This document shows positions 1 to 41,081 of a DNA stretch of 41,081 bases, in pieces. Both the position numbers and the translations under genes were made by a program. The notes under the pieces were generated by a model, which did not search any database, was not told the origin of the DNA, and saw only the letters and a list, made by a program, of their open reading frames with translations. The DNA is taken from contig CAIJPI010000280.1 of assembly GCA_903822525.1 (NCBI GenBank), positions 1 to 41,081 on the forward strand. Direction: 5' to 3'. This DNA is from an uncultured Bacteroidales bacterium (lineage in GTDB: Bacteria > Bacteroidota > Bacteroidia > Bacteroidales > UBA4417). Every line of letters begins with the position of its first letter. The stretch's first letter is position 1.

Positions 1-408
1 CCCTAAATTAACGACGAACGTACTGTCACCCATCGAAAATGCATTTAAAGTCAGATCTTTTGATACATAAAACCTGAAAGATGAAGTGATGAAAGGGTTA
101 TTCGATTTTATTTCTGCTACAATACGATCCAGCGTTTTTTCGAATCGCTCATCAAACAGATAATCGCCATGTAACAGATCTTCGTTAAATCCTTTATGCA
201 AATTCTCGAAGTTTTCTTTAATGTAGGTGCGCTCACCCCCTTTGAACTGCGTCTGGATTTTCCGGATAAACTTTTCGGATGAACTCAAATGCCTTTTACT
301 TTCTTCCTTCCTGAGAGAGAAATTCGCTGTGTCAATAGGAGTATAAATTTGAGCAAAAAGCTGAGAGGTAAAAAATAAATATACTATTAAAGTAAGTGTT
401 CGATTCAT
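1..408 (-). CDS. Exported M48-like metalloprotease, N-terminal part only
   Basis: This frame is open from an ATG at 408 to the window edge, giving 136 codons with no stop, so the C-terminal part lies outside. Residues 1-19 form a signal peptide (basic MNR start, hydrophobic core, FAQ cleavage-like end). Later come a helical lysine-rich stretch and the phrase FRFYVSKDLTLNAFSMGD followed by TFVVNLG. This resembles the strand before the HExxH helix in M48 (Ste24/HtpX/BepA-like) peptidases, where an NAF/NAY motif and a 'vvnlGLL' segment are typical. The zinc motif itself would lie beyond the edge and is not visible. The M48 assignment is therefore inferred from the pre-catalytic segment only. A perfect 8-bp inverted repeat sits 14 bases upstream of the start. 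Confidence 0.5.
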   Translation of the reverse strand, partial: MNRTLTLIVYLFFTSQLFAQIYTPIDTANFSLRKEESKRHLSSSEKFIRKIQTQFKGGERTYIKENFENLHKGFNEDLLHGDYLFDERFEKTLDRIVAEIKSNNPFITSSFRFYVSKDLTLNAFSMGDSTFVVNLG

Positions 409-422
409 GCGCCTGATTTTAC

Positions 423-441
423 CAAACAAGTTCCTTGTTTG
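423..441. promoter_or_regulatory. Short perfect inverted repeat upstream of the M48-like gene
   Basis: CAAACAAG, a 3-base spacer, then CTTGTTTG. It lies 14 bases before the start codon at 408. It could be an operator or a leader hairpin. No T-run follows, so a terminator is unlikely. The rest of the 409-637 gap shows no gene. Confidence 0.35.
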
Positions 442-637
442 ATCTGATATTAATTAATTGAAATTTTGGTGGAAACTTCTCATTTCGATAATAAGCAGGC
501 GAAAGCAAGACGCACTATTTTGAGGTGAATGTTGAAAGGAGAGAGCGATAATGGAATTCAGATATCTCCATTCTTACATCCAACAGAATAAACACTTGCT
601 TCGACTTGATCATCAACGATTTTGGACAGACGTTTAA

Positions 638-2092
638 TTATGGTATATTTTTTAATACCTCAAGGGTCAGATCCCAGAACCGCTGCACCGTATTTATCTG
701 AAGCCTTTCGTCAGGCGAATGTGCTCCTTTAATGGTTGGGCCATATGAAATCATGTCAATACCTGGGTATTGCTCACCTATAAGTCCGCATTCGAGCCCG
801 GCATGGATGGCCAGCACTTTTGGGTCCTGGTCGAATAGTTTAACATAGGCTTTGCGGGTAATATCAAGAATAGGTGATTTGGGATTCGGAGTCCAGCCCG
901 GATAGCCATCGTTATGGGAGATTTTCCCGCCGGCCAGGCGAAAGACACTTTCGACCATATTGAGAACATCCTGTTTGCCATGTTCGGATGAGCTGCGCTG
1001 GCTGGTCCCGATTTCAATGACTTTATCGTTCATTTTTACGGAAGCCAGGTTGGTGGAAGTTTCAACAAAATTCGGAACGTCGGCCGACATGGCAATGACT
1101 CCGTGCGGGCAGGCATAAAGTGCGTTTAACAACCGCTCCTGAGTTGAAGAATCAATTATAAACGAAGGCAATTCAGTGGGCTGGTAACTTACCAGAAGAG
1201 CGGGTTCGTTGATTCTGTATTCCTCCTTCACGATTGCATTGAATTTTTTCACATACTGTATGAATTCTTTGTTGAAGCGATTTGGTACAATGATGTTAGC
1301 AAAGGCTTCACGCGCAATAGCATTACGCAGGTTGCCACCGTCAATTTCCGATATACGGGCCTCGAAAAGATGACTCGAACTCCAGAGCAGGCGGTTCAGT
1401 ATTTTTACAGCATTTCCACGTCCTTTATTAATATCGTCACCCGAATGGCCACCCTGCAGTCCTGTAACTTTGATCTGGTAGCCTGCAAAATCGTAATTTA
1501 CGGCTACCTTCGAGTAGCTCATAAGCACTTTAGTATCCTGCCCTCCGGCACAACCTATAAATAATTCACCCTCATCTTCCGAATCGAGGTTGAGCAGTAT
1601 ATTGCCTTTTAAAAATCCAGCTTTTAGCCCGTTGGCTCCTGTAAGGCCTGTTTCTTCGTCAACTGTGAAAAGCATTTCGAGCGGGCCATGTTCGATATCG
1701 GTGGAATCGAGAATCGCTAATTGTGCAGCAATACCGATACCGTCATCTGCTCCCAGGGTAGTGCCGGTGGCTTTCACCCATTCGCCTTCGATGCGTGGAA
1801 TTATAGGGTCATTTTCAAAATCGTGATAGGTATCGCTGTTTTTTTCACAAACCATATCCATATGGCTCTGTAAAACCACGACCGGAAAATGAGCATACCC
1901 TTCGGTTGCAGGTTTCCGTATAAGAATATTGCCTGTCTCGTCCACTTCAAAGTCGAGATTCAGCTCACGGGCAATACCTATGATATAATCGGCAATGAGT
2001 TTCTCTTTCTTGGAAGGGCGGGGTACTTTGCAAATCTCGCCGAAATAAAACCAGACTCTTTCAGGGCTTAAGCCTGTGAAAACTGCGCTCAT
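638..2092 (-). CDS. pepD: Aminoacyl-histidine dipeptidase (PepD, M20C family)
   Basis: A cytosolic metallo-dipeptidase that cleaves Xaa-His and other dipeptides. The M20 signatures are in order: HMDMV (first metal ligand), GADDGIGIAAQLAI (bridging Asp), TVDEETGL (catalytic Glu and ligand), QGGHSGDDI in the lid domain, and near the end HAGLECGL and GAHSPDER. The start at 2092 (MSAVFTG) gives 484 residues, the usual family length. A longer in-frame start at 2140 exists, but a TAnnTTTG -7 element at 2119-2126 lies downstream of it, so only the 2092 start would be on the transcript. The gene stands alone, with no tight partner on either side. The family call is firm. Confidence 0.93.
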   Translation of the reverse strand: MSAVFTGLSPERVWFYFGEICKVPRPSKKEKLIADYIIGIARELNLDFEVDETGNILIRKPATEGYAHFPVVVLQSHMDMVCEKNSDTYHDFENDPIIPRIEGEWVKATGTTLGADDGIGIAAQLAILDSTDIEHGPLEMLFTVDEETGLTGANGLKAGFLKGNILLNLDSEDEGELFIGCAGGQDTKVLMSYSKVAVNYDFAGYQIKVTGLQGGHSGDDINKGRGNAVKILNRLLWSSSHLFEARISEIDGGNLRNAIAREAFANIIVPNRFNKEFIQYVKKFNAIVKEEYRINEPALLVSYQPTELPSFIIDSSTQERLLNALYACPHGVIAMSADVPNFVETSTNLASVKMNDKVIEIGTSQRSSSEHGKQDVLNMVESVFRLAGGKISHNDGYPGWTPNPKSPILDITRKAYVKLFDQDPKVLAIHAGLECGLIGEQYPGIDMISYGPTIKGAHSPDERLQINTVQRFWDLTLEVLKNIP

Positions 2093-2118
2093 AATGGGAT
2101 GTGATTTTTTGTTATATG

Positions 2119-2126
2119 CAAATATA
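2119..2126 (-). promoter_or_regulatory. Predicted Bacteroidota -7 element for pepD
   Basis: Reads TATATTTG on the minus strand, an exact match to the phylum's TAnnTTTG. It predicts a leader of about 23 nt before the ATG at 2092. No good -33 TTTG is seen, so the support is partial. Confidence 0.4.
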
Positions 2127-2282
2127 TGCCATAATTGCAAAATCCGTTCTTTTATTTAAAATTTAAGTAAAACACGCAGATTCTGAAAGAAAAATTGTCT
2201 GATTTATAACAACCTTCATTGCAGCGATGTACAGTTCAGAATAGCTTTGTTGGAATTAACCTGTTGAGGGGAAACAAGTGGT

Positions 2283-2933
2283 TTACGCCAGTGCAAGTAA
2301 TTTTGCAATTGTGTTTTCAGGGTCAGCCGATGAAAAAACAGTATTGCCTGCAACCAGAACATCAGCACCGGCTTTGAATAATTTACCTGCATTCGTCAGA
2401 TCAACACCTCCGTCAACTTCTATCAGTATGTTTTTTCCTGTAGCCAGTATCATTTGTTTCAGGGCGGATATCTTGCGATAGGTGTTTTCAATAAATTTTT
2501 GTCCGCCAAAACCGGGATTTACTGACATGATCAGGACCAGATCGAGTTCCGGGAGAATTTCGCTTAATACATCCACCGGGGTGTGCGGATTAAGTACGAC
2601 ACCTGCTTTCATGCCAAGTTCATGCACCATGGCAACCGAGCGGTGCAGGTGAACAGAAGCTTCGTGATGAAATGTAATAATATCGGCACCGGCATTTCGG
2701 AAAGCTTCAAAATAGCGTTCCGGCTGAACAATCATCAGGTGTACATCAAGCGTTTTGGTTGTGGCCTTCCGTATAGCTTTCACTACCGGAATTCCATACG
2801 AAATATTGGGAACAAATACTCCGTCCATTACATCAATATGTATCCAGCCGGCCTGGCTGCTATTGATCATTTCGATATCGTTGCCAAGATGTAGGAAGTC
2901 GGCTGACAGGACAGAAGGTGCGATAATGGCCAT
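2283..2933 (-). CDS. rpe: Ribulose-phosphate 3-epimerase
   Basis: Interconverts ribulose-5-phosphate and xylulose-5-phosphate in the pentose phosphate pathway, in the cytosol. The TIM-barrel epimerase signatures are complete over 216 residues: APSVLSADF at the N-terminus, HIDVMDGVFVPN (metal His and catalytic Asp), DVHLMI (second His), the phosphate-binding loop SVNPGFGGQKF and EVDGGV with the second catalytic Asp. Length is normal for the family. It starts just after the rpoD terminator on the same strand, so it is probably transcribed separately, perhaps from a TAATTTTG element at 2974-2981. No unusual residues were seen. Confidence 0.95.
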   Translation of the reverse strand: MAIIAPSVLSADFLHLGNDIEMINSSQAGWIHIDVMDGVFVPNISYGIPVVKAIRKATTKTLDVHLMIVQPERYFEAFRNAGADIITFHHEASVHLHRSVAMVHELGMKAGVVLNPHTPVDVLSEILPELDLVLIMSVNPGFGGQKFIENTYRKISALKQMILATGKNILIEVDGGVDLTNAGKLFKAGADVLVAGNTVFSSADPENTIAKLLALA

Positions 2934-2973
2934 AGGAGATTTATATGAATAGTATGGTTTCAGTTGAATGTTT

Positions 2974-2981
2974 CAAAATTA
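2974..2981 (-). promoter_or_regulatory. Predicted -7 element for rpe
   Basis: TAATTTTG on the minus strand matches TAnnTTTG. It lies about 40 bases before the rpe ATG and just past the rpoD terminator. The -33 region is T-rich without a clean TTTG. Confidence 0.35.
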
Positions 2982-2994
2982 AGGAAAATTCGGA

Positions 2995-3026
2995 TAAAAA
3001 AAAGAGCGGACACAAATCCGCTCTTT
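2995..3026 (-). terminator. Intrinsic terminator of rpoD
   Basis: A perfect 10-bp stem (AAAGAGCGGA and TCCGCTCTTT) with a 6-base loop sits just after the rpoD stop. A run of T follows on the minus strand. Confidence 0.85.
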
Positions 3027-3031
3027 ATATA

Positions 3032-3895
3032 TTAACCCAGGTAGGTTTTCAGTATTTTACTTCTTGCTGTGTGTTTCAGCCTGCGAATGGCTTTCTCTTT
3101 TATCTGACGCACCCGTTCGCGGGTGAGGTCAAATTTTTCGCCAATTTCTTCAAGCGTGTATGGGTGACTTCCGTTCAGACCGAAATAGAGTTTGATAACA
3201 TCCGCTTCACGGGGTGTAAGTGTGGAAATAGCGCGGTCAATTTCTTTACGGAGTGATTCATAGAGCAGTCCTGTTTCAGGAGTCGGCCCGTCGTCGCTAC
3301 GCAGAACATCGTACATGGTGTTGTCTTCGTCCTGAATAAGCGGTGCGTCCATCGATACATGGCGGCCACTGTTGCGCATCGATTCTTTTACCTCATTCTC
3401 GCTGATTTCGAGTAAAGTGGCAATTTCGTCGCTGTTAGGCTCACGTTCGAATTCCTGCTCAAGTTTGGCGTATGCCTTGTTTATTTTATTGATAGCTCCG
3501 ATTTTATTCAGCGGAAGCCTGACAATACGCGATTGTTCAGCCAAAGCCTGTAAAATGGACTGACGAATCCACCATACTGCATACGAAATAAACTTGAATC
3601 CACGGGTTTCGTCGAAACGCTGAGCCGCTTTAATAAGGCCCAGGTTGCCTTCGTTGATAAGGTCAGGAAGACTAAGTCCTTGATTCTGATATTGTTTCGA
3701 AACAGAAACTACAAAACGGAGGTTAGCTTTTGTGAGTTTTTCGAGTGCTGCACGGTCACCTTGTTTAATACGCTGAGCCAGCTGAACTTCTTCTTCAGCG
3801 GTAATCAGCTCTACTTTCCCGATTTCCTGCAGGTATTTGTCCAGCGAAGCGGTTTCGCGGTTGGTAACTTGTTTTGTTATTTTGAGTTGCCTCAT
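3032..3895 (-). CDS. rpoD: Primary RNA polymerase sigma factor (RpoD/SigA, Bacteroidota type)
   Basis: The housekeeping sigma-70 factor, directing RNA polymerase to TAnnTTTG promoters. The start MRQLKITKQ at 3895 gives 287 residues, the usual length in this phylum, which lacks the long region 1.1 and the non-conserved region. A longer start at 3970 would run into the pnp terminator and is rejected. Visible parts: region 1.2 (DKYLQEIG), region 2 ([49 protein letters not shown]), region 3, and region 4 with the helix-turn-helix [20 protein letters not shown]. It follows pnp on the same strand but a strong terminator separates them. No clear own promoter was found in the 65-base spacer. Confidence 0.95.
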
Positions 3896-3960
3896 AGTAT
3901 AAATTTGTGTTGGCGTTCTGTAATACGAAGTTAATGGCAGGGAGGTTTCACATTTCTGAA

Positions 3961-3993
3961 AAAAAAACACCTTCCCTGTAAAAAGGGAAGGTG
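3961..3993 (-). terminator. Intrinsic terminator of pnp
   Basis: CACCTTCCCT and AGGGAAGGTG form a perfect 10-bp stem with a 6-base loop. On the minus strand it is followed by at least seven T. It lies 15 bases after the pnp stop. Confidence 0.88.
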
Positions 3994-4008
3994 CAGTATG
4001 GGTGAAAC

Positions 4009-6144
4009 TTACTTTGTTTCGGTATCATTCTGATCCGGACGGGGTAGTAAAACTTTACGTGAAAGCTTCAGTTTTCCTGTTTTAGGATCCACCTCAATGA
4101 GTTTAACATCAATCTTATCGCCAACTTTCAGAACGCTTTCCACATCTTTCAGACGGCTCCATTCAATTTCCGAAATATGGAGCAATCCATCTTTGCCGGG
4201 AAGAATCTCGACAAAAGCACCGAAAGCTGTAATTGTTTTAACTGTTCCGTGGTAAACATCACCAACTTCAGGAACTGAAACAATGCGTTTGATCTTTTCT
4301 TTAACAGCATCAATAGAAGCCTTGTTGTTCGAAACGATATCGATAACTCCGAATTCGCCAACTTCTTCTATCACGATAGTAGCACCTGTTTCGCGCTGCA
4401 TCTCCTGTATGATTTTTCCACCTGGTCCAATAACTGCGCCGATAAATTCGCGTGGAATCGTGATTTTAACGATGCGTGGTACATGTGGTTTGTAGTCTTC
4501 GCGTGGTTCGGTAATGGTTTTAGCCATTTCGCCTAAAATGTGCAGGCGACCCAGGCGTGCCTGTTCCATAGCCTTTGCCATAATTTCGGTCGAAAGACCA
4601 TCAACTTTTATATCCATCTGGCAGGCTGTGATGCCATCGCGTGTTCCGGTTACTTTGAAGTCCATATCGCCAAGGTGATCTTCGTCGCCCAGGATGTCGC
4701 TAAGAACTGCAAATTTCGATCCTTCGGTGATCAGACCCATTGCAATACCGGCAACTGGCTTGATAAGTTTCACACCTGCGTCGAGCAATGCCAGGGTTCC
4801 TGCGCAAACAGTAGCCATGGATGACGAGCCGTTCGATTCGAGAATATCGCTGACGATACGCACGGTATAAGGATTGACAGTATTGTCAGGCATCATGGCT
4901 TTGAGAGCGCGTAGTGCCAGGTTTCCATGGCCAATTTCGCGACGTCCAACGCCCATTATACGTTTTACTTCTCCGGTCGAGAAAGGAGGGAAGTTGTAGT
5001 GAAGAAGGAAATTCTGTTTTTCCTGTATAACCACACCATCAATATCCTGTTCGTTTAATTTTGTGCCTAAAGTTACAGTTGTGAGTGACTGTGTTTCGCC
5101 ACGGGTAAAAATAGCTGAACCGTGAGCTGTTGGCAGATAATCAATTTCGCTCCAGATTGGCCTGATTTCATCAAGTTTACGTCCGTCGAGTCTTTGTTTA
5201 TCATTCAGTATCATGTTGCGCATGGCCGTTTTTTCTACATCGTGGTAGTAACGACCAATAAGTGGTGCATTTTCGGCTGCAAAGTCAGCTTCGAGAGTGT
5301 CTTTAAATTCCTGTTTTATGGCAGCAAAAGCTTCGGTGCGATCTTTTTTGGAAGATGCTGACATAGCAACCGCATAAATTTTGTTGTAACAAAAATCGGA
5401 AATTGCTGCTTTCAGTTCATCATTATTCTTTTCGTGGCAATATTCGCGTTTCGGGCTCGATTTTTCAACCATTGCAGCTAATTCAAGCTGTGCCTGGCAT
5501 GCCAGTTTCAGATGCTTGTGTGCAAAGGAGATGGCATTTACCATCGATTCTTCTGAAACTTCTTTCATTTCGCCTTCAACCATCATAATATTATCGGCTG
5601 TTGCAGCAACAATAATATCAATATCAGCGGTATTCAGAAGGCTACGGTCAGGATTAACAACCATGGCACCGTTTATACGTGCTACACGCAGTTCGCTTAC
5701 CGGGCCGTTAAAAGGAATATCAGAAACTGTGAGTGCTGCTGATGCTGCGAGGCAAGCAAGTGCATCGGGCAGAATTTCGTCATCCGACGAGATCAGGGTA
5801 ACAATAACCTGTACTTCTGCGTGGTAGTTATCGGGGAAAAGCGGGCGTAATGCACGGTCGATCAAACGGGATATAAGTATTTCGTTGTCGGTCGGACGGG
5901 CTTCCCTTTTAAAGAATCCACCGGGGAATCTTCCTGAAGCAGCATATTTTTCACGGTATTCAACCGAGAGTGGCATAAAATCCACATTTTCTTTGGCCTC
6001 TTTTGCTGCAACAACGGTTGCCAGCAGCATAGTGTTTCCCATTTTTACAACACAAGCTCCGTCAGCCTGTTTGGCAAGTTTGCCTGTTTCTATCGAAACC
6101 AGTCGTCCGTCGCCAATGTCGAAGGTTTTAACAATTCCTTCCAT
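4009..6144 (-). CDS. pnp: Polyribonucleotide nucleotidyltransferase (PNPase)
   Basis: A 3'-to-5' phosphorolytic exoribonuclease and degradosome-type trimer acting in mRNA decay. The 711 residues contain the full family layout: first RNase PH domain ([29 protein letters not shown]), an all-alpha linker, second RNase PH domain ([33 protein letters not shown]), then a KH domain ([12 protein letters not shown]) and an S1 domain ([15 protein letters not shown] ... GLLHISEI). Length is normal. It follows rpsO in the same order as in E. coli, with rpsO's terminator and a ~240-base leader between them. An AGAGG sequence a few bases before the ATG is a rare Shine-Dalgarno-like motif for this window. 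Confidence 0.97.
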
Positions 6145-6382
6145 AATTTACCTCTTTTATTTCAATTGTGTAACATAAGGTGCTTTGATTTTGATTTTAG
6201 CAACAGGATGAATAGAGCACCACGGATCAACCTGTTTAATTTTAAGCCCTTTTTATGTATTGCGGCTTCAGTCTTTTTTGTCAGGGTTCAGATAATATTT
6301 TGCCGTAACTGATAATTCGGCTATCTTAATTTCTATATTATTCTTTCAGTCTGCACTGCGTTATTGTAGTTTGTATCAATAC

Positions 6383-6410
6383 AAAAAAAGGCAATTTGAA
6401 GATTGCCTTT
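6383..6410 (-). terminator. Terminator of rpsO
   Basis: AAAGGCAAT and ATTGCCTTT form a 9-bp stem with a 6-base loop, followed on the minus strand by a T-run. It lies 24 bases after the rpsO stop. The remaining rpsO-pnp spacer (6145-6382) holds no gene. It does contain short complementary segments (for example AACAGG with CCTGTT near 6200-6240) that could fold in the pnp leader. Confidence 0.75.
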
Positions 6411-6434
6411 CTATATATGATTACGTAAAACCGA

Positions 6435-6704
6435 TTACTTACGGAGACCTAACTTCGCAATAATTGCACGGTAACGTTCGATTTCTTTCTTTTTGAGATA
6501 ATCAAGCATTTTGCGGCGTTTACCAACCAAACGCACCAGCGAACGCTGTGTAGCAAGGTCTTTCTTGTTCTGTTTCAGGTGCTCGGTAAGATGTTTGATG
6601 CGGAAAGTGAAGAGAGCTACTTGTCCTTCAGCTGAACCCGTATCGGCATCAGTTTGACCGTTATCCTTGAATAAATCCTTTTTAATCTCAGGCGTTAAAT
6701 ACAT
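6435..6704 (-). CDS. rpsO: 30S ribosomal protein S15
   Basis: A primary rRNA-binding protein of the small subunit platform that contacts 16S rRNA helix 22. The 89-residue length is exactly the family's usual size. Family motifs are clear: [35 protein letters not shown] and [15 protein letters not shown], ending in the typical [12 protein letters not shown]. It is the first gene of the minus-strand series rpsO-pnp, a conserved arrangement. A TAATTTTG element 45 bases upstream is the likely promoter. Confidence 0.97.
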
Positions 6705-7150
6705 ATCTCTGTAACGTTTAATTGCTTATGTTTCCATTTTTCGGGCTGCAAAATTACTACTTTAACTTCAAATAAAAAACTTTTATACGAATTATTTATC
6801 TGATTTTAGGACTGCATCCGGGAAGCCGGTTTTTTTATCGATCCGGCGGCTGCAAATATAGGTCAAATTTGCATAAAATCCGGCAGCTGATGAAATATAA
6901 ATATCCTTTTTTAAATCTTCAATGTGTTAATACCTATGCGCTAGTGTTGGTTATCTTGCCGGGGGAATTCATTCTGTGCATCCTGAATTTTAAGGCTTTA
7001 AACCGATATTTAAGATATTGGGAGCTGATTTTGGTTGGAATGCCTTTATTGGATTTGTAAATTTAAATCGGGATTGTTTAATATAATTGTTGGTTTGGTT
7101 AAACAAATTGATTTTATAACTGTTCTTATTTTAGTTTATTATAAGATGTA
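6705..7150. other. Intergenic region between divergent rpsO and crtI
   Basis: 446 bases with no credible gene. It must hold the rpsO promoter (see 6749-6756) and the carotenoid operon promoter. No clean TAnnTTTG was found in the plus direction. TATAATTG near 7080 is one mismatch away but lacks a well-placed -33 element. Confidence 0.6.
6749..6756 (-). promoter_or_regulatory. Predicted -7 element for rpsO
   Basis: TAATTTTG on the minus strand, an exact TAnnTTTG match about 45 bases upstream of the rpsO start. The -33 element is only T-rich. Confidence 0.45.
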
Positions 7151-8635
7151 ATGGAAAAGATTAAGGTTAGCATAATCGGGGCAGGTTTTTCGGGACTCGC
7201 TGCATCAGCAGTACTGGCAAAAGCTGGATTTGATGTTACCATATTCGAAAAGAACAGTTCGCCGGGTGGTAGGGCACGGAAATTTGCCGAAAACGGGTTT
7301 ACCTTCGACATGGGTCCCAGCTGGTACTGGATGCCTGATGTGTTCGAAAAATTTTTCGGAATTTTCGGTAAGTCAAGCCAGGATTATTACCGTTTGCAAA
7401 GGCTTGACCCATCGTATCGCTTTTACTTTGGAAAAGATTCCATTGTTGATGTGCCTGCATCATTGAATAAAATTGTCGACATTTTCGAAGCAGAAGAAAA
7501 GGGTGCCGGAGCTGAACTTATTAAGTTTTTGAAAGAAGCTGAGTATAAATACAAGGTTTCAATGAGTAAGTTTGTATATAAACCCGGGCTTTCCATTTTC
7601 GAATTTGCTCATCCCGAAATGCTGGCATCTGTATTTAAACTCCATATGTTCCGGTCATTCGATTCGCACCTGAAGCAGCATTTTAAAAGTACCCGGCTGA
7701 GGCAGATGCTTGAATTCCCTGTACTTTTTCTGGGTGGGACAGCTAAAAGCACACCGGCATTATACAGCCTCATGAATTATGGCGATATTGAGCTTGGAAC
7801 CTGGTATCCCGAAGGTGGCATGTATAAGGTAGTAGAGGGTATGGTTGAACTGGCCACATCGCTGGGAGTGAAATTCAGATACAACTGCCCGGTTGAATCG
7901 CTTGAAATAAAGGAAGGGAAAATTACTTCACTAAAAGCTTCAGGGCAGATATATAAGTCAGCTTACGTGCTGGCATCGGCAGATTATCAGTATGTTGATC
8001 AGAATCTGGTTCCTTCAGGATACAGGAGTTATTCAGAAAAATACTGGAATTCGAGGGTTTTATCACCTTCTTCACTTATATTTTTTCTGGGAATAAATAA
8101 GAAACTGGAAGGAATTGAGCATCACACTTTATTCTTCGATCAGGATCTGGCGAAACATGCTCAAACCATATATGGAAATCCAGGCTGGCCTGAGAATCCT
8201 TCCTTGTATTTCAGCTGTACTTCCAAAACGGATCCTACCGTAGCACCCGAAGGTATGGAGAACCTTTTTGTACTGATACCGGTAGCTCCAGGGATTGAGG
8301 ATACAGAAGAAACCCGCGAAAAATACTTCCGGATCATACTTGAGCGGTTTAAGCTTATGACTGGTCAGGATATAAGTGAAAACATAGTATTTAAGCGTAG
8401 CTATGCTCATTCGGATTTCGAAAACGACTACCATGCGTTTAAAGGAAATGCATATGGACTGGCTAATACGTTGTTGCAGACTGCATTTTTGAAACCTAAA
8501 ATGAGAAGTAAAAAATTAAGCAACCTGTTCTATACCGGACAGCTTACTGTTCCGGGTCCTGGTGTGCCTCCGGCACTTATTTCAGGAGAGATTGCGGCTA
8601 AACTTATTATTAAGGATGCAGGTGTCAGGATATAA
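7151..8635 (+). CDS. crtI: Phytoene desaturase (CrtI)
   Basis: A membrane-associated FAD enzyme that desaturates phytoene stepwise to lycopene. The N-terminal Rossmann motif is complete (IIGAGFSGLAAS with G10, G12, G15, then IFEKNSSPGGRARKF), followed by the family phrase FDMGPSWYWMPDVFE. The C-terminus has the bacterial CrtI signature, LFYTGQLTVPGPGVPPALIS, and the 494-residue length is typical. It opens a plus-strand operon and is followed after 9 bases by crtB. A related desaturase of another specificity is possible in principle, but the crtB-crtZ-crtY context argues for carotenoid synthesis. Confidence 0.95.
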   Translation: MEKIKVSIIGAGFSGLAASAVLAKAGFDVTIFEKNSSPGGRARKFAENGFTFDMGPSWYWMPDVFEKFFGIFGKSSQDYYRLQRLDPSYRFYFGKDSIVDVPASLNKIVDIFEAEEKGAGAELIKFLKEAEYKYKVSMSKFVYKPGLSIFEFAHPEMLASVFKLHMFRSFDSHLKQHFKSTRLRQMLEFPVLFLGGTAKSTPALYSLMNYGDIELGTWYPEGGMYKVVEGMVELATSLGVKFRYNCPVESLEIKEGKITSLKASGQIYKSAYVLASADYQYVDQNLVPSGYRSYSEKYWNSRVLSPSSLIFFLGINKKLEGIEHHTLFFDQDLAKHAQTIYGNPGWPENPSLYFSCTSKTDPTVAPEGMENLFVLIPVAPGIEDTEETREKYFRIILERFKLMTGQDISENIVFKRSYAHSDFENDYHAFKGNAYGLANTLLQTAFLKPKMRSKKLSNLFYTGQLTVPGPGVPPALISGEIAAKLIIKDAGVRI

Positions 8636-8644
8636 AAACAGATT

Positions 8645-9481
8645 ATGAAAGAGCTTTTTGATATGATATCGCGCAAGTCGAGCAAAATGACGACAGTATT
8701 GTACAGTACTTCGTTTTCGCTTGGTATACGGTTTTTCAGTAAACGTTTCCACGATCCTATTTATGGGATATATGGGTTTGTGCGCTTTGCCGATGAGATT
8801 GTTGATTCGTTCGAAGGTTTCGATAAGCAAAAACTTCTGACCCGTTTTAAAGAAGATACCTTCGACGCTATCGCTGAGAAAATCAGCCTGAACCCTATTC
8901 TTAATAATTTTCAATACGTAGTAAATACATATAAGATTGACCTGGAACTGATTGCGCTTTTTCTCAGGAGCATGGAAATGGACCTGGAGAAGGTAGAGTA
9001 TGATCAACAGAAGTATGAAGCATATATTTTAGGATCAGCAGAGGTAGTGGGTCTGATGTGCCTTAGGGTTTTCTGCGAAGGGGATTTGCAGAAATATGAG
9101 GACCTCAAACCCTCAGCTATGAAACTGGGTTCAGCATTTCAGAAGATTAATTTTTTGCGTGACCTGAAAATGGATTTCCAAGACCTGGGCCGCAGTTATT
9201 TTCCGGGAATTGATTTAAACCAATGGGATGAAATGACAAAATCAGCTATTGAACGGGATATAGAAAAAGACTTTGCCGACGGGCTAGCCGGTATCAGGAG
9301 GCTGCCTTCCGGGGCCAGGTTCGGGGTGTATATGGCATATGTTTATTTCCATGAACTGCTAATAAAGATTCAGAGTGTGAAAGCCGATAAACTGCTGAAT
9401 GAGCGCATACGGGTTTCCAATTGGCGTAAATACCTTTTGCTTATTACCGCTTATGTGCGTAATTTGATGAGCAGATTATGA
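8645..9481 (+). CDS. crtB: Phytoene synthase (CrtB)
   Basis: Condenses two geranylgeranyl diphosphates head to head into 15-cis-phytoene. The 278 residues belong to the squalene/phytoene synthase family. The first Mg-binding aspartate-rich motif is DEIVD at 50-54, within YGFVRFADEIVDSF. The second is DLKMD at 173-177, within FLRDLKMDFQDLGRSYFP. The substrate-pocket phrase GSAEVVGLMC lies at 130-139. It is slightly short of many CrtB proteins but normal for Bacteroidota. Its stop overlaps the next gene's start as ATGA, implying translational coupling. The GGPP synthase supplying its substrate is not in this window. Confidence 0.94.
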   Translation: MKELFDMISRKSSKMTTVLYSTSFSLGIRFFSKRFHDPIYGIYGFVRFADEIVDSFEGFDKQKLLTRFKEDTFDAIAEKISLNPILNNFQYVVNTYKIDLELIALFLRSMEMDLEKVEYDQQKYEAYILGSAEVVGLMCLRVFCEGDLQKYEDLKPSAMKLGSAFQKINFLRDLKMDFQDLGRSYFPGIDLNQWDEMTKSAIERDIEKDFADGLAGIRRLPSGARFGVYMAYVYFHELLIKIQSVKADKLLNERIRVSNWRKYLLLITAYVRNLMSRL

Positions 9482-10035
9482 TCAGGAATATTATTATCGT
9501 AGCAATTATGCTGTTGACGGGTGCTTGTAACCTGGCATTGGGCCAGCAGTTACCTCAGATTGAAAAAATACGGGACCAGTTTTTTGCATTCGATAAATCG
9601 AAGAATGCTGCCCTTAACCTTTATAAGTCACTCGAATTTGCCGATCTGTCAGGTAATCCTGTTATACTTGCCTACCGCGGGGCTTCTTCTGCTGCATCAG
9701 CAGGCTGTGTTAGCGGGGTGATGTCAAAATTGGAATACTTTAATCACGGTAAATCAGAACTGGAAAAAGCTGTTAGCATTAAACCACTCGATGCCGAAAT
9801 AAGGTTCCTCAGGTTAGCAACGCAGGTGAATGCCCCCGGATTTCTTGGTTATTCAGGTGATATCAGGACAGATAAAGCCTTAATTATAAAAACACTTAGC
9901 CTTGTTCAGGCAAATCATCCAAATGCGTACCTTTATCAGCGGATTTGTCAATTCCTGCTTTCTTATGTTAAACTGGAAGCATCAGAAAAAAATACTATAA
10001 AACAGCTTGTTATAAAATTTACATCAAAGAAATAA
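9478..10035 (+). CDS. Exported protein of unknown function in the carotenoid operon
   Basis: This 185-residue protein is not a recognised enzyme. Residues 1-22 form a clear signal peptide ending ALGQQ, so it should be in the periplasm or membrane-attached. A Cys at residue 17 (TGAC) is a poor lipobox match because of Thr at -3. The remainder is helical, with YKSLEFADLSGNPVILAYRG and then 'NHGKSELEKAVSIKPLDAEIRFLRL'-like spacing, which resembles a degenerate TPR-type repeat; I infer this by eye. Its start overlaps the crtB stop by 4 bases and its stop overlaps the idi start by one base, so it is coupled to both neighbours. That position argues for a role tied to pigment synthesis or envelope placement. 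Confidence 0.8.
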   Translation: MIRNIIIVAIMLLTGACNLALGQQLPQIEKIRDQFFAFDKSKNAALNLYKSLEFADLSGNPVILAYRGASSAASAGCVSGVMSKLEYFNHGKSELEKAVSIKPLDAEIRFLRLATQVNAPGFLGYSGDIRTDKALIIKTLSLVQANHPNAYLYQRICQFLLSYVKLEASEKNTIKQLVIKFTSKK

Positions 10036-10562
10036 TGACGGAGAACGTAATACTTGTTGACTCGAACGACACGCCGGTTGGCGAGATGGAAAAGATGGAA
10101 GCTCACTTGAAAGGTGAATTGCACAGGGCGCTTTCTGTGCTGGTTTTCAGCAGTCAGGGCGAAATTCTGTTGCAGCAAAGGGCTTTCAGTAAGTACCATA
10201 CGCCCGGCTTGTGGAGTAATACATGTTGCAGTCATCCCCGGCCGGGCGAGGTTAGCCTCGAAGCAGCAACCCGAAGGCTTGGCGAAGAAATGGGCTTTAC
10301 CACCGAATTGACTAATTCGTTCAGTTTTATTTACAAGGCTCATTTCGAAAATGGACTTACAGAGCATGAGTATGATCATGTCTTTTTTGGAAATTTTGAT
10401 GGTGTGCCGGTACCCAATCCCGACGAGGCTCACGATTATAAGTGGATCAGCCCGGTTGCACTTATGGAAGATATGCGTTCGGAACCCGGCAGGTATACAG
10501 TATGGTTCAGGATTATCATGGAGAAAATGGAAGAACGCTTTCCCGAACTGTTTGCTTTATAA
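10035..10562 (+). CDS. idi: Isopentenyl-diphosphate isomerase, type I
   Basis: Interconverts IPP and DMAPP, the C5 units for carotenoids and other isoprenoids; a cytosolic Nudix-fold metalloenzyme. Key features: KGELHRALSVLVF at the start of the fold, the active-site Cys in WSNTCCSHPRPGE (Cys65 by alignment with the E. coli 'NSVCGHP' motif), the Nudix-like EAATRRLGEEMGF, and the acidic metal and catalytic segment TEHEYDHVF with Glu110 and Glu112. At 175 residues it has the normal bacterial length. Its ATG overlaps the previous stop (TAATG), so it is part of the crt operon. Confidence 0.95.
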   Translation: MTENVILVDSNDTPVGEMEKMEAHLKGELHRALSVLVFSSQGEILLQQRAFSKYHTPGLWSNTCCSHPRPGEVSLEAATRRLGEEMGFTTELTNSFSFIYKAHFENGLTEHEYDHVFFGNFDGVPVPNPDEAHDYKWISPVALMEDMRSEPGRYTVWFRIIMEKMEERFPELFAL

Positions 10563-10599
10563 TAATTATAGGTCTAAGTAAAAATACAATCTGATTACA

Positions 10600-11061
10600 A
10601 TGGAAACGACATTTAAAATTCTACTGGTAGTATTGGCGTTTGGCTTTATGGAGTTTATGGCCTGGTTTACGCATAAGTATGTAATGCATGGCTTTATGTG
10701 GTTTTTCCACCGCGACCATCATATCAGAGATGGACGTAAAATAGAATGGAACGATGTATTTGCCATCATATTTGCTTTTCCCAGCATACTGCTTATCTAT
10801 CTGGGTGTTGTAACGCCCGACGGCTATCTGTTAAGTATTGGTATTGGCATTATGCTTTACGGTGCTGCCTATTTTATGTTTCATGATGTGTATGTGCATC
10901 AAAGAATCCCGATTCTGAAAAACTTCTCGAACCGTTACCTGCGTGCAACGGTGAAAGCTCATCTGGATCACCATAACCCAAATGCAGAATATAACTTTGG
11001 ATTTCTGGTTGCCCCGATGAAATACTATAAAGAAGAGTTTGGCAAAAAGAAAAAAGTATAA
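10600..11061 (+). CDS. crtZ: Beta-carotene hydroxylase (CrtZ)
   Basis: A membrane di-iron hydroxylase of the fatty-acid-hydroxylase superfamily that adds 3-OH groups to beta-carotene rings, giving zeaxanthin. The 153 residues have hydrophobic segments and all four histidine clusters expected for CrtZ: HKYVMH (25-30), HRDHH (37-41), HDVYVHQR and HLDHH. The phrase GFMWFFHRDHH is characteristic. It lies 37 bases after idi and before the lycopene cyclase. With no ketolase (crtW) in the window, zeaxanthin is the expected end product here. Confidence 0.94.
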   Translation: METTFKILLVVLAFGFMEFMAWFTHKYVMHGFMWFFHRDHHIRDGRKIEWNDVFAIIFAFPSILLIYLGVVTPDGYLLSIGIGIMLYGAAYFMFHDVYVHQRIPILKNFSNRYLRATVKAHLDHHNPNAEYNFGFLVAPMKYYKEEFGKKKKV

Positions 11062-11237
11062 AAATACCTTTCCTTTTAATCAGAAAGAAATGCTTTTTCC
11101 TGCTGTCATGGCATCTGATGGTTTATGCCGTAAAAGCTTTCCTGACATATTGTTATTAAGCCTTATTTGTGGCTGGAACTGAAAGTAAAAAATCAGATTC
11201 AAATTCATTTATACGTTGACACAATTTTCGAAACGCC

Positions 11238-11936
11238 ATGGATAAATGGTTATATGTTTTTATCAACCTGGGTGCAGTAAGCATACCGTTTATTGCCGGT
11301 TTCGACAATAGGCTCAGGTTCCACAAGCAATGGCAGTATCTGTTTCCTGCCATGGCCCTGACCATGCTGGTTTTTATTCCCTGGGATATGCTTAAAACGG
11401 ATTTGGCAGTATGGGGCTTCAATCCCCGTTACCTCTTAGGGTTTTATATCGGTAATCTGCCGTTGGAAGAATGGCTTTTTTTTATAGCAATTCCTTATGC
11501 CTGCCTGTTTACGTACCATTCGCTGAATTATCTGGTGAAAACAGATTTTATTGGCAGATATGCCGGCCGGATAACTCTTGTACTTGGACTTCTGCTGCTG
11601 GCCATAGGTATCCTGAATACCGGCAAACTGTATACTTCAATTACATTTATTTCGACAGGCAGTTTTTTGCTGCTGCACCATTTTGTGATACGTGCCGGAT
11701 ATATGGGGCGATTTTACCTTATGTACCTGGTTACCCTGCTGCCCTTTTTTATTGTGAACGGGATACTTACCGGTTCATTTATACCGGGAGAGGTTGTGTT
11801 TTACGATGATTCGCAAAATCTTGGCATAAGACTGGGAACCATTCCTGTTGAGGATATGGTATACGGCCTGCTGTTATTGCTAATGAATGTAACCTGGTTC
11901 GAATTTTTCAGGAAGAAAAGGGCAAACGGTATCTGA
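11238..11936 (+). CDS. Lycopene cyclase, fused CrtYc-CrtYd type
   Basis: An integral membrane cyclase that converts lycopene to beta-carotene. The 232-residue protein has about six or seven hydrophobic helices and two copies of the heterodimeric-cyclase signature: GNLPLEEWLFF around residue 75 and GTIPVEDMVYGL near the end. Each carries the P-x-E-(E/D) motif of the CrtYc and CrtYd halves, respectively. In actinobacteria these halves are separate genes; here they are fused in one chain, as is usual in Bacteroidota and archaea. It is the last gene of the operon, convergent with the next gene with only 13 bases between, and no terminator was seen. Confidence 0.9.
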   Translation: MDKWLYVFINLGAVSIPFIAGFDNRLRFHKQWQYLFPAMALTMLVFIPWDMLKTDLAVWGFNPRYLLGFYIGNLPLEEWLFFIAIPYACLFTYHSLNYLVKTDFIGRYAGRITLVLGLLLLAIGILNTGKLYTSITFISTGSFLLLHHFVIRAGYMGRFYLMYLVTLLPFFIVNGILTGSFIPGEVVFYDDSQNLGIRLGTIPVEDMVYGLLLLLMNVTWFEFFRKKRANGI

Positions 11937-11949
11937 TGTTATTTACCTG

Positions 11950-13236
11950 TCAGGCGGGAGCATCCTTGCTTTCGAAATACACTGCATTACTTCGCCTGAG
12001 GTCCTCGCCGGTCGGGCTCTGAAAAACGCGCAAATCGAACTGCGGTATGATTGCCAGTATATGATCGAAAATATCGGATTGGACTTTTTCGTAGCGAATA
12101 AAGGCAGTTTCGAGTGTGAACGCATATATTTCGATAGGAATTCCTGACGAATTGGGCTGCAGTTGACGAACCAACAGGTCGCTGCTGTTATCAACCATCT
12201 GATGGTGTGCCAGGTATTCCTCAAGATAAGCCCTAAAGACGCCAATGTTCGTTTGCCTGCGACCGTTCACAAACACCGAATTGTCAATGGCGTTTTCTTT
12301 GTTATAGTTTTCAAGTTCGGCTTCGGTCCGGTCAATATATTCCTGCAGAATGGTAATCCGCCTGAATTTATCAAGCATTTCCTGTGAGCAGAATTTTACA
12401 CTCGACATATCGATGCTGATGGAGCGTTTCATACGCCTCACACCTGAGTCCTTCATTCCACGGTAGTTCTGAAAAGACTCCGAAACCAGCGAATATGTAG
12501 GCAGGGTTGAGATGGTATTATCAAAATTCTGAACTTTTACCGTTGTCAGCGAAATTTCGAGAACTGTGCCGTCAGCACCATATTTAGGCATGCTGATCCA
12601 GTCACCCTGTCGAACCATATCGTTGGCCGACAGTTGAATGCCGCCCACAAAGCCTAGAATGGGATCCTTGAATATAAGCAGCAGCACCGCCGAAAAAGCA
12701 CCCAGACCTGTAAGCATGTAAATAGGCGATTGATTGAACAGCAGCGACAGTATAAGCAGAAAGACTACAATAAACACTACAATTTTGCCAATCTGAATAT
12801 ATCCTTTAATAGGATGATACAGGGCAAATTCGCTTTTCTGATACATCGCATACACCGCATTGAGAAAGGAGTTGATGATCAGCAGAAATATTACAATAAT
12901 GTATATGTTGGTCAGTTTTAACGTAGCTGCAATTACACCCGGAAACTCATCGAGAGTAACAGGAATAGCCTGGTAAATCAGAATGCCGGGAACAAGGAAT
13001 GCCATCCGTTGGAAAACTCTGTGCTCCAGTAAGGCATCGTCCCAGTTGCTTTCAGTACGTAAGGCGATTTTTTTCAGGATGCGGATAATGACAAACTTTG
13101 AGATGTAATACAATATGACACATAATAGTAATACCATCAGAAAGTCTGAAATTCCGGTTATCTGCGAGGCAGTATCAGGTGAAACTCCAAGTCGTGAAAG
13201 CCATAGTGCTATTATTCTGACCAGTGAATCGAACAT
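11950..13236 (-). CDS. MscS-family mechanosensitive channel (YbdG-like)
   Basis: An inner-membrane channel expected to open on membrane tension during osmotic downshift. The 428 residues show about five N-terminal hydrophobic segments up to ~190. Then follows the MscS core with the pore-lining helix region and the beta domain: WISMPKYGADGTVLEISLTT and VQNFDNTISTLPTYSLVSES, then a basic RRMKRSISID segment. The long cytoplasmic C-terminus and the overall size resemble E. coli YbdG (miniconductance, about 415 residues) more than the 286-residue MscS. It is convergent with the crt operon and is not obviously part of an operon with SUI1 upstream (54 bases). Confidence 0.88.
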   Translation of the reverse strand: MFDSLVRIIALWLSRLGVSPDTASQITGISDFLMVLLLCVILYYISKFVIIRILKKIALRTESNWDDALLEHRVFQRMAFLVPGILIYQAIPVTLDEFPGVIAATLKLTNIYIIVIFLLIINSFLNAVYAMYQKSEFALYHPIKGYIQIGKIVVFIVVFLLILSLLFNQSPIYMLTGLGAFSAVLLLIFKDPILGFVGGIQLSANDMVRQGDWISMPKYGADGTVLEISLTTVKVQNFDNTISTLPTYSLVSESFQNYRGMKDSGVRRMKRSISIDMSSVKFCSQEMLDKFRRITILQEYIDRTEAELENYNKENAIDNSVFVNGRRQTNIGVFRAYLEEYLAHHQMVDNSSDLLVRQLQPNSSGIPIEIYAFTLETAFIRYEKVQSDIFDHILAIIPQFDLRVFQSPTGEDLRRSNAVYFESKDAPA

Positions 13237-13290
13237 AGATAAATTGTTTTGAGTATATTTTTAAGTGGGAAAGTAATTATCTGTAGTATA

Positions 13291-13632
13291 TCAACCGCCG
13301 GCTAATTTTGCCTTGTATCCTTCTTTGGTAAGCAACTCCATGATTTTTGCCCTGAAATCACCCTGTATTATTATTTCATTCTCTTTAGCTGAACCGCCGA
13401 CGCCACATTTGCTTTTCAACATGCGGCCAAGTTCTTCAAGATCGCTTTGTGAACCGATAAACCCGGTGATCAGTGTAACTTGTTTGCCGCCCCGTGATTT
13501 GCGATCGAGCATAACACGCAGATTCTGCTGCTGCGGAGGCAAAGTTACAGACTCGGTGACTTCTTCAACCCTGTAATTGTAGTGTGGATTTGTTGAGTAC
13601 ACTATGCCTGTAGGTTTGTTTTTCTTCGACAT
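13291..13632 (-). CDS. SUI1/YciH-type translation initiation factor
   Basis: A 113-residue homologue of eukaryotic eIF1 (SUI1) and E. coli YciH. These are thought to bind the 30S subunit and affect initiation fidelity. The C-terminal half carries the domain: [17 protein letters not shown], then [20 protein letters not shown] and the closing [23 protein letters not shown] pattern. The N-terminal ~35 residues are polar and variable, as in relatives. It lies between the MscS-like gene and the DAG kinase on the same strand. Confidence 0.92.
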
Positions 13633-13716
13633 GCTAAAAGAAAGGGGTTAAGTTTTAGGGGTTGGATTGGGTTTTATAGCGAATTGCGATTATAATCTTC
13701 ATTAAATAACTGTCCG

Positions 13717-14607
13717 TCAGGGGACTATAACGCAGAGAGCTAATGGTTTAATGCTGATATTGACAGGCGACTTAACAACTTTTGGCTCACCATCGATATT
13801 CATCAGCGGATCGGTTTCCTGTTGTATACTGATGGTTTTCCCCTTGTAATACTCAGCGTACCCGGTTTTAACAGGGGTTCCTTTCATTAGGTGATAGCCC
13901 ACGTTCAGTAACTGAGAGACCGGCATTTTTTTGATGATACAAATATCCAGTAAGCCATCATCTACTTTTGCATCAGGGGCGATGCGGGTATTAAAGCCGA
14001 ACTGATCGCTATTGGCGAATATAATCATGAGCGCCTGTTTTTCGAGGCTTACTCCGTCGATGGTGAGTTTGTAGGTTTGAGGCTTGTATGCACTGAATTC
14101 GTTCAAGATGATCTGCATATAGGAAATCATTCCACGTATATAGGATTCAGCAAATTTTTCAGCCACAAAAGCATCGAAGCCAATTCCGGCAATGCTTGTA
14201 AACAGCATGTCGTTTACTGTAGCCACATCCATCAGTTTTGTGTTTCCACGGATTATAGTCCGCAATGCCAAAGCGTAGCTCATCGAAATCCCCAGGCAGC
14301 GTGCAAGCCCGTTTCCTGACCCTGCCGGCAGTATGCCCATGGGGATGCCGGTATTTACTAAAGCACAGGCTACTTCATTTACAGTACCATCGCCTCCTGA
14401 AGCAACAATGATATCAGCACCTCTTTCGATGGCATTTTTTGCAATTTCAGTAGCATGCCCGGCCTGTTCAGTAAATATAACTTCAGGAATGAAGCGTGAT
14501 GATGGAATGATGTTTCCGGCAAGTAACTCGATAATCACTTTGCTTTTAGGCGTGATACCGGCTTTGGGATTCACAATAAATACGATGTTCTTTTTTCCTT
14601 CAGTCAT
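13717..14607 (-). CDS. Diacylglycerol/lipid kinase (YegS/DgkB family)
   Basis: A soluble or peripheral kinase phosphorylating diacylglycerol or a related lipid. It has 296 residues: the N-terminal catalytic domain has VNPKAG, the glycine-rich nucleotide loop VASGGDGTVNEVA and the phrase GILPAGSGNGLARCLGI; the C-terminal beta-sandwich ends with DDGLLDICIIKK and NIDGEP. Length is typical of the DAGK_cat family. It starts 3 bases after the stop of the upstream LtaS/MdoB-like gene, so the two are co-transcribed. Such transferases release diacylglycerol from phosphatidylglycerol, so recycling this product to phosphatidic acid is a sensible role (inference). Confidence 0.9.
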   Translation of the reverse strand: MTEGKKNIVFIVNPKAGITPKSKVIIELLAGNIIPSSRFIPEVIFTEQAGHATEIAKNAIERGADIIVASGGDGTVNEVACALVNTGIPMGILPAGSGNGLARCLGISMSYALALRTIIRGNTKLMDVATVNDMLFTSIAGIGFDAFVAEKFAESYIRGMISYMQIILNEFSAYKPQTYKLTIDGVSLEKQALMIIFANSDQFGFNTRIAPDAKVDDGLLDICIIKKMPVSQLLNVGYHLMKGTPVKTGYAEYYKGKTISIQQETDPLMNIDGEPKVVKSPVNISIKPLALCVIVP

Positions 14608-14610
14608 ATG

Positions 14611-16560
14611 TTACTGGATCGATAGCTTATTCGCAATCATGCGGTTGTTGTATTGTTGCAGAATGGCCTTTAGTAAATTGTCTTTATCCACTGCAATATT
14701 TTTTTCGAGTAGATAGAGGTTTTTTGTAAGCAGGCTGTCGTGTGCGAAGTTATATAATGCATTTGAATTGAAATGATCTGTTTGCCATACATATTCATCC
14801 TGTATTAGCTGGTAATTCCCGTTCAGGAAACTCAGCCCGAAGCGTGGTTCATCACTTCGTAGCAACGAACCACCGAAGGCAATGAATGGGCTTGGGTAAT
14901 GGAGCATATCGAGCACGGTGGGCATGATGTCGGTTTGCTGTGCAATAATTTCCTCATGCCCTGCGGTTCCATCCTTTGGTTCATAAAAAATAACAGGAAC
15001 ATAGTACTGACCAACCCTGTTTTTATAATACGCCTGCCAGGCTTCTGAAGTGTGATCGGCTGTAATCACAAAAATCGTATTCTGAAACCAGGGCATGGTC
15101 TGGGCTTTCTCAAAGAATTTTCTGAGCGCATAATCGGTATACATAATGGTTTGCTGGATTTCCAGCGGCCCTTTCCTGAAGCGGTTCTTGTATTTTTCCG
15201 GAACTTTGTACGGGTGATGCGATGAGAGCGTGAACACTGCACTCATAAAGGGCTGTGGTGTTGCATTGAGTTTGTGGGCAATATACTGCAGGTAGGGCTC
15301 ATCCCATATCCCCCAGTTCCCATCAAAATCGGATTGATCGGGATATTCACTTTTGCCAAAGTAGGAATCAAACCCTGCCGAACGGCAGAAAGCATCAAAT
15401 CCCATAGTGCCGTTTTTCCCGCCGTGAAAAAATGACGTTTGGTATCCTTCTGTTTTCAGCGTGCTTGCCAGGCTGTTAAATTTATTGGAAGCATACTGCG
15501 AAGTAATAAAATCTTCTGTCATCCAGGTAGGAAGGGAGGCCAGTACGGCTGGAATCCCTTCGATACTGCGCTTGCCGTTGGAAAATCCTTCGTACACAAG
15601 GCTTTTTTTAGCCAGGCTGTCAAGGAAAGGTGTGAAATCACTGTTAAGGTTCCCTTCCTGGTGGGAGAGGACTCCTATATGTTCAGCCGAAAAGCTTTCG
15701 AGTATGATAACAAAAACATTTTTTTTCTTCATCGGGACTACCTGGCCAAGGCTATCCCTGAGAGAATAGTTTTTCTCCGCGTTAAAAATGCGGATCATTT
15801 CATTCTCATCTTTAAAATAGCTGACTTTCTTAATTCCCTGCTGGCCGGAAGAGCGCATAAGCGTAAAGGCTGAATTGAGAACAATAGCTGTTTCCTGCGA
15901 TGGCGCATATTGCGATGCGCTCAAAATCCCTACCGGCTTCAGTTGAATGCCCCCTCTCACGCCCAGAACGGATAAGGCAAAGAATAATACCATAAGGGCG
16001 CTCTGCGAAAGATAATAATGTGAATTTTTCTTTTGCTTCCTGTCAGAAATGCGGATTCGGCGGGCAATGTAAACAAGGAGAAAAGTACTCAGCATCCAGA
16101 GAATAAACACATACCAGTAGTCGCGGATAAACTGAGGCAGCATGTTGGCTGTATCGTCGCCCGTACTTATGTATTTGAATATGTCGATTGTCATTCGCTT
16201 TAGCGTAAACGGGTAATAGGCCGAATCAGCAAGATTTGGTATCAGCAGGATAATATTTGCCAAATAGTATAGGGTATCCGAAAAAATCCCAAATACTCTT
16301 TGATTGCGGAAATGAAATGGCAGAAGAAGCAGAAAGATATACAATGCGTTGGCATAAATAAGTGCCACCACATCGAACCTGAGTCCTGCAATAGTGTAAT
16401 AGAGTAGTTTGGAAGGCGTTATTCCGGGGAATAGCGAAGGATGTAAAAAGTATATCAGTAACCTTGTAATAACCAGCAGAAACAAAACAACGAGTAAACG
16501 AAGCACGAGTGTGATATGTGGATTTCCTGTGAAAAAGGATTTTCGTAGAGTGCTGGGCAT
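14611..16560 (-). CDS. LtaS/MdoB-like phosphoglycerol transferase (sulfatase fold)
   Basis: A membrane protein of 649 residues with five N-terminal hydrophobic segments (to ~205) and an exported alkaline-phosphatase/sulfatase-fold domain. Visible catalytic features are the first metal ligand in VIILESFSAEHIG (Glu288), the nucleophile region NGKRSIEGIPAVLASLP, and VITADHTSE with the Asp-His metal pair. The MdoB pattern has Thr in the RT-x-x-G nucleophile motif; this protein has Ser332. The family transfers glycerol phosphate from phosphatidylglycerol to glycans or teichoic acid. Gram-negative Bacteroidota lack lipoteichoic acid, so the acceptor here is unknown. The gene leads a unit with the DAG kinase. 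Confidence 0.88.
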   Translation of the reverse strand: MPSTLRKSFFTGNPHITLVLRLLVVLFLLVITRLLIYFLHPSLFPGITPSKLLYYTIAGLRFDVVALIYANALYIFLLLLPFHFRNQRVFGIFSDTLYYLANIILLIPNLADSAYYPFTLKRMTIDIFKYISTGDDTANMLPQFIRDYWYVFILWMLSTFLLVYIARRIRISDRKQKKNSHYYLSQSALMVLFFALSVLGVRGGIQLKPVGILSASQYAPSQETAIVLNSAFTLMRSSGQQGIKKVSYFKDENEMIRIFNAEKNYSLRDSLGQVVPMKKKNVFVIILESFSAEHIGVLSHQEGNLNSDFTPFLDSLAKKSLVYEGFSNGKRSIEGIPAVLASLPTWMTEDFITSQYASNKFNSLASTLKTEGYQTSFFHGGKNGTMGFDAFCRSAGFDSYFGKSEYPDQSDFDGNWGIWDEPYLQYIAHKLNATPQPFMSAVFTLSSHHPYKVPEKYKNRFRKGPLEIQQTIMYTDYALRKFFEKAQTMPWFQNTIFVITADHTSEAWQAYYKNRVGQYYVPVIFYEPKDGTAGHEEIIAQQTDIMPTVLDMLHYPSPFIAFGGSLLRSDEPRFGLSFLNGNYQLIQDEYVWQTDHFNSNALYNFAHDSLLTKNLYLLEKNIAVDKDNLLKAILQQYNNRMIANKLSIQ

Positions 16561-16652
16561 CGTTTACGGTAGTATGCTTTTAGTTATGTGGCTAATATAC
16601 TTAAAATACAAAGTTGATATAGTATCAGCTGTTTGAACCGGCAAAAATAAAA

Positions 16653-16682
16653 AAATAAGAGATGCCATTGGGCATCTCTTAT
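16653..16682 (-). terminator. Terminator of the lipoprotein gene at 16728
   Basis: A perfect 12-bp stem at 16655-16682 (arms ATAAGAGATGCC and GGCATCTCTTAT, loop ATTG). On the minus strand a T-rich tract follows at 16641-16656. Confidence 0.75.
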
Positions 16683-16723
16683 TAATCTATACAGAGTTCA
16701 TGTTAATCTATACAGAGTACATG
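16682..16723. repeat. Two tandem 21-bp copies
   Basis: The unit starts TTAATCTATACAGAGT and ends CATG. It occurs twice back to back (16682-16702, 16703-16723) with one difference (T versus A at unit position 17). It lies between the lipoprotein stop and its terminator, so it would be in the 3' untranslated RNA. Confidence 0.85.
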
Positions 16724-16727
16724 TGTG

Positions 16728-17609
16728 TTACTTCTGAATTTTGACCTCAATTTTGATAGATCTGTCAGCGCCTGAGGTGCCGTTAATCTCAAGTACTTTG
16801 TACATCCCCTTTTTGCCGGGGTTGTTTGAGGTTGAGGCAGTTTCGAAGGCGACAATGTCGTCCACTTTTAAACCGTTAATGTGCGTGGCAGTGAAGTTTG
16901 TAGCGGCAGCAATAACATCGGATTCGGTTGTTACTGCCGACCAGTCAAGGCCAAAGGTGAGTTTGAACTGTGTTGCATTGCGGGTTGTCCAGTCTTTGCA
17001 TTCAACAAATTCGGGAACATCGAGCAACTGTGCATCGGAAATAGCAACGATGGAGGCTTTATTTGTGGTGCCGTAATAAAAAACCATATCCGCCTGGTCA
17101 GAATTTGCCCTGGCTATTGCCAGTTTCATAACTGAATTGTCGAAAGTTGAATAAAAGCTTCCCAGACCCGGGTTAAGCTGACCTCCCAGTAACACTGCCG
17201 TGTATGTGTTTATGGATGAGCCTGTAGCAGTAAGTGTTAACGAAACCTCTGCCGTTTGACCGTCCTTGTCAGTGATTTTAAATGTGAGAATTATGCTTCC
17301 GGCTTCGGGTGGCGAAGTAACTATAAAGTCTTTTGTGAAAGTTTCATTCGAAAATGTTGAATCGAGCAATGTTATTGGCGTTGCGCCCGATGTGGCAGTA
17401 ACCAGCAGGTTAACCAATGCTGAACTCCCGCTTTTGGCCGAAATTCCAACTTTAAAAGTAGTGTTAACAGGAACTGTAATATCGGAAGAGGTATAGTCAG
17501 TTCCGGTTACGAATTCAATTGTTGGAGGTGTGGTGTCTTTGCTGCAGGATGATAATGAGGTGATAACTGCCAATAAAACAATGGCAAATAAAGATGTGAT
17601 TCTTTTCAT
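16728..17609 (-). CDS. Lipoprotein with Ig-like N-terminal domain, unknown function
   Basis: The start at 17609 (MKRITSLFA) gives 293 residues beginning with a lipoprotein signal peptide and lipobox LSSCSK. The open frame extends further upstream, but that part lacks signal character. After the Cys come TTPPTIEFVTG and a beta-rich stretch to ~135 (VNTTFKVGISAKSG, ILTFKITDKDGQTAEVSLT), which resembles an immunoglobulin/cadherin-like fold. The C-terminal half mentions YYGTTNKASIVAISD and ends with a small beta domain (KKGMYKVLEINGT). Such proteins are common on Bacteroidota cell surfaces. No enzymatic motif is seen. A terminator follows, with a tandem repeat between. Confidence 0.78.
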   Translation of the reverse strand: MKRITSLFAIVLLAVITSLSSCSKDTTPPTIEFVTGTDYTSSDITVPVNTTFKVGISAKSGSSALVNLLVTATSGATPITLLDSTFSNETFTKDFIVTSPPEAGSIILTFKITDKDGQTAEVSLTLTATGSSINTYTAVLLGGQLNPGLGSFYSTFDNSVMKLAIARANSDQADMVFYYGTTNKASIVAISDAQLLDVPEFVECKDWTTRNATQFKLTFGLDWSAVTTESDVIAAATNFTATHINGLKVDDIVAFETASTSNNPGKKGMYKVLEINGTSGADRSIKIEVKIQK

Positions 17610-17864
17610 GGGTTTTTGGTTTTTTTTGTAAGTAAAGTGATAATTTGTGTGTTGGGGTTGCTTTTTAGATGATGAAATGTAAAATTTAACAATAAATTTC
17701 CAGATGCTCAAATTTCGTGCCACTAATAGAATTTCAACCTTAATGCGTTCGAAGCTCTTGTTTAAGTAGGTAAATAGATATTAACCAATAGGGTGTTAAC
17801 AAAAAAAAGAAAAAAAAGTTGTTAATAAAAACAAATAACGTGTTCAATATGATAAATATTTGTA

Positions 17865-17872
17865 TACTTTTG
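17865..17872 (+). promoter_or_regulatory. Predicted -7 element for the small lipoprotein
   Basis: TACTTTTG is an exact TAnnTTTG match. It places the transcript start near 17876, 28 bases before the ATG. The -33 element (TGTT near 17841) is weak. Confidence 0.5.
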
Positions 17873-17903
17873 CTGAAAATTAACCTCCTAAAACAAACAA
17901 CAC

Positions 17904-18065
17904 ATGAAAAAACTGTTATTCTTACTTGCAGTTGCAGGTCTTACTTCATTTGCAGCTTGCAAATCAGGCGAAACAAAAGTTGAAGCTACTGCTGATACAA
18001 CACAGGTAGAAGTTGTTGATACAACAGCTGCTGCTCCTGTTGCTGATACCACTGTTGCTAAGTAA
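17904..18065 (+). CDS. Very small lipoprotein (53 residues)
   Basis: A short gene from an ATG at 17904 to a TAA at 18063. The first 18 residues are a signal sequence (MKKLLFLLAVAGLTSFAA) followed by Cys19, a lipobox-like FAAC with Phe at -3. The mature part is only about 35 residues, rich in Thr, Val, Ala, Glu and Asp, with DTT recurring three times (ADTTQVEVVDTT, ADTT). That composition suggests an unstructured acidic surface peptide. A -7 promoter element sits 32 bases upstream, and a strong terminator lies 38 bases downstream, so it is a self-contained single-gene unit. No function can be assigned. Confidence 0.75.
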   Translation: MKKLLFLLAVAGLTSFAACKSGETKVEATADTTQVEVVDTTAAAPVADTTVAK

Positions 18066-18102
18066 TTTTTTTACCGGCCTGAGCTGGTTAATTTGTTATT
18101 TG

Positions 18103-18132
18103 AAAAGGAAATCTGAGGATTTCCTTTTTTTT
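18103..18132 (+). terminator. Terminator of the small lipoprotein gene
   Basis: Arms AAAAGGAAATC and GATTTCCTTTT form an 11-bp perfect stem with loop TGAG, running into a long T-tract. Confidence 0.88.
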
Positions 18133-18467
18133 TGCCCCATTTATTCTATTTATTTATTTATTATCGAATTAATGATATCAATCGGAGGGTTCCTGTCATC
18201 CGGCAGCATTCCCAGTTCTGGAAATAATTCGCCTGTTTTAGGTATTGCAATACGCAAAATGTCAGCAATATAAAAAGATTTTCCTGTTTGTCTGACATTT
18301 CAGATGCTGTGTACATTGAAACTTTGAAGGAAGTGTTTCACTAAAAACAGTCAAATTATTTTAATTGCATTAGTCTAAAAAATAAGTTTCTCAGCGTGGA
18401 TTCCTCAACAGGTTTTTGCGTTGACCTGTAAATAAGTAAAAAATATTAGAATATTGACACATTAATA

Positions 18468-18498
18468 TTTGCTATATTCGTTTGCCAATGTACCTTTG
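18468..18498 (+). promoter_or_regulatory. Promoter of citDE
   Basis: TTTG at 18468-18471 and TACCTTTG at 18491-18498 are separated by 19 bases, matching both Bacteroidota consensus elements exactly. The transcript start is expected near 18502. Confidence 0.65.
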
Positions 18499-18563
18499 TT
18501 GCGCTCAGAGGAAATTATTCACTTTACAAGCTGAATTTACACAACCTTAATAAATTACCAATT

Positions 18564-19793
18564 ATGGATTTTGTAACCGACAAATTGGCACTCATTGGCA
18601 ACAGAGGAAAAGGAATCCGCTCGGATTGTCATATTACACTCGAGTTGACAGAAAAGGATGGCATACAACTTGAACTTATCAGTAAGGTTGAAGCTATGTA
18701 TGGTGAAGCTATCCGCAAGCTGATACATGATATTCTTGCTTTTTATGATATTCAGCATGCGCGTGTACTTGTTGAAGACTCTGGCGCTCTGAGCCCTGTT
18801 ATGGCTGCACGTATGGAAGCGGCAATCAGGCAGCTTACCGGTTCGGAAAAGGAATACCTTCTTCCTATGCTTGCTGAAAATCTTTATGGGACAGCTCGCG
18901 ACAGGAATCGTTTTTCGAGGCTTTACCTGCCGGGAAATACACCAAGCCTAATGATTAATGCCGGTATTCATAAACCCGATGGTATTATACTTGACCTGGA
19001 GGATGCTGTTGCGCCTGCTAAAAAGTATGAAGCCCGTTTTTTGGTTCGGAATGCTTTGCGCAATATCGATTTTTATTCAGCCGAGCGTATGGTTCGCATC
19101 AACCAGGTTCCGGCTGGGTTAGCCGATCTCGATTTCCTTGTTCCTCACAATGTAAACCTGGTATTGGTCCCTAAGTGTGAAAGCGCTGATCAACTCAGGC
19201 AGGTGAATGAGAAAATTAATCAATTGAAATCCCGGAATAATGTAGACAGAACGATTTGGCTTATGCCCATTATCGAGAGTGCGCTTGGCGTTTTAAAAGC
19301 TCTCGAAATAGCCCAGAGCGAAAATGTTGTCGCCATAGCCATTGGCCTGGAGGATTACACTGCCGATCTGGGGACACGCAGAACCCAGGAAGGTACCGAG
19401 TCGTTCTTTGCCCGCAGCATGGTTGTAAATGCCTGCAAAGCTGCCGGTATACAGGCTATCGACTCGGTTTTCAGCGATGTGGCCGATATGGAAGCCCTCA
19501 AAGAAACGGTTATACGTTCAAAGGCTCTTGGCTTCGATGGTATGGGGTGTATACATCCGCGCCAGATACGGGTTATACACGAAAACTATGCTCCCGACGC
19601 TGCTGAAATTGAAAAAGCTATGAAAATTGTGAATGCTTTTATACAAGCTTCGGCTAAAGGACTGGGCGTTGTGTCGCTGGGAACAAAAATGATCGATCCG
19701 CCTGTAGTAAAACGTGCCCAGAAACTGATTGACCTGGCTGTGACCATGGGGAAACTGTCTGCTGATTGGCATGATGAGTTTTTGAATTTGTAG
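18564..19793 (+). CDS. Citrate lyase gamma (ACP) and beta subunits fused (CitD-CitE)
   Basis: Two citrate lyase subunits in one 409-residue chain. Residues 1-~95 match CitD, the acyl carrier protein: IRSDCHITLEL holds the serine (Ser20 by alignment) that carries the phosphoribosyl-dephospho-CoA group, and VLVEDSGALSPVMAARMEA matches the CitD C-terminal motif. Residues ~118-409 are CitE (HpcH/HpaI-fold lyase): LYLPGNTPSLM, ILDLEDAVAP, MPIIESALGVL, AIGLEDYTADLG and GCIHPRQI. CitE releases acetyl-ACP and oxaloacetate from citryl-ACP. Because CitD is fused on, other CitE-like lyases (for example malyl-CoA) are unlikely. citF follows 273 bases later. citC, citX and citG are not in the window. Confidence 0.9.
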   Translation: MDFVTDKLALIGNRGKGIRSDCHITLELTEKDGIQLELISKVEAMYGEAIRKLIHDILAFYDIQHARVLVEDSGALSPVMAARMEAAIRQLTGSEKEYLLPMLAENLYGTARDRNRFSRLYLPGNTPSLMINAGIHKPDGIILDLEDAVAPAKKYEARFLVRNALRNIDFYSAERMVRINQVPAGLADLDFLVPHNVNLVLVPKCESADQLRQVNEKINQLKSRNNVDRTIWLMPIIESALGVLKALEIAQSENVVAIAIGLEDYTADLGTRRTQEGTESFFARSMVVNACKAAGIQAIDSVFSDVADMEALKETVIRSKALGFDGMGCIHPRQIRVIHENYAPDAAEIEKAMKIVNAFIQASAKGLGVVSLGTKMIDPPVVKRAQKLIDLAVTMGKLSADWHDEFLNL

Positions 19794-19802
19794 ATAGATT
19801 TT

Positions 19803-19860
19803 TAATGTCGGATGTGGGATGTGGGATGTTGGATGTTGAAAGTGGGATGTTGAATGTGAA
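19803..19860. repeat. Degenerate tandem GGATGT(TG) repeats
   Basis: Repeated units such as GGATGTGGGATGTTGGATG, variable in length. They continue to about 19860. They read as a pseudo-peptide of HPTFNIQHPT type on the minus strand, which is not a protein. Confidence 0.8.
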
Positions 19861-19950
19861 AATGAATAGTAGATTTAATATTTATGACTGAAATTGCAAA
19901 ATGAATGAAAAATATTTGAGGGAAACATGGCTTCGAAATATTGCTAAGAA

Positions 19951-20010
19951 TCGGTCTTCCGACTTCCGACTTCCGGCTTCGGTCTTCCGTCTTCGGTCTT
20001 CCGTCTTCCA
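19951..20010. repeat. Degenerate tandem CTTCCG-type repeats
   Basis: Units CGACTTCCGACTTCCGG and then CGGTCTTCCGTCTTC recur through 60 bases between citDE and citF. They are purine/pyrimidine-asymmetric and differ in composition from the first repeat block 90 bases away. Confidence 0.8.
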
Positions 20011-20066
20011 TCCAGATAAATTAGAAATACATCACGCTCATCTCTTTTTTAATTGATCAGAAAGAT

Positions 20067-21629
20067 ATGTCAAAATACGATAAATTAACGACAAATGCAG
20101 TGGGCCGCACTGTTCCACAGGTAGTTAACGGTAAAGATGCCATTCCATTTATGGGTGTTGGCAAATTCAAGCCTACCGGTCGCAAATATGGTCCGCTTAT
20201 TACTTCCTGTGCTGATTTTCCTGATGATGGAAACAAGGTAGTGCCTTCGCTGAAAGAGGCGCTGGTCAGGGCAGGTATTGCTGACGGTATGACAATTTCC
20301 ACCCATCATCATTTTCGTAATGGGGACCTGGTCGGAAATCAGATTTTTGATGCAGCCGCTGAACTGGGGATTAAAAATCTCACCTGGATGCCTTCCGCTT
20401 CGTTCGAATGCCATGCGCCCATGATAAAATACCTCGAAAATGGGGTAATTCACCATATTGAAGGCAGCATGAACGGTGCCCTTGGAAAATTTACTTCCGA
20501 AGGTAATATGGCAGGGCTGGGTGTACTCCGCTCGCACGGTGGCCGTTACCAGGCTATACAGGATGGTGATGTGCACATTGATATTGCCGTGATAGCAGCT
20601 CCTACTGCCGATTGCTTCGGAAATGCTACCGGCGATCGCGGACCTGCCGCCTGCGGATTATTAGGTTTCGCTTTAGCCGATTCGCAATATGCTGACAAGG
20701 TGGTTGTTGTTACTGATAACCTGGTCCCTTTCCCTTGTGTGCCCTGGCAAATACAGGGGAATTATGTTGATTTTGTAGTGGTGATGGATAGAATAGGTAT
20801 TCCCGAAAAGATCATTTCCGGTACTACCGAAATCACAAAAAGTCCTGACCGGCTTCTGCTGGCTGAGATGACAGCACAATTTTGCAGCGAAACCGGCATC
20901 GTTCACGATGGTTTTTCGTTTCAGGCTGGTGCAGGCGGAACCGCCTTATCCATAGGTATATATTTTGCCGAAATGCTCCGGAAACAAGGAATGAAAGCCC
21001 GTTTCGCAAGGGGCGGAAGCAACAAGTACCTGGTAAAAATGCTGGAGGAAGGCTTAGTCGATTTTATTCTAGATGGACAGACTTTTGATCTGGAAGGTGT
21101 GCGCTCGATGCGCGAAAATCCGGGCCATCTCAATACCAGCCCGTTTACAAGTTATAACTATCACGGTAAGGGGAATTTTGCACAATTCGTTGATGTTGTC
21201 ATACTTGGCGCAACCGAAGTGGATGTTAATTTCAATGCCAATGTGGTAACCCATTCGGATGGATACCTGCTGCATGGTATTGGTGGTTGGATGAATTGCC
21301 TGCTATCGAAATGCGTGATTCTGCCGATTCCTTTGTTTCGAGATCGTATGCCTGTTATCCGCGATGAGGTTACAACTATTTGTGGACCCGGTGAACTGAT
21401 TGACGTCATTGTTACCGAACGCGGTATTGCCATCAATCCGTTGCGTACGGATCTGATCGAAAAAATGAAAGGAAGCTCTCTGCCTATTAAGACTATTCAC
21501 GAACTCAAGGCTGAGGCCGAAAAAATATGCGGCAAGCCTAATAAAGCCCGTCTGACTGACGAAGTAGTTGCCGTTATTAAATGGGTGGATGGAACTGTGA
21601 TTGACTCGGTTTTCAGGGTCGATAAGTAA
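20067..21629 (+). CDS. citF: Citrate lyase alpha subunit (citrate:acetyl-ACP transferase)
   Basis: Transfers the CitD acyl carrier from acetyl to citrate, the first step of citrate cleavage in anaerobic citrate use. The 520 residues match CitF throughout: STHHHFRNGDLVGNQIFDAA, GVIHHIEGSMNGALGKF, LRSHGGRYQAIQDGDVHIDI, APTADCFGNATGDRGPAACG and later GAGGTALSIGIYFAEML and VNFNANVVTHSDG. Length is close to the family's ~510. It begins 273 bases after citDE, behind the two repeat blocks, and ends with a terminator. No separate promoter could be recognised, so it is probably read from the citDE promoter. Confidence 0.95.
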   Translation: MSKYDKLTTNAVGRTVPQVVNGKDAIPFMGVGKFKPTGRKYGPLITSCADFPDDGNKVVPSLKEALVRAGIADGMTISTHHHFRNGDLVGNQIFDAAAELGIKNLTWMPSASFECHAPMIKYLENGVIHHIEGSMNGALGKFTSEGNMAGLGVLRSHGGRYQAIQDGDVHIDIAVIAAPTADCFGNATGDRGPAACGLLGFALADSQYADKVVVVTDNLVPFPCVPWQIQGNYVDFVVVMDRIGIPEKIISGTTEITKSPDRLLLAEMTAQFCSETGIVHDGFSFQAGAGGTALSIGIYFAEMLRKQGMKARFARGGSNKYLVKMLEEGLVDFILDGQTFDLEGVRSMRENPGHLNTSPFTSYNYHGKGNFAQFVDVVILGATEVDVNFNANVVTHSDGYLLHGIGGWMNCLLSKCVILPIPLFRDRMPVIRDEVTTICGPGELIDVIVTERGIAINPLRTDLIEKMKGSSLPIKTIHELKAEAEKICGKPNKARLTDEVVAVIKWVDGTVIDSVFRVDK

Positions 21630-21646
21630 AACTGAAATTAGTTCAT

Positions 21647-21686
21647 AATCCTCAGCCTGGTTTTCCCGGACTGAGGATTTTTTTTT
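21647..21686 (+). terminator. Terminator of citF
   Basis: AATCCTCAG and CTGAGGATT with a 15-base loop that can partly pair (CCTGG with CCCGG). A run of nine T follows. Confidence 0.85.
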
Positions 21687-21881
21687 GCCCAAAACTCGAA
21701 AAGAATTGCTGACTGAATTGGTGATTCTTTGTGTCATAGGCTATTTTTATTCAGCCTCGAAGGCACTAAAACACTAAGAACACACAAAGTTTAATGCGCA
21801 ACTTTTAACTCCAACTTATTTTTTTTAGATAGTTCTTCACTGACCACTAACCCTACATTGGATTTTGGAGAATAAAAGAAA

Positions 21882-21911
21882 AAGCGCATCCTGCCGTAAC
21901 AGTATGCGCTT
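21882..21911 (-). terminator. Probable terminator of the ferritin-like gene
   Basis: AAGCGCAT and ATGCGCTT, extended inside by CTG/CAG after one mismatch, form a hairpin 22 bases after the minus-strand stop. A T-rich tract follows on the minus strand. Confidence 0.65.
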
Positions 21912-21932
21912 CAAAAAATAAAACAAGCATTT

Positions 21933-22436
21933 TTAGAATGGCCAGAACTGGTTATCGAACCAAATGCTTTCCTTCAGTGCTTCATTCAGATCATGCAGTA
22001 TTTTGTGATGGCCACTTTCCCAGTTAGCCAGCCATTTATACATTTCTTTTTCGTTCACATCTTCAGCTTCGGCCGAACGTTTTGAATAAAGTTCAACAGC
22101 CCGTGTTTCGAAATCCATTGCGGCTGAAATGGCAGCAGCCTCGAAACTGGCAGCCGAAATTTCTTTCATCAGTTGCGGGTTAAGAATTACCTGTGAAATA
22201 TCTTCGGTATCACCGTTGCTGTAATCGGGTTTTGTAAATGTGCCTTCTTTTACAAAGTGAGCAAACTGTACCGAGAGGAATTCAACATGGGCTTTTTCCT
22301 CTTCTGCCATGGTAATAAAGATTTTACGGGCTTCGGGACTCTCTGTTTGTTCAGCAATTTTTTCATAAAAAGCCTTTCCCCGCTTTTCGAGCAGAATGGC
22401 TGTTTTCAGGATTTCTAAGGCTTTAGTGTTTTCCAT
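21933..22436 (-). CDS. Rubrerythrin-like ferritin-superfamily protein
   Basis: A four-helix-bundle diiron protein of 167 residues. Metal ligands fit the erythrin pattern: Glu17 (LLEKRGKAFYE), Glu47-x-x-His50 (EEEKAH), Glu110/Glu115 (MDFETRAVELY) and Glu140-x-x-His143 (WESGHH). There is no C-terminal rubredoxin Cys4 domain, so it is an erythrin rather than a full rubrerythrin. Such proteins handle iron or reduce peroxides in anaerobes. The ending WFDNQFWPF is a common tail in this subgroup (from memory). A TATCTTTG -7 element lies 40 bases upstream. It is divergent from the AmgK-RapZ gene. Confidence 0.9.
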   Translation of the reverse strand: MENTKALEILKTAILLEKRGKAFYEKIAEQTESPEARKIFITMAEEEKAHVEFLSVQFAHFVKEGTFTKPDYSNGDTEDISQVILNPQLMKEISAASFEAAAISAAMDFETRAVELYSKRSAEAEDVNEKEMYKWLANWESGHHKILHDLNEALKESIWFDNQFWPF

Positions 22437-22474
22437 ACTGTTTTTATATTATAATTGTCTTTTTTTTTCTGGTG

Positions 22475-22482
22475 CAAAGATA
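22475..22482 (-). promoter_or_regulatory. Predicted -7 element of the ferritin-like gene
   Basis: TATCTTTG on the minus strand, an exact TAnnTTTG. The leader would be about 32 nt. No clean -33 TTTG at the usual distance. Confidence 0.45.
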
Positions 22483-22549
22483 CTCCTATTAACAAACAAT
22501 CTGCTTTTCTTGTATATAATTCAGGCTTTATTCCGGACAAAAAAAGCCG

Positions 22550-22557
22550 TAAGTTTG
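22550..22557 (+). promoter_or_regulatory. Predicted -7 element of the AmgK-RapZ gene
   Basis: TAAGTTTG is an exact TAnnTTTG, with TTTA about 20 bases upstream as a weak -33. The transcript start is expected near 22561, about 34 bases before the GTG start. Confidence 0.5.
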
Positions 22558-22594
22558 CATAGCAACTTCAATAAATTATTATTTAGATAATTCT

Positions 22595-24037
22595 GTGGAA
22601 AATTCGGACCATATTGAGATACTTCGCGCTCTTTTTCTAAACTGGGCACCCGAAAAGGGAATAGAGATTTTACCTCTTCCCCAGGCTGGTTCATACCGGC
22701 AGTATTACCGGATTACCGGCCAGCAAAAGCATGCAATAGGTGTTTACAGCCCTGATAAAAGCGAAACAACCGCCTTTTTAACATTCACAAACCATTTCAG
22801 GCAATTGGGGCTTCAGGTTCCTGAAATATATGCTTCCGATCCTGAAAACGATTGTTACCTGATAAGCGATCTTGGGAATATGTCGCTGCTTGATCACCTG
22901 GAGTTGAATCGTACAGGAGGCATACCTTCGGACGAAACCTATGAGTTTTACCGGCTTGCAATTGCTGAACTTCCACGTTTTCAGGTTGATGCCTGCAGGG
23001 ATATGAACTTTTCTGTTTGTTATCCTTCGGGCGAATTCGATGGACGTGCCATGCGCTGGGATCTCAATTATTTCAAATATTACTTTTTGCGGCTGCTTAA
23101 AATACCTTTCAACGAAGCAGCGCTTGAAGATGATTTTGACCGGCTGATTATTCATTTACTGCAAAGCGGGGGTAATTATTTCATGTACCGCGATTTTCAG
23201 GCCCGCAATATCATGGTGCACGAAGGAAAACCCTGGTTTATCGATTATCAGGGCGGCAGGCGCGGACCGCTGCAGTACGACCTGGCTTCGCTGCTTTTTC
23301 AGGTTAAGGCATCTTTGCCTTATTCGTTCAGGGAGGAAATGCTTGGCTGGTATCTCGAGAATCTGAAAAAGTATATCAGTATTGATGAAAAGAGGTTTAT
23401 TGACGACTATTACGGATTTGTGCTGATCCGCTTGCTTCAGGTTATGGGAGCGTATGGTTTCAGAGGATATTTCGAGCGCAGGGCTCATTTCCTGCAAAGC
23501 ATACCCTATGCAGTCGAAAATCTCCGCTGGCTGCTTGCAAACGTAAAATTCAGAATTGAAATGCCTGAATTAATGAAAGCTTTACAGCAGGTTGCAGATA
23601 CTGAAATAAAATTACCTTACCTGCCCGAAACCGGCTCGCTTACCGTTACAGTAAACAGTTTTTCATTCAAAAACGGCCCTCCACCCGATTATTCAGGGAA
23701 TGGAGGTGGATTTATTTTCGATTGCAGGGCTTTGCCCAATCCCGGCCGTTACGACCATTATAAGAAATTTACCGGGCTCGATGAGTCTGTCATCCAGTAC
23801 CTCGAAAGAGAACCGGTGGTGATAAAATTTTTGCAGAACGTGTATAAAATTGTCGATCAGAGTATACTCGAATACCAGCGGAGGGGATTCAGTCACCTGC
23901 AGGTAAATTTCGGATGTACAGGCGGACAGCATCGTTCAGTATACTGTGCTTCGCGACTGGCTGCATATATTGATGAAAATTATTCGGTAAAAGTCATCAT
24001 TTCGCACAACGAAATGAAAAACCTTATGTTCAAGTAA
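22595..24037 (+). CDS. AmgK-like sugar kinase fused to a RapZ C-terminal domain
   Basis: A 480-residue two-domain protein starting with GTG. Residues 1-~335 are an aminoglycoside-phosphotransferase/AmgK-like kinase: YLISDLGNMSLLDHL, the catalytic loop YRDFQARN (Asp200) and Mg-binding FIDYQGGRRGPLQYDLASLL (Asp217). AmgK phosphorylates MurNAc or GlcNAc at C1 in peptidoglycan recycling. Residues ~348-478 match the C-terminal domain of RapZ: FDCRALPNPGRYDHYKKFTGLD, then VNFGCTGGQHRSVY (441-450). In E. coli that domain binds glucosamine-6-phosphate and a small RNA. The RapZ N-terminal P-loop domain is absent. A MurU-like gene lies 570 bases on. The domain calls are strong; the sensing role is inference. 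Confidence 0.9.
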   Translation: MENSDHIEILRALFLNWAPEKGIEILPLPQAGSYRQYYRITGQQKHAIGVYSPDKSETTAFLTFTNHFRQLGLQVPEIYASDPENDCYLISDLGNMSLLDHLELNRTGGIPSDETYEFYRLAIAELPRFQVDACRDMNFSVCYPSGEFDGRAMRWDLNYFKYYFLRLLKIPFNEAALEDDFDRLIIHLLQSGGNYFMYRDFQARNIMVHEGKPWFIDYQGGRRGPLQYDLASLLFQVKASLPYSFREEMLGWYLENLKKYISIDEKRFIDDYYGFVLIRLLQVMGAYGFRGYFERRAHFLQSIPYAVENLRWLLANVKFRIEMPELMKALQQVADTEIKLPYLPETGSLTVTVNSFSFKNGPPPDYSGNGGGFIFDCRALPNPGRYDHYKKFTGLDESVIQYLEREPVVIKFLQNVYKIVDQSILEYQRRGFSHLQVNFGCTGGQHRSVYCASRLAAYIDENYSVKVIISHNEMKNLMFK

Positions 24038-24069
24038 ATGATACCTTCATTCCTGTAAACTTTAAACCT

Positions 24070-24102
24070 CTGGATTAAATCAGTAGCTGAAAGTTAATCC
24101 AG
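24070..24102 (+). terminator. Possible hairpin after the AmgK-RapZ gene
   Basis: CTGGATTAA and TTAATCCAG, with an inner CAG/CTG pair, can form a stem. A T-run follows only after about ten bases, so termination is uncertain. The rest of the 208-base gap holds nothing recognised. Confidence 0.35.
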
Positions 24103-24245
24103 TTCTTTAGGCATTTTTTAAAGGATATTTGAAACAAGGGATCAGAAAAAACTTAATCACTTACTGATTCAAAGTTTGAAAGTGTCAGCTCAATTAAAAT
24201 AAGTGTAAAAAAATAAATAGTAAATCCTGAAAATTACAGAGTCCA

Positions 24246-24611
24246 TTGGAACAATTTGATATTGAGATTTATAAGAATAAGACTGAGATAATCCGCCAGA
24301 CAGTAGTGCAGATTATTAAAGATTTTACCATGTTCGGGATGGATGTTGAGTTTACCGGCAATGAAGCTATGGCATACAATGAAATGTTTATGCAATTGTT
24401 ATCGCATGTTTCGCATATGCTCGAAACGGATCCCCACAGGCTTTCGGCTTTACTATACCAGGTTGATCTGGGCGAGAATAAGATCATGGAATCGAGTTCC
24501 CTGCATCCTGAATGGACCTTGCCCGAAGTGATAACGGAACTGGTTATTCACCGTGAACTCAAGAAAGTCCTGATACGGAACTATTATAAAAATAATCCCG
24601 ATAAATTATGA
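24246..24611 (+). CDS. Small conserved-looking protein before murU, unknown function
   Basis: A 121-residue frame that starts with TTG at 24246; the only nearby ATG is about 29 codons in (MFGMDVEF) and would lose a well-formed N-terminal helix. It has no signal peptide or membrane segment. The sequence is helical and acidic-amphipathic (KNKTEIIRQTVVQIIKDF, LLSHVSHMLETDPHRLSALLYQ), with VDLGENKIMESSS in the middle and WTLPEVITELVIHRELKK near the end. Its stop overlaps the MurU start as ATGA, implying translational coupling. I do not recognise a family by motif. Its position suggests a partner of the sugar nucleotidyltransferase. Confidence 0.75.
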   Translation: MEQFDIEIYKNKTEIIRQTVVQIIKDFTMFGMDVEFTGNEAMAYNEMFMQLLSHVSHMLETDPHRLSALLYQVDLGENKIMESSSLHPEWTLPEVITELVIHRELKKVLIRNYYKNNPDKL

Positions 24612-25342
24612 AGGCAATGATTTTTGCCGCCGGCTTAGGTACCAGGTTAAAACCCTATACCGAAAATATGCCGAAAGCCCTTGTGCCTGTTGCCGGAGTT
24701 CCGATGCTGGAGATACTGATAAAGCATCTTCTGGAAAGTGGTATCCGGGATATAATTGTAAATGTGCATCATTTTGCCGGTCAGGTTATTGATTTTCTCG
24801 ACCGGAATAAGAATTTCGGAGCAAATATTGCCATTTCGCATGAGGACGAATTGTTGCTTGATACCGGTGGCGGGTTAAAAAAAGCTGCCTGGTTTTTTAA
24901 CGATAACGAGCCTTTTCTGGTTCAGAATGTTGATGTGTTAAGCGACCTGGACTACAGCAAAATGCTTGACACGCATACTAAAAGCGGTGCGCTGGCTACC
25001 CTGGCGGTTTGCAGGCGCTCAACCTCCCGGTATTTTCTTCTGGATGATCAGAATCAGCTGTGTGGCTGGGAAAATACCCAAACCTCCGAAGTGAGAATGG
25101 TTCAGCCGGGGGCGCAAAATCTGAACCGCTTTGCTTTTAGCGGAATTCATATTATCGACCCCTCCATTTTCGGGTTTATGCCTGAGGGTGGTAAATTCTC
25201 TATTGTTGCCACATACCTTGATCTGGCAGCCAGCAAGAAAGTGATAGGCTTTCAGCACAATCCCGAAACCTGGGTGGATATGGGCAAGCCTGAGGAATTG
25301 CTTAAAGCAGCAAGTATTCTCAAAAGTATGAAAAATGCGTAA
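24608..25342 (+). CDS. MurU-like sugar-1-phosphate nucleotidyltransferase
   Basis: A 244-residue enzyme of the NDP-sugar pyrophosphorylase family, close to MurU (MurNAc-1-P uridylyltransferase) by neighbourhood. The nucleotide-binding signature is at the N-terminus: FAAGLGTRLKPYTENMPKAL followed by VPVAG. Other motifs are NVHHFAGQVIDFL, DTGGGLKKA, VQNVDVLSDLDY (metal-binding Asp) and ETWVDMGKPEELLKA near the end. There is no left-handed beta-helix acyltransferase domain, as in MurU. With the AmgK-like kinase nearby it would complete a MurNAc (or GlcNAc) to UDP-sugar shortcut. Specificity cannot be read from the sequence; other NTP-sugar products are possible. Confidence 0.88.
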   Translation: MKAMIFAAGLGTRLKPYTENMPKALVPVAGVPMLEILIKHLLESGIRDIIVNVHHFAGQVIDFLDRNKNFGANIAISHEDELLLDTGGGLKKAAWFFNDNEPFLVQNVDVLSDLDYSKMLDTHTKSGALATLAVCRRSTSRYFLLDDQNQLCGWENTQTSEVRMVQPGAQNLNRFAFSGIHIIDPSIFGFMPEGGKFSIVATYLDLAASKKVIGFQHNPETWVDMGKPEELLKAASILKSMKNA

Positions 25343-25429
25343 TAAAATATTAATATAGATAACTCATTGTCCTTGTCAATGCCACTTCTCCTAAAGGAAA
25401 GCGGACAGAGGTGAGGTAATCCAGATACC

Positions 25430-28318
25430 ATGCAGCCCTTCCTCGACAAACTGGCCAATCATCTTTATTCAAAGCACGGCGATAACTTCAGCCGGATTTG
25501 CCTCGTGTTTCCAAGTCGCAGGGCAGGCTTGTTCTTTAAGCAATATGTTTCCCGCATAATTGATAAGCCTGTCTGGCTTCCCGATATTTATGCCCTGGAG
25601 GATTTTGTGGTTCATAAATCGGGACTCAGGCTCAGCGACCCGCTCGAACTTATTGCCAGCCTGTACAAAGTGTATAAGTCAATTGAAAAAGAAAAGGCAC
25701 AGCCCTTCTCCGAATTTATATCATGGGGCAATATGCTGCTGGGCGATTTCGATGAAATTGACCAGTATATGGCTGATGGCGAAAAAGTGTTCCGTTACCT
25801 TGATGAGATAAAAGCGATGAAGCACTGGAATCCGGATGGTAAACCGCTAACGGATTTCGAAAAGAGTTATCTGCAGTTTTATAATTCACTGGCACCCTGC
25901 TATACCTTGTTTCGCGAGCAACTCCTTGAAAAGGGCAAAGGATATTTCGGACTCGCGTTCGATATGCTGCTGAAGGATATTCAGAATAAATCGTTTGCTG
26001 AATGGGATTCAATTGTTTTTGCAGGTTTTAACGCATTGACAGCTGCTGAGGAGAAGCTGCTGAAATACCTGGTTGAGGCAGGTAAAGCTGAGATATACTG
26101 GGATGCTGATGATTATTATTTGTTGGACCCGCGCCAGGAAGCAGGTCGCTTTTTGCGCGAATATATAAGCAGTAATACTTTCGGGCCATTGAACTGGATT
26201 GGCGACTCGCTGCGGACCGGAGAAAAATCGGTTTCGGTAATTGGCGTTCCGGGAAATGTAGGGCAGGCTAAGCTGGCAGGGGAACTTATCAGGGATCTGA
26301 TCAGGAAAAAGGGTACTGCCAATGGTATTGCACTGGTATTGGTCGACGAGGGATTGTTGCTCCCTGTGCTGAATTCGATTCCTTCCGAAACCGGTGATTT
26401 TAACGTAACCATGGGTTTCCCGCTGAAGCAGACACCTGTATTCTCGCTGATTGATATTGTGCTGACTTTATTTGCTGATGCAAAGCGCTTTGCTCAGCAG
26501 CTTCCGGGCGCCCAGCCAGGTGCTGAGCCTGTGTGGCGGTTTTATTACAAAGATATTCAGCGGTTTCTTTCCCATCCTTTTATGATATCAGCCCTCAAGG
26601 ATAATGGATCGCAAACTGCGAAGCCTGATCATGTTCCGGTAGCAAAGTCTTTTTATACCCCGGGCCAGTTTCAACAGCTGCTGAATAGCATTTATAAGCC
26701 ACTTTCGTTGGTATTCGAGCCGTATCTTGGCGTTAAACCCATTGAGCCCGGTGATGTGATTTCGCTGGTAAAAGATATTATATCCTATTTGCGCAATGCT
26801 TTTTCCCCTTTTTTGGACGATGATAATGAGAATACAGGGCAGAACTTGTCAATCGAGACCGAATATCTCTTTCATGCCGCAGTATTGTGTTCAAAACTGG
26901 ATGTGATACTAAAAGATCCGGAACTTAAGCCCGATATAGAAACCATACAGTCGCTGGTGAGTAACCTTATTGCCGGTACACGACTGCCATTCTACGGTGA
27001 GCCTCTCAACGGGCTGCAGGTCATGGGTATGCTCGAAACCCGCCTGCTCGATTTTACCGATATCATCATGATTTCGGTTAACGAAGGCCTTTTGCCAAGA
27101 GGGAAAAATCAAACTACTTTTATTCCCGATGAGGTGCGCAGCCAATTTGGTATGCAACGTTACAGCGAACGAACGGCTGTTTTTGCATACCATTTCTACC
27201 GGCTGATGCAGCGTGTTGAAAATGCCTGGCTTCTCTATAATACCGAAGGTGATGAGTTAGGCGGAGGTGAGAAAAGCCGCTTTATCAGCCAGTTGCTGTA
27301 TGAAATGCCATCGGTGAATGCAGGAATAAAAATATCAGAGCAAACACTTTCGGTTGTTCCGGGTAATACCAGTGCCGGCGAAATTTCGGTAGTCAAAACA
27401 CCGGAGATAACAGAACGTTTATTACAGATTGCCGATAGAGGCCTGTCGCCAACAGCACTTGCTATGTATCTGAAATGCAGCCTGCAGTTCTACTATTCGC
27501 AGGTGTTGCGTATTTCAGAACCCGAGCAGGTATCCGAAACCATTGATGCAGCCATGCTTGGCGAAATTGTTCACGATGCCTTACACAAAACGTATGCAGC
27601 CAGGAAAAGTGAAGCCATCACGCCTGATATTCTTACGGTTATGATGCCGGCGGCAATTCAGCAGGTGCATGAGGCTTTTGCGTTAAAATTCAATGCTGCT
27701 GAACTATCAACAGGTAAAAACCTGCTGATTGTAAAGGTGGCCGAAAATATGGTAAAGCGTTTTCTGCTAGCCGAAAAGAAATTCCTTGAGCAAAACGGTG
27801 GCGTTCTCGAAATTCTCCTGCTTGAGGAAGACCTGAATTCGGTGATTGGAATTGCTGATACTGTTACCGGCGAAGTTTTAAATGTAAAGATTCATGGTAA
27901 GGCCGACCGCATCGACAGGGTAGGAGGTGTAACCCGCATTATCGATTACAAGACTGGTAAAGTCGAAAATAAAGAGTTGAAAATTGATTCAATATCCTTA
28001 TTGCGTGAAATGGAGGAGCCCGGAAAGCTTCTGCAGGTACTTTCGTATGCGCTGATGTATTCAGCCATGCAGGATGAGCCACCCCGCCAGCTTGTTTCGG
28101 GCATAATATCCTTGCGCAAATCCTCCTCATACCTTGTAAAAACCGATATTAACAAGAGCGATACCCTGGATGCGGGCATCCTGCAGGATTTTACCAACGA
28201 ACTGGAGCTGATAATAGGCGATATCTTTAATACTTCGCAGCCATTTAATAAGACGGCCAACCGCGATACGTGCAATATGTGCTCTTTCAGCACGATCTGT
28301 AACCGCACTGTTAATTAA
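25430..28318 (+). CDS. AddB-like PD-(D/E)XK nuclease with Fe-S staple
   Basis: A 962-residue protein resembling AddB of the AddAB double-strand-break repair complex. The N-terminus has the inactivated helicase-like motif ICLVFPSRRAGLFFKQY; the middle is helicase-like without intact Walker motifs in view. The C-terminal nuclease domain begins at Cys683 (MYLKCSLQFYY) and includes GEIVHDALHKTY, GKADRIDR (Asp826) and IIDYKTGK (Asp839, Lys841). Three more cysteines, C948, C951 and C957 (CNMCSFSTICNR), match the four-Cys [4Fe-4S] staple of AddB. The UvrD-like AddA partner is not adjacent in this window. It follows murU by 87 bases, with tRNA-Asp next. Confidence 0.88.
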   Translation: MQPFLDKLANHLYSKHGDNFSRICLVFPSRRAGLFFKQYVSRIIDKPVWLPDIYALEDFVVHKSGLRLSDPLELIASLYKVYKSIEKEKAQPFSEFISWGNMLLGDFDEIDQYMADGEKVFRYLDEIKAMKHWNPDGKPLTDFEKSYLQFYNSLAPCYTLFREQLLEKGKGYFGLAFDMLLKDIQNKSFAEWDSIVFAGFNALTAAEEKLLKYLVEAGKAEIYWDADDYYLLDPRQEAGRFLREYISSNTFGPLNWIGDSLRTGEKSVSVIGVPGNVGQAKLAGELIRDLIRKKGTANGIALVLVDEGLLLPVLNSIPSETGDFNVTMGFPLKQTPVFSLIDIVLTLFADAKRFAQQLPGAQPGAEPVWRFYYKDIQRFLSHPFMISALKDNGSQTAKPDHVPVAKSFYTPGQFQQLLNSIYKPLSLVFEPYLGVKPIEPGDVISLVKDIISYLRNAFSPFLDDDNENTGQNLSIETEYLFHAAVLCSKLDVILKDPELKPDIETIQSLVSNLIAGTRLPFYGEPLNGLQVMGMLETRLLDFTDIIMISVNEGLLPRGKNQTTFIPDEVRSQFGMQRYSERTAVFAYHFYRLMQRVENAWLLYNTEGDELGGGEKSRFISQLLYEMPSVNAGIKISEQTLSVVPGNTSAGEISVVKTPEITERLLQIADRGLSPTALAMYLKCSLQFYYSQVLRISEPEQVSETIDAAMLGEIVHDALHKTYAARKSEAITPDILTVMMPAAIQQVHEAFALKFNAAELSTGKNLLIVKVAENMVKRFLLAEKKFLEQNGGVLEILLLEEDLNSVIGIADTVTGEVLNVKIHGKADRIDRVGGVTRIIDYKTGKVENKELKIDSISLLREMEEPGKLLQVLSYALMYSAMQDEPPRQLVSGIISLRKSSSYLVKTDINKSDTLDAGILQDFTNELELIIGDIFNTSQPFNKTANRDTCNMCSFSTICNRTVN

Positions 28319-28378
28319 GCTGTTAATCAGGCTAACGTTGAGCCGGGTAAAATTATTTTTAAAAAAATGATTAAATGT

Positions 28379-28408
28379 TTTGAGGTTTAATAAAAAGTGT
28401 TAATTTTG
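28379..28408 (+). promoter_or_regulatory. Promoter of tRNA-Asp
   Basis: TTTG at 28379-28382 and TAATTTTG at 28401-28408 with an 18-base gap, both consensus matches. The transcript start is expected near 28412-28415, just before the tRNA. Confidence 0.7.
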
Positions 28409-28428
28409 CACTCCCAATAACTATATCT

Positions 28429-28505
28429 GGTTCGGTAGTTCAGTTGGTTAGAATACGTGCCTGTCACGCATGTGGTCGCGGGTTCGAGTCCCGTCCGGAC
28501 CGCCA
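28429..28505 (+). tRNA. tRNA-Asp (anticodon GTC)
   Basis: A 77-nt tRNA with encoded CCA. The acceptor stem GGTTCGG pairs with CCGGACC (one G-T). The anticodon stem carries loop CTGTCAC, giving anticodon GTC at 28463-28465. The T arm GCGGG-TTCGAGT-CCCGT and the discriminator G are standard. It has its own promoter and terminator. Confidence 0.97.
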
Positions 28506-28511
28506 CAATTT

Positions 28512-28546
28512 AAAAAAGTCTCTGATATTCAGAGACTTTTTTTTTT
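28512..28546 (+). terminator. Terminator of tRNA-Asp
   Basis: A 14-bp perfect stem (arms AAAAAAGTCTCTGA and TCAGAGACTTTTTT, loop TAT), running into T's. It may also serve the convergent rhodanese gene, which has no terminator of its own. Confidence 0.9.
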
Positions 28547-28593
28547 GACTTAAAACTAGAAATAGGGGATTAGGGATCAAGATAAACCCAAGC

Positions 28594-29448
28594 TTATTTT
28601 ACAATCGGATTAGCGGTAATGGAAGCCCATTCAGCATAAGCCCCGGCATAAAGTTTAACGTTCGGGAAACCGGCAATCTGCCTGAGTGCTATATATGTAA
28701 CAGCGGCTTTAATTCCAGTCTGACAGTAGACTACGATTTCTTTTTCTGATGTTGCGCCTGCTTTTGCAGCTATAGCCATGATTTCTTCTTTCGTTTTATA
28801 TGCTCCGGTAACTGTAAGCATATCCTTGTAATACAGGAACACAGCTCCCGGCAGATGCCCCTGGCTTTTTTTGTCTTTATCAATACCTTTATATTCGTCA
28901 GGTTCGCGTACATCGAGCAATAATGCTTTAGGATTAGTTTCCAGTGCTTTTACAGCAGCCATATCGATGTTCATATCAATATTTACTGTGGGAATAAAAG
29001 TAGTCGCTTTAAGTGAAACCGGGGTATTGGTCATGGGAATACGGGCCGCTTCCATTTGAGCCATATCCTTATGAAGTAATAAAACATCAGTAGCACCCAT
29101 GTATTTTAAAACCCACCAGACACGGCTATTGTATTTCTGTGAACCATCGTCATAAATTACGATTTTTGAATTATTGCTGATTCCACTTTTACCGAAAATG
29201 GATGCCAGTTCGGCCAGATCCTTAAACTGGCCTTCAACAGGGCCTGGTTTATAAAGACTTTTGTGTGGTATATTAACAGCTCCCTGTATATGCTGTTTAG
29301 CATATACATCTGAAGCCTGAACATCAATAACTACCATCGATTTGTTTGCTTTAAGTTCAGATCCAAAGTCTTTTGCCGAAATGGAAACCTGCGCCTGCAG
29401 GCTTAGGATGCTAAAAAAGCTTAACAGACAAAGTATTATTATTTTCAT
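28594..29448 (-). CDS. Exported tandem-rhodanese sulfurtransferase
   Basis: A 284-residue periplasmic protein. Residues 1-20 are a signal peptide ending LQAQ. Two rhodanese domains follow, the arrangement of thiosulfate or 3-mercaptopyruvate sulfurtransferases. The first has VVIDVQASDVYAKQHIQGAVNIP, but its active-site loop is YDDGSQKYNSR with Asp instead of Cys, so it is catalytically dead, as usual for the N-terminal domain. The second has LLLDVREPDEYKG and the active loop VVYCQTGIKAA with Cys242. Sulfane sulfur transfer is expected; the donor is not clear. It is the last gene of a unit behind the porin (58 bases). Confidence 0.88.
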   Translation of the reverse strand: MKIIILCLLSFFSILSLQAQVSISAKDFGSELKANKSMVVIDVQASDVYAKQHIQGAVNIPHKSLYKPGPVEGQFKDLAELASIFGKSGISNNSKIVIYDDGSQKYNSRVWWVLKYMGATDVLLLHKDMAQMEAARIPMTNTPVSLKATTFIPTVNIDMNIDMAAVKALETNPKALLLDVREPDEYKGIDKDKKSQGHLPGAVFLYYKDMLTVTGAYKTKEEIMAIAAKAGATSEKEIVVYCQTGIKAAVTYIALRQIAGFPNVKLYAGAYAEWASITANPIVK

Positions 29449-29506
29449 GATTCTTTTTTTTTTGACAAATTTATTTTGGGGGCATTGGCCTAGCTGAATG
29501 TGAAAC

Positions 29507-30634
29507 TTAATTCAATTTAACCTGGATCTGCATCAGAAGCATATCATTAGGTATTTCATTGTAATTTACAATGTCGGATGAAGAACTTGACTCAATGTTG
29601 TACAAGTAATTAAGTTGGAGCCTTACCCAGTCATTTGCATAATAATTTAGTCCGAATGTTAGTGTTGATTTACGGAATGCTGTATGATCATAATCCGCCT
29701 TATCCAAATCCTGATCATAGGTCTCATATTTTACTAAAGGCATTACTTTAAATTTGGTGTTGTACATAAGTTGTGCAAAATAGCCATTGCTTTTAAAGTT
29801 GCCGAGAACAAGTTCGGGAGTAGCCCCACATCCGCCACCAATAAGCTTTGACCCTTCATCTCTGCCAAACACATATTCCGATTGAAGTATGAAATTGTGT
29901 TTTTTCAAGGTAACATCAAATCCATATCTCATGCGTATATCCTTTGTAATAACCGTTGGATCCGGATTTTTCTGTTTTCCATACTGATAGCTGCCACCGA
30001 TACTGATCCAGTCGTAAGGCGCAATTACCAACCGGCCAATAAAATCTTTAGCCATGTCAATATCATAGGCGTTTTTGCCTGTTCCATTTGTAACAGATAG
30101 TGAGTAGGATAAGATGTTTTCTTTATCCAGGCCAAGTATTTTTTGGGGTCCTGTACTGCCGCTGATCATCACGCCCAGATCGCGATCAGGTGAAGTGAGT
30201 TCATTTACAACCTTTGACCGGTTGATGGTATAGAGATCCTGGCATGCAGTTGATCCTAATTCAAGACCAAATGGTTTTTTGAACTGCCCCATCGAAATTT
30301 TCAACCAGGGTTTAAATCTGTTATAAGTGACGAATGCATCAAGTAAGTAGGGGCCATTCTGAAAGGAGCTGAATTCGGCCATAACGTGATAGGAGAAATC
30401 GTAAGGTATAACACCCGTTACCCCTAAGCGAGCCCTTCGAAAGTAAAAGCCCATATCGTTTTTTGAAGTGCCGTCAACATTGTCACCGTTAAAACCGATT
30501 TTAAATTCAGGCTGAATATAGCCAATTACAGAAACGCCACCTGATGAAGACGCAGGTTCCATGCAACCTTGTGCACTAATGTGCACAGACACAAAAAAGG
30601 TGAGAATTATAAGTATTGAAAGAGTCTTTTTCAT
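29507..30634 (-). CDS. OprO/OprP-like outer membrane porin
   Basis: A 375-residue beta-barrel with an N-terminal signal peptide (to about ISAQ, residue 21). Typical strands alternate throughout, for example VIGYIQPEFKIGFNG, FYFRRARLGVTGVIPYDFSY, KISMGQFKKPFGLELG and a C-terminal MLLMQIQVKLN ending in a barrel strand. The FRRARLGVTG and GQFKKPFG segments are hallmarks of the phosphate-selective porin family, which in Bacteroidota has varied anion substrates. Co-transcription with two sulfurtransferase genes suggests a sulfur anion such as thiosulfate (inference). A 15-bp hairpin stands just before its start. Confidence 0.85.
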   Translation of the reverse strand: MKKTLSILIILTFFVSVHISAQGCMEPASSSGGVSVIGYIQPEFKIGFNGDNVDGTSKNDMGFYFRRARLGVTGVIPYDFSYHVMAEFSSFQNGPYLLDAFVTYNRFKPWLKISMGQFKKPFGLELGSTACQDLYTINRSKVVNELTSPDRDLGVMISGSTGPQKILGLDKENILSYSLSVTNGTGKNAYDIDMAKDFIGRLVIAPYDWISIGGSYQYGKQKNPDPTVITKDIRMRYGFDVTLKKHNFILQSEYVFGRDEGSKLIGGGCGATPELVLGNFKSNGYFAQLMYNTKFKVMPLVKYETYDQDLDKADYDHTAFRKSTLTFGLNYYANDWVRLQLNYLYNIESSSSSDIVNYNEIPNDMLLMQIQVKLN

Positions 30635-30647
30635 TGTATGTATTTTA

Positions 30648-30683
30648 TATAAGGGGAAGAATGCATAGATTCTTCCCCTTATA
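30648..30683 (-). promoter_or_regulatory. Strong intercistronic hairpin before the porin gene
   Basis: Arms TATAAGGGGAAGAAT and ATTCTTCCCCTTATA form a 15-bp perfect stem with a 6-base loop. It ends 13 bases before the porin ATG at 30634. No U-run follows. It may be a processing or attenuation structure. Confidence 0.7.
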
Positions 30684-30702
30684 AGTATAATTAATTACTA
30701 AA

Positions 30703-31707
30703 TTAATTGGTTACAAGAGCCCAGTTTTTAGCTCCAGGATAAACGGGTTTTTTAGCAGACTTCAGACCATCAAAAATAAGTTTATTAGCCCCGAAACCAA
30801 TGCTTTTTGTATTATATCCCAGAACGTTAAGCCAGAAAGTAGCAATACTCGAAGTTTGGCCTGTATAACAATAAACCAGAGCCTGTTTAGATGGATCGAT
30901 TGCTTTTACCATATCACCAGCCAATGAAATAACAGGTAAATCAAAAGCACCTGCAAAATGGCCTAGTGCAAGATAGTCGGCGGCAGACCAATAGTTCATT
31001 ATCTGGAAAGTAGCAGGGTTAGCCAGAACATCAGCTGCTGCCTGTGTTGAAAATCCTGCATCAAGAACAGCCTGAACGCGTTCCTTTAATATAGTTGCTC
31101 CATCGGTGGAGGTTGATGTCCAAACAGGCTCAACAAAGGCGCCATTTGCCGGGGCTTCGGTTGTTACCCAGTTAGGGCTGCCAGCTGCAATATTGCCATT
31201 TGCACCAACTTCAGCACCTGAATTAGAAACCCAGGCACCTTTGCAGGCTGCATTCCAACCAGCCATGCCCCATTTCAGTACAACTGCATTCGGGAAACCT
31301 GAAAGGCGAAGAGCCATGACAGCCTGGCCTGCTGTTTGACCTGTGTAACATACAACACAAATCGGTTTATCAGTGTAATTTGCAGCTGTAGTAACTACGT
31401 CTTTAAGTACAACATTAACAGCATTTTTGATATGACCTGCAGCATAATCGGTAGCAGAGCGGATATCAAATACGTTGTAAGCAGGCAAAGTACTTGTAAG
31501 TGAATCAATAGGTCCACCCATCGCAGTTGATTTGGGATCTACAATCCAGGTCTTAGCCAAATCAGGAAGATCGAGCGTTTTGGAAACCATGTATGTTTTC
31601 AATGTAAGATAGGCATTAACAGCTTCAGGTGCATCCTTTTTACAGGATGTCATCATCAGTACAGGCACAAATGCCAATAAAATTGCGAGGTTAATTAGTT
31701 TTCTCAT
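30703..31707 (-). CDS. Lipoprotein with two active-site rhodanese domains
   Basis: A 334-residue lipoprotein: lipobox MMTSCKK with Cys22. Two rhodanese-like domains follow. The first has YNVFDIRSATDYAAGHIKNA and active loop VCYTGQTAG (Cys120). The second has YWSAADYLALGHFAGAFDLP and loop YCYTGQTSS (Cys280), but lacks the usual Asp-Arg/Val start of that strand. Both catalytic cysteines are kept, unlike the dead first domain of the other rhodanese here. It should sit on the periplasmic or outer membrane face. It is the first gene of the minus-strand unit, read from the promoter at 31783-31790. Confidence 0.88.
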   Translation of the reverse strand: MRKLINLAILLAFVPVLMMTSCKKDAPEAVNAYLTLKTYMVSKTLDLPDLAKTWIVDPKSTAMGGPIDSLTSTLPAYNVFDIRSATDYAAGHIKNAVNVVLKDVVTTAANYTDKPICVVCYTGQTAGQAVMALRLSGFPNAVVLKWGMAGWNAACKGAWVSNSGAEVGANGNIAAGSPNWVTTEAPANGAFVEPVWTSTSTDGATILKERVQAVLDAGFSTQAAADVLANPATFQIMNYWSAADYLALGHFAGAFDLPVISLAGDMVKAIDPSKQALVYCYTGQTSSIATFWLNVLGYNTKSIGFGANKLIFDGLKSAKKPVYPGAKNWALVTN

Positions 31708-31782
31708 AGTACTTTTTTGTTTTTTGGGTTTGTGAATTTGTTATAGATTGATTGTTTGAATTTTATATTGTTAATTGATTCA

Positions 31783-31790
31783 CAAAGCTA
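31783..31790 (-). promoter_or_regulatory. Promoter -7 element of the rhodanese-porin unit
   Basis: TAGCTTTG on the minus strand, an exact TAnnTTTG. Transcript start predicted near 31780, 72 bases before the ATG. A TTG about 22 bases upstream overlaps the palindrome described next. Confidence 0.5.
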
Positions 31791-31805
31791 TTTTAAAAAT
31801 TCTCC

Positions 31806-31838
31806 AGCTGTGCAACAATAATATTGACTTCAACAGCT
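31806..31838. promoter_or_regulatory. Candidate Crp/Fnr-type operator
   Basis: A core palindrome CAATA-A-TATTG at 31816-31826 is nested in outer arms AGCTGT (31806-31811) and ACAGCT (31833-31838). Its centre is about 41.5 bases upstream of the predicted transcript start of the rhodanese unit, the usual class II activator position. It lies in the intergenic region shared with the divergent Crp/Fnr gene. Confidence 0.45.
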
Positions 31839-31930
31839 ATAAAACGGTGTTTCATCAATAAAAAACTGAGGTAGATCAGAAAAAAAAGAATTTTAAGTGT
31901 ACTTTTATGCACTAATTTAACAACCATACT

Positions 31931-32623
31931 ATGCAATCATCAGGCTTGGATACTTGCGTTTCTTTTGTTTATGATCTTTCATGTTTTGAACTTCTTACCG
32001 ATGAAGAAAAAGTAATGATAAATTCAAATTCGGTTCTTGTGAATTTCAAGAAAGGTGAAATTGTTTGTAAACAAGGTTCCTTCGCTTCACATATCATGTA
32101 CCTTGAGAAAGGTCTTGTGAAAATTTACCTTGAAGGTAATCCCAAAGACCTGATCTTAACTGTTACCCCTTCCAAAAACCTGATGGGTCTACAGTCACTT
32201 TTTGAAGGAAATAATACTTTTTTATATAGTATAAGTACTTATACCGAGGTTTCAGTAAGGATGATAGACATACAGGTTTTTAAACAGTTACTCAGGCAAA
32301 ACTCTCATTTCAGTTACCGCATTATAAATATTCTAAATGAGTCTACTTCACAGTCGTATGGAAGATTCTTCAGCCTTACACACAAGCAGTTGAACGGAAG
32401 ACTGGCGGATATTCTGCTCTGTCTTTCGCGTAGGATATTCAAATCAAATTCTTTCAATTTGCCTATTTCCCGAAGCGACCTCAGTGACCTTACAAGCATG
32501 TCGACTGAAAGTGTGATCCGAATAATGAAGGATTTTAAAGATGATGGAATTATTGATATTAACAATAAGGAGATTACCCTTCTTGATTTGGTGAGACTTG
32601 AAAATATCAGTGCTAAAGGATAG
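31931..32623 (+). CDS. Crp/Fnr-family transcription regulator
   Basis: A 230-residue regulator. Residues ~20-125 form a cyclic-nucleotide-binding-like beta-roll (NFKKGEIVCKQGSFASHIMYLEKGLVKIYLEG). A dimer helix follows, then a winged helix-turn-helix at ~155-208 with LPISRSDLSDLTSMSTESVIRIMKDF-type spacing, the Crp/Fnr DNA-binding signature. The cysteines at 9, 18, 46 and 164 do not make the FNR Fe-S pattern in order, so the ligand is unknown. It is divergent from the rhodanese-porin unit with 223 bases between, and the likely target operator is at 31806-31838. Confidence 0.88.
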   Translation: MQSSGLDTCVSFVYDLSCFELLTDEEKVMINSNSVLVNFKKGEIVCKQGSFASHIMYLEKGLVKIYLEGNPKDLILTVTPSKNLMGLQSLFEGNNTFLYSISTYTEVSVRMIDIQVFKQLLRQNSHFSYRIINILNESTSQSYGRFFSLTHKQLNGRLADILLCLSRRIFKSNSFNLPISRSDLSDLTSMSTESVIRIMKDFKDDGIIDINNKEITLLDLVRLENISAKG

Positions 32624-32692
32624 AAGGCTTTATTTACGGTTTGAATCGGACTTTTATAAATGATTCATGTTGGGAACGTCGGATTTTTTTTC

Positions 32693-32704
32693 GGATAGCT
32701 ATCC
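32693..32704. repeat. Perfect 12-bp palindrome
   Basis: GGATAGCTATCC, between the Crp/Fnr gene and the following convergent gene. It is too short to be a terminator and has no T-run. Operator role is possible but untested. Confidence 0.4.
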
Positions 32705-32771
32705 TTCAAATAAAGTGCTGATTAACTGGTGTCGTTGTTTATGCAAAATGTAATGGATAAATCTGAGAGTG

Positions 32772-33551
32772 TTATTTGCCTGTATTCGTATGGTTTGATC
32801 TGTATCTTTCAGCAATAGTAAAATACATTCCTATACTGAAATGGAATTCTTCGCCAAATTCGCCCGGCGGGCTGTTCAGATTACCTGAAAAGACTCCCTG
32901 GCACTGTACCTTATAGTTCTTATACCCTCCACGAACCGTAATGGCCGGTTCAGCAAAAAAATAATTTCTTCCTGATATAGCTCTAAGTGCATCGTATTCA
33001 ATGGTGTTGTTGAAAATATTGTTTTTTATGCCGTAAAATGATAATTTGCAAATACGTGTTGAAAAGGCAATGTCAAATTCATCGAACGCCAGGCCAATTG
33101 AGGGCTGAACAAATAATCTGTTAAATGACATGCCTGATGTGCCATTTGATTGGTTATTATAAATATCGTAATAGGTATGGTGCTGGTTCCCGCTTCCCAG
33201 TCCGCCGTATATTTCAAATACAGCAGAATTGCTGAGTGGCCGGTAATACCCTGCCGCACCTTCGATGTAGTATCCTTGTCCTTTGTTTGGGCGTGAGCGG
33301 TCCTGGCCTTGTGCCGAAATGAAATTGGCAGTAATTCCGATATTACTCGTGGGAGAATATGCTGCCTGTATTTCGGCGCAGGATGATTCATCGCCTAAAC
33401 CATAATTGGCCGATAAGCGGTACTCGTTTTTTTCTTTGAACAATGGCACATTCTGAGCATTGGGTACATAATAATAATGGGTGCAACTGCATACCATAAA
33501 GGCTGAGAATAATAGCACTAAAGCTTGATTTCTGATCTGAACAGGTTTCAT
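32772..33551 (-). CDS. Lipoprotein with barrel-like strands, unknown function
   Basis: A 259-residue protein. The N-terminus is a lipoprotein signal (LVLLFSAFMVCSC, Cys23 by lipobox VCSC). After THYYYVPNAQNVPLF come alternating glycine- and aromatic-rich strands: EYRLSANYGLG, AYSPTSNIGITANFIS, GYYIEGAAGYYRPLS, VFEIYGGLGSGN, and near the end FHFSIGMYFTIAERY. This looks like a small outer-membrane barrel-type protein as seen in many Bacteroidota lipoproteins. No enzymatic motif was found. It converges on the Crp/Fnr gene and has no clear promoter. Confidence 0.75.
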   Translation of the reverse strand: MKPVQIRNQALVLLFSAFMVCSCTHYYYVPNAQNVPLFKEKNEYRLSANYGLGDESSCAEIQAAYSPTSNIGITANFISAQGQDRSRPNKGQGYYIEGAAGYYRPLSNSAVFEIYGGLGSGNQHHTYYDIYNNQSNGTSGMSFNRLFVQPSIGLAFDEFDIAFSTRICKLSFYGIKNNIFNNTIEYDALRAISGRNYFFAEPAITVRGGYKNYKVQCQGVFSGNLNSPPGEFGEEFHFSIGMYFTIAERYRSNHTNTGK

Positions 33552-34078
33552 TTTAATTCTATAAAAACAGAATGAAAGCTTACTTGTATTGCTTTACAGC
33601 TTATAAACAGGAAACTACAAAGCAATTTATTCAGAAGAACAAGCAGAATATAAAGGAGAACTATTTTACAACACTAAATATACGAATTATTGAGATATGT
33701 TTGCTGGAAATTAACGAATATTTTTAGGCTATACATTTCCGGATTTGCCAGATAGCTTTTTATAAAATAGTGTTCATTTGCCCTTGGATGAAAAAAGTGA
33801 GAGGGGAGGGGTGCTCATCACTATACAAAAGACATATTCTACTTAATGAATATGGCTTCACAAAGAGTGTATTGCCTGTTCTTTAGTCCTGTGCTAAGAT
33901 TAATACAAATGCTTTAGATGGCCTATCTATTAATCGGCTGGATTATAGCGTTAATAGCAGCCAGATAGGAAATGACATGGATATTTACGTTATATGGATT
34001 GGAAAATGAGAAGAGGGAATAAGTGGTTGGAATAAGTAAGTCTGACTTTATTAATCCAAGCGATAGAAAATGGAATAG
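33552..34078. other. 527-base gap with no gene seen
   Basis: AT-rich sequence between two minus-strand genes. Short open frames in it run into the DUF805 gene on the other strand and have no coding look. No hairpin, repeat or tRNA was noticed. Confidence 0.6.
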
Positions 34079-34477
34079 TTACACGATTTTTATTTCCATT
34101 TCATTCAATCCGAACCGGTTCTTCCCGGGTGTGCCATCCGATAAAAATATATCGATTAGCCATATAATACCAAGGATTGGTATAAATAAAACCAGAAGCA
34201 TCCAGCCACTTCTCCCGGTATCGTGAAGCCGCCTGACTGAAACTGCTGTCCATGGGATGGCCATTGCCAGAGTATATGTTAGAAAAATGTAGCCAAAAGG
34301 CAACTTTATATTGCCTTGATTAGTTTCCAGGTTGAAATTTGTTTTTAAAACCAAATCGATGATCATTGCGGCAACCATGAAAAATAGATTTATTAAGAAA
34401 TAAGCCCAGAATTCTTTCTTTTGCGCCCTGCCCTTGAATTTGGCATATTTTGTAACCACTTGCAGATACCAGTACAT
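34079..34477 (-). CDS. DUF805 family membrane protein
   Basis: A 132-residue inner-membrane protein with about four hydrophobic segments. The family signatures are FKGRAQKKEFWAYFLINLFF near the N-terminus and VSVRRLHDTGRSGWMLL before the last membrane span, followed by a glycine-asparagine-rich tail (GTPGKNRFG). These are the defining motifs of DUF805 (YhaH-like). The function is not known. It is a single gene with long gaps on both sides. Confidence 0.9.
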   Translation of the reverse strand: MYWYLQVVTKYAKFKGRAQKKEFWAYFLINLFFMVAAMIIDLVLKTNFNLETNQGNIKLPFGYIFLTYTLAMAIPWTAVSVRRLHDTGRSGWMLLVLFIPILGIIWLIDIFLSDGTPGKNRFGLNEMEIKIV

Positions 34478-34905
34478 ATTTTGTGTTTTAGTAGTCTTTT
34501 AATAAAGTCTTACTTGTTTGATCTGTAATTTTTGATTAATCCGAATGAAAAGCAGATTGTTAAGAATTATTTATAATACTCTACGACGAAAAATACGTAA
34601 TCAATTTTAACATGTGCCTAAATCAGGCGTTCTGTTATTTAAAGATGCTAATTTAATGTAATAAGTTTTCAGAAATAGCATTTTAAACTGTCAGGGCATA
34701 TTCTGTCCACATTCTGCCAGTAAGGGACTAACAGAAATGCCGAAATTGGTTCTCTGTTAACATCTTAAATCTGATTATTAATGAATTAGCAGGAGATAAC
34801 TTAAATTGAGGATTGAAGCAAGCAACTTAAAGTGTAGCCAGGAAATATTTTCAGCTATCTTAGTCCAGGAATATAAATTCTGAACTTTTGAAAGTGGATC
34901 AGTTT
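34478..34905. other. 428-base gap with no gene seen
   Basis: Between the DUF805 and SemiSWEET genes on the minus strand. A short GCCT/AGGC hairpin occurs near 34615-34630. Otherwise nothing recognised. Confidence 0.55.
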
Positions 34906-35172
34906 TTATTCCGGGTCTTTCCTGCGGTTTTTAAAAATCAGGTATAGCATGGTGAGAGAAAAGATCAAAACAATAATGTTGGTGCCTATAATTGAAATGC
35001 TGTGAATCAGAATGCCGTAATACAGCCATAGGGATGTGCCTAAGGATGCTATGAGGAACATTGCCAGCGAAACATCTTTAGTGGATTTCGACTTCCAGGT
35101 TTTGACCACCTGGGGCAGAAAGGTGGTGCAGGATAATGCGCCGGCAATGATCCCTACTACTTCGTTGTTCAT
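34906..35172 (-). CDS. SemiSWEET (PQ-loop) sugar transporter
   Basis: An 88-residue half-transporter with three transmembrane segments, which works as a dimer for facilitated sugar movement across the inner membrane. The MtN3/PQ-loop signature is clear in the first segment (TTFLPQVVKTWKSKSTKDVS, with the Pro-Gln pair). The second and third segments follow (LGTSLWLYYGILIHS and TNIIVLIFSLTMLYL). Length fits SemiSWEETs, which are 80-100 residues. Substrate is not clear. It stands alone. Confidence 0.92.
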   Translation of the reverse strand: MNNEVVGIIAGALSCTTFLPQVVKTWKSKSTKDVSLAMFLIASLGTSLWLYYGILIHSISIIGTNIIVLIFSLTMLYLIFKNRRKDPE

Positions 35173-35226
35173 TTTTAAAATTTGGTTTTATTTAAGGAAA
35201 ATATAGAATATCCTTTGTGCTCAGTG

Positions 35227-35245
35227 CAGAGTGCACAGCGCTCTG
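35227..35245. repeat. Small inverted repeat upstream of SemiSWEET
   Basis: CAGAGTG and CGCTCTG with a 5-base spacer and one mismatch, in the SemiSWEET upstream region. Confidence 0.35.
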
Positions 35246-35355
35246 GGTGTGTAATTCATACTCACTGCAGGATGATGAATTATATAATTCGCTCTCATGA
35301 TTCAATTTTATTTTAAACAGAACCAAGATGAATACTATTTTACCCCGGGTTTGCA

Positions 35356-35385
35356 GTGTCTGCACACCCGCAGGGTGTCTGACAC
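35356..35385. repeat. Two-part hairpin (ACACCC/GGGTGT plus GTGTC/GACAC)
   Basis: Outer arms GTGTC and GACAC and inner arms ACACCC and GGGTGT close around GCA, with a small internal loop. It lies 44 bases after the cysteate-synthase-like gene. No T-run follows, so it looks more like a REP-type element than a terminator. Confidence 0.55.
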
Positions 35386-35428
35386 ACGCTTTTGATTTAG
35401 GTGCCAATTAAAACAACCCTGTTTTGAT

Positions 35429-36721
35429 TTATTCTGCGAATATTTTAATCAGCGCTGACTTAACTTCTTCCAGCGGGGGATTAATATTAAATACTTCGGA
35501 TGGAGCAAGATAATGAAGCGTTTTACCTCTTTTAAATTTCTCTTCACCACCCCCGGTTATATTCAGCATAATAACTGCTTCGGGGTCAACTTTTTTGTCA
35601 CTAACAGCCTGTATAAGTGAAGCAACGGCGACGGCTGCGGCCGGATGAATATCGTTGCCTTCGTGTGTCAGGAAGAGGTTTGCTGCCTGGCGTGCTTCTT
35701 CGTTGGTAGCTGCCATTACTTCCCCCTTTGTCGCGGTAAGTGCGTCGAAGAGACCTCCAACAGGAGGGTAGGGTGGCTTGCGGTTTGAGAGTACTTTTGC
35801 ATCAATAATTTCGACCTCGCGGCGGGCGGCTTCGTCGTCAAATGGAAGCATATCGCGCGAATTGACATTCCATGCATTCATAATCGGTACAAAAGGACTG
35901 TTCTGTGATACCATAAGTTTGGTAACCTTATTCCCGAATCTTCCGTCAGCCAGTAGGCGGAGGTTTGCTTCCCAGGCAGCAATTGCCCCCGTTCCGCTTC
36001 CGATTGCCTGGAAATAGTATTCGGGAATAGTTCCAATATGGGTTGCAGCAGAAAGCATGGTTGTTCCCATTCCGTCGCGGCGGGCAACATTTTTGGCACC
36101 GCCTTCGGCAATAAAACCTTCGCACTGGCAAGCCAGGTTTGAGAGGTGGATGGCATCAAAATAATCGCTGCCGCTGCGGGTGGCTATAAGTTTAACACAA
36201 CTGCCCAGTGGGTTTTCGAACCATAGCGCATTCAGGTTGTCTTCAGGAACACATAATAACAATGGAATATTATTTTCGGAGCATACCTTGGCAAAAGCAC
36301 GGGCCGTATTACCCGCTGAAGCTACTACCAGCACTTTGGATTGAGACGGATCCATACGGGCACATACAGAGTAAGCTTCAGTTTCTTTGAAGGAACAGGT
36401 AGTCATATTTGCTCCTTTCTCGGGCCAGTAGCCACTGAAGGTAATAAACAGGTTTTTTAACCCAAGCCATGCTGCCAGGCCTGAACTTTTGTATGTTACG
36501 GGCGCCGATGATCCCTGCAACATACGGTTTACGGGAAGCCAGTCGGCAAAACGGTAAATCCCGAAGGAAGTATCCTTTGGATTCATCTGGTTTTGCTTGT
36601 ATATTGCCCTGATCAGACCCGGCTTTGTTTGGCCGGGAGCATCCAGCATCCAGCCTGTATCCTTAAACGTTTCGCCTGTAACAAGTGATTGGAGTGTATA
36701 TTCAGTTGCAGCTAATTCCAT
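35429..36721 (-). CDS. Cysteate-synthase-like PLP enzyme
   Basis: A threonine-synthase-family PLP enzyme of 430 residues, best matching cysteate synthase (O-phosphoserine plus sulfite to cysteate). In Bacteroidota cysteate feeds sulfonolipid (capnine-type) synthesis. The PLP lysine is Lys112 in MTTCSFKETEAY, where threonine synthases have 'SFKDR'. Other features are the phosphate-binding loop GSGTGAIAAWEA, VASAGNTARAFAKVC, and GGLFDALTATKGEV. The start at 36721 is preferred to the one at 36775, because a TACCTTTG promoter element (36753-36760) and a terminator lie between the two. No other sulfonolipid gene is visible, so threonine synthase paralogue remains the alternative. Confidence 0.8.
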   Translation of the reverse strand: MELAATEYTLQSLVTGETFKDTGWMLDAPGQTKPGLIRAIYKQNQMNPKDTSFGIYRFADWLPVNRMLQGSSAPVTYKSSGLAAWLGLKNLFITFSGYWPEKGANMTTCSFKETEAYSVCARMDPSQSKVLVVASAGNTARAFAKVCSENNIPLLLCVPEDNLNALWFENPLGSCVKLIATRSGSDYFDAIHLSNLACQCEGFIAEGGAKNVARRDGMGTTMLSAATHIGTIPEYYFQAIGSGTGAIAAWEANLRLLADGRFGNKVTKLMVSQNSPFVPIMNAWNVNSRDMLPFDDEAARREVEIIDAKVLSNRKPPYPPVGGLFDALTATKGEVMAATNEEARQAANLFLTHEGNDIHPAAAVAVASLIQAVSDKKVDPEAVIMLNITGGGEEKFKRGKTLHYLAPSEVFNINPPLEEVKSALIKIFAE

Positions 36722-36752
36722 AGAAAATAGTATAATGCCGGTAAGTAAAGCG

Positions 36753-36760
36753 CAAAGGTA
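36753..36760 (-). promoter_or_regulatory. Predicted -7 element for the cysteate-synthase-like gene
   Basis: TACCTTTG on the minus strand, an exact TAnnTTTG, giving a leader of about 28 nt. It lies immediately downstream of the efflux unit's terminator, and it decides the start codon at 36721. Confidence 0.5.
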
Positions 36761-36792
36761 AAAAAAGGACTCCAATGAAGAGAGCCCTTTTT
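36757..36792 (-). terminator. Terminator of the metal-efflux unit
   Basis: AAAAAGGACTC (36762-36772) pairs with GAGCCCTTTTT (36782-36792) over 11 bp with one G-U. Seven T's follow on the minus strand. Confidence 0.75.
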
Positions 36793-36917
36793 GTTAATTA
36801 GTCACATAAGCCGTTCACTTTAGAATGCATTCCCTGATTGTGTCCTGTACTTTCAGGGTAACTTCCCATAAATGCAGCAGATGCCGTAATTGAGAGTACG
36901 GATTCCTGCCAGCTATA

Positions 36918-38099
36918 TCAACAGCTCATCTCACCTGCGTTTTTCTTTGCCGAAAGCAGGCTGTAGGCTCCTTTTATAACTATCCTTGCAGTCTTAATGT
37001 CGAATCCTTCGGGAAAAGTGATTTCGGAGTATCCTCCATCAGTCACGCCTTTGTGCACCTCAATCATGCGGTATTCAGTAAATGGTTTGCCCCCTTCTGT
37101 TTTATTCCTGCCAAAGGCAAAGATATAATCCTTGTCGTCGAAACTTACAATTGCCTCCGAAGGAAGTGCAGTAACCTCTATGCCTGAAGCTTCGATAACA
37201 GCATTAACATACATTCCCGGAATTACATTCCTGCAAATACCACTTACACTGGCATAGACTTTATACGTCCTGTCAGCATTTACTGATCTGCCTGTCTGGT
37301 AAATAATGGCTTCATGCTGTTCCGTTTCGTTATTGATAAAAAACCGGATCTTTTGTCCGGTCGAAACCTTATCAGCATCTTTCTCGAACAAAGTGAGTTC
37401 GAGCAAAAGTTTATCGCCGTTAACGATTTCGAACAATACCTCCGTTGGGGCAACGAATTTTCCAATATTGATGTTAACTGCTTTTATAAAACCTGAAATA
37501 GGAGAGGTTACAGCAACAGCTCTTGTGATGTTGTCCTCGTTGAGTGTTGAGTGGTTAATGCCGATCATTGCAAGTTTTTGTTCCAGTGCCCTGGCCTGTG
37601 CTTTCAGGTTCTTGAAGTCGGCTGTAACCTGTTGTAGGTTCTGTTGCGAATACACATCATTCTTAAATAGTTCGGAATGCCTTAAAAAATCGGCTTCAGC
37701 AAATTCGAGCTTGTTTTTGGTTTCAAGGTAATTCTGCTGAATATCGACAAACTCCTGGTTTTCGAGTATGGCAAGTGTTTGTCCTTTGCTTACTGAAGTA
37801 CCCGGAGCGACTGTAATGCTTTTTACAAATCCGCCTAATGGCATGCATACTGTCGCCATATTCTGAGGTGCAACCGCAACGATTCCGCTTACTTTGAGTG
37901 TCCCATTCAAAGTTCGTTTTTCAATAGTGCCGGTTTCGATTTTTGCCAGCTTTGCCTGATCGTCGCGTAATTCCACAATATCCTGCGGAAGTACTTCTTC
38001 TTCTTTAGTTGGAGCAGGCTCTTTGCCCTTGTTACACGCATGTATGGTAAACATTAGTACTGAAAGCAGAAGGGCTGGAAATAAGGTATGTTTTCTCAT
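36918..38099 (-). CDS. RND efflux adaptor lipoprotein (CusB/CzcB family)
   Basis: A 393-residue periplasmic adaptor that joins the RND pump to the outer-membrane channel. The N-terminus is a lipoprotein signal with lipobox TIHACNK (Cys22). The barrel-sandwich starts with GGFVKSITVAPGTSVSKGQTLAILENQEF, followed by a coiled-coil hairpin (about 120-185: NYLETKNKLEFAEADFLRHS, LKAQARALEQKLA) and the second lipoyl half with AVTSPISGFIKAVNIN and GKFVAPTEVLFEI. The membrane-proximal part follows to the end. It lies 144 bases after the fused pump on the same strand. Metal substrate cannot be told from the sequence; no His-rich N-terminal domain of the CusF/YHS kind is seen. Confidence 0.92.
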   Translation of the reverse strand: MRKHTLFPALLLSVLMFTIHACNKGKEPAPTKEEEVLPQDIVELRDDQAKLAKIETGTIEKRTLNGTLKVSGIVAVAPQNMATVCMPLGGFVKSITVAPGTSVSKGQTLAILENQEFVDIQQNYLETKNKLEFAEADFLRHSELFKNDVYSQQNLQQVTADFKNLKAQARALEQKLAMIGINHSTLNEDNITRAVAVTSPISGFIKAVNINIGKFVAPTEVLFEIVNGDKLLLELTLFEKDADKVSTGQKIRFFINNETEQHEAIIYQTGRSVNADRTYKVYASVSGICRNVIPGMYVNAVIEASGIEVTALPSEAIVSFDDKDYIFAFGRNKTEGGKPFTEYRMIEVHKGVTDGGYSEITFPEGFDIKTARIVIKGAYSLLSAKKNAGEMSC

Positions 38100-38243
38100 A
38101 AGTGATTTTTTTTTATTGTTTTAAGATTTTCTGCAGCTTTATTAATTTCTTCGTTTTATGTTGCAAAGGCCCGTCATGATTATTGAAACTTTTGCTTCGG
38201 ACTTGTCTAGTAATAATGGCTGCTGTTTTGCAGTTATAACGGT

Positions 38244-41081
38244 TTACTGAATTTTGCCCGATATATATTCAATACTGATAAGTGTCTTCATGCAGTTGTT
38301 AAGCGCGTTGAGGTAGTTCTGCCTGATGTCGATGGCGCGGTTCAGGTTTAAGACATAATCGAGGTAATCCATGGCGCCGGCTTTGTAGCTGCGGCCCGAC
38401 TGCTCTATAATATAGTCTGCTTCGGGAATAGCCTGTGTTTCGTAAAAGTCAACACTCCTTTTGAATTTAGTGTATTCATCGAGCAGTGAAGCATATTCCG
38501 AAGCCAGTGTCCTGGAATAGCTGTCAGCATTGTTCCTGGCAATTTCCTGTCTGATGCCTGCAGCTTTTGCTTTTGCTGCGTAAGGTTTATACCATAAGGG
38601 AAGTAATATCCCCGCCTGTATACCTGTGAAACGATCGTTCAGCCCAAAAGTCCGTGGAAGGGAATTTACCTCCTGCGATCCCTGCATGGTCTGGCTGAAG
38701 TAGCCAAAAGTGAGATCAGGCAGGGCGCGGCTTTGTTCCAGTTTTTTCTCAGCTCCGGTAATAATAACCTGTTGCTCCATAAATCCGAGTGAAGGATTCT
38801 GTGAAATAACTGTTGAATCCGGTGCCAATAGCATGAGGGAAGAGCTGGAAAGGGATTCAGCTGGTAAGAGTACATCATTTGTATTCAGTAGGTTACGGAA
38901 CTGCCTGGCTGCGATGCCTAAATCGGCTGATGCCTGCTGTAACTGATTCTTTACTTCCATGCTCTGCGAACGGGCTGTGATCATTTCAAGCCGGTTTGTT
39001 TCGCCCGAACTTGCACGTAATTCAGCCGCCGGCAGAAATCCTGAAAACAAGCTATCCTGGTAGGTCAGCAGTTTTTGCTTCTCTGCGAGAAATGCCAGCT
39101 GCCAGTATACCTGTTTAACCTGGGTGGTAATTTCGAGTTGTGATACTTTCAGCTCCCATTCACTCATTCTGATTCCGGCCGAGGCCAGTTTTTGCTGGTT
39201 GGCATAAACAGTAGGAAAGGCCAGGGATTGCGATATAGCATAACTATTATCCCTGTTGTATGAATTGAATCTTCCATACTGTATTTCGACAGCTGTTTTC
39301 GGGATGTCCCACGAAGTGCTTTTCAGAGTTTTTTGAACCTCCAGCGAGAATGCAGAGGAACGTATTGTTAGATTGCTGTTCAAGGCAATTCTGACAGCTT
39401 CGGCAAGCTCGATGTGTTTTGCCTCCTGAGCCGTGATTGTGTTTAAGAATGAGGAACCTAGCATAAGCAAAAGATATATTGGAAGTGCTTTTGCTTTTTG
39501 CTTTTTAAATGGGAACCGGATTTTATGTGACGAAAAGATAATGTAGAAAACCGGCAGTATCACCAAGGTGAGTAAAGTTGCTGTGAGAAGCCCTCCGATC
39601 ACTACGGTTGCAAGTGGTTTCTGAACTTCAGCTCCGGCAGATGTTGAAAGTGCCATGGGAAGAAATCCCATCGACGCTACCGCAGCTGTCATGATTATGG
39701 GTCGTAAACGTGTGTGGAGGCCTTTTTTAACCCGTTCGCTTATGTCAGTAACACCTTTTTTTTCGAGCCGATTAAATTCAGCTATAAGCACAATCCCGTT
39801 CAGTACCGCCACTCCGAACAAGGCGATAAACCCTACACCGGCCGAAATCGAAAAATTCATTCCACGAATCCATAACGCAAATACTCCGCCAATAGCAGCC
39901 AGTGGAACAGCTGAAAATATCAGCAGGGATTGTTTCACCGAGTGAAATGTGAAATAAAGTAAAACAAAAATCAGCAGAAGTGCTGCTGGAACAGCAATGG
40001 CAAGCCTGTTTTTTGCAGCCCTGAGATTTTGAAACTGACCGCCATACGATAAGTAATAGCCCGAAGGAAGTTTTACCTGCTTGTCAACTTTGCTGGTGAC
40101 TTCCGCAATTACGCTTTCGATATCCCTGTTGCGGACATTAAACCCTACAGTGATCCGTCGCTTGGTGTCTTCCCGCGAAACCTGGGCCGGTCCTGATTTT
40201 ATGGAGATATCAGCGATCTGCTCGAAAGTGATCTGTGAGCCGTTTGGCAAAGCTACCGACAGATTTTTTACGTCGTCGAGGCTTTTTCTGTAGTCTTTAT
40301 CGAGCCGGACCACCAGACCAAACCGTTTTTCATCGTCGAATACCACTCCGGCTTCGCTACCCGCAAAGGCTGCACGTAGCACCTGGTTAGCATCGTCGAC
40401 AGATATCCCGTATTGTGCCAGGCGGTCGCGGTTAAACTCCACCTGAACCTGCGCCAGTCCTGTTGCCTTTTCCACATTAAGGTCCTCGACGCCATCAATT
40501 TTCTGGATTACCTTTTCCGCATCCGCAGCTATTTCCGATAAGGTGTTAAGGTCGTCGCCGAAAATTTTTAAGGCGATATCCTGCCTCGAACCTGACAGAA
40601 GCTCGTTGAAGCGCATCTGAATAGGCTGCTGGAATTCAAATTTAACCCCGGCCAGAACAATCAGCTTTTCTTCCATTTTTGCAACAAGTTCTTCACGGGT
40701 TGTGGCAGATGTCCATTCGCTTTTATCTTTAAGTGTGATAATGTAATCGCCGGTTTCCATCGGAGTAGGGTCGGTAGGGATTTCGCCGGCCCCTATTTTA
40801 CAGACTGTATGCTTTATTTCAGGGAAGTTTTCAAGTAGTATTTTATTGGCTTTTTCTACCATTTCGACGGTATTACTCAGCGAACTGCCCTGCAGGGTTA
40901 TTACGCCTGCTGCGAGGTCGCCTTCTTCGAGCTGAGGGATAAATTCGCCTCCTAAGTTATTGAAAACAAAAAGGCTGAAAAGGAATAATGCAATGGCTGA
41001 AAAGGAGACGATTAATTTATGTCCAAGTGCAAAATTTATAATCGGGTTAAATGCTTTGTGAAACCAGTCCATCAGCTTATC
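38244..41081 (-). CDS. Heavy-metal RND pump fused to its outer-membrane factor (CusA/CzcA + CzcC), 5' partial
   Basis: The frame runs to the window edge, so the N-terminal half of the pump is missing. From the internal Met at 41072, residues 1-~515 are the second half of a heavy-metal RND transporter: GGEFIPQLEEGDLAAGV, PIQMRFNELLSGSRQDIALK, LPSGYYLSYGGQFQNL, and the last membrane helices (FIALFGVAVLNGIVLIAEFN, RPIIMTAAVASMGFLPMALS). Then KALPIYLLLMLGSSFLNTITAQ (~528-549) looks like a signal peptide with an AQ|E cleavage site. Residues 550-942 are a TolC/CzcC-like outer-membrane factor (IELAEAVRIALNSNLTI, long coiled helices). Such fusions are frequent in Bacteroidota. The reading frame is intact at the junction. 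Confidence 0.92.
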   Translation of the reverse strand, partial: DKLMDWFHKAFNPIINFALGHKLIVSFSAIALFLFSLFVFNNLGGEFIPQLEEGDLAAGVITLQGSSLSNTVEMVEKANKILLENFPEIKHTVCKIGAGEIPTDPTPMETGDYIITLKDKSEWTSATTREELVAKMEEKLIVLAGVKFEFQQPIQMRFNELLSGSRQDIALKIFGDDLNTLSEIAADAEKVIQKIDGVEDLNVEKATGLAQVQVEFNRDRLAQYGISVDDANQVLRAAFAGSEAGVVFDDEKRFGLVVRLDKDYRKSLDDVKNLSVALPNGSQITFEQIADISIKSGPAQVSREDTKRRITVGFNVRNRDIESVIAEVTSKVDKQVKLPSGYYLSYGGQFQNLRAAKNRLAIAVPAALLLIFVLLYFTFHSVKQSLLIFSAVPLAAIGGVFALWIRGMNFSISAGVGFIALFGVAVLNGIVLIAEFNRLEKKGVTDISERVKKGLHTRLRPIIMTAAVASMGFLPMALSTSAGAEVQKPLATVVIGGLLTATLLTLVILPVFYIIFSSHKIRFPFKKQKAKALPIYLLLMLGSSFLNTITAQEAKHIELAEAVRIALNSNLTIRSSAFSLEVQKTLKSTSWDIPKTAVEIQYGRFNSYNRDNSYAISQSLAFPTVYANQQKLASAGIRMSEWELKVSQLEITTQVKQVYWQLAFLAEKQKLLTYQDSLFSGFLPAAELRASSGETNRLEMITARSQSMEVKNQLQQASADLGIAARQFRNLLNTNDVLLPAESLSSSSLMLLAPDSTVISQNPSLGFMEQQVIITGAEKKLEQSRALPDLTFGYFSQTMQGSQEVNSLPRTFGLNDRFTGIQAGILLPLWYKPYAAKAKAAGIRQEIARNNADSYSRTLASEYASLLDEYTKFKRSVDFYETQAIPEADYIIEQSGRSYKAGAMDYLDYVLNLNRAIDIRQNYLNALNNCMKTLISIEYISGKIQ

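What the first reader, a model, noticed from the sequence alone, without database searches (positions are those of the whole stretch)
22595..25342. AmgK-RapZ fusion, coupled unknown and MurU: a possible self-sensing cell-wall recycling module
One chain joins an AmgK-like kinase (catalytic loop YRDFQARN, Asp200) with the C-terminal domain of RapZ (CTGGQHRSVY). Known biology: AmgK and MurU form the MurNAc-to-UDP-MurNAc shortcut in Pseudomonas and others; the RapZ C-terminal domain in E. coli binds glucosamine-6-phosphate and an sRNA to control GlmS. Here they share a chain, with a MurU-like gene nearby. Inference: the fused domain senses an amino-sugar and sets kinase flux, or links recycling to RNA control. 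The RapZ P-loop domain is absent, so RNA adaptation may be lost.
Basis: partly seen in the sequence, partly recalled or inferred. Interest (0 to 1): 0.75.

Follow-up and report, generated by a model that had tools for sequence, protein, structure and literature searches.

The report
Kinase fused to RapZ phosphatase-like domain
Many Bacteroidota and some other bacteria make one protein that joins a cell-wall-sugar kinase to the sugar-phosphate-binding end of the regulator RapZ; its distribution and a phosphatase-like loop suggest that the joined part may be the missing enzyme that strips a phosphate from recycled wall sugar before the kinase uses it.

Summary
In detail: 22595-24037 encodes one 480-aa protein with an AmgK-like kinase and a RapZ C-terminal domain (117 bits, cut-off 27), followed by a 121-aa protein and a MurU-like enzyme. 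It is no local oddity: of 296 genomes of the window's phylum, 36 carry the domain, 27 fused and 7 as adjacent AmgK/RapZ_C/MurU genes. MurU is the only neighbour recurring in more than 9 of 106 loci (73); the 121-aa gene is lineage-restricted.
The 'self-sensor' reading is possible but not favoured. The domain keeps a C-x2-G-x2-R-S loop, already compared with tyrosine-phosphatase loops by RapZ authors. AnmK, which makes MurNAc-6-phosphate, occurs without the etherase MurQ in 13 of 26 RapZ_C+ AnmK+ genomes and 0 of 182 RapZ_C- AnmK+ genomes, and in 84 of 93 RapZ_C+ AnmK+ same-order genomes. I propose a MurNAc-6P phosphatase doing MupP's job beside the kinase. Activity is untested; 10 of 36 carriers lack AnmK, and Foldseek shows no cysteine phosphatase. 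RNA control is unlikely: no P-loop domain; E. coli His190 is Gly384.

The parts
22595..24037 (+). AmgK-like kinase fused to RapZ C-terminal domain, 480 aa, GTG start
22595..23599 (+). APH-fold (AmgK-like) kinase domain, residues 1-335
   Evidence: PF01636 and NF045759 matches; closest solved fold 3csv
23186..23209 (+). kinase catalytic loop YRDFQARN (Asp200, Asn205)
   Evidence: sequence; invariant D200 and N205
23240..23257 (+). kinase metal-binding motif IDYQGG (Asp217)
   Evidence: D217 invariant; role assigned from general knowledge of APH kinases
23615..23632 (+). flexible linker between the domains, residues 341-346 (pLDDT under 50)
23636..24016 (+). RapZ C-terminal domain, residues 348-474
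   Evidence: PF22740; Foldseek to E. coli RapZ E 1.8e-10
23696..23710 (+). GNGGG (368-372), in or beside a five-residue insertion relative to E. coli RapZ (exact place ambiguous)
23738..23746 (+). Asn-Pro-Gly (382-384); Gly384 lies where E. coli RapZ has pocket residue His190
23915..23938 (+). C-T-G-G-Q-H-R-S (441-448), phosphatase-type C-x2-G-x2-R-S loop between a strand and a helix
24246..24611 (+). 121-aa protein of unknown family, lineage-restricted
   Evidence: no Pfam match up to E 1
24608..25342 (+). MurU-like sugar-1-phosphate uridylyltransferase, 244 aa
25430..28318 (+). neighbour: AddB-like PD-(D/E)XK repair nuclease; follows MurU in some relatives, probably not part of the pathway

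Best explanation
The locus encodes an anabolic muramic-acid salvage module. A two-domain enzyme takes MurNAc-6-phosphate, the AnmK product. Its RapZ-type domain removes the 6-phosphate with a cysteine-based C-x5-R loop (Cys441 nucleophile, Arg447 and backbone amides holding the phosphate). The kinase domain puts a phosphate on C1 of the resulting MurNAc, and MurU makes UDP-MurNAc. The RapZ domain would thus do the job of MupP. Shown: the fusion, the conserved loop, the MurU linkage, and that AnmK without MurQ goes with this domain. Inferred: the phosphatase activity, its substrate, and that this kinase and this MurU act on muramic acid.
For: (1) Domain pair and linkage: 27 of 36 RapZ_C genomes fused; in 7 of the other 9 it is a separate gene between AmgK and MurU; all 36 also have an AmgK-like kinase. 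MurU lies within 700 nt downstream in 58 of 80 named loci and 27 of 35 phylum loci, window left out; apart from the fusion itself it is the only gene cluster recurring in more than 9 of 106 loci (73). (2) Loop: C.GG.HRS is kept in 39 of 40 domains that a family model had found (39 genomes, one counted twice); the strand-loop-helix arrangement is predicted at pLDDT 91; the matching E. coli pocket binds sulfate or malonate. In E. coli, C247A and C247S both inactivate RapZ, the authors suspect a catalytic -SH, and a crystal with GlcN6P shows what is likely a transformed product. RapZ authors compared the pocket with tyrosine-phosphatase loops. (3) Pathway logic: AnmK with no MurQ in 13 of 26 RapZ_C+ AnmK+ genomes (7 family labels; 5 fused, 6 split beside AmgK, 2 with the domain elsewhere) against 0 of 182 RapZ_C- AnmK+ (Fisher 7e-14, not corrected for kinship). 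Same-order sample: 84 of 93 against 4 of 6, with RapZ_C tied to AnmK (93 of 124 against 6 of 25). The window's genome has AnmK, no MurQ and one fusion. (4) No match to the MupP model over its cut-off in 149 genomes; 26 of the 84 have no match to it at E 1e-3. (5) The 64 phylum genomes with an AmgK match but no RapZ_C have no AnmK match, and in the 3 opened a MurU-like match follows AmgK directly. (6) The one loop found with its Arg lost among the 40 (G406) is in a genome without AnmK and with MurQ.
Against: No activity is shown. 10 of 36 phylum genomes, 31 of 124 order genomes and 8 of 30 named genomes with the domain lack AnmK, among them Bacteroides, Parabacteroides and Phocaeicola. 16 of 36 and 19 of 124 also have MurQ. 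Four RapZ_C- AnmK+ MurQ- genomes exist in the order (G304, G312, G377, G401; reported completeness 88, 70, 92, 97%). Foldseek lists no cysteine-based phosphatase among the 50 rows shown of 319; two rows at E 1.6-1.7 are kinase/fructose-2,6-bisphosphatase enzymes, of another mechanism. So the likeness is local. E. coli RapZ, with the same loop, is known as a binder and sensor. HAD phosphatases are present, so an unlinked one could do the step; the MupP cut-off is not reached even by the Caulobacter control. Points 3 and 5 rest partly on few clades (f5 gives 6 of 13, f18 gives 63 of 64). The PF22740 control did not ring in B. subtilis, said to have a RapZ homologue, so absences may include misses. 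One named locus (L070) has His in place of the Arg, and its genome has AnmK.
Confidence: 0.42

Rival explanations
1. Allosteric sensor: the RapZ domain binds a sugar phosphate (GlcN6P or a pathway product) without turning it over and raises or lowers the kinase rate.
For: The E. coli domain binds GlcN6P on its own with high affinity and RapZ acts as a sensor; pocket residues C247, T248, G249, H252, R253 are kept here; full-length model pTM 0.69 with an unordered linker fits a movable regulatory domain; the domain occurs also without AnmK.
Against: Pocket residue His190 (H190A had the strongest effect on RNase E interaction in E. coli) is Gly in all 74 domains of alignment A2, and a loop is inserted, so GlcN6P binding cannot be assumed; near-invariance of the Cys is more than a phosphate-binding pocket needs; does not predict AnmK without MurQ.
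Confidence: 0.3
2. The domain is a phosphatase, but for another amino-sugar phosphate (GlcNAc-6P, GlcN6P) or for clearing damaged sugar phosphates, and the MurNAc-6P step is done by something else.
For: Same loop evidence; explains genomes without AnmK; AmgK is also named a GlcNAc kinase (model title).
Against: Leaves AnmK without MurQ unexplained; linkage is specifically to MurU.
Confidence: 0.13
3. Structural role: the domain serves to dimerise or hold the kinase near MurU, and an unlinked HAD phosphatase supplies MurNAc.
For: The E. coli domain forms a dimer; HAD phosphatases occur in the window's genome (7 HAD_2 matches).
Against: The loop residues, not only the fold, are conserved; of 6 of the 7 HADs scanned, the one nearest to the MupP model scores 36.6 bits (cut-off 359) and fits phosphoglycolate phosphatase better (124.5 bits).
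Confidence: 0.11
4. RNA control: the domain binds a small RNA and links salvage to RNA decay as in E. coli.
For: Lys170, Arg184 and Arg211 positions are kept.
Against: No N-terminal domain; His190, Lys203, Arg238, Lys251 replaced; authors hold the RNA-binding part restricted to Enterobacteriaceae; the only Rfam match in the window is a tRNA.
Confidence: 0.04

Closest known systems
AmgK (MurNAc/GlcNAc 1-kinase of Pseudomonas and others)
   Same: Best NCBIfam model for the kinase domain; catalytic Asp and Asn kept; MurU beside it
   Different: 66.6 bits against a cut-off of 550; carries a RapZ domain; no activity tested
RapZ (E. coli; sRNA adaptor and GlcN6P sensor)
   Same: C-terminal domain: Pfam above cut-off, 33-35% identity and TM 0.71-0.83 (query length) to solved RapZ chains; C247-R253 loop kept except K251
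   Different: No P-loop domain; fused to a kinase; His190 to Gly, Lys251 to Gln; inserted loop
MurU
   Same: Best NCBIfam model for 24608-25342; gene order AmgK then MurU
   Different: 136.2 bits against cut-off 250; substrate untested
MupP (HAD-type MurNAc-6P phosphatase)
   Same: Proposed function between AnmK and AmgK (role of MupP: PMC5371407, passages seen)
   Different: Unrelated fold and mechanism; MupP is a stand-alone HAD enzyme
Cysteine-dependent tyrosine phosphatases (C-x5-R)
   Same: C-x2-G-x2-R-[ST] loop between strand and helix (signature recalled); likeness already stated for RapZ in PMC7199280
   Different: No global fold match in the Foldseek rows shown; general acid not identified

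Membership tests
AmgK | scores above NCBIfam AmgK equivalog cut-off | tested here: not met
   66.6 of 550 bits; 0 of 296 phylum genomes reach it, nor does the Caulobacter control
AmgK | APH-type catalytic Asp, Asn and metal-binding Asp | tested here: met
   D200, N205, D217 invariant
AmgK | phosphorylates MurNAc/GlcNAc at C1 | not testable with these tools
   no assay
RapZ | RapZ C-terminal domain | tested here: met
   PF22740 117.1 bits, cut-off 27; Foldseek E 1.8e-10
RapZ | N-terminal Walker-motif domain | tested here: not met
   NCBIfam RapZ match covers model positions 155-277 only
RapZ | pocket residues H190, T248, G249, H252, R253 (C247 near) | tested here: not met
   five of these six kept, H190 is Gly384
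RapZ | binds GlcN6P and a small RNA | not testable with these tools
   RNA-contact residues K203, R238, K251 replaced
MurU | scores above NCBIfam MurU cut-off | tested here: not met
   136.2 of 250 bits, yet first of 41 matches
MupP (HAD) | HAD fold | tested here: not met
   no HAD match in the protein; works-like claim only
C-x5-R phosphatases | C-x2-G-x2-R-[ST] loop between strand and helix | tested here: met
C-x5-R phosphatases | fold of a known cysteine-phosphatase class | tested here: not met
   50 rows shown of 319 hold none; 269 rows not seen
C-x5-R phosphatases | phosphatase activity through a cysteinyl-phosphate | not testable with these tools
   no assay

The most novel reading that the evidence does not exclude
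The RapZ C-terminal domain is a further fold class of cysteine-based sugar-phosphate phosphatase. In Bacteroidota and other phyla it works as the MurNAc-6-phosphate phosphatase of the AnmK-AmgK-MurU route, fused to the kinase so that the phosphate moves from C6 to C1 on one polypeptide. The RNA-adaptor and sensor role in E. coli would be a later use of an ancestral enzyme domain.
Probability: 0.33. Interest if true: 0.85.

Novelty: new variant of a known kind. Interest (0 to 1): 0.62.

Why it matters
The AnmK-to-MurU salvage route needs a phosphatase, and the MupP model reached its cut-off in none of 149 same-order genomes. If the RapZ domain is that enzyme, it fills a gap in wall recycling in a large bacterial group, it explains why RapZ keeps a phosphatase loop, and it suggests that a well-studied RNA regulator arose from a metabolic enzyme. 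One assay with one purified protein, with and without its cysteine, would decide it.

Tried and rejected
RNA-adaptor reading: rejected for lack of the N-terminal domain and loss of contact residues. The 121-aa protein as an essential part: rejected (24 of 149 genomes; adjacent in 9 of the 20 loci checked by script; in the other 4 it lies on another contig than the RapZ domain). AddB neighbour as part of the pathway: an AddB-like match is held in 7 of 115 loci, so not a general partner. Membership of a known phosphatase fold: not supported by Foldseek. MupP present instead: no match over cut-off in 149 genomes, but the cut-off is too strict to exclude it. A deeper structural comparison (VIA-align) was not available. 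I first thought the phosphatase-loop likeness was new; it is in print (PMC7199280). Literature on the fusion: full-text searches for AmgK with RapZ (0 papers), RapZ with Bacteroidetes (1, listing seen), RapZ with peptidoglycan recycling (1, listing seen), and any three of RapZ/fused/kinase domain/Bacteroidota (5 papers, none holding RapZ) gave no report of it in the library held; subscription papers, such as the 2021 Tannerella salvage paper cited in PMC13046382, were not seen.
Full report
WHAT IS THERE. The frame 22595-24037 encodes a 480-aa protein. Pfam finds an APH-type kinase domain and the RapZ C-terminal domain, both above cut-off. NCBIfam ranks AmgK first for the kinase part, though far below the equivalog threshold, and places RapZ only over its C-terminal half. 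Asp200, Asn205 and Asp217 are invariant in the 15 aligned sequences. The 121-aa gene overlaps the MurU-like gene by four bases. AlphaFold models the isolated domain at pLDDT 91 and the whole protein at pLDDT 90 and pTM 0.69, with residues 341-346 unordered; so two good domains, with their mutual placement uncertain. Foldseek puts 3csv first for the whole protein and E. coli RapZ first for the C-terminal domain.

IT IS A WIDESPREAD MODULE. The window's phylum and order were not named by any tool; named relatives point to Bacteroidota and Bacteroidales. In a draw of 296 genomes of the phylum, 36 carry the RapZ domain: 27 in frames of 478-524 aa, 9 in frames of 134-155 aa. In 7 of those 9 the domain is a separate gene with AmgK upstream and MurU downstream (frames seen for L031, L034, L037 and L039); in the other 2 it has no AmgK or MurU match nearby, and an AmgK-like kinase lies elsewhere in the genome. 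In the same-order draw 124 of 149 genomes have it; 117 of the 125 matches lie in frames of 398 aa or more. A scan of named genomes kept 80 of at least 588 relatives, including contigs titled Ignavibacteria, Calditrichia, Acidobacteriaceae, Elusimicrobia, Gemmatimonadales and Delongbacteria. These are mostly MAG contigs, so misbinning is possible, and the named set overlaps the other draws (L066 and L067 have the contig lengths and coordinates of G216 and G156, which the tool counts in the window's phylum). By frame length and co-linear matches 79 of the 80 are fused and L090 is split. MurU lies within 700 nt downstream in 58 of these 80, with 2 more cut by a contig end, 2 with MurU elsewhere in the locus and 18 without a MurU match in the stretch held; in the phylum loci 27 of 35. 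Clustering the open frames of 106 loci, MurU recurs in 73 and, apart from the fusion itself, nothing else in more than 9. The 121-aa gene is found in 24 of 149 order genomes and beside the fusion in 9, the window included.

THE LOOP. The domain holds C441-T-G-G-Q-H-R447-S448 at the end of a strand and the start of a helix. The pattern C-x2-G-x2-R-[ST] is the phosphatase-loop signature (recalled). Khan and Gorke state the likeness for RapZ and speculate on GlcN6P hydrolysis (PMC7199280; passages and the first part of section 2 seen). In PMC9841335 (passages seen) C247A and C247S both abolish E. coli RapZ activity, the authors suggest a catalytic -SH, and density in the crystal with GlcN6P is likely a transformed product. 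PMC5737377 (passages) shows the pocket with malonate or sulfate and a fold likeness to phosphofructokinase. The position of E. coli His190 is Gly in all 74 sequences of A2; it is not in L121 and G406. A loop with GGG is added (39 of 40). In 40 domains from 39 genomes (35 phylum loci without the window, plus 5 order loci that I picked for low score or for lacking AnmK), 39 keep C.GG.HRS and 38 keep NPG[RK]. The exception in the loop, G406, keeps the Cys but has lost the Arg and His. In the 80 named loci the motif was part of the search pattern, so its conservation there proves little; L118 and L121 vary at an x position, and L070 has His for the Arg.

PATHWAY LOGIC. In Pseudomonas, AnmK makes MurNAc-6P, MupP removes the phosphate, AmgK and MurU make UDP-MurNAc; E. 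coli instead uses the etherase MurQ (PMC5371407, passages). I therefore asked which genomes have AnmK but no MurQ. MurQ was called present at E below 1e-40, a threshold that I set; weaker hits in the order sample are mostly open frames of about 600-660 aa that look like the SIS domain of GlmS (identity inferred from length). Phylum sample: 26 of 36 RapZ_C genomes have AnmK, 13 of those 26 lack MurQ; of 182 RapZ_C-free genomes with AnmK, 0 lack it. The 13 carry 7 family labels, f5 giving 6; in 5 the domain is fused, in 6 split beside AmgK, in 2 elsewhere. Order sample: 93 RapZ_C+ AnmK+, 84 without MurQ; 6 RapZ_C- AnmK+, 4 without MurQ (three of these with reported completeness 92% or less); 31 RapZ_C+ AnmK-, 10 with MurQ; 19 with neither RapZ_C nor AnmK, 8 with MurQ. 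No genome reaches the MupP cut-off, and 26 of the 84 lack any match to that model at E 1e-3, but the Caulobacter control also stays under it, and its reported MupP candidate is only 32.6% identical (PMC13046382, passage). The 64 phylum genomes with an AmgK match but without RapZ_C (63 of one family label) show no AnmK match; in three that I opened a MurU-like match follows AmgK. Of 30 named fusion genomes tested (of 80), 22 have an AnmK match (10 of the 12 whose titles name none of the usual Bacteroidota groups; two of these matches, in L066 and L080, are partial); the 8 without are L067, L090, L093, L103, L110, L121, L127, L128. L121 has a divergent domain without the inserted loop. The one broken loop among the 40 (G406) sits in a genome without AnmK and with MurQ; L070, with His for the Arg, has AnmK and was not tested for MurQ. 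The counts are on lists that I copied from the outputs. The PF22740 control did not ring in B. subtilis, which is said to have a RapZ homologue (PMC9841335), so some absences may be misses.

READING. The simplest account of a domain that in the phylum draw always travels with AmgK, usually with MurU, keeps a phosphatase loop, and marks the genomes where MurNAc-6P has no MurQ, is a MurNAc-6P phosphatase beside the kinase. This is inference: no activity was measured, kinship was not corrected for, and about a quarter of carriers lack AnmK, which leaves room for a sensor or another substrate. Tannerella forsythia, in which AmgK and MurU are said likely to replace MurA/MurB (PMC7670621, passages), would be a telling case; a Tannerella sp. 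MAG carries the fusion (L120) and AnmK, but T. forsythia itself was not examined.

NOVELTY. I found no report of the fusion in the full-text searches listed under Tried and rejected. The parts are known families and the loop likeness is in print; the architecture, its spread, the split forms and the AnmK-without-MurQ pattern are what this report adds.

Noticed in passing
window 18564-21629: A citrate-lyase pair in which an acyl-carrier (PF06857, CitD/MdcD-like) domain is fused to the N-terminus of a CitE-like lyase, followed by CitF.
   Followed up: no
window 28594-31707: Two proteins with rhodanese-like sequences (judged by eye) flank a porin-like protein on the minus strand.
   Followed up: no
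window 28429-28502: A tRNA gene between the AddB-like gene and the minus-strand cluster.
   Followed up: no
L181 4073-6283 (G298): An AmgK-RapZ_C protein with an extra N-terminal part (736 aa in all), a MurU-like gene overlapping downstream.
   Followed up: partly
L156 4835-5209 (G406): RapZ domain in a 476-aa frame with Arg and His of the loop lost, in a genome without AnmK and with MurQ.
   Followed up: partly
L070 1064-1480: Saprospiraceae MAG whose loop reads CTGGQHHS, His for the conserved Arg; its genome has AnmK.
   Followed up: no
L183 (G180) and L184 (G271): Stand-alone AmgK-like kinases in genomes whose RapZ domain is an orphan gene elsewhere; no MurU match in the stretches held.
   Followed up: partly
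BFVD matches: Short proteins named RapZ C-terminal domain or RNase adaptor in giant viruses (Klosneuvirus, Yasminevirus, Hyperionvirus and others).
   Followed up: no
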